A DNA stretch of 38,555 nucleotides from Candidatus Egerieousia equi (GTDB lineage Bacteria > Bacteroidota > Bacteroidia > Bacteroidales > UBA932), in NCBI GenBank assembly GCA_018065035.1, contig JAGHUC010000080.1:1-38555 (forward strand). The letters are read 5' to 3'. Under the pieces are notes generated by a model that was not told where the DNA came from, ran no database searches, and worked only from the letters and a program-made list of their open reading frames with translations. The position numbers and the translations under genes are program-made. Each line of letters begins with the position of its first letter. Within the stretch, counting starts at the first letter, position 1. Below are positions 1 to 38,555 of the stretch, piece by piece.

Positions 1-236
1 AACGGAATTGATATTACAAAAAGGGCATTGTATCTGAAAGCCTGGACTATGTTGAGGTGCAGCAGCTGATATAACGCCCGTTGTGAACCGCATCCGGGAC
101 ATTCAAGTCCTGTGAGCAGATAGAACGGACATTGAGGAAAGGGATAATCCTCAGGATTGAAAGAATAGTATACAAAAACCCCAAGGACAGCGGCAATGGC
201 TATGCCAATTAATATTGTTGTCCTTGGGATTCGCAT
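1..236 (-). CDS. DUF2752 membrane protein (partial, runs off the left edge)
   Basis: About 78 residues are visible before the window edge; the C-terminus is missing. The protein starts with a hydrophobic segment (about residues 7-25). It then shows the DUF2752 signature, a CPFYLLTGLECPGCGSQRA block at about residues 36-54 with paired cysteines (CPGCG) followed by a leucine-rich helix (YQLLHLN). DUF2752 proteins are small inner-membrane proteins of unknown function. The start is the ATG at 234-236, only 12 bases after the stop of the CD225 gene, so the two are probably co-transcribed. The DUF2752 plus CD225/TM2 neighbourhood is common in Bacteroidetes, which supports the call. No biochemical role can be given. 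Confidence 0.8.
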   Translation of the reverse strand, partial: MRIPRTTILIGIAIAAVLGVFVYYSFNPEDYPFPQCPFYLLTGLECPGCGSQRALYQLLHLNIVQAFRYNALFVISIP

Positions 237-248
237 TTTAATATCAGA

Positions 249-605
249 CTATAAGTTCTCCAGAAACCCTGCAAAAACTCCGAGCACCATCAGGATAATC
301 CATATAATGGCGAAGAGTATCATGCAGCCACCGCTGATGAAAAGCCATAGTTTGGCTGTCCTGTTCTTCTGCTCGGATTCATTGAACATCCTGTTTCGCA
401 GATATTCGTCACTTGCAGCAAGCGCGCAGTTGTACAGATTGTTGGACTGAACTGAATACACGATTGCTATGATGCCGCCTATCTGGCAACAGAAGATTGT
501 GCACAGGATGGACCAGATCATATAATTGCTGTGTGATGGCAGATAATATCTGCGCTCCTGACGAGGCTCGTTCTGAGGCTCCGGCTGAGGGTCGAGTATT
601 TCCAT
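249..605 (-). CDS. CD225/dispanin family small membrane protein
   Basis: 118 residues. A hydrophilic Pro/Glu/Arg-rich N-terminus (residues 1-25) leads into the dispanin pattern: SNYMIWSILCTIFCCQIGGI (a first membrane segment with a double cysteine), then an AIVYSVQSNNLY stretch and an amphipathic linker with SEQKNRTAKLW, then a second membrane helix near the C-terminus. This order (Pro/Asn, helix, CC, AIVYS, polar linker, helix) is that of the CD225 family (PF04505), whose bacterial members have no established function. It lies between the COG0523 GTPase and the DUF2752 gene, all leftward with gaps of 40 and 12 bases, suggesting one transcript. Confidence 0.85.
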   Translation of the reverse strand: MEILDPQPEPQNEPRQERRYYLPSHSNYMIWSILCTIFCCQIGGIIAIVYSVQSNNLYNCALAASDEYLRNRMFNESEQKNRTAKLWLFISGGCMILFAIIWIILMVLGVFAGFLENL

Positions 606-645
606 GGTATTCGTTTTGAAGGTTTATTTTGCGTAAGAATTATCC

Positions 646-1809
646 TTAATCCTGAAGGCAGAAATCCAGTGCCTCAAAGATTTCCTTTTTATTCAGGTGC
701 TGGCCGATGAACACTATCTTCTGCATCCTGTCACCATAAACAGGATCCCAGTCACGTGCCAGCAGCGGCTCCTCCTCGAGTTTCTCCATCAGTTCATCGT
801 GAGGCATCGTGGCATACCATTGTCCTATCTCCTTCAACGACACCTGGCTCCCGGCCTGCTCGAAAAGATAGCACTGATCAATCTGGTCGCTGAAATAGCA
901 GATGCCCTTTGTCCTGATTATACCCTTTGGCCAATGTTTGGCAAGGAAGCTGTCGAATTTATTTATGTTCAGAGGTTTGCGTCTGTAGTACACGAATGTG
1001 CTTATGCCGTACTCCTCAACCTCTCCTTCCTCATCATTGTGCTCGTGGTGGTGGTGATGATGTTCGTGCTCCTCAGCAGGAGCCTCATCCTCAAGGGCGT
1101 GAATCCAGGCCGCCGATGTTGATACGCTCTCGTAATCGAAAAGCTCGGTGTAGAGAATGTTTTCAAGATCGGTTTCCCCCCAGTCACACTCAATTATCTT
1201 TGCCTTTGGCTGTATAGTCCTTACAATCTGCCTGATTGTACCAAGCTCCTCCTTTGTGACCTCGGAAGCCTTGTTCAACAGGATTATGTTACAGAACTCT
1301 ATCTGCTGAATCACCAGATTCTCAATGTCGTCTTCAGCTATGGTTCCACCAAGAAGATTCTTTGCGCATCCGAACTCATCCTTCATCCTCAAGGCATCAA
1401 CAACGGTCACAATGCAGTCAAGGGATGCAATGCCGAACTTGGTATATCCCGGACCCATTGATGGAATGGAGCAGATGGTGCGGGCGATAGGCTCTGGCTC
1501 GCATATTCCGCTTGCTTCAATCACAATGTAATCGAAGCGTTTCATTGCCATAATGTCCCTTATCTGCTCAACCAGATTCATCTTGAGGGTGCAGCAGATG
1601 CAGCCGTTCTGCAAGGCCACAAGGCTGTCATCCTTCTCATTCACAACCCCGCCCTTCTCAATGAGCGAAGCGTCAATGTTCACCTCGCCTATATCGTTCA
1701 CTATTACGGCAAACTTTATTCCTTTCTTATTGGCAAGTATCTTGTTCACAAGAGTTGTCTTACCGCTGCCAAGATATCCGGTAAGCAACAGAACCGGTGT
1801 AATGTTCAT
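646..1809 (-). CDS. COG0523/CobW-family G3E GTPase, putative metallochaperone
   Basis: 387 residues. Walker A GYLGSGKTT lies at residues 11-19. The family metal site GCICCTL (CxCC, cysteines 70, 72 and 73) is present, followed by a CobW C-terminal domain. Between the two domains is a His/Glu-rich stretch around residues 245-265 containing six consecutive histidines, typical of zinc-handling COG0523 members. Known relatives (ZigA/ZNG1, YeiR, YjiA, CobW) use GTP to deliver a metal, mostly Zn, to a client protein. Which metal or client applies here cannot be read from the sequence, and no Zur-type operator was recognised in the short 30-base gap upstream. It follows the EamA transporter gene and probably shares its transcript. 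Confidence 0.92.
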   Translation of the reverse strand: MNITPVLLLTGYLGSGKTTLVNKILANKKGIKFAVIVNDIGEVNIDASLIEKGGVVNEKDDSLVALQNGCICCTLKMNLVEQIRDIMAMKRFDYIVIEASGICEPEPIARTICSIPSMGPGYTKFGIASLDCIVTVVDALRMKDEFGCAKNLLGGTIAEDDIENLVIQQIEFCNIILLNKASEVTKEELGTIRQIVRTIQPKAKIIECDWGETDLENILYTELFDYESVSTSAAWIHALEDEAPAEEHEHHHHHHEHNDEEGEVEEYGISTFVYYRRKPLNINKFDSFLAKHWPKGIIRTKGICYFSDQIDQCYLFEQAGSQVSLKEIGQWYATMPHDELMEKLEEEPLLARDWDPVYGDRMQKIVFIGQHLNKKEIFEALDFCLQD

Positions 1810-1839
1810 ATCTCAAAAATTATTCAACAAATATCAAAG

Positions 1840-2880
1840 TTAATATCTTTCCTGCTTTCTGCCAATCCTCCAAGCGAACTTCCTGATTCTGTGATGCTTG
1901 GGCGAAAAGTTCACTATTCCAACGCCTATGAACACCAGAACCGATGCCAGCGCCTTGCCCCAGGTCATTGTGTCAATCCCCGCTGCCAGAGCGGCAAGCA
2001 TGGCAACTATCGGCTGTACGTATGAGTACATGCACACCACCATCGGTTTCAATGTCTTCTGCCCTATTGGAATAAGGAAATAAGCAACGAAGGTTGCAAA
2101 GAAGACAACGCATACTATCTGCCATACAATATCAGACGGCAACTGGGAATAAGGGAGCTCTATCAGGTCCTTTGCCGCAAACGGCAGAGCATACAGTGTG
2201 GCGAACAGGAACATCCATTTCATGAACGTAACAACGCTGTACTTCTGAATCAGCGGCTTGAAAATCCCAACATAGCAGGCAAAGCTGAAAGTGTTCACTA
2301 TCATAAGCAGCACGCCCCATATTGATGTTGACTTTGCACCACCGCCGCCGCTCACCGAGTGCATGACAATGAACAGGACTCCCGCCAGACTAATGACCAG
2401 ACCTATTACACCGTGTCTGGTAATTCTGTCCTTTATTGCAACAGCCGCCACCAGCATGGTCATAATCGGTGTGAGCAAGCTCATGATTGACGCATCAACG
2501 GCCGTACACATTGTAATTGCCTTCAGGAAAGAAATAAGTGTAAGGAAAAGCCCCAGGAATGATGCAAGCGCCACCTTCCACAAATCGGATGGCTCCATCC
2601 TGTTCCTCCTGAGCACAATGCCTGTCTTGTTCTGGAACTCAGCCACCAATACGGAGTATTTCGAACCCTCGGACGCACGCTTCCTGATAGAATCCACAAC
2701 AAACGACAGCATCCAGAAAAGAATCATTGCACCGCCTGTACGCATGCAGAAAAGTGCGAATGGCGATACCATACCGCAGTTGGATATGCTCTTGCACATC
2801 ACTATGTTTATTCCAAAGATCAGGTAGGCAAGCAGACTGGCCCCATTCCCTATCAAGGTACCGGAAACAGAAGATTTCAT
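1840..2880 (-). CDS. EamA/DMT-family inner-membrane transporter
   Basis: About 346 residues with ten hydrophobic segments arranged as two EamA repeats. The first begins LLAYLIFGINIVMCK and the second GVLLMIVNTFSFACYVGIF, separated by a small-residue loop (SGGGGAK). The drug/metabolite transporter superfamily exports or imports small metabolites; the substrate cannot be predicted. A hydrophilic insertion at about residues 65-100 is longer than in most relatives. An in-frame ATG exists at 2905-2907. I prefer the ATG at 2878-2880 (MKSSVSG) because a -7-like box lies at 2887-2894, downstream of the longer start, and because the nine extra residues are not family-like. It leads the leftward set with the GTPase, CD225 and DUF2752 genes. 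Confidence 0.88.
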   Translation of the reverse strand: MKSSVSGTLIGNGASLLAYLIFGINIVMCKSISNCGMVSPFALFCMRTGGAMILFWMLSFVVDSIRKRASEGSKYSVLVAEFQNKTGIVLRRNRMEPSDLWKVALASFLGLFLTLISFLKAITMCTAVDASIMSLLTPIMTMLVAAVAIKDRITRHGVIGLVISLAGVLFIVMHSVSGGGGAKSTSIWGVLLMIVNTFSFACYVGIFKPLIQKYSVVTFMKWMFLFATLYALPFAAKDLIELPYSQLPSDIVWQIVCVVFFATFVAYFLIPIGQKTLKPMVVCMYSYVQPIVAMLAALAAGIDTMTWGKALASVLVFIGVGIVNFSPKHHRIRKFAWRIGRKQERY

Positions 2881-2886
2881 AAGCAC

Positions 2887-2923
2887 CAAATTTATGACAT
2901 TTTTCATTAAAAACGTAAATTTG
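2887..2923. promoter_or_regulatory. Divergent Bacteroidetes -7 elements
   Basis: TAAATTTG at 2916-2923 (+), 24 bases before the editing-domain gene, and TAAATTTG at 2894-2887 (-), before the transporter gene, both match the TAnnTTTG -7 consensus of the Bacteroidetes primary sigma factor. The -33 boxes are weak in both directions. The minus-strand box would give a very short or absent leader. Confidence 0.5.
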
Positions 2924-2946
2924 CGGAAAGATTAGAAGTCAAATTC

Positions 2947-3495
2947 ATGGAAGATTACAACAGAGAGGAAATAAGGAAGAGGACCCTGGATTTTCTGGAG
3001 GCTCACAACATACCGTACGAAATCTACAATCACCCGCCATTGTTCACCATCGACGAGGCACTTGCATACTGGAAGGACATCACTGATTGCGTTCACTGCA
3101 AGAATCTGTTCTTCCGCAACCACAAGGGAAACAGGCACTATCTCGTAAGCATGGAATGCCACAAGGACCTTGACATTCATTCCCTTGAGCACAAGCTTCA
3201 CCAGGGCAAACTCTCCTTTGCCTCCGAAGAACGGATGATGCGCTGTCTGGGCCTGCACCCCGGTTCAGTATCGGCATTCGGTCTGATATCCGACATGGAC
3301 CTGTCAGGAGCCGACCCCAAGGAATTGTTCGAGAACGGACACAGGGTTAAATACTATCTCGACAGTGACCTGCAGAAAGCTGAGAAGATCAGCTTCCACC
3401 CTTGTGAGAACTCGGCCAGCGTGGTGGTTAAAAGAAACGACCTCATCCGCTTCCTTGAAATCTGGGGCGGAGAGGTCGAATGGCTTGATATCTAA
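2947..3495 (+). CDS. ProX/PrdX-type prolyl-tRNA editing (YbaK-domain) deacylase
   Basis: 182 residues. The YbaK/aminoacyl-tRNA editing fold is recognised from NHPPLFTIDEA near residue 28, then CKNLFFRNHKGNRHYLV (family pattern KNLFLxDKKGxxxYLV), LSFASEERM, LGLHPGSVSAFGL and a C-terminal SFHPCENSASVVV. These are the features of free-standing prolyl-tRNA deacylases (PrdX/ProX), which hydrolyse mischarged Ala-tRNA(Pro) in the cytoplasm. The length is close to that usual for the family (about 160-180). It is a lone rightward gene; its stop is only 7 bases from the purD stop, so the two transcripts converge. Confidence 0.9.
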   Translation: MEDYNREEIRKRTLDFLEAHNIPYEIYNHPPLFTIDEALAYWKDITDCVHCKNLFFRNHKGNRHYLVSMECHKDLDIHSLEHKLHQGKLSFASEERMMRCLGLHPGSVSAFGLISDMDLSGADPKELFENGHRVKYYLDSDLQKAEKISFHPCENSASVVVKRNDLIRFLEIWGGEVEWLDI

Positions 3496-3501
3496 GCTGC
3501 C

Positions 3502-4797
3502 TTACTTTTCAAACGCCCAGTGTGCAATGTCACTTCTGTAGAAGAGATTGGAGCACTTGATGCCTGAAACAGCCTTATATACTTTCTCTTTTGCACTGGC
3601 GATAGTTCCTGCACTTGCAACCACCATCATAACGCGGCCGCCTGCAGTAACGAGCCTGCCATCCTCCATTGCAGTACCCATGTGGTAAACACAGATGTCT
3701 TCAGGGACATTGCCTTCTATTGCAAAACCCTTCTCATAATGGGCTGGATATCCTTTGGATGCCAGAACCACGCCCATTGTAACTTCGTTCCTCCAGCACA
3801 GTTCAGCCACGGATTCCTGTGCAGCTTCAGCATCGGCAACATAACTGAAAATGTTGTAAATGTCACTTTCAAGAAGAGGAAGAACAACTTCTGTTTCAGG
3901 ATCTCCGAAACGGGCGTTGAACTCAATGACCTTGATTCCCTGAGGTGTTTTCATGAGGCCGCCATAGAGCACTCCGCTCAGTGGCAGACCCTCCGACACC
4001 ATTGCGGAAGCCGCCTTGCACATTATGTTTGTGTAAGCAAACTGCCTGTCTTCTTCGGTGATGAAAGGAAGACCTGTGTATGCGCCCATTCCACCTGTGT
4101 TGGGGCCCTTGTCGCCATCGTATGCACGCTTGTGGTCCTGTGAGAGAGGCATAGGGAACACTTCCCCGCCCTTTACAAAGCACATGAACGAGAATTCAGG
4201 TCCTGTGAGGAAGTCCTCAATCACCACCTTGTCGGCAGTGTCCGATGAGCTGAAAGCAGAATTCAGGAGCATGTCTGAAAGAGCGGCTTTGGCCTCCTCC
4301 AGATTCTCCGCAATCACAACTCCCTTGCCTGCTGCAAGTCCATCATATTTGAGCACTGCAGGGAAAGGACGTGAAGCAACGTATTCCACTGCCTGCTGAT
4401 AATCGGTGAAACTTCTGTATGAAGCGCTCGGGATGCCATATTTCTCCATGAGACGCTTGGCGAACTCCTTGCTGCTCTCAATCCGGGTTGCTGCTGCTGT
4501 GTGTCCGAAAATCTTCAGACCGGCTGCTCGGAACTCGTCAACGATTCCCTTTGCAAGAGCGGCCTCGGGGCCAACAACGGTGAGGTCGATGCCGTTCTCC
4601 AGCACAAATGCCTTCAGGCCGGCAATGTCGCTGTCCTTGATGGCAACGTTCTCAGCTGACTTGTGCATACCTATGCCGGCATTCCCTGGCGCACAATATA
4701 TGTGTGACACCTGCTGCGAGCGGCTCAATGCGTCCACAATGGCGTGACACCTGCCACCACCGCCCACTACCAGTACTTTCTTGTTCCTGTTCACCAT
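3502..4797 (-). CDS. purD: Phosphoribosylamine-glycine ligase (GARS)
   Basis: 431 residues, normal for the family. PurD joins glycine to phosphoribosylamine using ATP, the second step of purine synthesis. Visible blocks: the N-terminal Rossmann-like loop VVGGGGRCHAI, CAPGNAG, VVGPEAAL, the ATP-grasp segment KYDGLAAGKGVVIA (about residues 151-164), GPEFSFMCF, QDHKRAYDGDKGPNTGGMGA, and FNARFGDPETEVVLPLL with metal/ATP ligands. The first motif is usually GGGGREHA; here a Cys replaces the Glu. It is the last gene of the leftward purine cluster, separated from purH by 173 bases that hold a nested inverted-repeat element, so its expression may be set separately. Confidence 0.96.
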   Translation of the reverse strand: MVNRNKKVLVVGGGGRCHAIVDALSRSQQVSHIYCAPGNAGIGMHKSAENVAIKDSDIAGLKAFVLENGIDLTVVGPEAALAKGIVDEFRAAGLKIFGHTAAATRIESSKEFAKRLMEKYGIPSASYRSFTDYQQAVEYVASRPFPAVLKYDGLAAGKGVVIAENLEEAKAALSDMLLNSAFSSSDTADKVVIEDFLTGPEFSFMCFVKGGEVFPMPLSQDHKRAYDGDKGPNTGGMGAYTGLPFITEEDRQFAYTNIMCKAASAMVSEGLPLSGVLYGGLMKTPQGIKVIEFNARFGDPETEVVLPLLESDIYNIFSYVADAEAAQESVAELCWRNEVTMGVVLASKGYPAHYEKGFAIEGNVPEDICVYHMGTAMEDGRLVTAGGRVMMVVASAGTIASAKEKVYKAVSGIKCSNLFYRSDIAHWAFEK

Positions 4798-4823
4798 ATT
4801 AGATTCTCAATTTTGTTACGTTA

Positions 4824-4946
4824 GTGCGGAAGGTTTCCTGTTTTCGCGTATACCTTCCGCAGTCGCTAAATATAAAATATTGAATTATAAGCAATTATAT
4901 TTTTGAAATGCGGAAGGTCTCTGCAAAAACTGGAAACCTTCCGCAC
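4824..4946. repeat. Nested inverted-repeat element between purH and purD
   Basis: Outer arms 4824-4847 and 4923-4946 are inverted copies of about 24 bases (GTGCGGAAGGTTTCC start) with about three mismatches. Each outer arm also pairs with an inner copy of its end, giving two hairpins: TGCGGAAGGT 4825-4834 with ACCTTCCGCA 4852-4861, and the same pair at 4909-4918 and 4936-4945. The 47-base centre is very AT-rich. It looks like a small REP/MITE-type element and could also form transcript hairpins between purH and purD. No coding potential was seen. Confidence 0.75.
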
Positions 4947-4970
4947 CCTGGTCATATTATGTGAGACACA

Positions 4971-6521
4971 CTAATGTTTGAAATGTCTTACGCCTGTGCA
5001 GAGCATGCAGATTCCGAGTTCATCGGCTTTGGCAATGCACTCGCCGTCACGTATGCTGCCTCCTGGCTGGACTATCGCTGTAACGCCATATTTAGCGGCA
5101 AGGGCAACTGTGTCGTCAAATGGCAGGAAGCCGTCTGAAGCAAGTATCAAGCCGCTTGTGAAGCCTGCGGCCTGAGCCTGCTTGAGAGCAATCTCAGCCG
5201 ACCCCACACGGTTGGTCTGACCGGCGCCAACACCTATGGTGTGACCGTCACGGACAACTGCAATGGCATTTGATTTCACGTGCTTCACTATCTTCCAGCC
5301 GAACTGCATGTCTGACATGATTTCCGCTGCAGGCTGAACCTTGGTAACACACATTTCAGGCTTGAGAGTCTCAACGTATGTGTCCTGCTGCTGAACGAGC
5401 ATACCCCCGGCAACACCTACATACTGTGTCACAGGACTGCTGCTCTTTGTCATATCCACCTGCATCACGCGAAGATTCTTCTTTGTGGCAAGAATCTCAA
5501 GTGCCTCGGGAGTATATGAAGGAGCAATCACAATCTCAAGGAAAATAGGCTTCATTCCAAGGGCAACCTCGGCTGTAAGTTCACGGTTCACACCAACAAT
5601 GCCACCGTAGATACTTACCTTGTCGGCCTCGAAAGCAGCCTGCCATGCCTGCTCGATTGTTGGAGCAACTGCCGCACCGCAAGGGTTCATGTGCTTGAGG
5701 GCAACGCAGAAAGGCTCGTCAAAATCCCTGAGGATAGAGAGCGCGGCATTGGCGTCCTGAATATTGTTATATGAAAGTTCCTTGCCCTGAATCTGTGTGG
5801 CAAAAGGAAGTGCGAACGCCTTGCTTACAGGACTTGTTCCAACGCCTGTGCACTGTGCATAGAAGTTGGCGCTCTGATGAGGGTTCTCACCGTAACGGAG
5901 CGGCTGCTTGATATCGTACTCAAGGAACAGTTTCTCAGGCAGACCGGCCTGTTTTCTCATATATGTTGCAATGCAGGAATCATACTGGGCTGTATGAGTG
6001 TATGCCTTTGCAGAGAGTTTCAGACGTGTCTCGCGGCTTGTGTTTCCGTTGGCCTTGAGCTCGGCAAGCACTGTGTCATAATCAGCAGGATCGCATACGA
6101 TTGTAACGTCACGCCAGTTCTTTGCAGCGCTGCGCACCATTGAAGGTCCTCCGATATCTATGTTCTCTATTGCATCCTCCATTGTCACACCTTCCTTTGC
6201 AATGGTCTGACGGAAAGGATACAGGTTCACAACAACCATGTCAATGGTCTCAATGCCGTTCTCCCTGAGGGTTTCCATGTGCTCCGGAACATCCCTGCGG
6301 GCAAGTATTCCACCGTGAACCTTAGGATGCAAGGTCTTCACCCTGCCGTCGCAGATCTCAGGAAAACCTGTGACCTCGCTTATGCCTATGGTCTTCACGC
6401 CCTTGCTTTCCAGCAATTTCTGCGTGCCTCCCGTGGCAATGATCTCCCAGCCCATTCCCTGAAGTCCGCTTACGAACTCCACGAGGCCGCTTTTATCACT
6501 TACGCTAACTAATGCTCTCAT
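4971..6521 (-). CDS. purH: Bifunctional AICAR formyltransferase / IMP cyclohydrolase
   Basis: 516 residues. It catalyses the last two steps of IMP synthesis. The N-terminal MGS-fold cyclohydrolase domain (about 1-195) shows VSVSDKSGL, ATGGT, GRVKTLHPKVHGGIL and ENIDIGGPSMVRSAAKN. The C-terminal transformylase domain shows YGENPHQ, ALKHMNPCGAAV (catalytic Lys-His), KSNAIAVV, GVGAGQTNRVGSAEIA and the end GVRHFKH, which is typical of a complete PurH. It is downstream of purN by 21 bases and upstream of purD in the leftward purine cluster. Confidence 0.97.
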   Translation of the reverse strand: MRALVSVSDKSGLVEFVSGLQGMGWEIIATGGTQKLLESKGVKTIGISEVTGFPEICDGRVKTLHPKVHGGILARRDVPEHMETLRENGIETIDMVVVNLYPFRQTIAKEGVTMEDAIENIDIGGPSMVRSAAKNWRDVTIVCDPADYDTVLAELKANGNTSRETRLKLSAKAYTHTAQYDSCIATYMRKQAGLPEKLFLEYDIKQPLRYGENPHQSANFYAQCTGVGTSPVSKAFALPFATQIQGKELSYNNIQDANAALSILRDFDEPFCVALKHMNPCGAAVAPTIEQAWQAAFEADKVSIYGGIVGVNRELTAEVALGMKPIFLEIVIAPSYTPEALEILATKKNLRVMQVDMTKSSSPVTQYVGVAGGMLVQQQDTYVETLKPEMCVTKVQPAAEIMSDMQFGWKIVKHVKSNAIAVVRDGHTIGVGAGQTNRVGSAEIALKQAQAAGFTSGLILASDGFLPFDDTVALAAKYGVTAIVQPGGSIRDGECIAKADELGICMLCTGVRHFKH

Positions 6522-6542
6522 ATATCAATGTTTAAAATTTTT

Positions 6543-7124
6543 CTAAATGCTTGCTAACAACTTGTCTATGGTCTCAACATACAACTGATGCTCTATGACC
6601 TGGCCGAGCCTGTGAACTTCGGCGGCATCGGAACCATCGTAGTAGAAGGCCCTCTGATCTATTATTTTTCCACCGTCGATGGTCTTGTCAACCCAATGTA
6701 TGGTAATACCATAGACTTTCACTCCGTAGGCAACGGCATCCTCCACGCCGTGCGCCCCCTTGAATGAAGGGAGAAGTGCAGGATGGATATTGATTATCCT
6801 GCCCTCGTATGCATCCAGCAGCGTATGGGCAACTATACGCATATATCCGGCAAGGCAGATCAAGTCAACCTCCTTGCTGCGCAGGAGTTCAACCACCCTG
6901 GCCTCATAGTCCGCTTTCGTCGGGAATGACTTCGGTGAGGCCACAAAACTCTCGATTCCGAAACGTTCCGCTCTCTCAACAACCAGTGCGCCCGGCTTAT
7001 CGCAAACCATAAGCACAATCTCAGCCTTTCCCGCAAGAAGTCCGTCCTTGCAGGCCTGGGCAATTGCCTCAAAGTTTGTTCCGCTGCCGCTTGCAAATAC
7101 TGCAAGTCTCTTCAATACGCCCAT
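6543..7124 (-). CDS. purN: Phosphoribosylglycinamide formyltransferase (GART, folate type)
   Basis: 193 residues, standard size. It transfers formyl from 10-formyl-THF to GAR. The sequence shows AVFASGSGTNFEAI at the N-terminus, CLAGYMRI, the catalytic block INIHPALLPSFKGAHGVEDA, and ITIHWVDKTIDGGKIIDQ (His and Asp of the active site). Its ATG is one base past the purM stop, so the pair is probably translationally coupled. No formate-dependent PurT is seen in the cluster. Confidence 0.96.
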   Translation of the reverse strand: MGVLKRLAVFASGSGTNFEAIAQACKDGLLAGKAEIVLMVCDKPGALVVERAERFGIESFVASPKSFPTKADYEARVVELLRSKEVDLICLAGYMRIVAHTLLDAYEGRIINIHPALLPSFKGAHGVEDAVAYGVKVYGITIHWVDKTIDGGKIIDQRAFYYDGSDAAEVHRLGQVIEHQLYVETIDKLLASI

Positions 7125-7125
7125 C

Positions 7126-8151
7126 TCAAATGATATTTACACCCGGAACATCTGTAACCTTGCCAATGACAGAGGCTTTCTCGCCACAGTTCTCAAGTAT
7201 TGAAATGACTTTGGCTGCATCCTGCTGGTCAACAACTGCCACCATACCAATGCCCATGTTGAAAATGTTGAACATCTCCCTGTGAGGAACACCGCCCCAT
7301 TTCTCCAGCATCTTGAAAACAGGAAGTATCTCCCAGGTACCTTCCTTTATCTCAAGGCCCTGGCCTTCGTGGAGCACTCTTGGTATGTTCTCATCGAAAC
7401 CGCCGCCTGTAATATGGCATATTCCGTGAACATCCACGTTACGGATTACCTCAAGCATCTGCTTCACGTAGATTCTTGTAGGGGTGAGAAGCACTTCACC
7501 AAGTTTCCTGCCACCGAACTCAGGAATTGAATCCTCGTAGTTCAGAGCGGCGTCTGCAACAATCTTGCGGACGAGCGAGAAACCGTTTGAATGAACACCG
7601 CTTGAAGCAACGCCAACAAGAACATCACCCACCTTCACCTTGCTGCCGTCTATGAGTTTGGATTTCTCAACAACGCCTGTAGTGTAACCTGCAATGTCAT
7701 ATTCGCCATTGCCGTACATTCCGGGCATCTCAGCTGTTTCGCCGCCTATGAGTGCGCAGCCTGCCTGACGGCATCCTTCAGCAACACCGGCAACGATTGC
7801 CTCAACCTTCTGGGGAACATTGTGCCCCAGAGCAACATAGTCAAGGAAGATAAGCGGCTCTGCACCCTGTGCAAGGACATCGTTCACACACATTGCAACT
7901 GCATCAATACCAATGGTATCGTGCTTGTCCATTGCAAAGGCAATCTTCAGCTTTGTTCCAACACCGTCTGTTCCGCTTACCAGAACAGGCTCCTTCACAT
8001 TAAGTGAAGAAAGGTCGAACATTCCTCCAAAGGAACCGATATTGCCCATCATTCCCTTGCGTGCGGTTGATGCAACGTGCTGTTTAATTCTGCGGACAAC
8101 TTCGTATCCTGCCTCAAGGTTTACACCTGCGTTTTCGTAACTTTTTGCCAT
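7126..8151 (-). CDS. purM: Phosphoribosylformylglycinamidine cyclo-ligase (AIR synthetase)
   Basis: 341 residues, normal length. PurM closes the imidazole ring (FGAM to AIR, ATP-dependent). Family blocks: [84 protein letters not shown] and FNMGIGMV. It lies 32 bases downstream of purF and is directly followed by purN. Confidence 0.97.
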
Positions 8152-8183
8152 ATATCTTTATTTTTTATTTTTTCTGAAACATG

Positions 8184-9536
8184 TTATTCCTCGTCATCCG
8201 TGTAGAGGGCGGTAGGGTATTCGCCCGTAAAGCATGCCTGGCAAGGATCGGCACAGCCGAAGCACGATTCGCGTGTGCTCTCCGGGCTGAGGAAACCAAG
8301 TGAATCGGCACCGATTGCCTTGCAGGCCTCCTCCAGTGTTCTGTGAGAGCACAGAAGTTCCTCAGGTGTTGAAGTGTCAACGCCATAGAAACAAGGATAT
8401 TTCATCATAGGGCTCGCAATCCTCACGTGTACCTCCTTGGCGCCAGCTTCCTTGAGTAGTTTCACAATCTTCAGGGAAGTTGTTCCACGAACTATAGAGT
8501 CATCAATGAGTGCAATCTTCTTTCCTTTCACCACGCTGGTTACAGGGCAGAGCTTCATCTTAACGCCCATCTCACGCATTTCCTGAACAGGCTGGATGAA
8601 AGTCCTTCCAACATATTTGTGTTTGATAAGGCCCATCTCGTATGGAATACCGCTTTCCTCGCTGTAACCCATTGCTGCGCTCAGGCTGCTTTCCGGAACA
8701 CCAACAACAATGTCGGCATCACAAGGAGCCTCCCTGTAGAGCCTGCGTCCTGCTTCCTTGCGGTAGCTGTGCACGTTGCAACCGTCAATGTCACTGTCCG
8801 GACGTGCGAAGTAAATGTACTCCATTGCACACATCCTGTGTTTCTTGAAACGGCTGTACTGCCTTGTTCTCAGTCCCTTTCCATCTATGGTGATGATCTC
8901 TCCAGGTTCAACGTCCCTTATGAACTCCGCTCCTATTATCTCGAATGCGCAGGACTCGCTGCTCACAACATATCCGTTCCCGAGACGGCCCAGGGCCAGC
9001 GGTTTGATTCCGTACTTGTCACGGCAGGCGTAAAGCCTGTTCTTGGTCATGACTATGAAAGCGAAACCGCCTTCCATCATGTTCAATGCTGACTGGATGT
9101 TTCCGATACGGTCCTCGTCGCGCTCCTTCTTGATAAGATGTGCCAGAATCTCACTGTCGGTGAGTGTATGGAAAATATCGCCTCTCTTTTCAAGATAGTC
9201 CGCAATCTGTGCCGAATTCACAAGGTTTCCATCGTTGGCTATTGCAAAATCGCCTGCTCTGTGATGGAAGAACTGCGGACCAACATTATCAATCCCGCCC
9301 TTTGAAACATTGGCATATCTCACCGAACCCAAACCTATGGTTCCTTCAAGAGGAGCAATGTTCCCTGGATTGAACACCTCATTCACAAGACCCGTACCGC
9401 GATACCTGTGAGCTGCACCGTCTTCACTGAAGGTTACGATTCCCGCACCCTCCTGACCTCTGTGCTGCATATTGTGCAATCCGTAAAAAACAACTGTTGA
9501 AGCGCCCTGCACTCCATAAACGCCAATTACACCCAT
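8184..9536 (-). CDS. purF: Amidophosphoribosyltransferase with degenerate glutaminase site
   Basis: 450 residues. PurF makes phosphoribosylamine from PRPP and glutamine-derived ammonia, the first committed purine step. The PRT half is intact: VVGVPESSL, the PRPP loop ALIDDSIVRGTTS, and a Cys-rich tail CFGCADPCQACFTGEYP resembling Fe-S type PurF enzymes. The N-terminal Ntn-amidotransferase half is odd. Family members start MCG with Cys as the nucleophile; here the protein begins MGVIGVYG with no Cys, and an in-frame stop six codons upstream rules out a longer start with one. The oxyanion segment normally AHNGNL reads ANDGNL, and RYST reads RYAN. The fold markers QHRGQEGAGI and TDSEIL remain. 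It may use free ammonia or a partner glutaminase; that is inference. Confidence 0.9.
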   Translation of the reverse strand: MGVIGVYGVQGASTVVFYGLHNMQHRGQEGAGIVTFSEDGAAHRYRGTGLVNEVFNPGNIAPLEGTIGLGSVRYANVSKGGIDNVGPQFFHHRAGDFAIANDGNLVNSAQIADYLEKRGDIFHTLTDSEILAHLIKKERDEDRIGNIQSALNMMEGGFAFIVMTKNRLYACRDKYGIKPLALGRLGNGYVVSSESCAFEIIGAEFIRDVEPGEIITIDGKGLRTRQYSRFKKHRMCAMEYIYFARPDSDIDGCNVHSYRKEAGRRLYREAPCDADIVVGVPESSLSAAMGYSEESGIPYEMGLIKHKYVGRTFIQPVQEMREMGVKMKLCPVTSVVKGKKIALIDDSIVRGTTSLKIVKLLKEAGAKEVHVRIASPMMKYPCFYGVDTSTPEELLCSHRTLEEACKAIGADSLGFLSPESTRESCFGCADPCQACFTGEYPTALYTDDEE

Positions 9537-9569
9537 TTCTATATTATTTTACAGCCCAATACTTAAACT

Positions 9570-10289
9570 TTATTTATCAAGCACTTGCGATAGTCTTTCA
9601 TAAACCTCATGGTAAGAGGCAACCACATCGCTCAAATCCTTGAGGAATCTGGTCTTGTCAAGAATCTTTCCTGTAGCTTCATCCCAGAGGCGGCAGGTAT
9701 CCGGACTGATTTCATCCGAAATGATTATCTCGCCGTTGTCGGCCGCTCTTCCGAATTCAAGCTTTACGTCAACAAGCTCGATTCCGGCCTTATGGAAAGC
9801 CTCGGATAGAATCTTGTTAACCTTGCCTGCTGTCTCATATATGAACGCAAGCTCCTCCTTGTTCACAAGCCCGAGAAGCACTGCGTGCTGGCCGGTGATA
9901 AGAGGATCGGCAAACTCATCGTTATTGTAATGAAGGTCAAAGAGCGGTTCCTCAGGAACCGTGCCCTCAGCTACACCAATGCGGCTTACCAGAGTGCCTG
10001 ACACCTTGTTACGTATGGTGAGCGCCAGCGGAATGATATCAATCTTCCTGCAAAGCATCTCCCTGTCGCAAGCCTCAATGAAATGAGTCCTTATCCCATT
10101 GCTCTCAAGAAGCTTGAAAAGCATTGCGGAAATCCTGCAGTTCACTTCACCCTTGCCCCTGAATATGGCCTTCTTGATATTGTTGTAACCAAGCGTCACA
10201 TCCTTGAAGTGGATGATGATTCTGTTGTCATTGTCGGTAGCGAAAACCTTCTTTTCCTTGCCGTTGAAAACTATATCTCTCTTTTCCAT
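9570..10289 (-). CDS. purC: SAICAR synthetase (PurC), canonical-like copy
   Basis: 239 residues, the usual size of short bacterial PurC. It condenses CAIR with aspartate using ATP. Seen: GKEKKVF near the N-terminus, GKGEVNCRISAMLFKLLE, GIRTHFI, TIRNKVSGTLVSRIGVAEG, DPLITGQH, VDVKLEFGR, and the conserved C-terminal motif SDEISPDTCRLWDEATG. The segment normally KDDATAFNG is changed to KDVTLGYNN, a nucleotide-site difference. It lies between purL and purF with gaps of 3 and 33 bases. A second, more divergent PurC-like gene heads the cluster. Confidence 0.9.
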   Translation of the reverse strand: MEKRDIVFNGKEKKVFATDNDNRIIIHFKDVTLGYNNIKKAIFRGKGEVNCRISAMLFKLLESNGIRTHFIEACDREMLCRKIDIIPLALTIRNKVSGTLVSRIGVAEGTVPEEPLFDLHYNNDEFADPLITGQHAVLLGLVNKEELAFIYETAGKVNKILSEAFHKAGIELVDVKLEFGRAADNGEIIISDEISPDTCRLWDEATGKILDKTRFLKDLSDVVASYHEVYERLSQVLDK

Positions 10290-10292
10290 AGC

Positions 10293-13200
10293 CTATTTCT
10301 TTCTGAAGTACCTTACCGCATTGTCAAAGAGCGGCTGATACAGATTGCCGGAAATATTCTTGAAGTTGCCTTCCTCGTAACGCTCCGTATGGCCCATCTT
10401 GCCAAGTATGTGACCGTCAGGACTGAGAATGCCCTCGATATCGTAATATGAACCATTAGGATTCTCAACATAGCGGAAAGCCACCTGACCTGCCTCAAAG
10501 AGCTTGCGTGCCATATCCTCGTTAACCACGAACTTGCCCTCGCCGTGGCTGATTGCAATGGTGTGCTCCTGTCCGAGTTCAAGACCTGCGAGCCAAGGAG
10601 AGTTCACGCTTGCAACCTTGGTTGTGGTCATCTGGCTGATATGGCGGTTGATGTCGTTGCGGAAAAGTGTAGGTGAATCCTCGCTCACGCAACCAAGTTT
10701 TCCGTATGGAAGAAGACCGCTCTTCACAAGAGCCTGGAAGCCGTTGCAGATTCCTATAATAAGACCATCGCGGTGGAGGAAATTCTCTATAGCCTTGCCA
10801 ACCTTCTCGTTGTTTATGACTGCGGCAATGAATTTTCCGCTTCCGTCGGGCTCGTCGCCGGATGAGAAGCCTCCGCAGAATGCAAGTATGTGGCTCTTCT
10901 CTATCTGCTGTGCCAGCTCGTCAATTGAATCGAGCACGTCCTGCCCGGTGAGATTCCTGAAAATGAAGGTGTTCACCTGGGCGCCGGCCTTGCGCAGAGC
11001 CTTTGCGGTATCGTAGTCGCAGTTGCTGCCAGGGAAGACAGGCAGGCAGACTACAGGATGCTCAACCGCCTCGAAACGGTATTTCAGATTTTCTGCAGCG
11101 CCAGAAACAGCCTCAACCTTCAAATCCTCGAGCTTTCCCTTGAATTTTGCTTCCACTGCCGATGGGTAAACATTCTCATATCTGCTGAGATTGCAGCTGT
11201 ACAGAGCATCTAGTTCCATTGGAACATCGTTGATTTCAAGAACCGCCTCAGGAATTGTGCGGCCGAGAAGTACTGCATTCTCATATCCGAGCGGTGAAAC
11301 GCTCTCTACTATGAGCGAACCGTACTCCATATTGAACAGCTCGCTTTCAGGAGCATATACTCTTGCTCCAATGCCGTTGCCGAAAGCCATCTTTGCCAGT
11401 CCTTCAGCCACACCGCCGAAACTTACAGACCATGCTGAAACTATGTTCTTCTGGAGAATCTGGCTGCGTGTGAAGTCCCAGTTGCATTTGAGCATATCGG
11501 TATCAGGCATATAGTTGGCCAATGCCTTGTGACGTATCACATAAACGTAATTCCCTGCCTTCTTGAATTCAGGACTTATTATGTTACCTACCTTCTCACT
11601 GGTGATTCCAAAGGCTATGAGTGTAGGAGGAACGTTCAGATCCTCGAAAGTGCCGCTCATCGAGTCCTTGCCGCCTATTGAAGGAAGGCCGAACTCCAGC
11701 TGCATCTTGAGTGCACCGAGCAGTGCGCTCAGAGGTTTGCCCCAGCTGTGGCTGTCTGCAGTCATTCTCTCGAAGTACTCCTGATATGAGAAACGCATTC
11801 CGCTCCAGTCCGCTCCGGTGCTTACCACCTTGGCGCAAGCCTCAACAACTGCGTATGCAGCTCCGTGATAAGGACTCCATTTTGAAATCTGAGGATTGTA
11901 ACCGAAGGCCATCACGCTTGCGGTGTTGGTGAAACCGTTCACAGGAAGTTTCTGGACCGATGCCTGGGCCTCGGTGCTCTGTTTTGCTCCGCCGTACGGC
12001 ATCACAACGGTTGAACGGCCGATTGTTGAATCGAACATTTCAACAAGACCCTTCTGTGAAGCCACATTAGGCTCGGCAAGAAGATTGCGCATCTTTTCAT
12101 CTATGCCGGCTCCATCAACTTTCTTTGCAAAAGGATTCACGTTCTCAACGGCCTGGATTGCAGCCTTTGAATAGTGCTTTGCCCCGGCGCTGTCTATGAA
12201 TTCCCTGCTCAGGTCACAAACCAGCTTGTCTCCATTGAAGATTCTCATGCGGCCTGTGGAAGTAACGTCGGCCACGTATGTTACCTCAACGTTATCCGCA
12301 TTGCAATATGACTCGAATGTCTCCCTGTCCTTTGCCTCAACAACAACGGCCATCCTCTCCTGCGATTCGCTTATGGCAAGTTCAGTGGAGTTGAGTCCCG
12401 AGTATTTTACAGGAACCTTGTCAAGCCTGATGTCAAGACCATCGGCAAGTTCGCCTATGGCAACACTTACTCCACCGGCTCCGAAGTCATTGGATTTCTT
12501 TATAAGACGGGTGACCTCGCTTCTTCTGAAAAGTCTCTGCAACTGTCTTTCAACAGGAGCATTACCCTTCTGCACCTCACTGCCGCAAGTCTCGAGCGAG
12601 CTTTCGGTATGCTCCTTTGAAGCACCCGTAGCACCTCCTATACCGTCACGTCCAGTACGGCCTCCTAGAAGAAGGATTACATCGCCGGGGGCAGGACTTT
12701 CACGTCTCACATTCTCAGCCTTGACCGCAGCAACAACAGCTCCAACCTCCATTCTCTTTGCAACATATCCGCTGTCGAAAATCTCACGCACGCAGGTTGT
12801 TGCAAGACCTATCTGGTTACCGTAGCTTGAATATCCACCGGCTGCCTTCTGGCTGATGATTCTCTGAGGGAGCTTTCCGGCAAGTGTCTTGTCAATGCTC
12901 ATTGTTATGTCACCTGCACCTGTGACGCGCATTGCCTGATAAACGTATGCCCTGCCTGAAAGAGGGTCCCTGATTGCACCGCCCAGACATGTTGAAGCGC
13001 CTCCGAAAGGCTCTATCTCAGTAGGGTGGTTATGTGTCTCGTTCTTGAACTGAAGCAGCCACTTCTCATCCTGACCGTCAACGTCAACATTTATGAAAAT
13101 GCTGCACGCGTTGTTCTCCTCGCTGCGTTCCATATTGTCCAGCTTGCCTGTTGAACTCAGATAACGTGCACCTATTGTTGCCAGTTCCATGAGGCAGAGG

Positions 13201-13985
13201 CTCTTCTTCCCGCGGCCAAGTTCCTCTCTGATATCGTGGAACCTTCCCAGTGTGCTTTCTATCTCGTTCTTTATGAAAGAATCATCAATAGTTATCTCAG
13301 TGAGATTCGTGGTGAAAGTGGTGTGGCGGCAATGGTCGCTCCAATATGTGTCAAGGATTCTCAATTCGGTCTCAAGCGGATCCCTTCCTTCCTTTCTGAA
13401 ATAATTGACCACTTCTCCGAGATCGTCGGCGTTCATTGCCAGGCCATGGCTCTTGCAGAAATTCTGATATTGGGCAGGCTCCATCTTTATGAAACCACTC
13501 AGGTCCTCCATAGCTTTGACCTCAGCCTTCTCTGCCAGGGAAAGAATGTCAAGATTCTTTATCCTGCATTCCACCGGATTTATGAAGTAATGCCTGATTG
13601 CTGCCAGCTGCTCCTCGCTTACGCTGTCCTCGAAAACAAGAAGTCTCGAGCTCTTGATTTCAACGTCGGCATCAGGATCAATCAGATGCACGCAGTCCAC
13701 AGCGGATGACGCTCTCTGGTCAAACTGACCCGGAATGAATTCCACGGCAATGTATTTTTTCATTGCAGGAGCGGTGTCAAACACATTGTCGGTGACTTTC
13801 TCTCCGAACACTGAATAGCGGCATTTCTCCACCAGCTCATCCGTGAAACCGAAAAGGTCATACACATTGAGCAGCCTCAGACTGTTCAGCTTCATTGAAA
13901 GATTCTCATTGAACTGGGCAAGCAGGCTCTCCGCCTCAACGCGGAAGCCTTCCTTCTTCTCAACAAATATTCTGCATCCTTTCAT
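10293..13985 (-). CDS. purL: FGAM synthase, large single-chain form
   Basis: About 1230 residues. It converts FGAR to FGAM with glutamine and ATP; the single-chain form needs no PurQ or PurS. The N-terminal PurS-like region, FGAM linker, ATP domains (TFTTNLTEI, KNETHNHPTEIEPFGGASTC, SIGGKDSMSGTF) and a C-terminal class I amidotransferase are all present. The triad is intact: nucleophile in GICNGFQAL, then ISHGEGKF, and PFGGASTCLGG in the synthase part. The reading frame stays open to an ATG at 14037-14039. I prefer the ATG at 13983-13985 (MKGCRIFVEKKEGF), which matches family N-termini; the 18 extra codons would be encoded by a terminator-like hairpin. It is followed 3 bases later by purC. 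Confidence 0.95.
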   Translation of the reverse strand: MKGCRIFVEKKEGFRVEAESLLAQFNENLSMKLNSLRLLNVYDLFGFTDELVEKCRYSVFGEKVTDNVFDTAPAMKKYIAVEFIPGQFDQRASSAVDCVHLIDPDADVEIKSSRLLVFEDSVSEEQLAAIRHYFINPVECRIKNLDILSLAEKAEVKAMEDLSGFIKMEPAQYQNFCKSHGLAMNADDLGEVVNYFRKEGRDPLETELRILDTYWSDHCRHTTFTTNLTEITIDDSFIKNEIESTLGRFHDIREELGRGKKSLCLMELATIGARYLSSTGKLDNMERSEENNACSIFINVDVDGQDEKWLLQFKNETHNHPTEIEPFGGASTCLGGAIRDPLSGRAYVYQAMRVTGAGDITMSIDKTLAGKLPQRIISQKAAGGYSSYGNQIGLATTCVREIFDSGYVAKRMEVGAVVAAVKAENVRRESPAPGDVILLLGGRTGRDGIGGATGASKEHTESSLETCGSEVQKGNAPVERQLQRLFRRSEVTRLIKKSNDFGAGGVSVAIGELADGLDIRLDKVPVKYSGLNSTELAISESQERMAVVVEAKDRETFESYCNADNVEVTYVADVTSTGRMRIFNGDKLVCDLSREFIDSAGAKHYSKAAIQAVENVNPFAKKVDGAGIDEKMRNLLAEPNVASQKGLVEMFDSTIGRSTVVMPYGGAKQSTEAQASVQKLPVNGFTNTASVMAFGYNPQISKWSPYHGAAYAVVEACAKVVSTGADWSGMRFSYQEYFERMTADSHSWGKPLSALLGALKMQLEFGLPSIGGKDSMSGTFEDLNVPPTLIAFGITSEKVGNIISPEFKKAGNYVYVIRHKALANYMPDTDMLKCNWDFTRSQILQKNIVSAWSVSFGGVAEGLAKMAFGNGIGARVYAPESELFNMEYGSLIVESVSPLGYENAVLLGRTIPEAVLEINDVPMELDALYSCNLSRYENVYPSAVEAKFKGKLEDLKVEAVSGAAENLKYRFEAVEHPVVCLPVFPGSNCDYDTAKALRKAGAQVNTFIFRNLTGQDVLDSIDELAQQIEKSHILAFCGGFSSGDEPDGSGKFIAAVINNEKVGKAIENFLHRDGLIIGICNGFQALVKSGLLPYGKLGCVSEDSPTLFRNDINRHISQMTTTKVASVNSPWLAGLELGQEHTIAISHGEGKFVVNEDMARKLFEAGQVAFRYVENPNGSYYDIEGILSPDGHILGKMGHTERYEEGNFKNISGNLYQPLFDNAVRYFRKK

Positions 13986-13995
13986 CTCGTATGTA

Positions 13996-14031
13996 TTAAA
14001 AACCGTACCCGTCTGGGCGGCAGGCGGGTAC
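13996..14031 (-). terminator. Terminator-like hairpin between purE and purL
   Basis: Read on the minus strand: GTACCCG (14031-14025), a 13-base loop, CGGGTAC (14011-14005), then GG and five T. A 7-bp GC-rich stem plus a short T run suggests partial termination or attenuation inside the purine operon. It overlaps the upstream purL start codon and argues for the later one. Confidence 0.55.
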
Positions 14032-14040
14032 ACTTTCATT

Positions 14041-14508
14041 TCATATTGTTGTATTCAGTACTTTTTCACTCTGTTTTCTGCGGAATTCCTCCAGCTGTTC
14101 CCTCAGACCCGGATTTCCAAGCGCCAGAATTGTAACGGCCATCAGAGCCGCATTTTTTGCGCCGTCTATTGCCATTGTGGCTACCGGTATTCCGGACGGC
14201 ATCTGCACTATTGACAGGAGCGAGTCCAATCCGTTCAGTGCCTTGGATTTCACAGGGATTCCAATTACCGGCAGAGTTGTGAGCGCCGCAATCACTCCTG
14301 GCAAGTGTGCCGCTCCGCCTGCGCCGGCTATTATTATATCAATTCCGTTCTCTCTGGCGGCTTTCACATAATCCGCCAGAGGTCCGGGATTTCTGTGTGC
14401 GCTGAGCACTTTCTTCTCGTAAGGGATTCCGAATTCCTCAAGAGTGGTGCACGCCTGACTCATTACATCCCAGTCACTGGCGCTGCCCATTATCACGGCT
14501 ACCTTCAT
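14041..14508 (-). CDS. purE: N5-CAIR mutase, class I
   Basis: About 155 residues. PurE rearranges N5-CAIR to CAIR. The class I signature is clear: [71 protein letters not shown]. The ATG at 14506-14508 starts directly before the beta strand, as in most PurE proteins. An alternative ATG at 14527-14529 would overlap the upstream PurC-like gene by 14 bases. No PurK (N5-CAIR synthetase) is in the window although class I PurE needs its product, so purK is presumably elsewhere. Confidence 0.95.
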
Positions 14509-14515
14509 AATGAAA

Positions 14516-15202
14516 CTATTTGGCTTCAAAGAAAAGTTTTGAAAGTGTCATAGGCTCAATGTACTTGCCATCCTTGTAAACGCGCATGTTGCCTGAAGCA
14601 ATCTCGTCTATAAGCATTACATTGCCTTCCTTGTCATAACCGAACTCGAACTTGATATCGTAAAGGACAAGCCCCTTCTCCTTGAGGTCATCGGCAACAA
14701 TCTGAGTGATCTTCTGGGTCATGAGCTTGATGTCCTCGTACTGCTTGTCACTCATTACTCCAAGAGCAACAAGAGCATCCTTTGTTACAAGAGGATCGCC
14801 CTTTGCATCGTTCTTGAAAGTGGTTTCAACGTATGCAGGAAGATCCGAGCCCTCCTTGATATACTCACCGTACCTGCGATAGAAACTTCCAACAGCCTTA
14901 TGTCTGCAGATCACTTCAAGCCCCTGGCCGAATACCTTTGCAGGAAGCACCTCCATTGTGGTGTCCGCAAGATTTGCGCTAACGTAATGAGTCTTGATAC
15001 CGGCAGCGTTAACCTTCTCAAAGAAATAGATTGACATACGCAGGTTCACATCGCCCACGCCCTCTATCTTAAGGCCTACTGAATTCTCGCCCGGATCGAA
15101 AACGCCGTCTTTTCCTGTACAATCATCCTTGAATTTAAGCAGATAGTTCCCGTTCTCAAGAGCGAAAACATCCTTGGTTTTTCCTGTGTAAACAAGTTTC
15201 AT
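14516..15202 (-). CDS. purC: Second, divergent PurC-like SAICAR synthetase paralogue
   Basis: 228 residues. The SAICAR-synthetase fold is recognised from [61 protein letters not shown], and [21 protein letters not shown]. It differs from the canonical copy at the C-terminal motif: SPDTCRLWD is replaced by [11 protein letters not shown]. It is first in the purine cluster, and its 3' end meets purE. Proteins of this subfamily are usually annotated as PurC, but whether it makes SAICAR or acts on a related substrate cannot be settled here. A -7-like TACTTTGC sits 4-11 bases before the ATG, suggesting a very short leader. Confidence 0.85.
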
Positions 15203-15235
15203 AAAGCAAAGTATTTAACAATTTTCACATTAACG

Positions 15236-15269
15236 AAAAGTGCTTTGGAAAACGAATTTTCCAAAGCAC
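15236..15269 (-). terminator. Intrinsic terminator after glutamine synthetase
   Basis: Perfect 13-bp stem (15240-15252 with 15257-15269, four-base loop) followed on the minus strand by TTTT. It separates the glnN unit from the purine cluster. Confidence 0.75.
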
Positions 15270-15318
15270 AAAATTACTCACAATCCACCACATTTCAAAT
15301 AGCAAAACAACGCCTGAT

Positions 15319-17544
15319 TTAGTTTATGAACAGCAATTCCCTATATTTTGGAACCGGCCAGAGCTTGTCGTCAACTATTACCTCAAGGCTGTCTATGCTG
15401 TTTCTTATTATGTCCATCAGTGGCAGGACTGTATCGTGGTAGGCAACTGCGCGCTCACGCATTTGAGGAATTGCATTTGCATTCTTCCTTGCCTGCTCCA
15501 TATTATGGACTTCCTGACGCACAATGGATATGTGGCGGCTCAATTCTTCCACAAGTTTCATTTCCTCATCAACGAAGGAGCGCTGCAGTGCAAGGGAGCT
15601 GCCCTTGTAAATCAAATCAACCAGACGCCCTTTGTACTCAAGAGCGGCAGGCACAATGTGGTTCTGCGCCATGTCACACATTACGCGTGACTCTATCTGG
15701 AGTTTCTTCACGTAAGTCTCCCACTTGATTTCATTGCGTGCCAGAAGTTCGCTCTCCTTCATTATACCCATTGAAGAGAACATATCTATGCTGGACTGGC
15801 TGAGGTAAGCGTCAAAGACTTTAGGTGCGTTCACCTCGCAGTCAAGTCCACGAGCTGCGGCTTCCTTGAGCCATTCTTCACTGTAGCCGTTACCATCAAA
15901 GCGTACAGGCTTGGAATATGTAATGAGTTCACGCAGCTCTGAAATTACTGCAGAGCGGATAATGGCCTTTTTATCGGAACTATCGCCGGTGGATGAAGAA
16001 ATCCTGGAATCTACCTTTTCCTTGAAGAGCTGAAGCTGCTGGGCAACCGCACCGTTGAGGGCTATCATTGCGCCTGCGCAGTTCGCCTCGGATCCCAGCG
16101 CACGGAACTCGAATCTGTTTCCATTGAATGCAAAAGGTGATGTTCTGTTCCTGTCGGTGTTGTCTATGAGGAGTTCAGGTATTTGCGGGAGGTTCAAGGA
16201 CTTGCCTTTCTTGCCTTTTATACTCAGAGCCTCCTGGGTGTTAGCTGCCTCAAGGGCGTCGAGCACTTCTGTGAGCTGCCTGCCTATGAATGACGAAATG
16301 ATTGAAGGAGGAGCCTCGTGTCCGCCAAGCCTGTATGCGTTGCTGGCGCTCATGATTGAGGCCTTGAGCAGGCCGTTGTGCCTGTAAACGGCTGCCAGAG
16401 TGTTCACTACAAAGGTTATGAATATCAGATTGTCCTCCTCGTTCTTTCCTGGAGCCATGAGGTTCTTTGGAGCACGGCCCGTCTGCTCGTTGTCCCAGCC
16501 TGTGATCTGGAGGGAGAAATTGCAGTGCTTGCCACTTCCGTTAATGCCGGCAAAAGGTTTTTCGTGAAGGAGGCAGTGAAGCCTGTGCTTGTGGGCAACC
16601 TTTTTCATAAGGGTCATGAGCAGCATGTTGTGGTCACAGGCAAGATTGGTTTCCTCAAAGATAGGAGCAAACTCGAACTGGTTCGGAGCCACCTCGTTAT
16701 GGCAGGTCTTTATAGGAATGCCTAGTTTGAGGGCCTCTATTTCAACATCCTTCATGAAGGCTGCCGCACGCGCAGGAATGGCTCCCAGATAATGGTCTTC
16801 AAGCTGCTGGTCCTTTGCGCTGCTGTGGCCTATCACGGTTCTGCCGGTAAGCATGAGGTCCTGCCTTGAATTGAAAAGGTCCTCGTCAAGAAGGAAATAT
16901 TCCTGCTCCCAGCCAAGGAACGAGCTGACCCTGTTCACATGCGGATCGAACAGACGGCACACTTCCACGCTGGCCTTGTCAACCGCCTGGAGTGACCGGA
17001 GCAAAGGGGCCTTGTAATCAAGCGCCTCTCCTGTGAAGGCAATGAATATTGTTGGAATACAAAGAGTATCGTCCATTACAAAGGCAGGGGATGTAGGGTC
17101 CCAGGCGCTGTACCCGCGGGCCTCGAAGGTTGCCCTTATGCCTCCGTTGGGAAAACTCGATGCATCAGGCTCCTGCTGGGCGAGCAGCTTTCCGCTGAAA
17201 CGCTCTATAAGATTGCACTCATCATCGAACTCAATGAAGGAATCGTGCTTCTCGGCGGTAGTATCGGTAAGAGGATGGAACCAGTGTGTGTAATGGGTTG
17301 CACCCTGCTCAACCGCCCATTTCTTCATGCCTTCTGCCACATCGTCGGCAATGCTGCGATCAAGCTTGGCGCCCTGCTCCATTACGGCCAGCATCTGCCT
17401 GTAAACCTCAGGACTCAGATATTTGCGCATCGTGTCCTTGGTGAACACTTTCTGTGCGAAATAATCGCTTGGTCTGGCTTCTGGAATTTCAGGCTCGACC
17501 GGTGCTTTGGAGTAAGCGGATTTAATAAGATCAAATCGTAACAT
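15319..17544 (-). CDS. glnN: Glutamine synthetase type III
   Basis: 741 residues, the large GSIII form (about 700-730) typical of Bacteroidetes and cyanobacteria. It makes glutamine from glutamate, ammonia and ATP in the cytoplasm as a dodecamer. GSIII landmarks: THWFHPLT near residue 85, an EFDDEC stretch, GIRATFEARGYSAWDPTSPAF, GWEQEYFLLD, CHNEVAPNQFEFAPIFEE, NGSGKHCNFSL, NRTSPFAFNGNRFEFRA and a long C-terminal helical region. Its start overlaps the thioesterase stop by 14 bases, so it ends a compact leftward unit. Its glutamine feeds purine synthesis encoded next door (inference from family knowledge). Confidence 0.96.
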   Translation of the reverse strand: MLRFDLIKSAYSKAPVEPEIPEARPSDYFAQKVFTKDTMRKYLSPEVYRQMLAVMEQGAKLDRSIADDVAEGMKKWAVEQGATHYTHWFHPLTDTTAEKHDSFIEFDDECNLIERFSGKLLAQQEPDASSFPNGGIRATFEARGYSAWDPTSPAFVMDDTLCIPTIFIAFTGEALDYKAPLLRSLQAVDKASVEVCRLFDPHVNRVSSFLGWEQEYFLLDEDLFNSRQDLMLTGRTVIGHSSAKDQQLEDHYLGAIPARAAAFMKDVEIEALKLGIPIKTCHNEVAPNQFEFAPIFEETNLACDHNMLLMTLMKKVAHKHRLHCLLHEKPFAGINGSGKHCNFSLQITGWDNEQTGRAPKNLMAPGKNEEDNLIFITFVVNTLAAVYRHNGLLKASIMSASNAYRLGGHEAPPSIISSFIGRQLTEVLDALEAANTQEALSIKGKKGKSLNLPQIPELLIDNTDRNRTSPFAFNGNRFEFRALGSEANCAGAMIALNGAVAQQLQLFKEKVDSRISSSTGDSSDKKAIIRSAVISELRELITYSKPVRFDGNGYSEEWLKEAAARGLDCEVNAPKVFDAYLSQSSIDMFSSMGIMKESELLARNEIKWETYVKKLQIESRVMCDMAQNHIVPAALEYKGRLVDLIYKGSSLALQRSFVDEEMKLVEELSRHISIVRQEVHNMEQARKNANAIPQMRERAVAYHDTVLPLMDIIRNSIDSLEVIVDDKLWPVPKYRELLFIN

Positions 17545-18340
17545 TCCTCAAATGGTTTTCAATCATTTCCTGCTTGAGTTTCGGTTCCCATACGGTTGTT
17601 ATGGTGCACACCTGCTCACCGCCCGTATTGGAGATTATCTGTACGAAACAGTCTTCGCCTTCCGGCAGCTCTTCAGAAAGAGCCTTGTATGTCCTGCAGG
17701 AGAGAGCGTCGCCTGTAAAGGTCTCGCGCTCATATTTTATTGTTATTCTCTTGACCTGCTTCACTTTGTATATTTCCTGAGGCACGCAGTTGAACGCCGC
17801 GGCGGTATATACCCTGTTGTTCACATGCAGGTTCTGGTCAACATCACGGCCTCCTGTCTTATGTTCGTTCTCCCAGAGAAGTTCCCCTATCCGAGGCATC
17901 TTGAGTCTTGAATGATGCGCGCTGTGCACATTGGTTTCAACTTCCATAGCTCCTTTCTCAAGTATTCTCTTGCAGTCCATAGGCTGTCGCGAAACCGTAT
18001 CTATCACGCTCCAGGAGCTTGTACCGGTTGCGAACACGCTCCCCTGGGCGTTTCTCATTTCAGCATCAAAGAACAGCCTGTATGGAGTGACTTTTCCCAG
18101 ACTCACACTCACCTCAACCTCCTCGAACCAGTAAGGCCTCTTGCCTTTCTCTATATGCAGGTCAAAATTCGATATTATCCACAGCAGTCCAAGTTTGTCA
18201 ATATCAAAACCCGCCACATTGTGCTCATAGAGGCAGCAGGCAACGGCATCCTGAAAATAAAGCAGCATGCCATCCGGGGTGAGCAGATATCTGTAATCTA
18301 TCTCATGCGCCGTAACGTGATATTTCCTTGTAAACGCCAT
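17531..18340 (-). CDS. Acyl-ACP thioesterase (FatA/FatB-like)
   Basis: 269 residues, two hot-dog folds. It releases fatty acids from acyl carrier protein. Seen: the N-terminal EIDYRYLLTPDGMLLYFQDA, a catalytic-region pattern RDVDQNLHVNNRVY (the Asp...Asn...His...Asn arrangement of PF01643 thioesterases), and FATGTSSWSVIDTVSRQP earlier in the chain (consensus A.S.W...D...R.P). It lies 3 bases from ispF and overlaps glnN, giving strong evidence for one transcript. Confidence 0.92.
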   Translation of the reverse strand: MAFTRKYHVTAHEIDYRYLLTPDGMLLYFQDAVACCLYEHNVAGFDIDKLGLLWIISNFDLHIEKGKRPYWFEEVEVSVSLGKVTPYRLFFDAEMRNAQGSVFATGTSSWSVIDTVSRQPMDCKRILEKGAMEVETNVHSAHHSRLKMPRIGELLWENEHKTGGRDVDQNLHVNNRVYTAAAFNCVPQEIYKVKQVKRITIKYERETFTGDALSCRTYKALSEELPEGEDCFVQIISNTGGEQVCTITTVWEPKLKQEMIENHLRNVTI

Positions 18341-18343
18341 ATA

Positions 18344-18820
18344 TTATTTCTCAAGAAGGACACTGGCCATCACCGCAATCCCCTCTTCCCGGCCGCAGAA
18401 GCCCAGATGTTCGGTTGTAGTAGCCTTTACCGAAACACAGTCAGTTTCAACTTCAAGCAGCGAGGCAAGACACTCCCGCATGGCCGGAATGTAAGGAGCC
18501 ATCTTAGGTTTCTGCGCCGCGATGGTGCAGTCTGCATTCACCACTCTCCATCCCCTCTCCTTCACCATTTCCATACATTGCGATAGCAATATCTTGCTGT
18601 CTATCCCCTTGAAGGCATTGTCGGTATCAGGGAAATGCTTGCCAATGTCTCCCAGGGCAAGCGCTCCCAGAATGGCATCGCAGAGAGCATGTATGAGCAC
18701 ATCACCATCGGAGTGCGCTACACATCCCATGGTATGCTCCAGCTTCACGCCTCCCAGGAACAAAGGCAGTCCGGGAGCGAGCTGGTGCACATCAAAACCG
18801 TTTCCTATCCTCAGTGCCAT
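18344..18820 (-). CDS. ispF: 2-C-methyl-D-erythritol 2,4-cyclodiphosphate synthase
   Basis: 158 residues, normal length. It makes MEcPP in the MEP isoprenoid pathway. The metal and active-site motifs are intact: [11 protein letters not shown] (Asp and His zinc ligands), [30 protein letters not shown], and [18 protein letters not shown]. No ispD fusion or neighbour. It is 6 bases from the NamZ gene. Confidence 0.97.
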
Positions 18821-18826
18821 AAGTTG

Positions 18827-20056
18827 TTATTTATACAATAGATAAGGTTTGCGCTGCAATTTGAACTTCTCTACATCATCGGCCCAGCGTGCCTTGATCT
18901 CAGCAGCCGAAGCACCTTTCTTTATCATAGCACGAACCCATTCCTGGCCGGTTTCATAATCGAACATACGGCGGAAGAAATGATCGTCGAGATTCAGGTT
19001 GGTATATGCATCAACTACATATTCAAGATTCACTCCGCCCTTGATTATCTCGTCTATTGAAGGCTCCGTGCGCAGGTCAACTCCCCAGCACTCCTTGTTG
19101 AGCTGTGGCGGGAACTTTGCGCCAGGAATGCTGCGCGGTGTGAATGAGAAGCTGTAACCCTTCATGTTAGGATGTCCGTAAACCTGGAAAGGCTTTGATG
19201 TTCCACGGCCAAGGCTTACAGGAGTTCCCTCGAAATAGCAGGTTGAAGGATAGAGATATATGGATCTCATGTCCGGAAGGTTAGGTGATGGCTTGATTGG
19301 CAGCCTGTAAAGCTTGTCGTGAGTGTAGTTCAAGCATTTCACAACCTTGAGATTGCACTTGAGCTTGTCCCTGAGCCACCCTTCGCCGTTTGCCATCATT
19401 GCCAGTTCACCGAGTGTCATTCCGTGAGCAATAGGAATAGGAAGCGCGCCCACTCCGCTCTTGAGATTCATGTCGAGAATAGGACCGTCAACCATGAAAC
19501 CAATAGGGTTCGGTCTGTCAAGAACTATGAACTCCTTGTCGTATTCCGCGCAGGTGGCCATCATCTTGACCATTGTAACGTAATATGTGTAGAAACGCAC
19601 GCCAACATCCTGCAAGTCAAAGATGAGCACGTCAAACATATCCATTGTTTCCTTTGAAGGGCCCTTGCCGTTGCCCTCATACAGGGACTTGATAGGCACA
19701 CCCGTCTTAGGATCAATGGAGCTCTTTACAGTCTCGCCTGCATCGGCATCACCACGGAAACCGTGCTCGGGGCTCATTATGCAGGTAACCTTCACCTTGA
19801 GCGCCAGCAATGTGTCCAGGATATGGCTCTTCTCGTTCACCATTCCTGTCTGATTGCTCAGAATACACACCCTGCGGCCTTTCACCATGGAATAATACTT
19901 CTTTACCTGAGCGGCGCCTGTAACTATGTCGGTTGCATAATGGACATTCTCCTCTCCCGGGAATGTTTCAATCTCAACCCCTGCCGCAGCCTTGTTTGCG
20001 CCCAATGCCAGCATCATTGCAGTGGCCATAAGGCATAGTGTGTAAAAGCGTTTCAT
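18827..20056 (-). CDS. namZ: Exported DUF1343/NamZ exo-beta-N-acetylmuramidase
   Basis: 409 residues with an N-terminal signal peptide (Lys/Arg then a hydrophobic stretch, ALGANKAAAG around residues 18-27). DUF1343 blocks: CILSNQTGMVNEK, MSPEHGFRGDADAGE, LIFDLQDVGVRFYTYYVTM, VLDRPNPIG, PIPIAHGMTLGELA, TSKPFQVYG. The founding member, NamZ of Bacillus subtilis, removes MurNAc from the non-reducing end of peptidoglycan fragments (family GH171). Here the protein would act in the periplasm in wall recycling. It sits between waaA and ispF in a compact leftward unit. Confidence 0.9.
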   Translation of the reverse strand: MKRFYTLCLMATAMMLALGANKAAAGVEIETFPGEENVHYATDIVTGAAQVKKYYSMVKGRRVCILSNQTGMVNEKSHILDTLLALKVKVTCIMSPEHGFRGDADAGETVKSSIDPKTGVPIKSLYEGNGKGPSKETMDMFDVLIFDLQDVGVRFYTYYVTMVKMMATCAEYDKEFIVLDRPNPIGFMVDGPILDMNLKSGVGALPIPIAHGMTLGELAMMANGEGWLRDKLKCNLKVVKCLNYTHDKLYRLPIKPSPNLPDMRSIYLYPSTCYFEGTPVSLGRGTSKPFQVYGHPNMKGYSFSFTPRSIPGAKFPPQLNKECWGVDLRTEPSIDEIIKGGVNLEYVVDAYTNLNLDDHFFRRMFDYETGQEWVRAMIKKGASAAEIKARWADDVEKFKLQRKPYLLYK

Positions 20057-20079
20057 AATATTGCAGTTTTAATGATTTT

Positions 20080-21513
20080 CTACAGCATTGCTATTATTTT
20101 CTCAGTGGCTCCGAGGTTCTCCTTCACGTATTTCTGGAGAAGGGCTCCGGCTACAACGGCATTGTCGGCGCTGAGATAGTGAAGAATGGTCCTGCACAGG
20201 TCTTCAGGCTTGAGGACTGGAACGGCGCCTCCTATTGCAATTGCATCGTGCGCTTCCTGGAACTTCCTGTATGTTGGTCCGAAACATACAGGAGCGCCGT
20301 AAGTTGCGGATTCCAGTATGTTATGAATTCCGGAAGGTATGAAGCCACCTCCTACGAATGAGAAATCGGCATATTTGTAAATTGATGACAGATAGCCTAT
20401 TGCATCAACTATGAGCACATTTGCATTACGTATTTCCTCATCTGAAAGAGAATCCAGCTGCGAGAATTTTATCACGCCCCACTGGCTGCAGCGTTTCTCC
20501 ATTGCCTCAACCCTGCCGGCAGGCATTTCGTGAGGAGCAATAATGACCTTGATTCTCCTTTCCGGAAGGACAGCCTTGTTTGAAGCCATTCCATCGCTGT
20601 ACTCAATGCTCCACTTCTGAACCTTCCTTGCCTTGTCGAGCAGTGCTGCGCTCTTCTGCACAGCGGGAAGAGGCCCGTATGGCTTGCCTGAATGGGAAAT
20701 GAATGAACCATCGCCGGTGGAATATTGAGAGAGAACCTGGGAAACCTGCTTGCCGCAGCACATCTCCATTGCAGGGAAAAGGAGGACTTCGTCTGAAGGC
20801 CAGGAACTTCCTGCTATCATTATGGTTGCCTCCTGCACGAACTTGTCTATCTGCGGGAAGTCCTTTGGATGCGAGGTAACTGTGGCCACGCGGTCAAAGC
20901 GGGTGTCGCCACCAAGAATGAGTCTGTCCTTGAGACCTATTGAAGAAAGAAGTTCGAAGGATTCCCTGTTCTGTACGAAAATGTGGTTGAAGCAATGGAG
21001 CATCTCCCTGAAGAACCCGCCCCAAGGCTTGAAAAAGCTTTGTCCCGGACGGAAGATTGCGCTTATCAGGTAAGACTCCGTGCCATTGTTGCGCAGGCAT
21101 TTGAGGTAATTGTACCAGAACTCATACTTCACAAAGACCGCCTTCCTTGGATTGACAATGCGGATGAACTCCTTTGCATTGTGCTTTGTATCCACCGGGA
21201 GATAGTAGACCCAGTCTGCGTATGAGTAATCCTTCCTGAGTTCGTAGCCACTTGGGGAGAAGAAAGTGAGAAGTATTTTCCAGTCCTTGCGGGCCGTTCG
21301 GTACCACTCTATTATTGGACGTGCCTGTTCGAATTCGCCCACGGAAGAGCAGTGGAACCATATTATAGGTTTGTCCGTCTTTACTTCATCCTCGATTTTC
21401 CTGAGAAGCCCTACCCTTCCCTCATAGAATTTTCCGGCCTTTGATTCGTGGTTGAACATCCAAGCCACTTGTGCGGCGAACAGGTACAGTTTTATGCCAA
21501 GATTATACAACAT
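20080..21513 (-). CDS. waaA: 3-deoxy-D-manno-octulosonic acid (Kdo) transferase
   Basis: 477 residues, longer than the usual 410-430. An N-terminal membrane anchor is followed by GT-B glycosyltransferase blocks: WFHCSSVGEFEQARPII, TFFSPSGYE, VKYEFWYNYL, SAIFRPGQSFFKPWG, FVQNRESFELL, GDTRFDRV, APHEMP, DAIGYLSSIYKYADFSFVGGGF and HNILESATYGAPVCFGP. It adds Kdo to lipid A precursors at the inner membrane. The extra length is an insertion at about residues 255-320 containing a Ser/Gly/Lys-rich stretch. It is the first gene of the leftward waaA-namZ-ispF-thioesterase-glnN unit. Confidence 0.94.
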   Translation of the reverse strand: MLYNLGIKLYLFAAQVAWMFNHESKAGKFYEGRVGLLRKIEDEVKTDKPIIWFHCSSVGEFEQARPIIEWYRTARKDWKILLTFFSPSGYELRKDYSYADWVYYLPVDTKHNAKEFIRIVNPRKAVFVKYEFWYNYLKCLRNNGTESYLISAIFRPGQSFFKPWGGFFREMLHCFNHIFVQNRESFELLSSIGLKDRLILGGDTRFDRVATVTSHPKDFPQIDKFVQEATIMIAGSSWPSDEVLLFPAMEMCCGKQVSQVLSQYSTGDGSFISHSGKPYGPLPAVQKSAALLDKARKVQKWSIEYSDGMASNKAVLPERRIKVIIAPHEMPAGRVEAMEKRCSQWGVIKFSQLDSLSDEEIRNANVLIVDAIGYLSSIYKYADFSFVGGGFIPSGIHNILESATYGAPVCFGPTYRKFQEAHDAIAIGGAVPVLKPEDLCRTILHYLSADNAVVAGALLQKYVKENLGATEKIIAML

Positions 21514-21564
21514 GATTGTACATAAAATAAAGTTTCAAAATTACATAATCTGCATCGCATTATG

Positions 21565-21599
21565 AAATTTAGTTTTATGAACTAAATTTCTTACCTTGC
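21565..21599 (+). promoter_or_regulatory. Palindrome plus -7-like box upstream of mlaE
   Basis: A perfect 10-bp dyad, AAATTTAGTT (21565-21574) and AACTAAATTT (21580-21589), sits directly upstream of TACCTTGC (21592-21599), one base short of the TAnnTTTG consensus. It lies in the divergent waaA/mlaE intergenic region and could be an operator for either side. Confidence 0.4.
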
Positions 21600-21616
21600 G
21601 TAAAATTTGGCGGCCT

Positions 21617-22369
21617 ATGTCGGTGAACATTTCCAACATACTTGAATCGGTGGGAGAATACTGGCTTCTCATGAAAAAAGCTTTCAGGAAGCCGGAGAAA
21701 TGGTCCATTTTCTTCAAGCAGTTCATTGAGGAGGCGGACAAGCTCATCATTGGCTCGATTCCAATAATTGCAATCATTTCTCTTTTCATAGGTGCGGTTG
21801 TTGTGATTCAGACAGACAAGAACATGGACAATCCGCTCATAGACAAGATGTACATTGGCTTCATGGCCCGCGAAACCCTTGTCCTTGAATTCTGCTCAAC
21901 CATGGTTGCACTGATTCTGGCAGGCAAGATGGGCTCGAACATAGCCTCGGAGCTTGGCAGCATGAGAATAACCGAACAGATTGATGCAATGGAGATAATG
22001 GGCGTGAACTCCGCAGGCTATCTGATTCTGCCAAAGCTTGTGAGCGCCACCCTGCTCAGTCCGCTGCTCATGCTCATGAGTTTCATCCTGGGTCTGCTTG
22101 GCGGTGCGTTGGTGGTGCAGGTTATGGGAATGATTTCCCTGAGCCAGTATGTCCAGGGCCTGCAATTCTCCTTCAAGCCTCATTATGTTACATACAGCAT
22201 GACCAAAATGGCCGTATTCTGCTTCATCATAACCTCAGTCTGCTCGTATTTCGGATATTACGCTAAAGGAGGTTCACTTGGTGTGGGACGCAGCAGCACA
22301 CGCGCCATTGTCATAAGCAGCGCACTTATCCTGGTATTCAACTATCTGCTTACCAACATTTTACTTTAG
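21617..22369 (+). CDS. mlaE: MlaE-type lipid ABC transporter permease
   Basis: 250 residues with a C-terminal five-to-six-helix MlaE (PF02405) domain: GSIPIIAIISLFIGAVVV, GFMARETLVLEFCSTMVALI, GKMGSNIASELGSMRITEQI and DAMEIMGVNSAGYLILPK. The GSxIAAELGxMxVTEQIDAL-like motif contacts the ATPase. The family moves phospholipids between the membranes with MlaF and an MCE-domain protein. A TTG start at 21596 is possible, but that codon lies inside the -7-like box; the ATG at 21617 is preferred. It is followed by mlaF after 2 bases. No MlaD/MCE gene follows before the tRNAs. Confidence 0.92.
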   Translation: MSVNISNILESVGEYWLLMKKAFRKPEKWSIFFKQFIEEADKLIIGSIPIIAIISLFIGAVVVIQTDKNMDNPLIDKMYIGFMARETLVLEFCSTMVALILAGKMGSNIASELGSMRITEQIDAMEIMGVNSAGYLILPKLVSATLLSPLLMLMSFILGLLGGALVVQVMGMISLSQYVQGLQFSFKPHYVTYSMTKMAVFCFIITSVCSYFGYYAKGGSLGVGRSSTRAIVISSALILVFNYLLTNILL

Positions 22370-22371
22370 GA

Positions 22372-23124
22372 ATGATAAAGGTCAACAAAATATGCAAATC
22401 CTTTGACGGGCGCACGGTTCTGGACAACATTTCAATCAATTACAATCCAGGGCAGTGTTCTTTGATCATTGGAGCCAGCGGAAGCGGCAAGACGGTGCTC
22501 CTGAAGAACCTTGTAGGCCTCATGCAACCCGATTCCGGTGAAATTTGGTATGGCTCTGACCTTTTTACAGCGATGGACGAGAATCAGAAGAAATCCGTAC
22601 GCACCAACATTGGAATGCTTTTCCAGGGCAGCGCTCTCTTTGACTTTGCCAGCGTTGAGGAGAACGTGATGTTCCCTATGGATTTCTTCACGGACTGGAG
22701 CCGTGAACAGAAACTTGAGAGAGCCAATTTCTGCCTCAAGAGAGTGAATCTTGAGAACGCCAACAAAAAGATGCCGTCGGAGTTGAGCGGTGGAATGCAG
22801 AAAAGAGTTGGCATTGCCCGTGCAATAGCGCTCAACCCCAAATATCTTTTCTGCGACGAACCTAACTCCGGTCTTGATCCTACAACTTCAATTGTAATTG
22901 ACCGTCTGATTCATGAAATAACTCAGGAATACAACATTACAACCGTAATCAACACCCACGACATGAACTCCGTAATGGAAATCGGAGACAAGATAGGTTT
23001 CATTTACAAGGGCCGCCTGCTTTGGGAAGGCTGCAACAGCGATATACTTGATTCGGAATGCAAGGAGCTGAACGATTTCGTATTCGCATCAAAAATGGCC
23101 CGCCGCCTCAAAGGACTGGAATAA
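22372..23124 (+). CDS. mlaF: MlaF-type lipid ABC transporter ATPase
   Basis: 250 residues, a complete ABC ATPase. Walker A GASGSGKT (about residues 35-42), a Q-loop in MLFQGSALF, the ABC signature LSGGMQKRVGIARAIA, Walker B YLFCDEPNSGLDP and a switch His in NTHDMNS. The SALFDFASVEENVMFP stretch and GLDP tail are typical of the MlaF/Ttg2A group. It pairs with the MlaE permease encoded 2 bases upstream. The matching MCE substrate-binding protein must lie elsewhere. Confidence 0.94.
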   Translation: MIKVNKICKSFDGRTVLDNISINYNPGQCSLIIGASGSGKTVLLKNLVGLMQPDSGEIWYGSDLFTAMDENQKKSVRTNIGMLFQGSALFDFASVEENVMFPMDFFTDWSREQKLERANFCLKRVNLENANKKMPSELSGGMQKRVGIARAIALNPKYLFCDEPNSGLDPTTSIVIDRLIHEITQEYNITTVINTHDMNSVMEIGDKIGFIYKGRLLWEGCNSDILDSECKELNDFVFASKMARRLKGLE

Positions 23125-23148
23125 AAGGCAAAAAAAGTATAAAAATTA

Positions 23149-23179
23149 TTTGCATTGGTACAAAAAGTTTATACCTTTG
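23149..23179 (+). promoter_or_regulatory. Primary-sigma promoter for tRNA-Gln
   Basis: TTTGC at 23149-23153 and TACCTTTG at 23172-23179, 23 bases start to start, match the Bacteroidetes -33/-7 consensus; the tRNA begins 14 bases after the -7 box. Confidence 0.8.
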
Positions 23180-23192
23180 CAGTCCCAAACAG

Positions 23193-23266
23193 TGAGATAT
23201 GGTGTAATGGTAGCACTCCAGATTCTGGCTCTGTCGGTGAGGGTTCGAGTCCTTCTATCTCAACCA
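23193..23266 (+). tRNA. tRNA-Gln (anticodon CTG)
   Basis: Cloverleaf read by eye: acceptor TGAGATA/TATCTCA, anticodon stem CAGA/TCTG with loop TTCTGGC (anticodon CTG), T arm GAGGG-TTCGAGT-CCTTC, discriminator A and an encoded CCA (23264-23266). The 27:43 pair at the top of the anticodon stem is a mismatch (C/T). Confidence 0.93.
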
Positions 23267-23269
23267 AGT

Positions 23270-23308
23270 ATCTGCAAACCCAAAAATTTGCAGATTTATT
23301 TTTAAGTT
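23270..23308 (+). terminator. Terminator after tRNA-Gln
   Basis: Perfect 9-bp stem ATCTGCAAA (23270-23278) / TTTGCAGAT (23287-23295) followed by a T-rich stretch. Confidence 0.65.
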
Positions 23309-23323
23309 TTTTCTGTTTCCGAT

Positions 23324-23397
23324 GGCGCGGTAGCTCAGCTGGTTAGAGCGCATGATTCATAATCATGAGGTCCCCAGTTCAATCCTGGGCCGCGCTA
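23324..23397 (+). tRNA. tRNA-Met (anticodon CAT)
   Basis: Acceptor GGCGCGG/CCGCGCT, D arm GCTC...GAGC, anticodon stem CATGA/TCATG with loop TTCATAA (CAT), T arm CCCAG-TTCAATC-CTGGG, discriminator A. CCA is not encoded (CGA follows). Elongator Met is most likely; Ile2 with a lysidine-modified CAT cannot be excluded by eye. No separate promoter was seen, so it may depend on read-through from tRNA-Gln. Confidence 0.9.
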
Positions 23398-23407
23398 CGA
23401 ACTAAAA

Positions 23408-23445
23408 ATGAGGCACTTACGCAAGTAGGTGCCTCATTCATTTTC
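23408..23445 (+). terminator. Terminator after tRNA-Met
   Basis: Stem ATGAGGCAC (23408-23416) / GTGCCTCAT (23429-23437) with further pairing inside, followed by a short T run. Confidence 0.75.
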
Positions 23446-23450
23446 GGGGG

Positions 23451-23473
23451 TCGGGAAGCTGTAGGGCAGCTGA
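23451..23473 (+). repeat. 23-bp direct repeat, left copy
   Basis: Begins TCGGGAAGCTGTAGGG and matches 29968-29990 at 21 of 23 positions. Here it contains AGCTG/CAGCT and is followed by six T, so it could also act as a weak terminator. It lies just after the tRNA-Met terminator, at the edge of the accessory region. The stretch from here to 23554 shows nothing else. Confidence 0.55.
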
Positions 23474-23554
23474 GATTTTTTATTGTGCTGTGTTATGTAT
23501 ATATTTCACTTACACAAATGCTTATTATTTTTCATTATTTCAAGTTATATTTTA

Positions 23555-23800
23555 TTACAATGTTCTAATTAAACCAACTATCTCTGCGACATATCTCACA
23601 TCCGTCCTCTCTATAACTGTTGATTCGCCACTTTCAGTATTTTTTCTTTCAGATAAGGTAATAGTATTGTTAGTTGCCTTGTTGATGTACCTTATTACAA
23701 TAGTTCCATTGTTCAAGCAAACAATATATGGAGAAGAGGGGAATAACATAGCTACTTTAATATCTTTTTTTGATAAATAATTACTTTCAACATGTTGCAC
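23555..23800 (-). CDS. Small hypothetical ORF of doubtful status
   Basis: 81 residues from a GTG start, soluble in composition, with no recognised motif (a segment SPYIVCLNNGTIVIRYI is beta-like). An overlapping plus-strand ORF is very hydrophobic and is judged a shadow of it. It lies between the tRNA terminator and the toxin promoter, in AT-rich sequence. It could be a remnant of an older gene; function unknown. Confidence 0.3.
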   Translation of the reverse strand: MQHVESNYLSKKDIKVAMLFPSSPYIVCLNNGTIVIRYINKATNNTITLSERKNTESGESTVIERTDVRYVAEIVGLIRTL

Positions 23801-23841
23801 AATCCATTTATTTTCCTACTTTTGTAGTGACGTTATAACGT
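23794..23841 (+). promoter_or_regulatory. Promoter and palindromic operator of the toxin-antitoxin pair
   Basis: A GTTGC -33-like box (23794-23798) and TACTTTTG (23817-23824), spaced 23 bases start to start, form a good Bacteroidetes promoter. Right after it is the 12-bp palindrome ACGTTATAACGT (23830-23841), also readable as two ACGTTAT direct repeats, 8 bases before the toxin ATG. Its position fits autorepression by the downstream HTH protein (inference). Confidence 0.65.
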
Positions 23842-23849
23842 TATCAAAT

Positions 23850-24524
23850 ATGAATACCATTACAATTTATCACGGTTCGCCAAGCATTGTGACTCCCGTT
23901 TTCGGCGAAGGGAAGACCTATAACGATTACGGGCGGGGATTCTATTGCACTGAAAATCTTGAGCTGGCCAAGGAATGGGCCTGCTCCCAGGACTCCGACG
24001 GGTATGCCAACCAGTATGTCCTGAACCTGGAGGGCCTGAACATCCTGTATCTGAACGAGCCCCGGTACAACATATTGAACTGGCTAGCCATCCTTCTCGA
24101 AAACAGAAGGTTCTCCGTTGCGGAAGGTCTTCCACAGGAAGCAAGGAAATACATTCTGGAAACCTTCCTGCCCGAATACAAGTCCTGTGACATCATCAAG
24201 GGATACCGTGCGGACGACTCCTATTTCTCGTATGCAAGGGACTTCATCAGCAACACACTGTCACTGCAGGACCTCAAGCAAGCCATGATGCTCGGGAAGC
24301 TTGGGGAGCAGGTCGTCCTGAAAAGCGAACGGGCCTTCGCAGCCCTCACGAAGGGCGAGATAATACCCGCGGACAGAAGTGAATATTACGCCAGATACTG
24401 CGAAAGGGACCGCATGGCCAGAGAGAATTACAGGAAGATCTCTTCGCATGCATTCTCTCAGGGCGAAATCTATGTCATTGATCTTATCAGAGGAGGGATA
24501 AAGGATGGAGACCCGCGCTTATAA
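23850..24524 (+). CDS. DUF3990 protein, putative ADP-ribosyltransferase-type toxin
   Basis: 224 residues. It begins TITIYHGSPSIVTPVFGEGK and continues YNDYGRGFYCTENLELAKEW, the DUF3990 pattern (YHGS..., DYGxGFYxT.D...A..WA). This resembles the His/Tyr region of the ADP-ribosyltransferase fold; a C-terminal LGEQVVLKSERAF may supply the third element. DUF3990 proteins are often paired with HTH proteins and are thought to be toxins, but no activity is shown for this subfamily as far as I know. The last 20 bases overlap the HTH gene. GC content is visibly higher than in the flanking intergenic DNA, consistent with acquisition. Confidence 0.8.
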   Translation: MNTITIYHGSPSIVTPVFGEGKTYNDYGRGFYCTENLELAKEWACSQDSDGYANQYVLNLEGLNILYLNEPRYNILNWLAILLENRRFSVAEGLPQEARKYILETFLPEYKSCDIIKGYRADDSYFSYARDFISNTLSLQDLKQAMMLGKLGEQVVLKSERAFAALTKGEIIPADRSEYYARYCERDRMARENYRKISSHAFSQGEIYVIDLIRGGIKDGDPRL

Positions 24525-25143
24525 TGAAGCATATCTTCCGTATGCCATGGAGAATCTTGCCGCGATGATGGATTGCGGCATAAACCAGTGCGGTTTTCCT
24601 CCGCAGCTGTTTCATCGGATGTTCCTGACAAGCGGAATCGCCGGCCAGATGGAAAAGGGCAATCCGCGCTATGTCGCAGGGCTTTCAGGGGCGGAACTCG
24701 CCAGTCGTGTCATCGAACTCGCCGCCGGAAAGTCTCCCGTGGAAATTGACGGAACATTCACCATCTCTCCGGAATACTGGGCGGGATGGGTTCTGGCATA
24801 CTATCAGTGGAAATCCGGGAGATCCTTCCGCGCCATCAACGACAACGGCCTTCACCTGGAAAAGATCATCGCGCTGTACCATCCGCTGCATGAAGCGGAT
24901 CTTGACAAGTTCGCCGCCGTGGCTGACAGGATCATAGCGGAAACCGTCAACAAGTCCGTGAGCCCCTTGAAGAAAGCAAGGGAACAGTCCGGACTCACTC
25001 AGAAGGAGCTTTCCAGAATATCCGGAACATCCCTCAGAATGATTCGCGCTTATGAGCAGAAATCACAGGACATCGCAAAAGCAAACTTCGGAACAGTCTC
25101 AAGGCTGGAGTCTGTCCTGCACGTTGACTTCAGTCAAATATGA
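24505..25143 (+). CDS. HTH (XRE) protein, putative antitoxin for the DUF3990 gene
   Basis: 212 residues. The C-terminal 60 residues form an XRE-type helix-turn-helix (LKKAREQSGLTQKELSRISG, then SLRMIRAYEQKSQDIAKAN and a final short segment). The N-terminal 150 residues contain a helical domain I do not recognise, with AYLPYAMENLAAMMDCGIN and SPEYWAGWVLAYYQWKSGRSF; similar domains accompany HTH regions in TA operons. It overlaps the toxin gene by 20 bases (translational coupling), and a terminator follows. It probably binds the toxin and the palindrome upstream of it (inference). Confidence 0.78.
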   Translation: METRAYNEAYLPYAMENLAAMMDCGINQCGFPPQLFHRMFLTSGIAGQMEKGNPRYVAGLSGAELASRVIELAAGKSPVEIDGTFTISPEYWAGWVLAYYQWKSGRSFRAINDNGLHLEKIIALYHPLHEADLDKFAAVADRIIAETVNKSVSPLKKAREQSGLTQKELSRISGTSLRMIRAYEQKSQDIAKANFGTVSRLESVLHVDFSQI

Positions 25144-25179
25144 GAGAATAACCTGTCATCGCAATCAGAGACAAAGAGA

Positions 25180-25208
25180 GGAGAGCAAGCTTTCGTTCTC
25201 CTTTTTTT
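25180..25208 (+). terminator. Terminator of the toxin-antitoxin unit
   Basis: Stem GGAGAGC (25180-25186) / GTTCTCC (25195-25201) with a G-T pair, followed by seven T. Confidence 0.8.
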
Positions 25209-25274
25209 GTGTATTTTAGTGACTTGTCGTTCTGCCATTCAGTTTTTGCGTGAAGAAGTGAGGATTTCACCTCG

Positions 25275-25335
25275 CTTGCAGAGTTTCTATACGATTTGAT
25301 ACTTTTGCGGAATGCAAATTTTCGTCACGAAAATT
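25275..25335 (+). promoter_or_regulatory. Possible primary-sigma promoter and dyad upstream of peptide unit A
   Basis: In the gene-free stretch 25209-25445: CTTGC (25275-25279) and TACTTTTG (25300-25307), a -7 match with slightly long spacing. Then comes a perfect 8-bp dyad AATTTTCG (25317-25324) / CGAAAATT (25328-25335). The dyad lies about 36 bases upstream of the sigma-54 promoter and could be an activator or repressor site; it was not seen at the other three sigma-54 promoters. Confidence 0.4.
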
Positions 25336-25370
25336 AGCGGAACGTATATATCTTTCAGAATCAATCCGGC

Positions 25371-25386
25371 TGGCACGCTATTTGCA
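25371..25386 (+). promoter_or_regulatory. Sigma-54 promoter, peptide unit A
   Basis: TGGCACGCTATTTGCA fits the RpoN -24/-12 consensus TGGCACG-N4-TTGCA at every defined position, with the standard 10 bases between GG and GC. The peptide ATG is 60 bases downstream. Confidence 0.85.
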
Positions 25387-25445
25387 GATGTTTTCATGAC
25401 CCGGCAAGGGGACTGACAGTACAATGACAATAAATATTAGACACT

Positions 25446-25610
25446 ATGGAAAAGAAATCAAGGAAAGAATTCAAAGATCTGAGCGAAGAGCAGCTGCAGG
25501 AAGTAACTGGAGGGGGAAAGATACACCAAATAATGATCTGTGTAACATCAGTTACAGATAACCCCTGTCCGGGCAAGAGATTGGACTCGCAGTGCCATTG
25601 CATCGACTAG
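25446..25610 (+). CDS. Double-glycine leader Cys-rich peptide A
   Basis: 54 residues. The leader MEKKSRKEFKDLSEEQLQEV ends at TGG (residues 21-23), followed by a 31-residue core with four cysteines spaced C-x8-C-x8-C-x-C and a short tail (CHCID). The leader shares K/F...LSxEELxxVxGG with seven other peptides nearby. Such leaders are normally cut after GG by peptidase-containing ABC exporters, and the four Cys may form two disulfides or be modified (inference). It is monocistronic: sigma-54 promoter upstream, strong terminator 23 bases downstream. The gene is below common annotation length limits. Confidence 0.82.
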   Translation: MEKKSRKEFKDLSEEQLQEVTGGGKIHQIMICVTSVTDNPCPGKRLDSQCHCID

Positions 25611-25632
25611 TTCTTCATCCGCCCTTACCCGA

Positions 25633-25656
25633 GCTCTCCTTCAGGAGGGCTTTTTT
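25633..25656 (+). terminator. Terminator of peptide unit A
   Basis: GCTCTCC (25633-25639), loop TTCA, GGAGGGC (25644-25650), then six T. Confidence 0.85.
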
Positions 25657-25663
25657 AATGCAA

Positions 25664-25689
25664 GCAGGCACCCCCGGAGGGATGCCTGC
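25664..25689. terminator. Hairpin between convergent peptide units A and C
   Basis: GCAGGCA (25664-25670) and TGCCTGC (25683-25689) with additional CCC/GGG pairing inside. There is no good T run on either side, so it may help end the leftward five-peptide unit. The stretch 25690-25847 shows nothing else. Confidence 0.4.
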
Positions 25690-25847
25690 GTTCATGAAAT
25701 AAAGAAATCGAAACAAAAGTTTCAATTCAAACAATTCAGTGCAAAGATAGTCATTTTTCCTGGTCCCGCATTCCCGGTGAAGATTTGACATAATATCCAA
25801 TATGTCAAACCCTGCTCTGCATGGTGTACCGGCGTGGGTGAGAATCA

Positions 25848-26015
25848 CTATAGTACATCTACAGAACACGTACAGTTAGCTTGCGTCCACGTCCCGCCTG
25901 CTAACTTACAGTCAGCACGTGTATCTGTATAGCAATGTACTCCCCCGTTGACCTTTTCAAGTTCCTCCTCCGAGAGTTCCCTGAACTTCTTTTCTTTGGC
26001 ATCTTGTTTTTTCAT
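25848..26015 (-). CDS. Double-glycine leader Cys-rich peptide C5
   Basis: 55 residues from the preferred ATG at 26013-26015; the frame extends upstream to 26045, but the shorter form starts MKKQDAKEKKF like its siblings. The leader ends ELSEEELEKVNGG. The 30-residue core has cysteines spaced C-x7-C-x11-C-x-C, exactly as in peptide B, and both have a GG pair after the second Cys and end in CSV plus an acidic residue. It is last in the leftward five-gene unit C. Confidence 0.82.
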   Translation of the reverse strand: MKKQDAKEKKFRELSEEELEKVNGGVHCYTDTRADCKLAGGTWTQANCTCSVDVL

Positions 26016-26054
26016 ATTCTCAAAGCATTGATTTAAGTTAGTCATTCAACTATT

Positions 26055-26252
26055 TCATCTGCCACTTGTATTAGGCTTTGGCTCGCACTGGCAGTTATTA
26101 TTTTGGTTCTTATACATTCCTGGTTCACATGGATTTCTAAAGTCATCGCACACTATTCTAACTAATGGCGGCCTTCCTCCCCCGTTTACTTGTTCGAGCT
26201 CCTCATCTGAGAGCTGCCTGAATTTCTTTTCCTGTGGTTCTTGTGATTTCAT
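26055..26252 (-). CDS. Double-glycine leader Cys-rich peptide C4
   Basis: 65 residues from the ATG at 26250-26252 (MKSQEPQEKKF, as in C2 and C3); a longer frame to 26282 is less family-like. Leader QLSDEELEQVNGG. The 40-residue core starts basic/Pro-rich (GRPPLVRI), with C-x6-C-x11-C-x-C and the tail EPKPNTSGR. The CQC-x-PKPNT ending is shared with C1 and C2. Confidence 0.83.
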   Translation of the reverse strand: MKSQEPQEKKFRQLSDEELEQVNGGGRPPLVRIVCDDFRNPCEPGMYKNQNNNCQCEPKPNTSGR

Positions 26253-26322
26253 GTCTGTCAAAGTTATTTGTTGAACTTTCATTTGGTTGTGATTCAGAGC
26301 TCAAGTGAACTTATTTCCGTGT

Positions 26323-26532
26323 CTATCTAAACCCCCCGTTCGGCAACTGTTGTCCATTCTCGATGCACTGGTCGCTTGCGTTCTTCATCTTGCACAGCTC
26401 GATGTCAGTGAATTGTTTGCCGGGAGCAACGACTATAACAGGCCACACCTTCCCCCCTCCCGTCACTTTTTCGAGCTCCTCGTCAGATAGTTGCTTGAGC
26501 TGTTTCTTTTCTTTAGGTTCTTGTGATTTCAT
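26323..26532 (-). CDS. Double-glycine leader peptide C3 (divergent core)
   Basis: 69 residues from the ATG at 26530-26532; the frame is open to 26553, just after the C2 stop. The bases before the chosen ATG (ACTTTGAGGAT) match those before C2. Leader QLSDEELEKVTGG. The core has only two cysteines (C-x8-C) and lacks the C-terminal Cys-x-Cys and PKPNT tail; instead it has a hydrophobic VWPVIVVAP stretch and ends NGGFR. It may be a functional partner or a drifting paralogue. Confidence 0.8.
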   Translation of the reverse strand: MKSQEPKEKKQLKQLSDEELEKVTGGGKVWPVIVVAPGKQFTDIELCKMKNASDQCIENGQQLPNGGFR

Positions 26533-26553
26533 ATCCTCAAAGTATAAAATCAA

Positions 26554-26769
26554 TTATTTCATTTTTTCTCTAGCTATGGTGTTAGGCTTTGGCACGCACT
26601 GGCATTTGCCATCAACGTACGTATATATCTCCCCGACTGGGCAACCATCAATAGAAAATAGGCAAACATGATTAGAATGTCCGTCTAAAAACATTCCCCC
26701 ATTGACTTTTTCGAGCTCCTCATCAGAGAGCTGCCTGAATTTCTTTTCCTGTGGTTCTTGTGATTTCAT
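26554..26769 (-). CDS. Double-glycine leader Cys-rich peptide C2
   Basis: 71 residues. Leader MKSQEPQEKKFRQLSDEELE then KVNGG. The 46-residue core has C-x6-C-x12-C-x-C and the CQCVPKPNT motif, with a basic extension IAREKMK after it. Second gene of the leftward unit, 33 bases after C1. Its leader is nearly identical to those of C3 and C4, indicating recent duplication. Confidence 0.84.
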   Translation of the reverse strand: MKSQEPQEKKFRQLSDEELEKVNGGMFLDGHSNHVCLFSIDGCPVGEIYTYVDGKCQCVPKPNTIAREKMK

Positions 26770-26802
26770 ATCCTCAGAGTATTAACTTATGTCAATTATT
26801 CT

Positions 26803-26988
26803 TTATCTATATGTATTAGGCTTTGGCACGCACTGGCAGTTATTCAATGCGTCCGGCATCATTCCTGGTCCACATGGATTTGTGAAGACCTCACCGCACG
26901 CTTTTATCGCAATTGGTGTCCCTCCCGTCACCTTTTCGAGCTCCTGGTCTGAGAGTTCTGTGAATTGTTTTTTAGATTTCTCTTTCAT
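26803..26988 (-). CDS. Double-glycine leader Cys-rich peptide C1
   Basis: 61 residues. Leader MKEKSKKQFTELSDQELEKV then TGG. The 38-residue core has C-x7-C-x11-C-x-C with the FTNPCGPGM pattern (compare FRNPCEPGM in C4) and the CQCVPKPNTYR ending. First gene of the five-peptide unit; its 5' region including the sigma-54 promoter is a near copy of that of peptide B. Confidence 0.84.
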   Translation of the reverse strand: MKEKSKKQFTELSDQELEKVTGGTPIAIKACGEVFTNPCGPGMMPDALNNCQCVPKPNTYR

Positions 26989-27088
26989 GATGATATAGAT
27001 TAAAAGTTGGTATTATCAAAAATCAGGGACAAAAGTAATCAAAAGATCCCCATGGATTAAGACTAAGCAAGAATTGTGCCAGACTGCA
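26986..27088 (-). repeat. About 100-bp promoter/leader repeat, copy 1 (unit C)
   Basis: The region from the peptide C1 start codon through its sigma-54 promoter resembles 27324-27429. Shared blocks include TTAAAAGTT, CAGGG-x-CAAAAGTAAT, TCCCCATGGA and GTGCCAGACTGCA. Both copies also hold TACTTTTG, a -7-like box, between the sigma-54 site and the ATG. Confidence 0.75.
27066..27081 (-). promoter_or_regulatory. Sigma-54 promoter, peptide unit C
   Basis: Minus-strand TGGCACAATTCTTGCT matches TGGCACR-N4-TTGCW fully with correct GG-GC spacing. It lies 78 bases upstream of the peptide C1 ATG and 20 bases downstream of the unit B terminator. Confidence 0.85.
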
Positions 27089-27100
27089 GGACGCATCTGA

Positions 27101-27135
27101 AAAAGAGAAAGCCACGGCTCTCATGAGGCCATGGC
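27101..27135 (-). terminator. Terminator of peptide unit B
   Basis: Minus strand: GCCATGGC ... GCCGTGGC stem (27135-27128 with 27118-27111; one G-T pair) followed by a pyrimidine/T-rich tail. Together with flanks it is an inverted near-copy of the terminator at 32409-32444. Confidence 0.75.
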
Positions 27136-27170
27136 AATCGTCAAATTCCGAATGTCGCACATTGTCAACA

Positions 27171-27326
27171 TTAGTCTACACTTACGGAGCATTTGCACTC
27201 GTGTGGGATAATTATTCCGCCTCTTCGATTACAATCTTCCAAATCGTATGTGAAGCATGGAGCCCCCCCGTTTACATTCTCGAGTTCTTCCTCTGAGAGC
27301 TCTTTGAATTCTTTCTTTGATTTCAT
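27171..27326 (-). CDS. Double-glycine leader Cys-rich peptide B
   Basis: 51 residues. Leader MKSKKEFKELSEEELENVNG, G. The 30-residue core has cysteines C-x7-C-x11-C-x-C, identical in spacing to C5, with CNRRGG and the CKCSVSVD end. It is a single-gene unit with its own sigma-54 promoter 80 bases upstream and terminator 36 bases downstream. Recognised by translating the gap by eye; too short for usual gene callers. Confidence 0.82.
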   Translation of the reverse strand: MKSKKEFKELSEEELENVNGGAPCFTYDLEDCNRRGGIIIPHECKCSVSVD

Positions 27327-27429
27327 GATGTTATAAATTAAAAGTTAGTTTTCTATCAGCAAACAGGGGCAAAAGTAATTAAACTTTCCCCATGGAAAAA
27401 GGATGAGCAAAAAGTGTGCCAGACTGCAA
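27324..27429 (-). repeat. About 100-bp promoter/leader repeat, copy 2 (unit B)
   Basis: Near-copy of 26986-27088 covering the start codon, 5' UTR and sigma-54 promoter of peptide B. It ends directly at the stop of the serine recombinase gene. Confidence 0.75.
27406..27421 (-). promoter_or_regulatory. Sigma-54 promoter, peptide unit B
   Basis: Minus-strand TGGCACACTTTTTGCT, a full match to the -24/-12 consensus. It lies 80 bases upstream of the peptide B ATG and 15 bases beyond the recombinase stop. Confidence 0.85.
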
Positions 27430-27436
27430 TTCACAC

Positions 27437-28066
27437 TCACATCGCCTTCTTCACCTTCAGGACGGTGAACGCCGATACCCCGCATGCGGCGGCCGTGTCC
27501 CTTACGGAGAGGCCCTTTCTGAGCCTTCTGACCACGTCGGGATATTTCTGCAGCAATTGCTCGTCCGACATCCCCGAACCAAAGGGACGGCCCATTCTGA
27601 CTCCCCTGGCAATCGCGAGCTGCCTTCCGCTGTTCAGTCTGCTGACTATGTTCCTCCTCTCTATCTCGGCGCCGAGGCCAAGGACCGTGAGCAGCATCTT
27701 CGCCACCGGGTTCTCCGTTCCATCCGGGAGCATAGTGTCTATGTTAAGGTCCAGGATGTGAATGTTGATGCCGGCCTTGGTGAGATCGTCAGTCACGTCG
27801 AGAATCTTCCGGACGCTGCGGCCCAGGCGCGAGAGCTCGGAGAGCAGCAGGGTGTCCGCCTCCCCTTTTCTGAGGAATGCCAGGCATTCGGCCAGCACCT
27901 CCCTGTCGTCCTTCGCTCCTGATGCTTTCTCCTCATAGACTCTCACCACCTGCATTCCTGATGCGGCCGCATGGCTCCGCAGGTCGGCCACCTGCCTTTC
28001 AGTGTCCTGCCTGTCGCCTGTGGATGATACGCGGGCGTATATGACTGCTCTACTGCTTTTCTTCAT
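27437..28066 (-). CDS. Small serine recombinase (resolvase/invertase family)
   Basis: 209 residues. The resolvase domain starts AVIYARVSSTGDRQDTERQ with catalytic Ser14, followed by Arg-containing LLLSELSRLGRSVRKIL (about residues 93-109), a long E helix (VAKMLLTVLGLGAEIERRNI) and GVRMGRPFG leading into an HTH (LSVRDTAAACGVSAFTVLKV). The size and layout match resolvases/invertases, not large integrases. GC content is markedly higher than in neighbours, a sign of transfer. The small four-Cys gene upstream overlaps its start by 17 bases. It may resolve a mobile element or invert DNA; which sites it uses is unknown. Confidence 0.93.
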   Translation of the reverse strand: MKKSSRAVIYARVSSTGDRQDTERQVADLRSHAAASGMQVVRVYEEKASGAKDDREVLAECLAFLRKGEADTLLLSELSRLGRSVRKILDVTDDLTKAGINIHILDLNIDTMLPDGTENPVAKMLLTVLGLGAEIERRNIVSRLNSGRQLAIARGVRMGRPFGSGMSDEQLLQKYPDVVRRLRKGLSVRDTAAACGVSAFTVLKVKKAM

Positions 28067-28205
28067 GGCTCCGGCTTTTCAAGGTTTCTTTTATGCGGGG
28101 GCAGTACTCCTTCTCCCTGAAGGGGAAAGGGCAGGTTCCGGCATTGAACCTGGGGCATCCCGTGCAGGACCGCTCAAGTATTTCTTCCGTTACTCCCATG
28201 CTCAT
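28050..28205 (-). CDS. Small four-cysteine protein overlapping the recombinase
   Basis: 51 residues, MSMGVTEEILERSCTGCPRF and onward, with C-x2-C-x7-C-x9-C at residues 14, 17, 25 and 35, a likely metal-binding (Zn) knuckle, and a basic C-terminus. The ATG at 28203-28205 or 28197-28199 could be used. Its last 17 bases overlap the recombinase start (ATGA-like coupling), so the two are one operon with a promoter at 28231-28260. It could be an accessory DNA-binding or regulatory protein of the recombinase; the family was not recognised. Confidence 0.6.
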   Translation of the reverse strand: MSMGVTEEILERSCTGCPRFNAGTCPFPFREKEYCPRIKETLKSRSHEEKQ

Positions 28206-28230
28206 AATAATTCTTTGATTAATCGCACTA

Positions 28231-28308
28231 CAAAAATAGCGAATTCTATCCGTGCTACAAGGGGTAATAACAGATTTATTTCAATACAGGATTTATTCCA
28301 GCACGGAT
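28231..28308 (-). promoter_or_regulatory. Promoter and spaced inverted repeat upstream of the recombinase operon
   Basis: Minus-strand TTG at 28260-28258 and TATTTTTG at 28238-28231 form a Bacteroidetes promoter. ATCCGTGCT (28248-28256) and AGCACGGAT (28300-28308) are perfect 9-bp inverted arms 43 bases apart that bracket the -33 region, suiting a resolvase subsite pair or autoregulatory site. The rest of the gap to 28461 holds only a possible 30-codon remnant (28359-28449, minus; LKAPNLLQLISLENE-like) with no start. Confidence 0.5.
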
Positions 28309-28461
28309 TCCTCGGGCTGTAACTTAGTTATACGTATATCATGTCTTTTTGAATCTGCTCAATGAAACCCGGAAGAAATTTCATTTTCCAGGCTGATGAG
28401 CTGCAGCAGATTCGGGGCTTTGAGCTTCACGGCAATGTCAATAGCTGCATCTCAATGAGAG

Positions 28462-29808
28462 TTACAACATTGGAGTCATATATACCGGTAGCATAACAAT
28501 GGATCCATCCTTCTTCAGGTCCTTGGTATATACGAGATATTGTGAACCTATACGGCTGGCAAACTTCTTAATGAATGCATCCAGAGATGCGTGGGTCTTG
28601 TAACCAGAGGATTTGACTTCCAGCGGGCAAATCTTTGAACCTTTTGAGAGAAGAAAATCTATTTCATAATTGTGCTTTCCGCTCTCGGTTGGCCAGGTAT
28701 GATAAAACAATTTGTGACCTGCTGCCTTCAGCATCTGTGCAACGATGTTTTCATACACATACCCCAAATCTGCCGGAAGTTTGTTACTGAGAAGTTTCCT
28801 GTAAAGAATGTTGTCCGAAACCTCATTATCCCAAAAGGCAAGTGTAATGAAAAGCCCCGTATCACCTACAAACATCTTATACCGGGACATATCGGCGTGA
28901 AGAGAAAGCCCTACGGAAGGGTCGTTTGCGTGATATGAAAAGTTCACAGCCATACTGTCTTCCATATCCTGTATGATCTCTTTCATCTCTTTCTCGTCCT
29001 GACTTCTGCCCAACACGGATGTTACCTGATATCTGGAAGCGTTGCCGGTAAGCTGTGACGGAGCTGCCATAAACATACGTGTTGCCCTGCCGGTAGGGTC
29101 GATTTTTCGGAAATCCTCTGCATAGAGATCAATTATTTCCCGCTTTACGGAATCCACCAATGAGATATTCAAGCTGTCAAGATAGGCACATACCGCCTGA
29201 GGCATACCTCCCACAAGCATATACAGGCGGAAGTCCTGCAACAGTTTGCGACACACAGCATCGCCTACGGCCAACCCGGACAGAAATGCTTCCTTTATAA
29301 GAGGAACGGTCGCAGTATCTCCCAAGGCCCACCGGAACTCCTCATAATCCATCGGAAACATATCAATACGACTTTCCTCACTTGGAATTACAATTCCTGC
29401 GGTGTTCTTTTTGATGGAAAGAAGAGACCCTGTCTCAATATAGTCATAACGATGATCTTTCACCAGATACTTGATTGCCTCCCTTACCTTGGGCGCTTTC
29501 TGAATCTCATCAAAAATGATCACCGACTTTCTCTCTTCCAGTTTGACACCATATATGAATTGCAGTTGCATAAAGAAGCGATCCCTGTTGGAGATGTTAT
29601 CAACGGCCTCCCACAACTCTTCGGAAGCTTCTGCAAAATCCACTTTTATATACGAGACATACTCCCTCCTGGCGAATTCCTCCGCAATGGTGGACTTGCC
29701 CACCCGCCTGGCACCTCTGATGAGCAAGGCAGTCTTTCCGTCTTTTTCGCTCTTCCAGCGCAGCATTCTCTCGTAGATTTTTCTTTTGAAAACTCGTTCC
29801 TGCTCCAT
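28462..29808 (-). CDS. AAA_14 / DUF4143 ATPase
   Basis: 448 residues. Walker A in LLIRGARRVGKSTIAEEF (near residue 30), Walker B VIIFDEIQKAPKVREAIKYL, sensor-type YIETGSLLSI, and a C-terminal DUF4143 domain with DVGLF-like GDTGLFITLAF, YENIVAQML, and a PD-(D/E)XK-like end (YEIDFLLSKGSKICPLEVKS). This family is very common and variable in Bacteroidetes; its role is not established, though the C-terminal nuclease-like fold suggests nucleic acid or mobile-element functions. A -33/-7 pair lies upstream. A decayed relative is found at 31205-31827. Confidence 0.92.
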   Translation of the reverse strand: MEQERVFKRKIYERMLRWKSEKDGKTALLIRGARRVGKSTIAEEFARREYVSYIKVDFAEASEELWEAVDNISNRDRFFMQLQFIYGVKLEERKSVIIFDEIQKAPKVREAIKYLVKDHRYDYIETGSLLSIKKNTAGIVIPSEESRIDMFPMDYEEFRWALGDTATVPLIKEAFLSGLAVGDAVCRKLLQDFRLYMLVGGMPQAVCAYLDSLNISLVDSVKREIIDLYAEDFRKIDPTGRATRMFMAAPSQLTGNASRYQVTSVLGRSQDEKEMKEIIQDMEDSMAVNFSYHANDPSVGLSLHADMSRYKMFVGDTGLFITLAFWDNEVSDNILYRKLLSNKLPADLGYVYENIVAQMLKAAGHKLFYHTWPTESGKHNYEIDFLLSKGSKICPLEVKSSGYKTHASLDAFIKKFASRIGSQYLVYTKDLKKDGSIVMLPVYMTPML

Positions 29809-29836
29809 TTCTCAAAATTTTATGGTTGTGTAAGGG

Positions 29837-29867
29837 CAAAATTAGCTGTTTTGTCGGATTCTCACAA
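29837..29867 (-). promoter_or_regulatory. Promoter of the AAA_14/DUF4143 gene
   Basis: Minus-strand TTG at 29867-29865 and TAATTTTG at 29844-29837, 23 bases start to start, match the Bacteroidetes -33/-7 pattern; the ATG is 28 bases downstream. Confidence 0.65.
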
Positions 29868-29967
29868 TTATCTTGTATAAATATGTATGGATTCTCTAAT
29901 TTTTGCATCATTGATTGTGCACTCTCTCACTATGTGTCACAACTGAATTGTATGAATTATAAAAAAA

Positions 29968-29990
29968 TCGGGAAGCTGTAGGGAAGTTGA
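29968..29990 (+). repeat. 23-bp direct repeat, right copy
   Basis: Matches 23451-23473 at 21 of 23 bases. Its continuation GTTGAACTCCGTAAA recurs with one change at 31926-31940. It lies between the ATPase and acyltransferase genes, whose gap otherwise holds only the ATPase promoter. Confidence 0.55.
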
Positions 29991-30001
29991 ACTCCGTAAA
30001 A

Positions 30002-31057
30002 TCATCGCCCACCGCACAAAACACTGAAAGTCTTTGGAAGATATCTGCGTAATAGAACTCCTGCGAGCGTACAGATAAGCAAATCTGCAACGAAAAGAGC
30101 CAGTGCGAAAAATATCATTCCAAATGTGCCGCTTACGTCAATGAAGCGTATCAGCAGCAGGCCGATAACGTATATTATCATATAGCCGTGCGAACAATAC
30201 AAAAACATTGAATGAGGCGCCATAGTCCGGACAAACGCATCTGCATTTCTGTTGGAAATGAGAATCCCCGAAAGCTTCAGCAGAAGGAAAAACGTTGGCA
30301 GATGGGCGGGAAAATGTGTTGTAATACCGCAGTACAGGCCTTCGGAATGGACATAGAAAACTGCGGCTATGCAGCCTGCTATCACCAGTGGCCAGGGAAT
30401 CCATTTGTCGGCGAGGCTGAAAAAATCCCATTCCCTGATTGTGCAGAGTCCTCCGAGCGAGTAAAAGAAAAGAGCATGAGGCGCTGTCAGAGGAGATATG
30501 ACAAAAACAAGAGCAAGCAGGCAAAGAGTCATATATATCCACGGAATCTTGTGCAAAAGCCAGTTGATCAGCGGCGATAGTATTGATAATATGAACAGGT
30601 CACGAATAAACCAGAACTGATACAGTAAAGGAACCCCTACGGACCCGGAAAGCATTCCGGAATAGTCTCCGAATATTCCTTTAAGCCAATCAAGAGGGTT
30701 GCTGCTTTCAAGAAAAGCGAACTGAAGGATCCTCCCAGTCCACTTCTTAAGGGCAAGATACTCGAGACACGCAACTGCTGTCCAGATGAGCATAGGCAAC
30801 ATCAACCCCTCGAGTTTCTTCAATACGGTATCCTTGTAATTGCGAGGCTTTGCAAACTGCAAGTAGCCGGATATGATAAAAAAGACGGGCACAATTCCGA
30901 TTCCCAGTCCATAGACAACGGTCATATACACCCACCCGAATGCGGGCTCAAAACAGAAGTCGGCTAAAGAGGCTTGAAAATAGGGCCATTGTACCGCATG
31001 CTGCATCAAAACAAGCACGATACATAGCCATCGGAGCGATGTTATCCGTTCAGACAT
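30002..31057 (-). CDS. Membrane-bound acyltransferase 3 family protein
   Basis: About 351 residues with about ten membrane helices (PF01757 type). The N-terminal pattern ITSLRWLCIVLVLMQHAVQW places the family's conserved His in the first helix; VPVFFIISGYL matches the F.F.SG.. motif. Such proteins move acetyl or other acyl groups onto cell-surface sugars. The ATG at 31057 (MSERITSLRW) is preferred over 31072 because a TAATTTTG -7 box at 31085-31078 would place the transcript start at about the first ATG. No glycan genes are adjacent, so the target is unknown. Confidence 0.88.
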   Translation of the reverse strand: MSERITSLRWLCIVLVLMQHAVQWPYFQASLADFCFEPAFGWVYMTVVYGLGIGIVPVFFIISGYLQFAKPRNYKDTVLKKLEGLMLPMLIWTAVACLEYLALKKWTGRILQFAFLESSNPLDWLKGIFGDYSGMLSGSVGVPLLYQFWFIRDLFILSILSPLINWLLHKIPWIYMTLCLLALVFVISPLTAPHALFFYSLGGLCTIREWDFFSLADKWIPWPLVIAGCIAAVFYVHSEGLYCGITTHFPAHLPTFFLLLKLSGILISNRNADAFVRTMAPHSMFLYCSHGYMIIYVIGLLLIRFIDVSGTFGMIFFALALFVADLLICTLAGVLLRRYLPKTFSVLCGGR

Positions 31058-31103
31058 CTGATTACTTATCATAGTTGCAAAATTAACAAAAAACGGGGTT
31101 TAA

Positions 31104-31133
31104 TTTTTACTTGCCGAATTAGGCAAGTAAAAA
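31104..31133. terminator. Perfect inverted repeat upstream of the acyltransferase
   Basis: TTTTTACTTGCC (31104-31115) / GGCAAGTAAAAA (31122-31133), a 12-bp stem with a six-base loop, ending in A/T runs on both sides. It could be a bidirectional terminator or an operator over the -33 region. Confidence 0.45.
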
Positions 31134-31204
31134 CAAAACTTTAACTGTTTTGGAAAAAGCGGACAAAAACACTACATTTTTATTAGAAAAAACGGACAAA
31201 TATT

Positions 31205-31827
31205 ATGCTGACAAGAAAATTGGACTCATTCCTGGACTCTTTTTATGAGAGTGAACATAGTAAGGCCTTGTTACTGACAGGCGCGAGACAGCTACCGTTA
31301 TGCATTGTCTGGTTCGTTACTTGGAGTGGAACTGAAAGACCTCCGCTCGGAGCCTGTCGGTTATATGGATGTGGAAGGCTGGTGTTGCCATACCCGCTTT
31401 CAATGTTACGAAACCTGTGCCACCATTGTTGCTGAACAAACAGAGAAACCTTTTCAAGCTGTTCCAGAATGATGTCGGTTTGCTGGCTTATCAGTATTCA
31501 AACGGAATCCAGATGGAGATTCTCAAAGGGAATGTCAACGTGAATTATGGCGCCGTATACGAGAACTTTGTGGCTCAGGAACTGATTTCTAAAGGTTATC
31601 CGACATATTATTTCAACAATAAGAAGCTTGGTGAGCTCGATAATGTGATGGGTGTCCCCAACTACAACATTAAACAGGCAATTGTTCTCTGCAACGAGAA
31701 CTTGACGGAGGAAGGTCGCGTGCTCAATATGCCTATTTATATGATAATGTTTTTCAAGAAGTCAGAGTCTTCAATCGGGCAGTTTACGATTGATGTTCAT
31801 CCGTCTGCACTGATAAATCAGAAATAG
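31205..31827 (+). pseudogene. Decayed AAA_14/DUF4143 ATPase
   Basis: The N-terminus is a recognisable ATPase start (MLTRKLDSFLDSFYESEHSK, then ALLLTGARQ), but the Walker A is lost at LTGARQ and the frame changes. The middle ATPase domain is missing. The C-terminal DUF4143 part resumes in another frame (NDVGLLAYQYS, VYENFVAQELISKGYPTYYF), and the nuclease-like segment between LGELDNV and the end is deleted. So there is at least one frameshift and two deletions. It is a relic of a gene related to the intact ATPase at 28462-29808, though from a different subgroup. Confidence 0.8.
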
Positions 31828-31910
31828 TAAAGATCCTAACTCTATTCGGTCCACGAGATGCTGTTACAACCGCATGTGGTTTTCAACCTCAGATTAAATT
31901 TCGGTTAGCC

Positions 31911-31941
31911 TGAAAAAATTGTGGAGCTGAACTCCGTAAAT
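31911..31941 (+). repeat. Partial third copy of the accessory-region repeat
   Basis: The sequence from the A-run through GTGGAGCTGAACTCCGTAAA resembles 29961-30000 with an internal deletion. The stretch 31828-32138 otherwise holds a CTGCCGGCAG palindrome (32024-32033) and the sigma-54 promoter of unit D. Confidence 0.4.
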
Positions 31942-32045
31942 GTTCAATATTTCAATTCAATATGACTGATTTTTGCCATAATATTTAGAATACAAAAGTA
32001 CCAAATAACATTTACACAACCCCCTGCCGGCAGTGAACTTCAGTC

Positions 32046-32061
32046 TGGCACACTTTTTGTA
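32046..32061 (+). promoter_or_regulatory. Sigma-54-like promoter, peptide unit D
   Basis: TGGCACACTTTTTGTA has the -24 box and spacing of the other three, but the -12 element is TTGT instead of TTGC, so it may be weaker. It is 78 bases upstream of the peptide D ATG. The flanks (CAGTCTGGCACACTTTTTG) match unit B almost exactly. Confidence 0.7.
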
Positions 32062-32138
32062 CATAACTCAATGACGGAGATTCTGATTAAATTAGTCCGG
32101 CGGAAAATGATTGTATTTCAATTTAAATTATAAACATT

Positions 32139-32312
32139 ATGAAACAGAAAAAACAACTGAGAGAACTCTCTGAAGACGATCTTGAGCAGGTACACGGTGG
32201 CTTGGATCCCTACTGTAAGGCAAAAGACGCAGAGGGAAAGTGCGTTGAAACACCGACATTAGAAACCCCGAAAGGCCTGATTGATCCAGGCGGTCATTCA
32301 CCCGCTTTTTAA
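32139..32312 (+). CDS. Double-glycine leader peptide D (two-Cys core)
   Basis: 57 residues. Leader MKQKKQLRELSEDDLEQVHG, G. The 36-residue core has two cysteines (C-x8-C) and a Pro/Thr/Gly-rich tail ending PGGHSPAF; it lacks Cys-x-Cys, like C3. It is a single-gene unit lying 4.8 kb from the others and on the plus strand, with a sigma-54-like promoter and two terminators. Below normal gene-calling length; the assignment rests on leader and promoter similarity. Confidence 0.75.
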   Translation: MKQKKQLRELSEDDLEQVHGGLDPYCKAKDAEGKCVETPTLETPKGLIDPGGHSPAF

Positions 32313-32356
32313 TCCTGCGGGACTTACGAACCAGAATTCGTGCGAAACAGATTCAG

Positions 32357-32383
32357 AAGGGCATCCGCAACGGATGCCCTTTT
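32357..32383 (+). terminator. Strong terminator after peptide D
   Basis: 11-bp perfect stem AAGGGCATCCG (32357-32367) / CGGATGCCCTT (32371-32381) with a CAA loop and further T. Confidence 0.88.
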
Positions 32384-32408
32384 GAAGTACTTATCCAGTT
32401 TGACGATT

Positions 32409-32444
32409 GCCATGGCTTCATCTGAGCCGTGGCTTTTTCTTTTT
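32409..32444 (+). terminator. Second terminator after peptide D, copy of the unit B terminator
   Basis: GCCATGGCT (32409-32417) / AGCCGTGGC (32425-32433) with one G-T pair, followed by T5-C-T5. With flanks (32399-32446) it is an inverted near-copy of 27099-27145. Confidence 0.85.
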
Positions 32445-32540
32445 CAAGTAAAGCATTGACGGTTCGGGAGTACCACCCCCCTCTCCTGCTTCTGGTAGGA
32501 GTACTAACGGTTTATATCTTACAGGTGAACATAAATCTAG

Positions 32541-32548
32541 TATCTTTG
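32541..32548 (+). promoter_or_regulatory. -7 element for the glycohydrolase operon
   Basis: TATCTTTG matches TAnnTTTG, 24 bases before the ATG. The -33 box is weak. The stretch 32445-32540 shows nothing else except a TACCA/TGGTA dyad at about 32470-32497. Confidence 0.5.
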
Positions 32549-32572
32549 CAGATGATTAGTAAAATTTGAGAA

Positions 32573-34087
32573 ATGTTTAAGAAATCACTTGCTCTTTTTT
32601 TCCTGACGGCAGTCCTTGCATCCTGCATCAGGACTGTAACTCTGGATGATGCCGTTCTGATGGATAAAATACGCGGTGGCTGGTATGCTCAGACCATAGG
32701 GTGTACGTATGGAGGGCCCACTGAATTTAAGTTCAAAGGACAAACTATTCCGGATTCAATATCAATGAACTGGTACGACAAATATATTTACGATATGTTT
32801 GTCAATCGCCCGGGCCTTTATGATGACGTTTATATGGATCTGACCTTCCTGGAGGTGATGGCAGAGCATGGAATCGAGGCCGGTCAGGAACTGTATGCCG
32901 AAAAATTCGCAAATGCTCCATATTTTCTCTGGCATGCCAACCAGGCAGCCAGATACAATATACTGCACGGGTGCAGGCCTCCTGAATCCGGATTCTGGAA
33001 GAACAACCCGCATGCCGATGATATTGATTTCCAGATAGAATCGGATTTCATAGGTATGTTGACGCCCGGAAGACCTGACATAGCAGCCCGTTTCTGCAAC
33101 ACTATAGGGCACATCATGAACTATGGAGACGGATGGTATGGGGGTGTGTTCACTGCTGCAATGTATTCCTACGCCTACGTTTATGACAACGTGGAAGCAA
33201 TTGTTAGAAAAGCTGCACGTATGATTCCTGAAGGAACAGGCTTCCGCAACTGCATAGAGGATGTGCTGCAATTCCACCGTCATCATCCGGAGCACTGGGA
33301 AGCATGCTGGGATATGGTACAGGAGAAGTACAGCAATGATGTCGGCTGTCCGGACGGGGTCTGGGATGATTTTGACATAGATGCTACCATCAATGCCGCA
33401 TATGTCGTCATCGGCCTTCTGTATGGAGAAGGAAATTTCCTGAATACTATGGAAATCTCAACACGCTGTGGCCAGGATTCCGATTGCAACCCGGCAACCG
33501 CCGCTGGAATACTTGGTGTAATATATGGATATGAAGCAATTCCGGAAGATTTTCGTAGGAGTGCGGAACTGATCTCCGACATTCCTTTTCCTTATACATC
33601 TTTAAGTCTGAATGATGTTTGTGAAAAGAATCTGGAGCTGTTGAAGGATGCGCTTGGAACTGAAGCCTGCAGAAGACCGGGAAGAGTAAGGATAAGGATA
33701 ATTGATCCATCTCCAGTTCAATATGAACAGTCTTTCGAGGGCATCAGGCTGAAAGAACAGACGATTGTAGATGCAGTGCTGAAAGACAGCCTTGCCCTTG
33801 AATTCAACGGCTCCGCCTTCGTAATCAAGGGTAATGTCAGCAACGCCGGCAAAAATGATGATGACTATACCGCCAGAATCGAAGTCTCACTTGACGGCGG
33901 GATTGTAGAAGTCGTTGAGATGCCTGCAGCTTACAGACTGCGAAAACTTGATGTTTTTTACAGATATGGACTTGACAATGGAGAACACAGAGTGTCCTTG
34001 AGGTTGTTGAACCCTGACCCTGAATATTGCGTCAATGTGCAGAAAGTGATAGTTTACGATTCTTCCCACAAGAATGAAGATGAGTAA
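32573..34087 (+). CDS. Lipoprotein of the ADP-ribosylglycohydrolase superfamily
   Basis: 504 residues. A lipoprotein signal peptide (MFKKSLALFFLTAVLASC, lipobox LASC with Cys18) predicts export and membrane anchoring. The ADP-ribosylglycohydrolase fold is seen in DKIRGGWYAQTIGCTYGGP, a metal-binding YDDVYMDLTFLEV (about residue 83) and CGQDSDCNPATAAGILG (about residue 300, DxD metal motif). A C-terminal region of about 130 residues looks beta-rich and may bind ligand. Exported members are frequent in Bacteroidetes and may cleave other N- or O-glycosides rather than ADP-ribose; the substrate is unknown. It shares a transcript with the oxidoreductase 40 bases downstream. Confidence 0.87.
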   Translation: MFKKSLALFFLTAVLASCIRTVTLDDAVLMDKIRGGWYAQTIGCTYGGPTEFKFKGQTIPDSISMNWYDKYIYDMFVNRPGLYDDVYMDLTFLEVMAEHGIEAGQELYAEKFANAPYFLWHANQAARYNILHGCRPPESGFWKNNPHADDIDFQIESDFIGMLTPGRPDIAARFCNTIGHIMNYGDGWYGGVFTAAMYSYAYVYDNVEAIVRKAARMIPEGTGFRNCIEDVLQFHRHHPEHWEACWDMVQEKYSNDVGCPDGVWDDFDIDATINAAYVVIGLLYGEGNFLNTMEISTRCGQDSDCNPATAAGILGVIYGYEAIPEDFRRSAELISDIPFPYTSLSLNDVCEKNLELLKDALGTEACRRPGRVRIRIIDPSPVQYEQSFEGIRLKEQTIVDAVLKDSLALEFNGSAFVIKGNVSNAGKNDDDYTARIEVSLDGGIVEVVEMPAAYRLRKLDVFYRYGLDNGEHRVSLRLLNPDPEYCVNVQKVIVYDSSHKNEDE

Positions 34088-34127
34088 GAGAAAATAGAGG
34101 GCTGGCTGGTAAAATGTTGATTTGAGC

Positions 34128-35087
34128 ATGAAACTTCTGATCATAGGTGGCGGCGCAATTGCCGATTCGGTACATATCCCATCGGCCCTGAAACTTCTTG
34201 GCAGAGAGAACGTATATCTGGCCGAGCCGCTTCCGGAACGGGCCGCCCGAATGGCTGAAAAACATTCCCTGCTGCACGTGGTGAAGGATTACCATCGCTG
34301 TGTAAAAGAGGTGGATGCCTGCGTGATAGCCACCCCTCCGCACCTTCACAATGCCATATTAAAGAATTGCATTGAGGCGGGAAAACATGTTCTGTGCGAA
34401 AAGCCGCTTTCACCATCGATGGTGGAAACAAGGACAATACTGGATGAAGCAAAGGGCGGACTGGTGCTGGGAATGTGCCACAGCTGCAGGTTCTACCCAA
34501 GCAGAAAGGAAGTCAGGGAGCTTGTCAGGAACGGCTTCTTCGGCCCGGACCCGGAAATTTCAATAGTTCATGGTTCCGCGGTCAAGTGGCCGTCGGTCAC
34601 CGGATACAACTACAATAAGGAACTGGTCCCGGGTGGCGTGCTCTTTGATATGGGAATACATCCGCTCGATTTCGTGTACTGGTGTCTTGGAAAGCCCGAA
34701 AAGCTTGAATACGAGGATGATGCCGCCAATGGGCTTGAGGACAACGCCTTTGTATCAATGCATTACCGCACATCAACAGCACGGATAAGGATAAGCCGCA
34801 GCGAGCAGCTTTCCAACAATATCACAGTCTGCGGAAACGGGCACGTTGCCGTCATCGGCTCCTACGACACAGACAGATACACCCTTGACGGAGTGCTCCA
34901 TACCTCCTCCTGCAGCACTTTCAATTTCTCACACAGCGATGGCAATGAAACAGGCCTGGCCCAGCTTTCGAACTTCCTGAATGCCATTGAGGGAAAGGAA
35001 CCGGTTGCCTGCCCCGTTGAGGAAGGCCTCGATGTGATTGGAATTGTGGAGGAATGCTATTCGCTGCACCGGACTTCAATTGTGTAA
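34128..35087 (+). CDS. Gfo/Idh/MocA family oxidoreductase
   Basis: 319 residues from ATG 34128 (a TTG at 34122 is possible). The NAD(P)-binding Rossmann start is MKLLIIGGGAIADSVHIPSA. VDACVIATPPHLHNAI and GKHVLCEKPLS (catalytic Lys) are the family signature; VPGGVLFDMGIHPLDFVYWC holds the D..H catalytic pair. These enzymes oxidise or reduce sugar derivatives. Its pairing with the exported glycohydrolase suggests use of a released sugar or nucleoside product (inference). Its 3' end overlaps the convergent BPL_N gene by 31 bases. Confidence 0.92.
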   Translation: MKLLIIGGGAIADSVHIPSALKLLGRENVYLAEPLPERAARMAEKHSLLHVVKDYHRCVKEVDACVIATPPHLHNAILKNCIEAGKHVLCEKPLSPSMVETRTILDEAKGGLVLGMCHSCRFYPSRKEVRELVRNGFFGPDPEISIVHGSAVKWPSVTGYNYNKELVPGGVLFDMGIHPLDFVYWCLGKPEKLEYEDDAANGLEDNAFVSMHYRTSTARIRISRSEQLSNNITVCGNGHVAVIGSYDTDRYTLDGVLHTSSCSTFNFSHSDGNETGLAQLSNFLNAIEGKEPVACPVEEGLDVIGIVEECYSLHRTSIV

Positions 35088-36430
35088 GGCACTCCGTTGA
35101 GCACATCAACACGGCCTGTATATTGAGTTCCATTCGGAGATTTCACAGTGTCAACCGTTGTATCACAGAACACTGAAATGTACATTGTTCCCGCCTTCGG
35201 AGCAATGATACTGTACGTCTTGTTCATTCCCAGAGCCATGTTCTGATATTTTGCATTCTCGCGGAAAGCGAAATCATCGGGATTCGCAAAAATGAACATA
35301 TCATAATTGTCATTTCCCTTCACTCCCTTCAACGATATTGTAAGCGTATCAGTACCCTGAGGAACCTCAACGGTGAAATGATGATACTGCTTGTCACCTA
35401 TCTTGGTGAATTCAGGCATCCTGTCGTGCGTGCTTCTGTCCATCCTGCGGGCCTGTCCCGGAACAAGCGCGGCCTTTACCCTGGCAGGGCCGTTGCCGTC
35501 CATGGCGTAGAGTTCCATTGATGTCATGAGCTGCAGGCGGTCACCGGAAATCATATCCTCCGGATGCGAGCCGATTACAACCAGACGACCTGAATTTGCA
35601 TTTGCCTTGTAAGCCCAGCAGGCAACCCTGCCGTTATTGTGCATCTTTCTGCCGTTCAATGAATCCAGCACTCTGTATCGTGCCAGCACTTCGGTTCCTT
35701 CAGGCATAGGATAGGTTTCATCGTCATTCATATAGCAGCCTGCATTATGACGGACGCTGTCAACCTGCATGTCGTCACCGAACTGATAGTATTTCAGAAG
35801 AGGACTCCCCTGCTCTATTGTTATTTCCGTGAAGCTTCGGTGCATGCCCGTATGGGTGACGTGTCCCGGCCAGATATGGAAATAATACTCATAGTCAGGA
35901 TATTTGTCATAGCCCTGAGCGCATATCAGAGAGCCTGCGCAGGTGCCTGCATAAGAGCCTCCTGCAGCATAGAAATCCCTGATTCTCTGACGGCCCTCCT
36001 CTCCCAGGGAAGCGCCGTGGCCTCTTGAATTGCCGCCATGCACGAAGAACAGACGGAAACGAGGTGAACCATCGGGGTACAGAAGGACTCCGTTCTCATC
36101 AATGGCAGAGCCCACTATCATCTCAGTCTGCCTTATGGTATCCACCTGCGACAGTTCATCACCATCCACAGTCCTGAAGTACTCAAAGCTCTTGCCGGCC
36201 AGACGCGCCGCAGGATGGTCATTGCGCACATTCAGCCCTATCCCGGAATCAAAGAATACATCCTTGTAATATCCTTTGTCATTGTTTTTCACCGGCGATG
36301 GTTCCACAACCTCCTTTTCCTGCCTTGCCTTCTTCCTTGGTTCTGCAGGATCTGCAGCATTTGCCGCCGCACCGGACACTGCCACGAGAGCGAGCGAAAT
36401 GAGCATTGAATGAATGAGTCTTGTTTTCAT
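35057..36430 (-). CDS. Secreted BPL_N (glutamine-amidotransferase-like) protein
   Basis: 457 residues. Signal peptide at 1-25 (SLALVAVSGAAANAADPAEP), then a basic/acidic linker. The BPL_N domain is recognised by FFVHGGNSRGHGASLGEEG, then FYAAGGSYAGTCAGSLICAQ (a class I GATase-like nucleophile elbow, Cys in GTCAGS) and IWPGHVTHTG. The C-terminal 110 residues (HHFTVEVPQGTDTLTISLKG and onward, ending IEVRCSE) resemble a pre-peptidase C-terminal (PPC) beta domain. Found in Bacteroidetes as exported proteins of unknown function; no ligase domain is attached. Same strand and 38 bases downstream of the phosphatase gene. Confidence 0.85.
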   Translation of the reverse strand: MKTRLIHSMLISLALVAVSGAAANAADPAEPRKKARQEKEVVEPSPVKNNDKGYYKDVFFDSGIGLNVRNDHPAARLAGKSFEYFRTVDGDELSQVDTIRQTEMIVGSAIDENGVLLYPDGSPRFRLFFVHGGNSRGHGASLGEEGRQRIRDFYAAGGSYAGTCAGSLICAQGYDKYPDYEYYFHIWPGHVTHTGMHRSFTEITIEQGSPLLKYYQFGDDMQVDSVRHNAGCYMNDDETYPMPEGTEVLARYRVLDSLNGRKMHNNGRVACWAYKANANSGRLVVIGSHPEDMISGDRLQLMTSMELYAMDGNGPARVKAALVPGQARRMDRSTHDRMPEFTKIGDKQYHHFTVEVPQGTDTLTISLKGVKGNDNYDMFIFANPDDFAFRENAKYQNMALGMNKTYSIIAPKAGTMYISVFCDTTVDTVKSPNGTQYTGRVDVLNGVPYTIEVRCSE

Positions 36431-36468
36431 ATCTGAAGAATTTGTTTTTCGTTATAATAAGACGGCCA

Positions 36469-38052
36469 TTAGAACATTGTTATGCGCTGTATGAAATAGG
36501 CCTTGAGGTCCTGCCAATCGTAGTAGCAGCCGGTGCTTGGGGCAAGGGAAGGTATGAGAACCTCCTGCTCGTTCTTGAGAATCTTCACGAGCACATCCGG
36601 CTGATTTACCTGTGTAGTTTGTTTCTTGTAGAAGATCAGCTGTACGTTGCCGGCCGTGCAGACATTCGTGAAATCAATCACACGGTCAAGCGCTCCTATG
36701 GCCGGGCCCTGATAGTCCGCACCCTCAACGCCCATGAGTGCAAGAAGCGGATAAAGGTAAGTATCGTGACTGAAACGAAGATTTGCGGCCACTGAATTTC
36801 CTGCAATGGCACTGTCGGCCTCATCAATGATTGTCCTGAGAATGCCTGCCCCATAATAATGCATCCTTGTATGGTCGGCTCCCTCGCAGGCGCAGGAATG
36901 GGCATACCAGATAAGCGTTTCAACGGTCCATAGATAGTAAAGTTCCTCGGCCGTGAAGTATTTTTCAAAATTCGGAACCAGGGTATCTCCTATGCATTCA
37001 TAATGCCTCCCCGAAAACTGTATCCTTATGAAGATTGAGTCATCAATTGAATCTGCCAGACTTGCTTTTGACAATAAAGTTCCATGGCAGAGTGCTGTAT
37101 CTCTGCCATTAGTGGCCAGTATTGAATCATTGCAATTGGAAACGAACAGCAACGAACGCAGCCGCCGGCTGTCAAAGCCCTTCATAAGCCGGGCGGTGGA
37201 TTCGCTGGTATCAGGATATCTTTCCTTGCTGCGCACTTCCTTTGACATTGGATAACCGCTAGTTGCCAGCACGGCCGCTGGATATTCCAGGGTATCTCTG
37301 GCCGTATAGCTACTCACTTCCAGATCCGGAGCGTTCAGGGCAAGCTGTGACAGGAAATTCTCCTTGCTGGCTATGGTCCTTCCGGAAGTTGTTGAAACGG
37401 CTATCACGCGTTTCCTTTCCGGATTGGAAAAAACTTGAGGATAATGGCTGCACATTCTGCGGCTGATGTTCCTGTGTTCCCAGGCTCCTTTTTCGGTTAG
37501 CTGCCCGTACCTGCCCTCGGAGTATTCTCTCAACGCAATGAGGTCTGACAACAGTTGTTCCCCCGTTTCGCTCAAAGTCACTTTTCTGCTTTCCGCTGCT
37601 GAAATGGAGTTGCTGGCATGATCAACCGAACTCTTTTGTGAATCAGCATGGTTTCTGGATGAATACTTCATCAATTCATCAATAACCGAAAAATCCTCCT
37701 TGCTGCCCGCATAGCGGCTGCCGTGCCTGCCGAAATGACTGATATAGAACGGTTCATAACCATCGGGAGTGGAAGAGAACAATGTATCAAGCGGCTCGTA
37801 GGCATGAAGGCACCCTCCCGAGCGGGAAGGCTTTTCAAGAATCATGGCTCTGGCACTGACCGCTCGTTCCAATGCTGAAGAATCTTCCGGTGCCGCACCC
37901 AAAGCATCTGTTCCAGACTGAAATGAAAGTTCAACTGAAACTGCTGAACGCTCATTGGGAATTGAAACAAGTTCATAATGACCTGATATTGAAATCAGGC
38001 AGCAGAGCAGGCAATTGAAAATGTGCAGACAAAACAACATAATATTCATCAT
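36469..38052 (-). CDS. Exported histidine acid phosphatase (MINPP/phytase-like)
   Basis: 527 residues with a hydrophobic N-terminus (MLFCLHIFNCLLCCLISISG). The catalytic motif RHGSRY lies at residues 109-114 (SHFGRHGSRYAG), and the second-half motif NLRFSHDTYLYPLLALMG (His-Asp proton donor region, about residue 430) is present. This is the histidine acid phosphatase clade containing MINPP and bacterial phytases, which remove phosphate from inositol phosphates in the periplasm or outside. Longer than E. coli AppA owing to a low-complexity N-terminal region (about residues 45-80). Substrate preference is not determinable here. Confidence 0.88.
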   Translation of the reverse strand: MMNIMLFCLHIFNCLLCCLISISGHYELVSIPNERSAVSVELSFQSGTDALGAAPEDSSALERAVSARAMILEKPSRSGGCLHAYEPLDTLFSSTPDGYEPFYISHFGRHGSRYAGSKEDFSVIDELMKYSSRNHADSQKSSVDHASNSISAAESRKVTLSETGEQLLSDLIALREYSEGRYGQLTEKGAWEHRNISRRMCSHYPQVFSNPERKRVIAVSTTSGRTIASKENFLSQLALNAPDLEVSSYTARDTLEYPAAVLATSGYPMSKEVRSKERYPDTSESTARLMKGFDSRRLRSLLFVSNCNDSILATNGRDTALCHGTLLSKASLADSIDDSIFIRIQFSGRHYECIGDTLVPNFEKYFTAEELYYLWTVETLIWYAHSCACEGADHTRMHYYGAGILRTIIDEADSAIAGNSVAANLRFSHDTYLYPLLALMGVEGADYQGPAIGALDRVIDFTNVCTAGNVQLIFYKKQTTQVNQPDVLVKILKNEQEVLIPSLAPSTGCYYDWQDLKAYFIQRITMF

Positions 38053-38092
38053 TCCATAACAAAGCTAATCACATTTCCCTTCATTTCAAAAA

Positions 38093-38330
38093 GCAAAACG
38101 AGCAGGTTGAGGGGCCAAACCTGCTCAGAAACAACAAGATTCCAGCAAAACGAGCAGGTCAAGGGGCCAAACCTGCTCAAAACAACACGATTCCTGCAAA
38201 ACGAGCAGGTTGAGGGGGCAAACCTGCTCAAAACTGCAAAGCGAGAGCATTTCGTACAGGAAAAGGCTGAATCCTGTACCGAACGGGCGAAATCAGACAT
38301 TTCGTACAGGAATTGACTCGATCCTGTACG
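38093..38330. repeat. Array of five palindromic units with about 51-bp period
   Basis: Units 1-3 carry GAGCAGGTT...AACCTGCTC hairpins (arms starting at 38100, 38152 and 38203). Units 4-5 carry a different hairpin, GTACAGGA...TCCTGTAC (38254 and 38304). Start-to-start spacing is 52, 51, 51 and 50 bases. The linkers (GCAAAACGA) are also conserved within units 1-3. The repeated frames give long stop-free ORFs only because 51 is divisible by three. This is not a CRISPR array. Nature unknown; probably a palindromic-repeat element. Confidence 0.8.
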
Positions 38331-38424
38331 GGACAAAGATGAGGATTGGAAAATCAATGAGTCAGAAACATTGTGGCACCGCCGTCGGACTTTCAAGAGC
38401 TCCATTTGTGCTTCCGCTGTTGCC

Positions 38425-38455
38425 AGACCTTTTCGTTCCCAACGAAAACCGGTCT
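38425..38455. other. Further hairpin downstream of the palindromic array
   Basis: TTTTCGTT (38430-38437), CCC loop, AACGAAAA (38441-38448), extended by AGACC/GGTCT with a two-base bulge. No gene is supported in 38331-38555; this hairpin is the only structure seen. Confidence 0.4.
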
Positions 38456-38555
38456 CGTTTTGAGGAAAATGTGGCCAAACGTGCTTCAAATCCCACAAAC
38501 AGGAGCATTTCGTCAAAAAAAGTAACCAAATGCTATTGAAGAGAAGACAAAGTGA

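What the first reader, a model, noticed from the sequence alone, without database searches (positions are those of the whole stretch)
25371..32312. Family of eight double-glycine leader, cysteine-rich peptides under sigma-54 control
Eight short genes (A at 25446; C5-C1 at 25848-26988; B at 27171-27326; D at 32139) share a leader of 21-25 residues around LSDEELEKVNGG and have short, mostly four-Cys cores. They occupy four transcription units on both strands, each with a -24/-12 promoter and, for A, B and D, its own terminator. Double-glycine leaders are the known cleavage site of peptidase-containing ABC exporters (bacteriocins, pheromones, RiPPs), so secretion and a signalling or antagonism role are plausible. 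RpoN control of such a peptide set is not something I know to be described. No exporter, maturase, immunity gene or sigma-54 activator is in the window.
Basis: partly seen in the sequence, partly recalled or inferred. Interest (0 to 1): 0.9.

Follow-up and report, generated by a model that had tools for sequence, protein, structure and literature searches.

The report
Sigma-54-driven double-glycine secreted peptide family
A gut-type Bacteroidales bacterium carries sixteen small, fast-diverging, cysteine-paired peptides that look built for export, and all of them sit behind one rare type of stress-linked genetic switch (sigma-54) that has not, to my knowledge, been linked to such peptides before.

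Summary
The eight ORFs are real: seven pass the curated double-glycine signature model, leaders are under purifying selection, and all four window promoters match TGGCAC-N5-TTG[CT]. The family is larger than reported: 16 peptides at three loci (window 8, contig C106 6, contig C69 2) in 8 transcription units, and all 8 have the site. The genome has 11 exact sites (2 for the reversed control); 6 serve these units. That activator lacks a DNA-binding domain, as do its orthologues in all 12 genus members checked. The likeliest exporter is an unlinked NHLM-type operon on contig C124 (C39-ABC, second ABC, HlyD, TolC) with a VKOR-thioredoxin oxidase; a horse-gut MAG has the same operon with a same-leader peptide immediately downstream. 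Every peptide has 2 or 4 cysteines. Best reading: leader-cleaved, disulfide-bonded, bacteriocin-like peptides, switched on together by sigma-54. It works like bacteroidetocins but fails their defining gene neighbourhood and leader length. New variant of a known kind. Antagonism versus signalling is unresolved; no expression or secretion data exist.

The parts
25371..25385 (+). sigma-54 (-24/-12) promoter of gene A, TGGCACGCTATTTGC
   Evidence: exact match to TGGCACN5TTGC, 75 bp before the ATG
25446..25610 (+). peptide A, 23-aa leader + 31-aa core, 4 Cys
   Evidence: ORF; TIGR01847 16.2 bits over cut-off; paralogue on C106, leader dN 0.04 / core dN 0.50
25631..25652 (+). terminator of A
   Evidence: 9-bp stem + T run
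25848..26015 (-). peptide C5, 25-aa leader + 30-aa core, 4 Cys (last gene of the C operon)
26055..26252 (-). peptide C2, 25-aa leader + 40-aa core, 4 Cys
26323..26532 (-). peptide C3, 26-aa leader + 43-aa core, 2 Cys; core shared with a C106 member that bears another leader
26554..26769 (-). peptide C4, 25-aa leader + 46-aa core, 4 Cys
26803..26988 (-). peptide C1, 23-aa leader + 38-aa core, 4 Cys (first gene of the C operon)
27067..27081 (-). sigma-54 promoter of the C operon, TGGCACAATTCTTGC
   Evidence: exact match, 93 bp before the ATG
27107..27122 (-). terminator of B
   Evidence: stem + T run
27171..27326 (-). peptide B, 21-aa leader + 30-aa core, 4 Cys
   Evidence: TIGR01847 21.6 bits, TIGR03949 24.6 bits, both over cut-off
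27407..27421 (-). sigma-54 promoter of B, TGGCACACTTTTTGC
   Evidence: exact match, 95 bp before the ATG
32046..32060 (+). sigma-54 promoter of D, TGGCACACTTTTTGT
   Evidence: one mismatch, 93 bp before the ATG; 9/10 score
32139..32312 (+). peptide D, 21-aa leader + 36-aa core, 2 Cys
   Evidence: ORF; family HMM E=3e-12 in own genome
32409..32433 (+). terminator of D
   Evidence: 10-bp stem + T run

Best explanation
This is a lineage-specific array of at least 16 secreted peptides. (1) RNA polymerase with sigma-54 waits at eight near-identical -24/-12 promoters. The one sigma-54 activator found in the genome, an NtrC-type response regulator without a DNA-binding domain and probably driven by the large histidine kinase encoded two genes upstream, fires them together from solution. 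(2) The shared leader ..ELS(D/E)EELEKVxGG delivers all precursors to one C39-peptidase exporter, most likely the NHLM-type dual-ABC/HlyD/TolC operon on contig C124, which cuts after GG during transport. (3) The VKOR-thioredoxin protein of that operon oxidises the paired cysteines, giving one- or two-disulfide peptides of about 21-50 residues. (4) The peptides most likely act outside the cell against competing Bacteroidales, as class II bacteriocin-like agents. Their cores diverge and are swapped between leaders while the leader is held constant. Shown by sequence: the family, the promoter motif, the leader conservation, the activator's anatomy, and the exporter operon with its linkage in a second genome. 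Inferred: transcription, kinase-activator pairing, cleavage, secretion, disulfides and the antagonistic role.
For: Family: 16 members at 3 loci. Double-glycine signature over curated cut-off in 7 of 8 window genes. Leaders conserved (dN 0.02-0.04 against dS 0.26-0.38 in the close pairs) and cores fast (dN 0.50 for A against its paralogue). Sigma-54: all 8 units have TGGCACN5TTG[CT] 56-163 bp before the ATG; 9/10 or better in 12/2000 simulated upstreams; 11 exact sites genome-wide against 2 for the reversed pattern, 6 of the 11 at these units. DNA upstream of the sites is mostly unrelated between units (15-55% ungapped identity, most pairs 20-35%), so the motif is the common part. rpoN present; a single strong activator, without HTH in G000 and in 12/12 genus orthologues. 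Exporter: C39 + ABC2 + NHLM HlyD + TolC + VKOR/Trx. In horse-gut MAG L128 (exporter 72% identical) a peptide with leader LRELSEEELKNVTGG lies immediately downstream of the same operon. This type of VKOR protein and the peptides are both confined to G000 among 393 order genomes. All 16 cores have an even Cys number.
Against: No expression, secretion or activity data. In G000 the exporter is unlinked to the peptides and lacks a sigma-54 site, so co-regulation of peptide and exporter is not shown. Two other C39 transporters exist and could be the exporter. In L128 the linked peptide has no sigma-54 site, so sigma-54 control may be confined to this lineage. No immunity gene was recognised. One C106 member has lost GG (EG), one member (C106 xf) has a different Cys spacing, and the AlphaFold model of C1 is unconfident (pLDDT 66). 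B, C and C106b also have a housekeeping-like TAnnTTTG or TTTTG box.
Confidence: 0.6

Rival explanations
1. Secreted signalling peptides (pheromones): the same sigma-54 and C39 route, but the peptides report stress or kin identity to neighbouring cells rather than kill them.
For: Leader matches the ComC-type double-glycine leader; C1 is over the PF03047 cut-off. A single global activator would release many peptides at once. No immunity gene was recognised. The C124 exporter operon has a SpoIIE-domain response regulator and a two-component-propeller kinase next to it.
Against: Sixteen divergent cores with leader-core swaps is unusual for a pheromone, and no receptor was identified. Lack of an immunity gene is also normal for bacteroidetocins, whose producers are sensitive to their own toxin (PMC8546649).
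Confidence: 0.2
2. Exported through another C39 transporter (contig C68 beside a radical-SAM maturase, or contig C39), possibly after enzymatic modification, that is, a RiPP.
For: Both transporters are intact. The C68 cluster has a radical SAM/SPASM enzyme and a double-glycine precursor. Weak sub-threshold TIGR04149 matches for some window peptides.
Against: The C68 cluster has its own precursor, with a different leader and no sigma-54 site. No window peptide passes TIGR04149. Only the C124-type operon is linked to this leader in another genome.
Confidence: 0.15
3. The -24/-12 sites are not the working promoters; a housekeeping -33/-7 promoter drives the genes.
For: TACTTTTG boxes of the TAnnTTTG type lie about 44 nt downstream of the start of the site in B, C and C106b (sequences; scores).
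Against: Best housekeeping-type scores of the eight upstreams (7-9 of 10) are within the simulated range, whereas the sigma-54 scores (9-10 of 10) are not. The boxes occur only in one sequence-related group.
Confidence: 0.08
4. Decaying gene family: relics with little current function.
For: One GG-to-EG member on C106; patchy distribution.
Against: Strong purifying selection on leaders, even Cys counts in 16/16, promoters intact in 8/8 units.
Confidence: 0.05

Closest known systems
Bacteroidetocins (Coyne et al. 2019, PMC6671954; BamA target, PMC8546649)
   Same: Bacteroidales; small double-glycine precursors with short cores, mostly four (at least two) Cys forming disulfides; C39-peptidase ABC exporter and a thiol-oxidising partner; no immunity gene evident
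   Different: Bacteroidetocin leaders are 15-16 aa, here 21-26; there the genes sit beside exporter, TM protein and thiol oxidoreductase, here the exporter is on another contig; different exporter type (dual ABC with VKOR-Trx); many paralogous cores per genome; sigma-54 promoters
NHLP/NHLM three-gene export cassette with double-glycine precursors (cyanobacteria, PMC3140520; TIGR03796/03797/03794)
   Same: C39-ABC + second ABC + HlyD; several precursors with one leader type per exporter
   Different: Precursors lack the long NHLP or Nif11 leader (TIGR03793 is far below cut-off); Bacteroidales; VKOR-Trx partner; exporter below the strict NCBIfam cut-offs; sigma-54 promoters
Sigma-54 regulon of Bacteroidota (GroESL, IbpA, GrpE, DnaK/J; PMC12316311)
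   Same: Same promoter motif, also seen here upstream of groES/groEL and hsp20 in genus relatives
   Different: Secreted double-glycine peptides are not listed among its targets in the passages found
FlgR- and CtcC-type activators without a DNA-binding domain (own knowledge)
   Same: NtrC-type activator ending after the AAA+ lid, acting on sigma-54 promoters without enhancer sites
   Different: Here proposed to drive secreted peptides and, in relatives, stress genes

Membership tests
Double-glycine-leader peptides exported by C39 peptidase ABC transporters | Leader with LSxEELxxVxGG-type signature | tested here: met
   TIGR01847 over cut-off in 7 of 8 window genes
Double-glycine-leader peptides exported by C39 peptidase ABC transporters | C39-peptidase ABC transporter in the genome | tested here: met
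   Three intact; best candidate on C124
Double-glycine-leader peptides exported by C39 peptidase ABC transporters | Cleavage after GG and secretion | not testable with these tools
   Needs mass spectrometry
Bacteroidetocins | 15-16 aa leader | tested here: not met
   21-26 aa, against PMC6671954
Bacteroidetocins | Adjacent TM protein, ABC transporter/peptidase and mostly thiol oxidoreductase | tested here: not met
   None near the window genes and no C39 match on C119, C106 or C69; exporter on another contig
Bacteroidetocins | 35-50 aa core with at least two Cys | tested here: inconclusive
   All window cores have 2 or 4 Cys, but lengths are 30-46 aa: A, B and C5 are shorter than 35
Bacteroidetocins | Sequence similarity to bacteroidetocins A/B and killing of Bacteroidales | not tested
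   Reference sequences are only in figures; activity needs the bench
NHLP/Nif11 precursors (TIGR03793) | Long nitrile-hydratase-like leader | tested here: not met
   B 12.3 bits against cut-off 50.9
NHLM export system | C39-ABC1 (TIGR03796), ABC2 (TIGR03797), HlyD (TIGR03794) | tested here: inconclusive
   Best matches are exactly these three in operon order, but each is below the strict cut-off (833/853, 620/709, 128/156 bits)
Radical-SAM RiPP precursors (TIGR04149) | Model score over cut-off and adjacent maturase | tested here: not met
   At most 13.4 bits against 25; no maturase in the window
Sigma-54 regulon | -24/-12 element GG-N10-GC near TGGCACN5TTGC | tested here: met
   8 of 8 units
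Sigma-54 regulon | RpoN and an enhancer-binding activator in the genome | tested here: met
Sigma-54 regulon | Loss of transcription without RpoN | not testable with these tools
   Needs mutants

The most novel reading that the evidence does not exclude
A stress-gated peptide arsenal: one sigma-54 activator without a DNA-binding domain, shared with the chaperone regulon, releases a whole set of disulfide-bonded exported peptides at once, and the set evolves by swapping cores between constant leaders and copying the promoter-leader unit to new loci. It would couple envelope or heat stress directly to chemical warfare or signalling in Bacteroidales.
Probability: 0.35. Interest if true: 0.8.

Novelty: new variant of a known kind. 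Interest (0 to 1): 0.62.

Why it matters
If true, it gives sigma-54 a new kind of target, exported double-glycine peptides, and shows a whole bacteriocin-like repertoire under one global switch with no peptide-specific regulator. It also names an exporter with its own disulfide-forming partner, in a group said to lack general disulfide machinery (PMC6671954), and gives sixteen short cores that can be synthesised and tested at once. The activator has no DNA-binding domain, so the promoter motif alone should predict the regulon, which makes the claim easy to test.

Tried and rejected
Scan of genome contigs with the peptide alignment: pattern hits but no confirmed relative. Viral contigs, plasmids and phages: no relatives of the peptides. 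Family- and order-wide peptide searches: no strong match outside G000; weak hits (24.8 bits or less) lack a sigma-54 site. Sigma-54 sites of genus relatives mark chaperone genes and a short RNA-like transcript, not double-glycine peptides. The second NHLM-like operon on C56 lacks an intact C39 domain, so it was not preferred as exporter. AlphaFold of C1: pLDDT 66, pTM 0.29, not interpreted. Considered and rejected as families of membership: class IIb bacteriocins, ComC pheromones and radical-SAM RiPPs (only single members pass TIGR03949 or PF03047).

Full report
What was checked. The window is contig C119 of a 1.92-Mb, 150-contig genome (95.7% complete) held as G000. All eight ORFs exist at the stated places. 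Seven of them pass the curated cut-off of the double-glycine signature model TIGR01847; B also passes TIGR03949 and C1 the ComC family PF03047. D is below threshold in these libraries but is found with E = 3e-12 by the family model in its own genome.

The family is twice as large as reported. A profile of the eight finds sixteen members at three loci: eight in the window, six on C106 and two on C69. The invariant leader positions fit the canonical LSxEELxxVxGG pattern. Leaders are conserved at the protein level (dN 0.02-0.04 against dS 0.26-0.38 in the close pairs A/C106c, C1/C106b and C2/C4), whereas cores diverge far faster (core dN 0.50 for A against its C106 paralogue). One C106 gene joins a C1-type leader to the C3 core, so leaders and cores are exchanged near the GG junction. 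All sixteen cores have two or four cysteines, and nine have the spacing C-x6-8-C-x8-12-C-x-C. One C106 member has EG in place of GG.

Sigma-54 control. The sixteen genes form eight apparent transcription units, and each has TGGCACN5TTG[CT] 56 to 163 bp before its first ATG. A match of 9 of 10 or better turned up in 12 of 2000 simulated upstream regions. The whole genome has 11 exact sites, against 2 for the reversed pattern, and 6 of the 11 are at these units. Some units are duplicates, so I count at least five different promoter contexts; the DNA just upstream of the site is mostly unrelated between units. Negative controls (the C124 exporter operon, the radical-SAM double-glycine precursor on C68, the other C39 transporters, rpoN and the kinase) have no such site. 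Housekeeping-type -33/-7 scores of the eight upstreams do not exceed simulation.

The regulators. rpoN is present. One protein has a strong sigma-54 interaction domain (245 bits; the next is 29). It is an NtrC-type response regulator of 386 residues that ends after the AAA+ lid, with no helix-turn-helix and none in the following DNA. Orthologues in all 12 sampled genus members are 70-75% identical and end at about the same place. Those relatives have further activators in longer open frames; G000 does not, though about 4% of its genome may be missing. By analogy with FlgR and CtcC (own knowledge) such an activator works from solution, which fits the lack of conserved enhancer DNA. A 1214-residue histidine kinase lies two genes upstream. 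In genus relatives the same promoter motif lies before groES/groEL and hsp20, matching the published Bacteroidota sigma-54 regulon (PMC12316311).

The exporter. Of three C39-peptidase transporters, the C124 operon is the best candidate. It holds a C39-like/VKOR/thioredoxin protein, HlyD, C39-ABC, a second ABC, a further 283-residue lipoprotein-like protein (taken by position as an adaptor) and TolC, closest to the NHLM three-gene cassette but below its strict cut-offs. The VKOR protein keeps its CxxC, loop Cys pair and thioredoxin CxxC; the C39-like nature of its N-terminus is my reading of the sequence, not a model match. In a horse-feces Bacteroidales MAG the same operon (C39-ABC 72% identical) is immediately followed by a peptide with leader LRELSEEELKNVTGG. 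In a sample of 393 order genomes both the strong VKOR match and the strong peptide match occur only in G000. No other member of the genus sample has an exporter close to this one. That is a link by co-occurrence and by neighbourhood in one genome, not proof.

Mechanism and role. Shown by sequence: the family, its promoters, leader constancy, the activator's anatomy, and the exporter operon with its linkage elsewhere. Inferred: joint transcription under sigma-54, cleavage after GG, disulfide formation and release. For the role I prefer antagonism (about 0.5 on its own; 0.6 is for the statement as a whole, with the route weighted more heavily than the role), because of the many fast-diverging, disulfide-type cores and the resemblance to bacteroidetocins, whose producers are sensitive to their own toxin so that a missing immunity gene is no objection (PMC8546649). 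Signalling is the main rival.

Comparison. Bacteroidetocins are the closest known agents, but leader length (15-16 against 21-26 residues) and the required neighbouring genes were tested and not met, so this is not filed as a bacteroidetocin. It belongs to the wide class of double-glycine peptides exported by C39 transporters, as a new variant: multi-locus, core-swapping, under one sigma-54 switch, with an unlinked exporter. Open-licence literature searches found no report of sigma-54-controlled double-glycine peptides; that is absence from one library only.

Limits. There are no expression or protein data, the assembly is fragmented, and only one lineage has the sigma-54 link so far. The simulated null is a first-order Markov model, and paralogous promoters are not independent. 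The exporter assignment rests on one second genome.

Noticed in passing
L048:1541-1650, L043:46-160; relatives L087, L089, L097, L104, L105, L106, L107, L111: An exact sigma-54 site is followed within about 20 nt by TTTTTTCATAGGTTAATTTTTAGGTTAA and a hairpin with T run, with no ORF: looks like a conserved short sigma-54-driven RNA, in several cases just before rpsP. No Rfam match in the loci scanned.
   Followed up: partly
L088, L094, L096, L098, L099, L102, L103 (groES/groEL); L091, L093 (hsp20): TGGCACN5TTGC upstream of chaperone genes in genus relatives, consistent with a sigma-54 heat-shock regulon.
   Followed up: partly
L045:8573 (minus strand): An exact sigma-54 site 90 bp before an S41-type peptidase followed by two proteins like the DUF4932 proteins of C68; that family also flanks the radical-SAM cluster on C68 (L041:8742-12893).
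   Followed up: no
L041:5186-13252: Radical-SAM/SPASM maturase cluster with C39-ABC, HlyD, two DUF4932-type proteins and a Cys-rich double-glycine precursor of 82 aa that matches no Pfam or NCBIfam model.
   Followed up: partly
window 27437-28066: Small serine recombinase (PF00239) between peptide genes B and D; a possible agent of the rearrangements.
   Followed up: partly
window 23850-25143: DUF3990 gene overlapping an HTH gene, matching candidate defence models PDC-M42A: possibly a toxin-antitoxin or defence pair beside two tRNA genes.
   Followed up: partly
window 31369-31827: Truncated remnant of a DUF4143/PDC-S01-type ATPase, near an intact copy at 28462-29808.
   Followed up: no
L124:3160-9552: A second NHLM-like exporter operon on C56 whose first ABC protein lacks the C39 domain.
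   Followed up: no

What the first reader, a model, noticed from the sequence alone, without database searches (positions are those of the whole stretch)
25446..27326. Constant leaders with diversified cores and a fixed Cys-x-Cys end
Leaders of C2, C3 and C4 are almost identical (MKSQEP-x-EKK) while cores differ greatly. Cores fall into subgroups: CQC-x-PKPNT tails (C1, C2, C4), CxCSV tails (B, C5, both exactly C-x7-C-x11-C-x-C), a short form (A), and two-Cys forms (C3, D). This pattern suggests diversification under selection, as in toxin or pheromone families, with the Cys framework kept for disulfides or modification.
Basis: partly seen in the sequence, partly recalled or inferred. Interest (0 to 1): 0.6.

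Follow-up and report, generated by a model that had tools for sequence, protein, structure and literature searches.

The report
Shuffled leader-and-core disulfide peptide family
This bacterium carries at least sixteen tiny genes that share one export tag but carry very different cysteine-bearing payloads, apparently switched on by the same kind of promoter and partly reshuffled by recombination, so it looks like a fast-changing set of secreted peptides, most likely weapons against related bacteria.

Summary
Seven short genes at 25446-27326 (plus one at 32139) encode a near-constant 21-26 aa leader ending in GG and divergent Cys cores. The genome holds eight more in two other loci. All 16 leaders lack Cys; all 16 cores have 2 or 4. 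Nine share C-x6-8-C-x8-12-C-x-C. Compared by DNA, leaders change silently (pooled pN 0.02, pS 0.25), cores mostly at protein level (pN 0.29, pS 0.22). New: (1) gene K1 on another contig is a recombinant of one window gene's promoter and leader with another's core; (2) each of the 8 transcription units has a sigma-54-type element 41-148 nt before its start, although the genome has only 18 such sites; (3) no exporter lies beside the peptides, but one C39 exporter in the genome sits with a VKOR-thioredoxin protein whose relatives elsewhere sit beside Cys-rich short peptides; (4) leader family and oxidoreductase are absent from 38 other genomes of the genus, the leader also from 392 of the order. 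Best reading: sigma-54-controlled, GG-leader, disulfide-bonded class II bacteriocin-like peptides, diversified by leader-anchored recombination and fast core change. Activity, disulfides and exporter pairing are inferred.

The parts
25371..25385 (+). sigma-54-type -24/-12 element TGGCACGCTATTTGC, 60 nt before A
25446..25610 (+). peptide A, 54 aa: leader 23 aa, core 31 aa, 4 Cys
   Evidence: 88% identical over 433 nt to the K4 segment on C106
25631..25652 (+). terminator-like stem-loop after A
   Evidence: 4 found, 2.0 expected in shuffles; weak
25848..26015 (-). peptide B, last of the operon, 55 aa, core C-x7-C-x11-C-x-C
   Evidence: start chosen by leader alignment
26055..26252 (-). peptide C1, 65 aa, leader MKSQEPQEKK..., 4 Cys, CQCEPKPNT tail
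26323..26532 (-). peptide C2, 69 aa, 2-Cys core (C-x8-C) also found in K1 behind a different leader
26554..26769 (-). peptide C3, 71 aa, 4 Cys, CQCVPKPNT tail; core relative in K3
26803..26988 (-). peptide C4, first gene of the likely operon C4-C3-C2-C1-B (gaps 33, 21, 70, 39 nt), 61 aa, 4 Cys
27067..27081 (-). sigma-54-type element TGGCACAATTCTTGC, 78 nt before C4
27171..27326 (-). peptide C5, 51 aa, core C-x7-C-x11-C-x-C
   Evidence: (TIGR03949 24.6 bits, cut-off 21.5)
27407..27421 (-). sigma-54-type element TGGCACACTTTTTGC, 80 nt before C5
32046..32060 (+). sigma-54-type element TGGCACACTTTTTGT, 78 nt before D
32139..32312 (+). peptide D, 57 aa, 2-Cys core (C-x8-C)

Best explanation
A genome-wide family of at least 16 small secreted peptides. 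RNA polymerase with sigma-54, opened by the genome's one clear sigma-54 activator (an NtrC-type response regulator near a large histidine kinase), transcribes eight units. Each peptide carries a GG leader that a peptidase-C39 ABC exporter recognises, cuts after GG and exports. In the periplasm or outside, the core's paired Cys are joined as disulfides, most likely by the VKOR-thioredoxin protein encoded beside the exporter on another contig. The mature 21-50 aa peptides most likely act as class II bacteriocin-like antagonists of close relatives. Near-identical leader DNA serves as the crossover site by which promoters and leaders are recombined with other cores, and cores then diverge quickly. 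Shown: genes, leader/core split, Cys counts, promoter elements, recombinant gene, exporter loci, phyletic restriction. Inferred: transcription, export, disulfides, pairing with that exporter, and antibacterial function.
For: GG leader: TIGR01847 over cut-off in 7 of 8 window peptides. Sixteen of 16 cores with an even Cys number, no Cys in leaders. Sigma-54-type element within 200 nt upstream of 8 of 8 transcription units, against 18 sites in the whole genome (reversed-pattern control 6) and 0 of 106 ORFs of 150 aa or more on six stretches of the same genome. RpoN present and one strong activator (E 3e-73; the other four hits are partial, E 7e-7 or weaker). Exporter locus on C124: outer membrane channel, two HlyD-like proteins, two ABC proteins (one with C39), and a protein with C39-like, VKOR and thioredoxin parts (its VKOR match, 24.4 bits, is just below the cut-off of 27.5, but its C-x7-C loop pair, CPLC and CAYC align with Cys of the Parabacteroides relative, whose VKOR is over the cut-off). 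In 4 of 4 plasmid neighbourhoods of relatives that I opened (of 7 records found) a short Cys-rich peptide lies near that gene, and in 3 of 4 a C39 ABC exporter. The oxidoreductase is in 1 of 39 genomes of the genus, the one with the peptides. K1 = C4 promoter and leader + C2 core. Bacteroidetocin regions likewise hold a C39 exporter and a thiol oxidoreductase thought to make disulfides (PMC6671954, passages).
Against: No exporter, oxidoreductase or immunity gene lies in the window. Two other C39 exporters exist in the genome, so the pairing is not unique. The C124 exporter locus has no perfect sigma-54 element. The cores are small and of low net charge (-5 to +2). No function or disulfide was measured. 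Several sigma-54-type sites are copies by duplication (A/K4; C4/K1), so the 8 of 8 are not eight independent events. No homologue outside this genome was found to test the family's history.
Confidence: 0.52

Rival explanations
1. The peptides are signals (pheromones) rather than weapons: exported the same way but read by receptors of kin or by the two-component genes beside the exporter.
For: No immunity genes near any array; low net charge; ComC model over cut-off for C4 (21.1 against 20.4 bits); a SpoIIE-type response regulator, histidine kinases and a TonB-dependent receptor lie next to the exporter (kinases read by eye).
Against: Sixteen mutually different cores in one genome are hard to reconcile with one or two receptors; the ComC match is to the leader only. 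Bacteroidetocin producers also lack immunity proteins (PMC6671954, passages), so that absence is not telling.
Confidence: 0.2
2. The Cys are used for thioether or other enzymatic modification (lanthipeptide or radical-SAM product) and not for disulfides.
For: Leaders give sub-cut-off matches to several lanthipeptide and RiPP models; a radical-SAM and C39 exporter locus exists on C68.
Against: That locus has its own two precursors with a different leader type. No modification gene lies near the peptide arrays. Even Cys number in 16 of 16 cores and the VKOR-thioredoxin gene favour disulfides. LanM/LanC elsewhere in the genome was not searched.
Confidence: 0.1
3. A host- or protist-directed role: small disulfide peptides acting on eukaryotic cells, as inhibitor-like molecules.
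For: Compact CxC frameworks with variable loops; a weak Macin match for D and Tertiapin match for C5 in Pfam, both far below cut-off.
Against: Those matches are at chance level; the organism's habitat is unknown.
Confidence: 0.06
4. The leader/core contrast is only relaxed constraint: an acquired, now unused family whose leaders are kept alike by gene conversion and whose cores drift.
For: Core dN/dS is not significantly above 1; the family was found in this genome only.
Against: Leaders accumulate silent but not replacement changes (pS 0.25, pN 0.02), which conversion alone does not give; 16 of 16 frames are open with an even Cys number; every unit keeps its promoter element.
Confidence: 0.08

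Closest known systems
Bacteroidetocins (class II-like peptides of Bacteroidetes; Coyne et al. 2019, PMC6671954, passages read)
   Same: GG leader, small mature peptide with Cys, C39 exporter, thiol oxidoreductase, no immunity gene, Bacteroidota.
   Different: There one peptide sits in a four-gene region; here 16 peptides lie in three loci away from any exporter, leaders are 21-26 aa (not 15-16), most cores are shorter than 42 aa, and sigma-54-type elements precede each unit.
Prochlorosins (ProcA/SyncA) of picocyanobacteria (PMC10783134, passages read)
   Same: Conserved GG leader with variable cores, genes distributed over the genome and served by machinery encoded elsewhere; recombination proposed as a source of diversity.
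   Different: Leader is Nif11-type and cores are lanthionine-bridged by ProcM; here no Nif11 match was seen in the Pfam scan and disulfides are the likely bridge.
NHLP-type bacteriocin export system (TIGR03794, TIGR03796, TIGR03797)
   Same: The C124 exporter proteins give their best NCBIfam matches to these three models.
   Different: All three scores are below the curated cut-offs; no NHLP leader over cut-off.
Class II bacteriocins with double-glycine leader (TIGR01847, TIGR03949, PF10439)
   Same: Leader and cleavage motif; size.
   Different: Probable Gram-negative producer; matches cover the leader, not the core.

Membership tests
Double-glycine-leader bacteriocin precursors (TIGR01847) | leader signature over the curated cut-off (15.7 bits) | tested here: met
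   7 of 8 window peptides, 16.2-21.6 bits; D not
Double-glycine-leader bacteriocin precursors (TIGR01847) | cleavage after GG by a C39 exporter | not testable with these tools
   three C39 exporters in the genome, none linked
Bacteroidetocins | leader of 15-16 aa | tested here: not met
   leaders are 21-26 aa; figure from PMC6671954
Bacteroidetocins | at least two Cys in the mature peptide | tested here: met
   2 or 4 in 16 of 16
Bacteroidetocins | mature peptide of 42-53 aa | tested here: not met
   5 of 16 cores are 42-53 aa: C2, C3, K1, K3, K6; range from PMC8546649
Bacteroidetocins | C39 exporter, TM protein and mostly a thiol oxidoreductase gene next to the peptide | tested here: not met
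   none in the window or beside the C106 and C69 arrays
Bacteroidetocins | sequence similarity of the mature peptide | not tested
   bacteroidetocin sequences were not at hand
TIGR04149 GG_sam_targ_CFB (radical-SAM-modified RiPP) | score over 25 bits | tested here: not met
   best 13.4 bits; no match in the genome (but its controls were silent too)
Prochlorosins | Nif11-type leader | tested here: not met
   no Nif11 family among Pfam matches at E up to 1 for 8 peptides
Sigma-54 regulon | -24/-12 element upstream, RpoN and an activator in the genome | tested here: met
   (consensus recalled)
Sigma-54 regulon | transcription depends on RpoN | not testable with these tools
   needs an experiment
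Disulfide peptides | Cys pairs oxidised | not testable with these tools
   even Cys counts and a VKOR-thioredoxin gene only

The most novel reading that the evidence does not exclude
A combinatorial peptide arsenal: one sigma-54 activator, one exporter with its own disulfide-forming enzyme, and a scattered set of leader cassettes whose shared leader DNA is the recombination site that continually re-pairs promoters and export tags with new disulfide cores. It would be the disulfide counterpart of prochlorosins, with a defined regulon and a lineage-specific repertoire.
Probability: 0.35. Interest if true: 0.75.

Novelty: new variant of a known kind. Interest (0 to 1): 0.56.

Why it matters
The GG-leader peptides of Bacteroidota described in the papers read sit beside their exporter, one or two at a time. 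Here a large repertoire is uncoupled from the exporter, seems to share a single sigma-54 control, and includes a recombinant in which the leader/core switch point can be read. That gives a direct way to study how small secreted peptide repertoires diversify, and a promoter motif plus a VKOR-thioredoxin marker for finding other orphan peptides that leader models miss.

Tried and rejected
Homologue hunts outside the genome gave nothing: genome contigs by A1 and A3, viral contigs by A3 and C4, plasmids and phages by DNA and by protein.

Exporter promoters: I expected a sigma-54-type element upstream of the exporters; none with a perfect match was found, so exporter co-regulation is not claimed.

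Other sigma-54-type sites: of the 18 sites, 8 precede the peptide units; the other 10 precede unrelated genes or lie in or near genes read only in part. A leader-motif scan of the stretches round them found no further GG peptide. They remain unexplained.

In related genomes the stricter element TGGCACRNNNTTTGCW occurs 0-2 times per genome against 8 here. It gave 34 sites outside this genome; 29 came as loci and were read, 5 were not. In 19 of the 29 it precedes ribosomal protein S16 (family checked on one copy); I saw no GG peptide in the 520 nt downstream of any (L100 ends at its contig end).

Weak relatives: G006 has a GG peptide with four Cys (L044) and G025 a GG-like ORF (L043), both without an element; too distant to count.

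Site-specific inversion: the serine recombinase at 27437-28066 is close to the array, but the inverted repeats found are the leaders themselves (73% over 62 nt, and two of 16 nt), so an invertible promoter was not supported.

Structure prediction of the C4 core with five other window cores gave mean pLDDT 65; not used. A search of solved structures with the oxidoreductase found none.
Full report
WHAT IS THERE. The window is one contig (C119) of a 1.92 Mb, 150-contig genome, 95.7% complete, 0.4% contaminated. No tool names the organism; the plasmid relatives of its oxidoreductase are all Bacteroidota, and I take it for a Bacteroidales-type member by inference. Labels used here: A 25446-25610 +, B 25848-26015 -, C1 26055-26252 -, C2 26323-26532 -, C3 26554-26769 -, C4 26803-26988 -, C5 27171-27326 -, D 32139-32312 +. 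C4-C3-C2-C1-B lie head to tail with gaps of 33, 21, 70 and 39 nt and form a likely operon. A converges on it from the other side; C5 has its own unit upstream.

THE FAMILY IS LARGER THAN THE WINDOW. A profile of the eight (A1) finds 16 matches in the genome: eight in the window, six on C106 and two on C69. The C106 genes, on locus L023: K1 10285-10485 +, K2 10547-10687 +, K3 10712-10915 + (EG in place of GG), K4 11225-11383 -, K5 9941-10114 -, K6 9638-9856 -. The C69 genes, on L024: M1 11224-11409 + and M2 11460-11603 +. Leaders are 21-26 aa and have no Cys. Cores are 21-50 aa, with 2 Cys in six genes (C2, D, K1, K2, K6, M2) and 4 in the other ten; 16 of 16 are even.

LEADER AGAINST CORE. Nei-Gojobori counts on paralogous pairs: leaders A/K4 (Nd 2, Sd 3), C4/K1 (1, 4), C1/C3 (1, 3), pooled pN 0.023 and pS 0.25; cores C3/K3 (27.5, 6.5) and C1/C4 (26, 4), pooled pN 0.29 and pS 0.22. 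The Nd:Sd contrast between leader and core is significant (Fisher p about 8e-5 on rounded counts, 4e-4 if C2/K1 is added). Core dN/dS above 1 is not significant (p 0.28). Other pairs were computed and left out of the pools: cores of A/K4, C4/K1, C1/C3, B/C5, C3/C4, K1/K3 (poorly aligned or with high or saturated dS) and the leaders of C2/K1, C3/K3, C1/C4, B/C5, C3/C4, K1/K3 (more distant; pN 0.12-0.24 with pS 0.51 or more). In the duplicated A/K4 segment, 88% identical over 433 nt, the core is the most changed part: 65 of 90 aligned bases identical, against 64 of 69 in the leader and 111 of 117 in the 3' flank (Fisher p 7e-6 core against flank).

LEADER-CORE RECOMBINANTS. K1 is 89% identical to window 27084-26921 (C4 promoter and leader) and from its core onward follows C2, whose core it repeats with almost no change, while C4's core is unrelated; the switch lies at the end of the leader, in DNA that C2 and C4 largely share. 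The intergenic stretch and leader that follow K1 (those of K2) match those that follow C2 (those of C1), so a deletion between the leaders of C4 and C2 in an ancestral array would make K1 in one step (inference). K3 pairs a C4-like leader (93% over 44 nt) with a C3-like core (90% over 80 nt). K2 pairs a C1-like upstream region and leader with a new core. Repeated leader DNA is thus the likely crossover site.

SHARED PROMOTER ELEMENT. Every transcription unit (8 of 8) has TGGCAC-N5-TTG[CT], the sigma-54 -24/-12 form (recalled consensus), 41-148 nt before its first ATG, six of them 60-80 nt. The genome has 18 such sites in all (11 with TTGC); the reversed pattern gives 6 and 2. None of 106 ORFs of 150 aa or more on six stretches of the genome has one within 200 nt (these ORFs were listed mechanically and include non-genes). 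Some sites are copies by duplication, so they are not independent. RpoN is present, and one activator stands out (C112, E 3e-73): a 386-aa response regulator with an AAA+ part, most like NtrX and NtrC models but below their cut-offs, whose matches end near model position 373 so that a C-terminal DNA-binding part seems to be missing. A 1214-aa histidine kinase lies close by.

EXPORT AND OXIDATION. No exporter lies in the window. The genome has three C39 ABC exporters. That on contig C68 sits with a radical-SAM gene and two precursors with another leader type. That on contig C39 has no precursor found beside it. That on C124 sits in a set of channel, two HlyD-like, two ABC proteins and a 470-aa protein with C39-like, VKOR and thioredoxin parts. 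No GG peptide was found beside it either. The VKOR match is 24.4 bits against a cut-off of 27.5, the thioredoxin and C39 matches are also below cut-off; two relatives carry VKOR and thioredoxin over the cut-offs, and one of them aligns over nearly the whole length with the loop Cys pair, the membrane CxxC and the thioredoxin CxxC in register. Seven plasmid records hold a relative, all Bacteroidota. I opened four: each has a short peptide with several Cys nearby, with GG in three and AG in one; three have a C39 ABC exporter, the fourth a separate C39-domain gene that may be the split N-terminal part of the oxidoreductase. This makes the C124 set the best candidate to export and oxidise the orphan peptides. 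The oxidoreductase is in 1 of 39 genomes of the genus, this one.

DISTRIBUTION. Leader profile A2 at E 0.001: 0 of 38 other genomes of the genus and 0 of 392 others of the order, a sample of that group. Profile A1: 0 of 60 others. More distant GG peptides exist in the genus (L044), so the statement concerns this leader family only. In the other genomes the strict element occurs 0-2 times, against 8 here, and mostly before ribosomal protein S16 (19 of 29 loci read, of 34 sites). Peptides, their promoter elements and the oxidoreductase thus appear together in this lineage.

READING. The anatomy fits secreted, disulfide-bonded class II bacteriocin-like peptides under sigma-54 control, whose repertoire changes by recombination at the leader and by fast core change. 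Bacteroidetocins give the precedent for exporter plus thiol oxidoreductase and for producers without immunity proteins (PMC6671954, passages); prochlorosins for distributed genes with one conserved leader and variable cores (PMC10783134, passages). It is not a bacteroidetocin by leader length, core length and gene neighbourhood. A survey of Bacteroidales RiPP clusters notes GG-motif precursors, two clusters of them without a C39 exporter (PMC10352776, passages). Nothing in print linking sigma-54 with GG peptides of Bacteroidota was seen in the listings, nor VKOR with such exporters; those searches cover open-licence PMC papers only, and only the listings were read.

Noticed in passing
loci L073-L101 (29 loci from genus relatives): A perfect sigma-54-type element lies roughly 190-320 nt upstream of ribosomal protein S16 in 19 of 29 loci read, an unexpected place for such a promoter.
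   Followed up: partly
27437-28066 -: Serine recombinase (PHROG DNA invertase, Mpi-like below cut-off) directly upstream of C5; no inverted repeats other than the leaders found around the array.
   Followed up: partly
23850-25143 +: DUF3990 gene overlapping an HTH gene just before the array, a toxin-antitoxin-like pair by arrangement (reading is mine).
   Followed up: no
window 23193-23398; L023 11680-11754: tRNA genes lie about 2 kb from the window array and 0.3 kb from the C106 array, which may mark insertion sites.
   Followed up: no
L005 13004-13547 - with 10150-11490 - and 6504-8714 -: A separate radical-SAM, DUF4932 and C39 exporter cluster with two Cys-bearing GG precursors of another leader type.
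   Followed up: partly
L025 3059 (C27:41558-41572 -): A sigma-54-type element 90 nt before a probably secreted protein of unknown kind in an AT-rich stretch (36% GC).
   Followed up: no
L044 (G006:C7): A GG peptide with four Cys in a genus relative, without the promoter element.
   Followed up: partly
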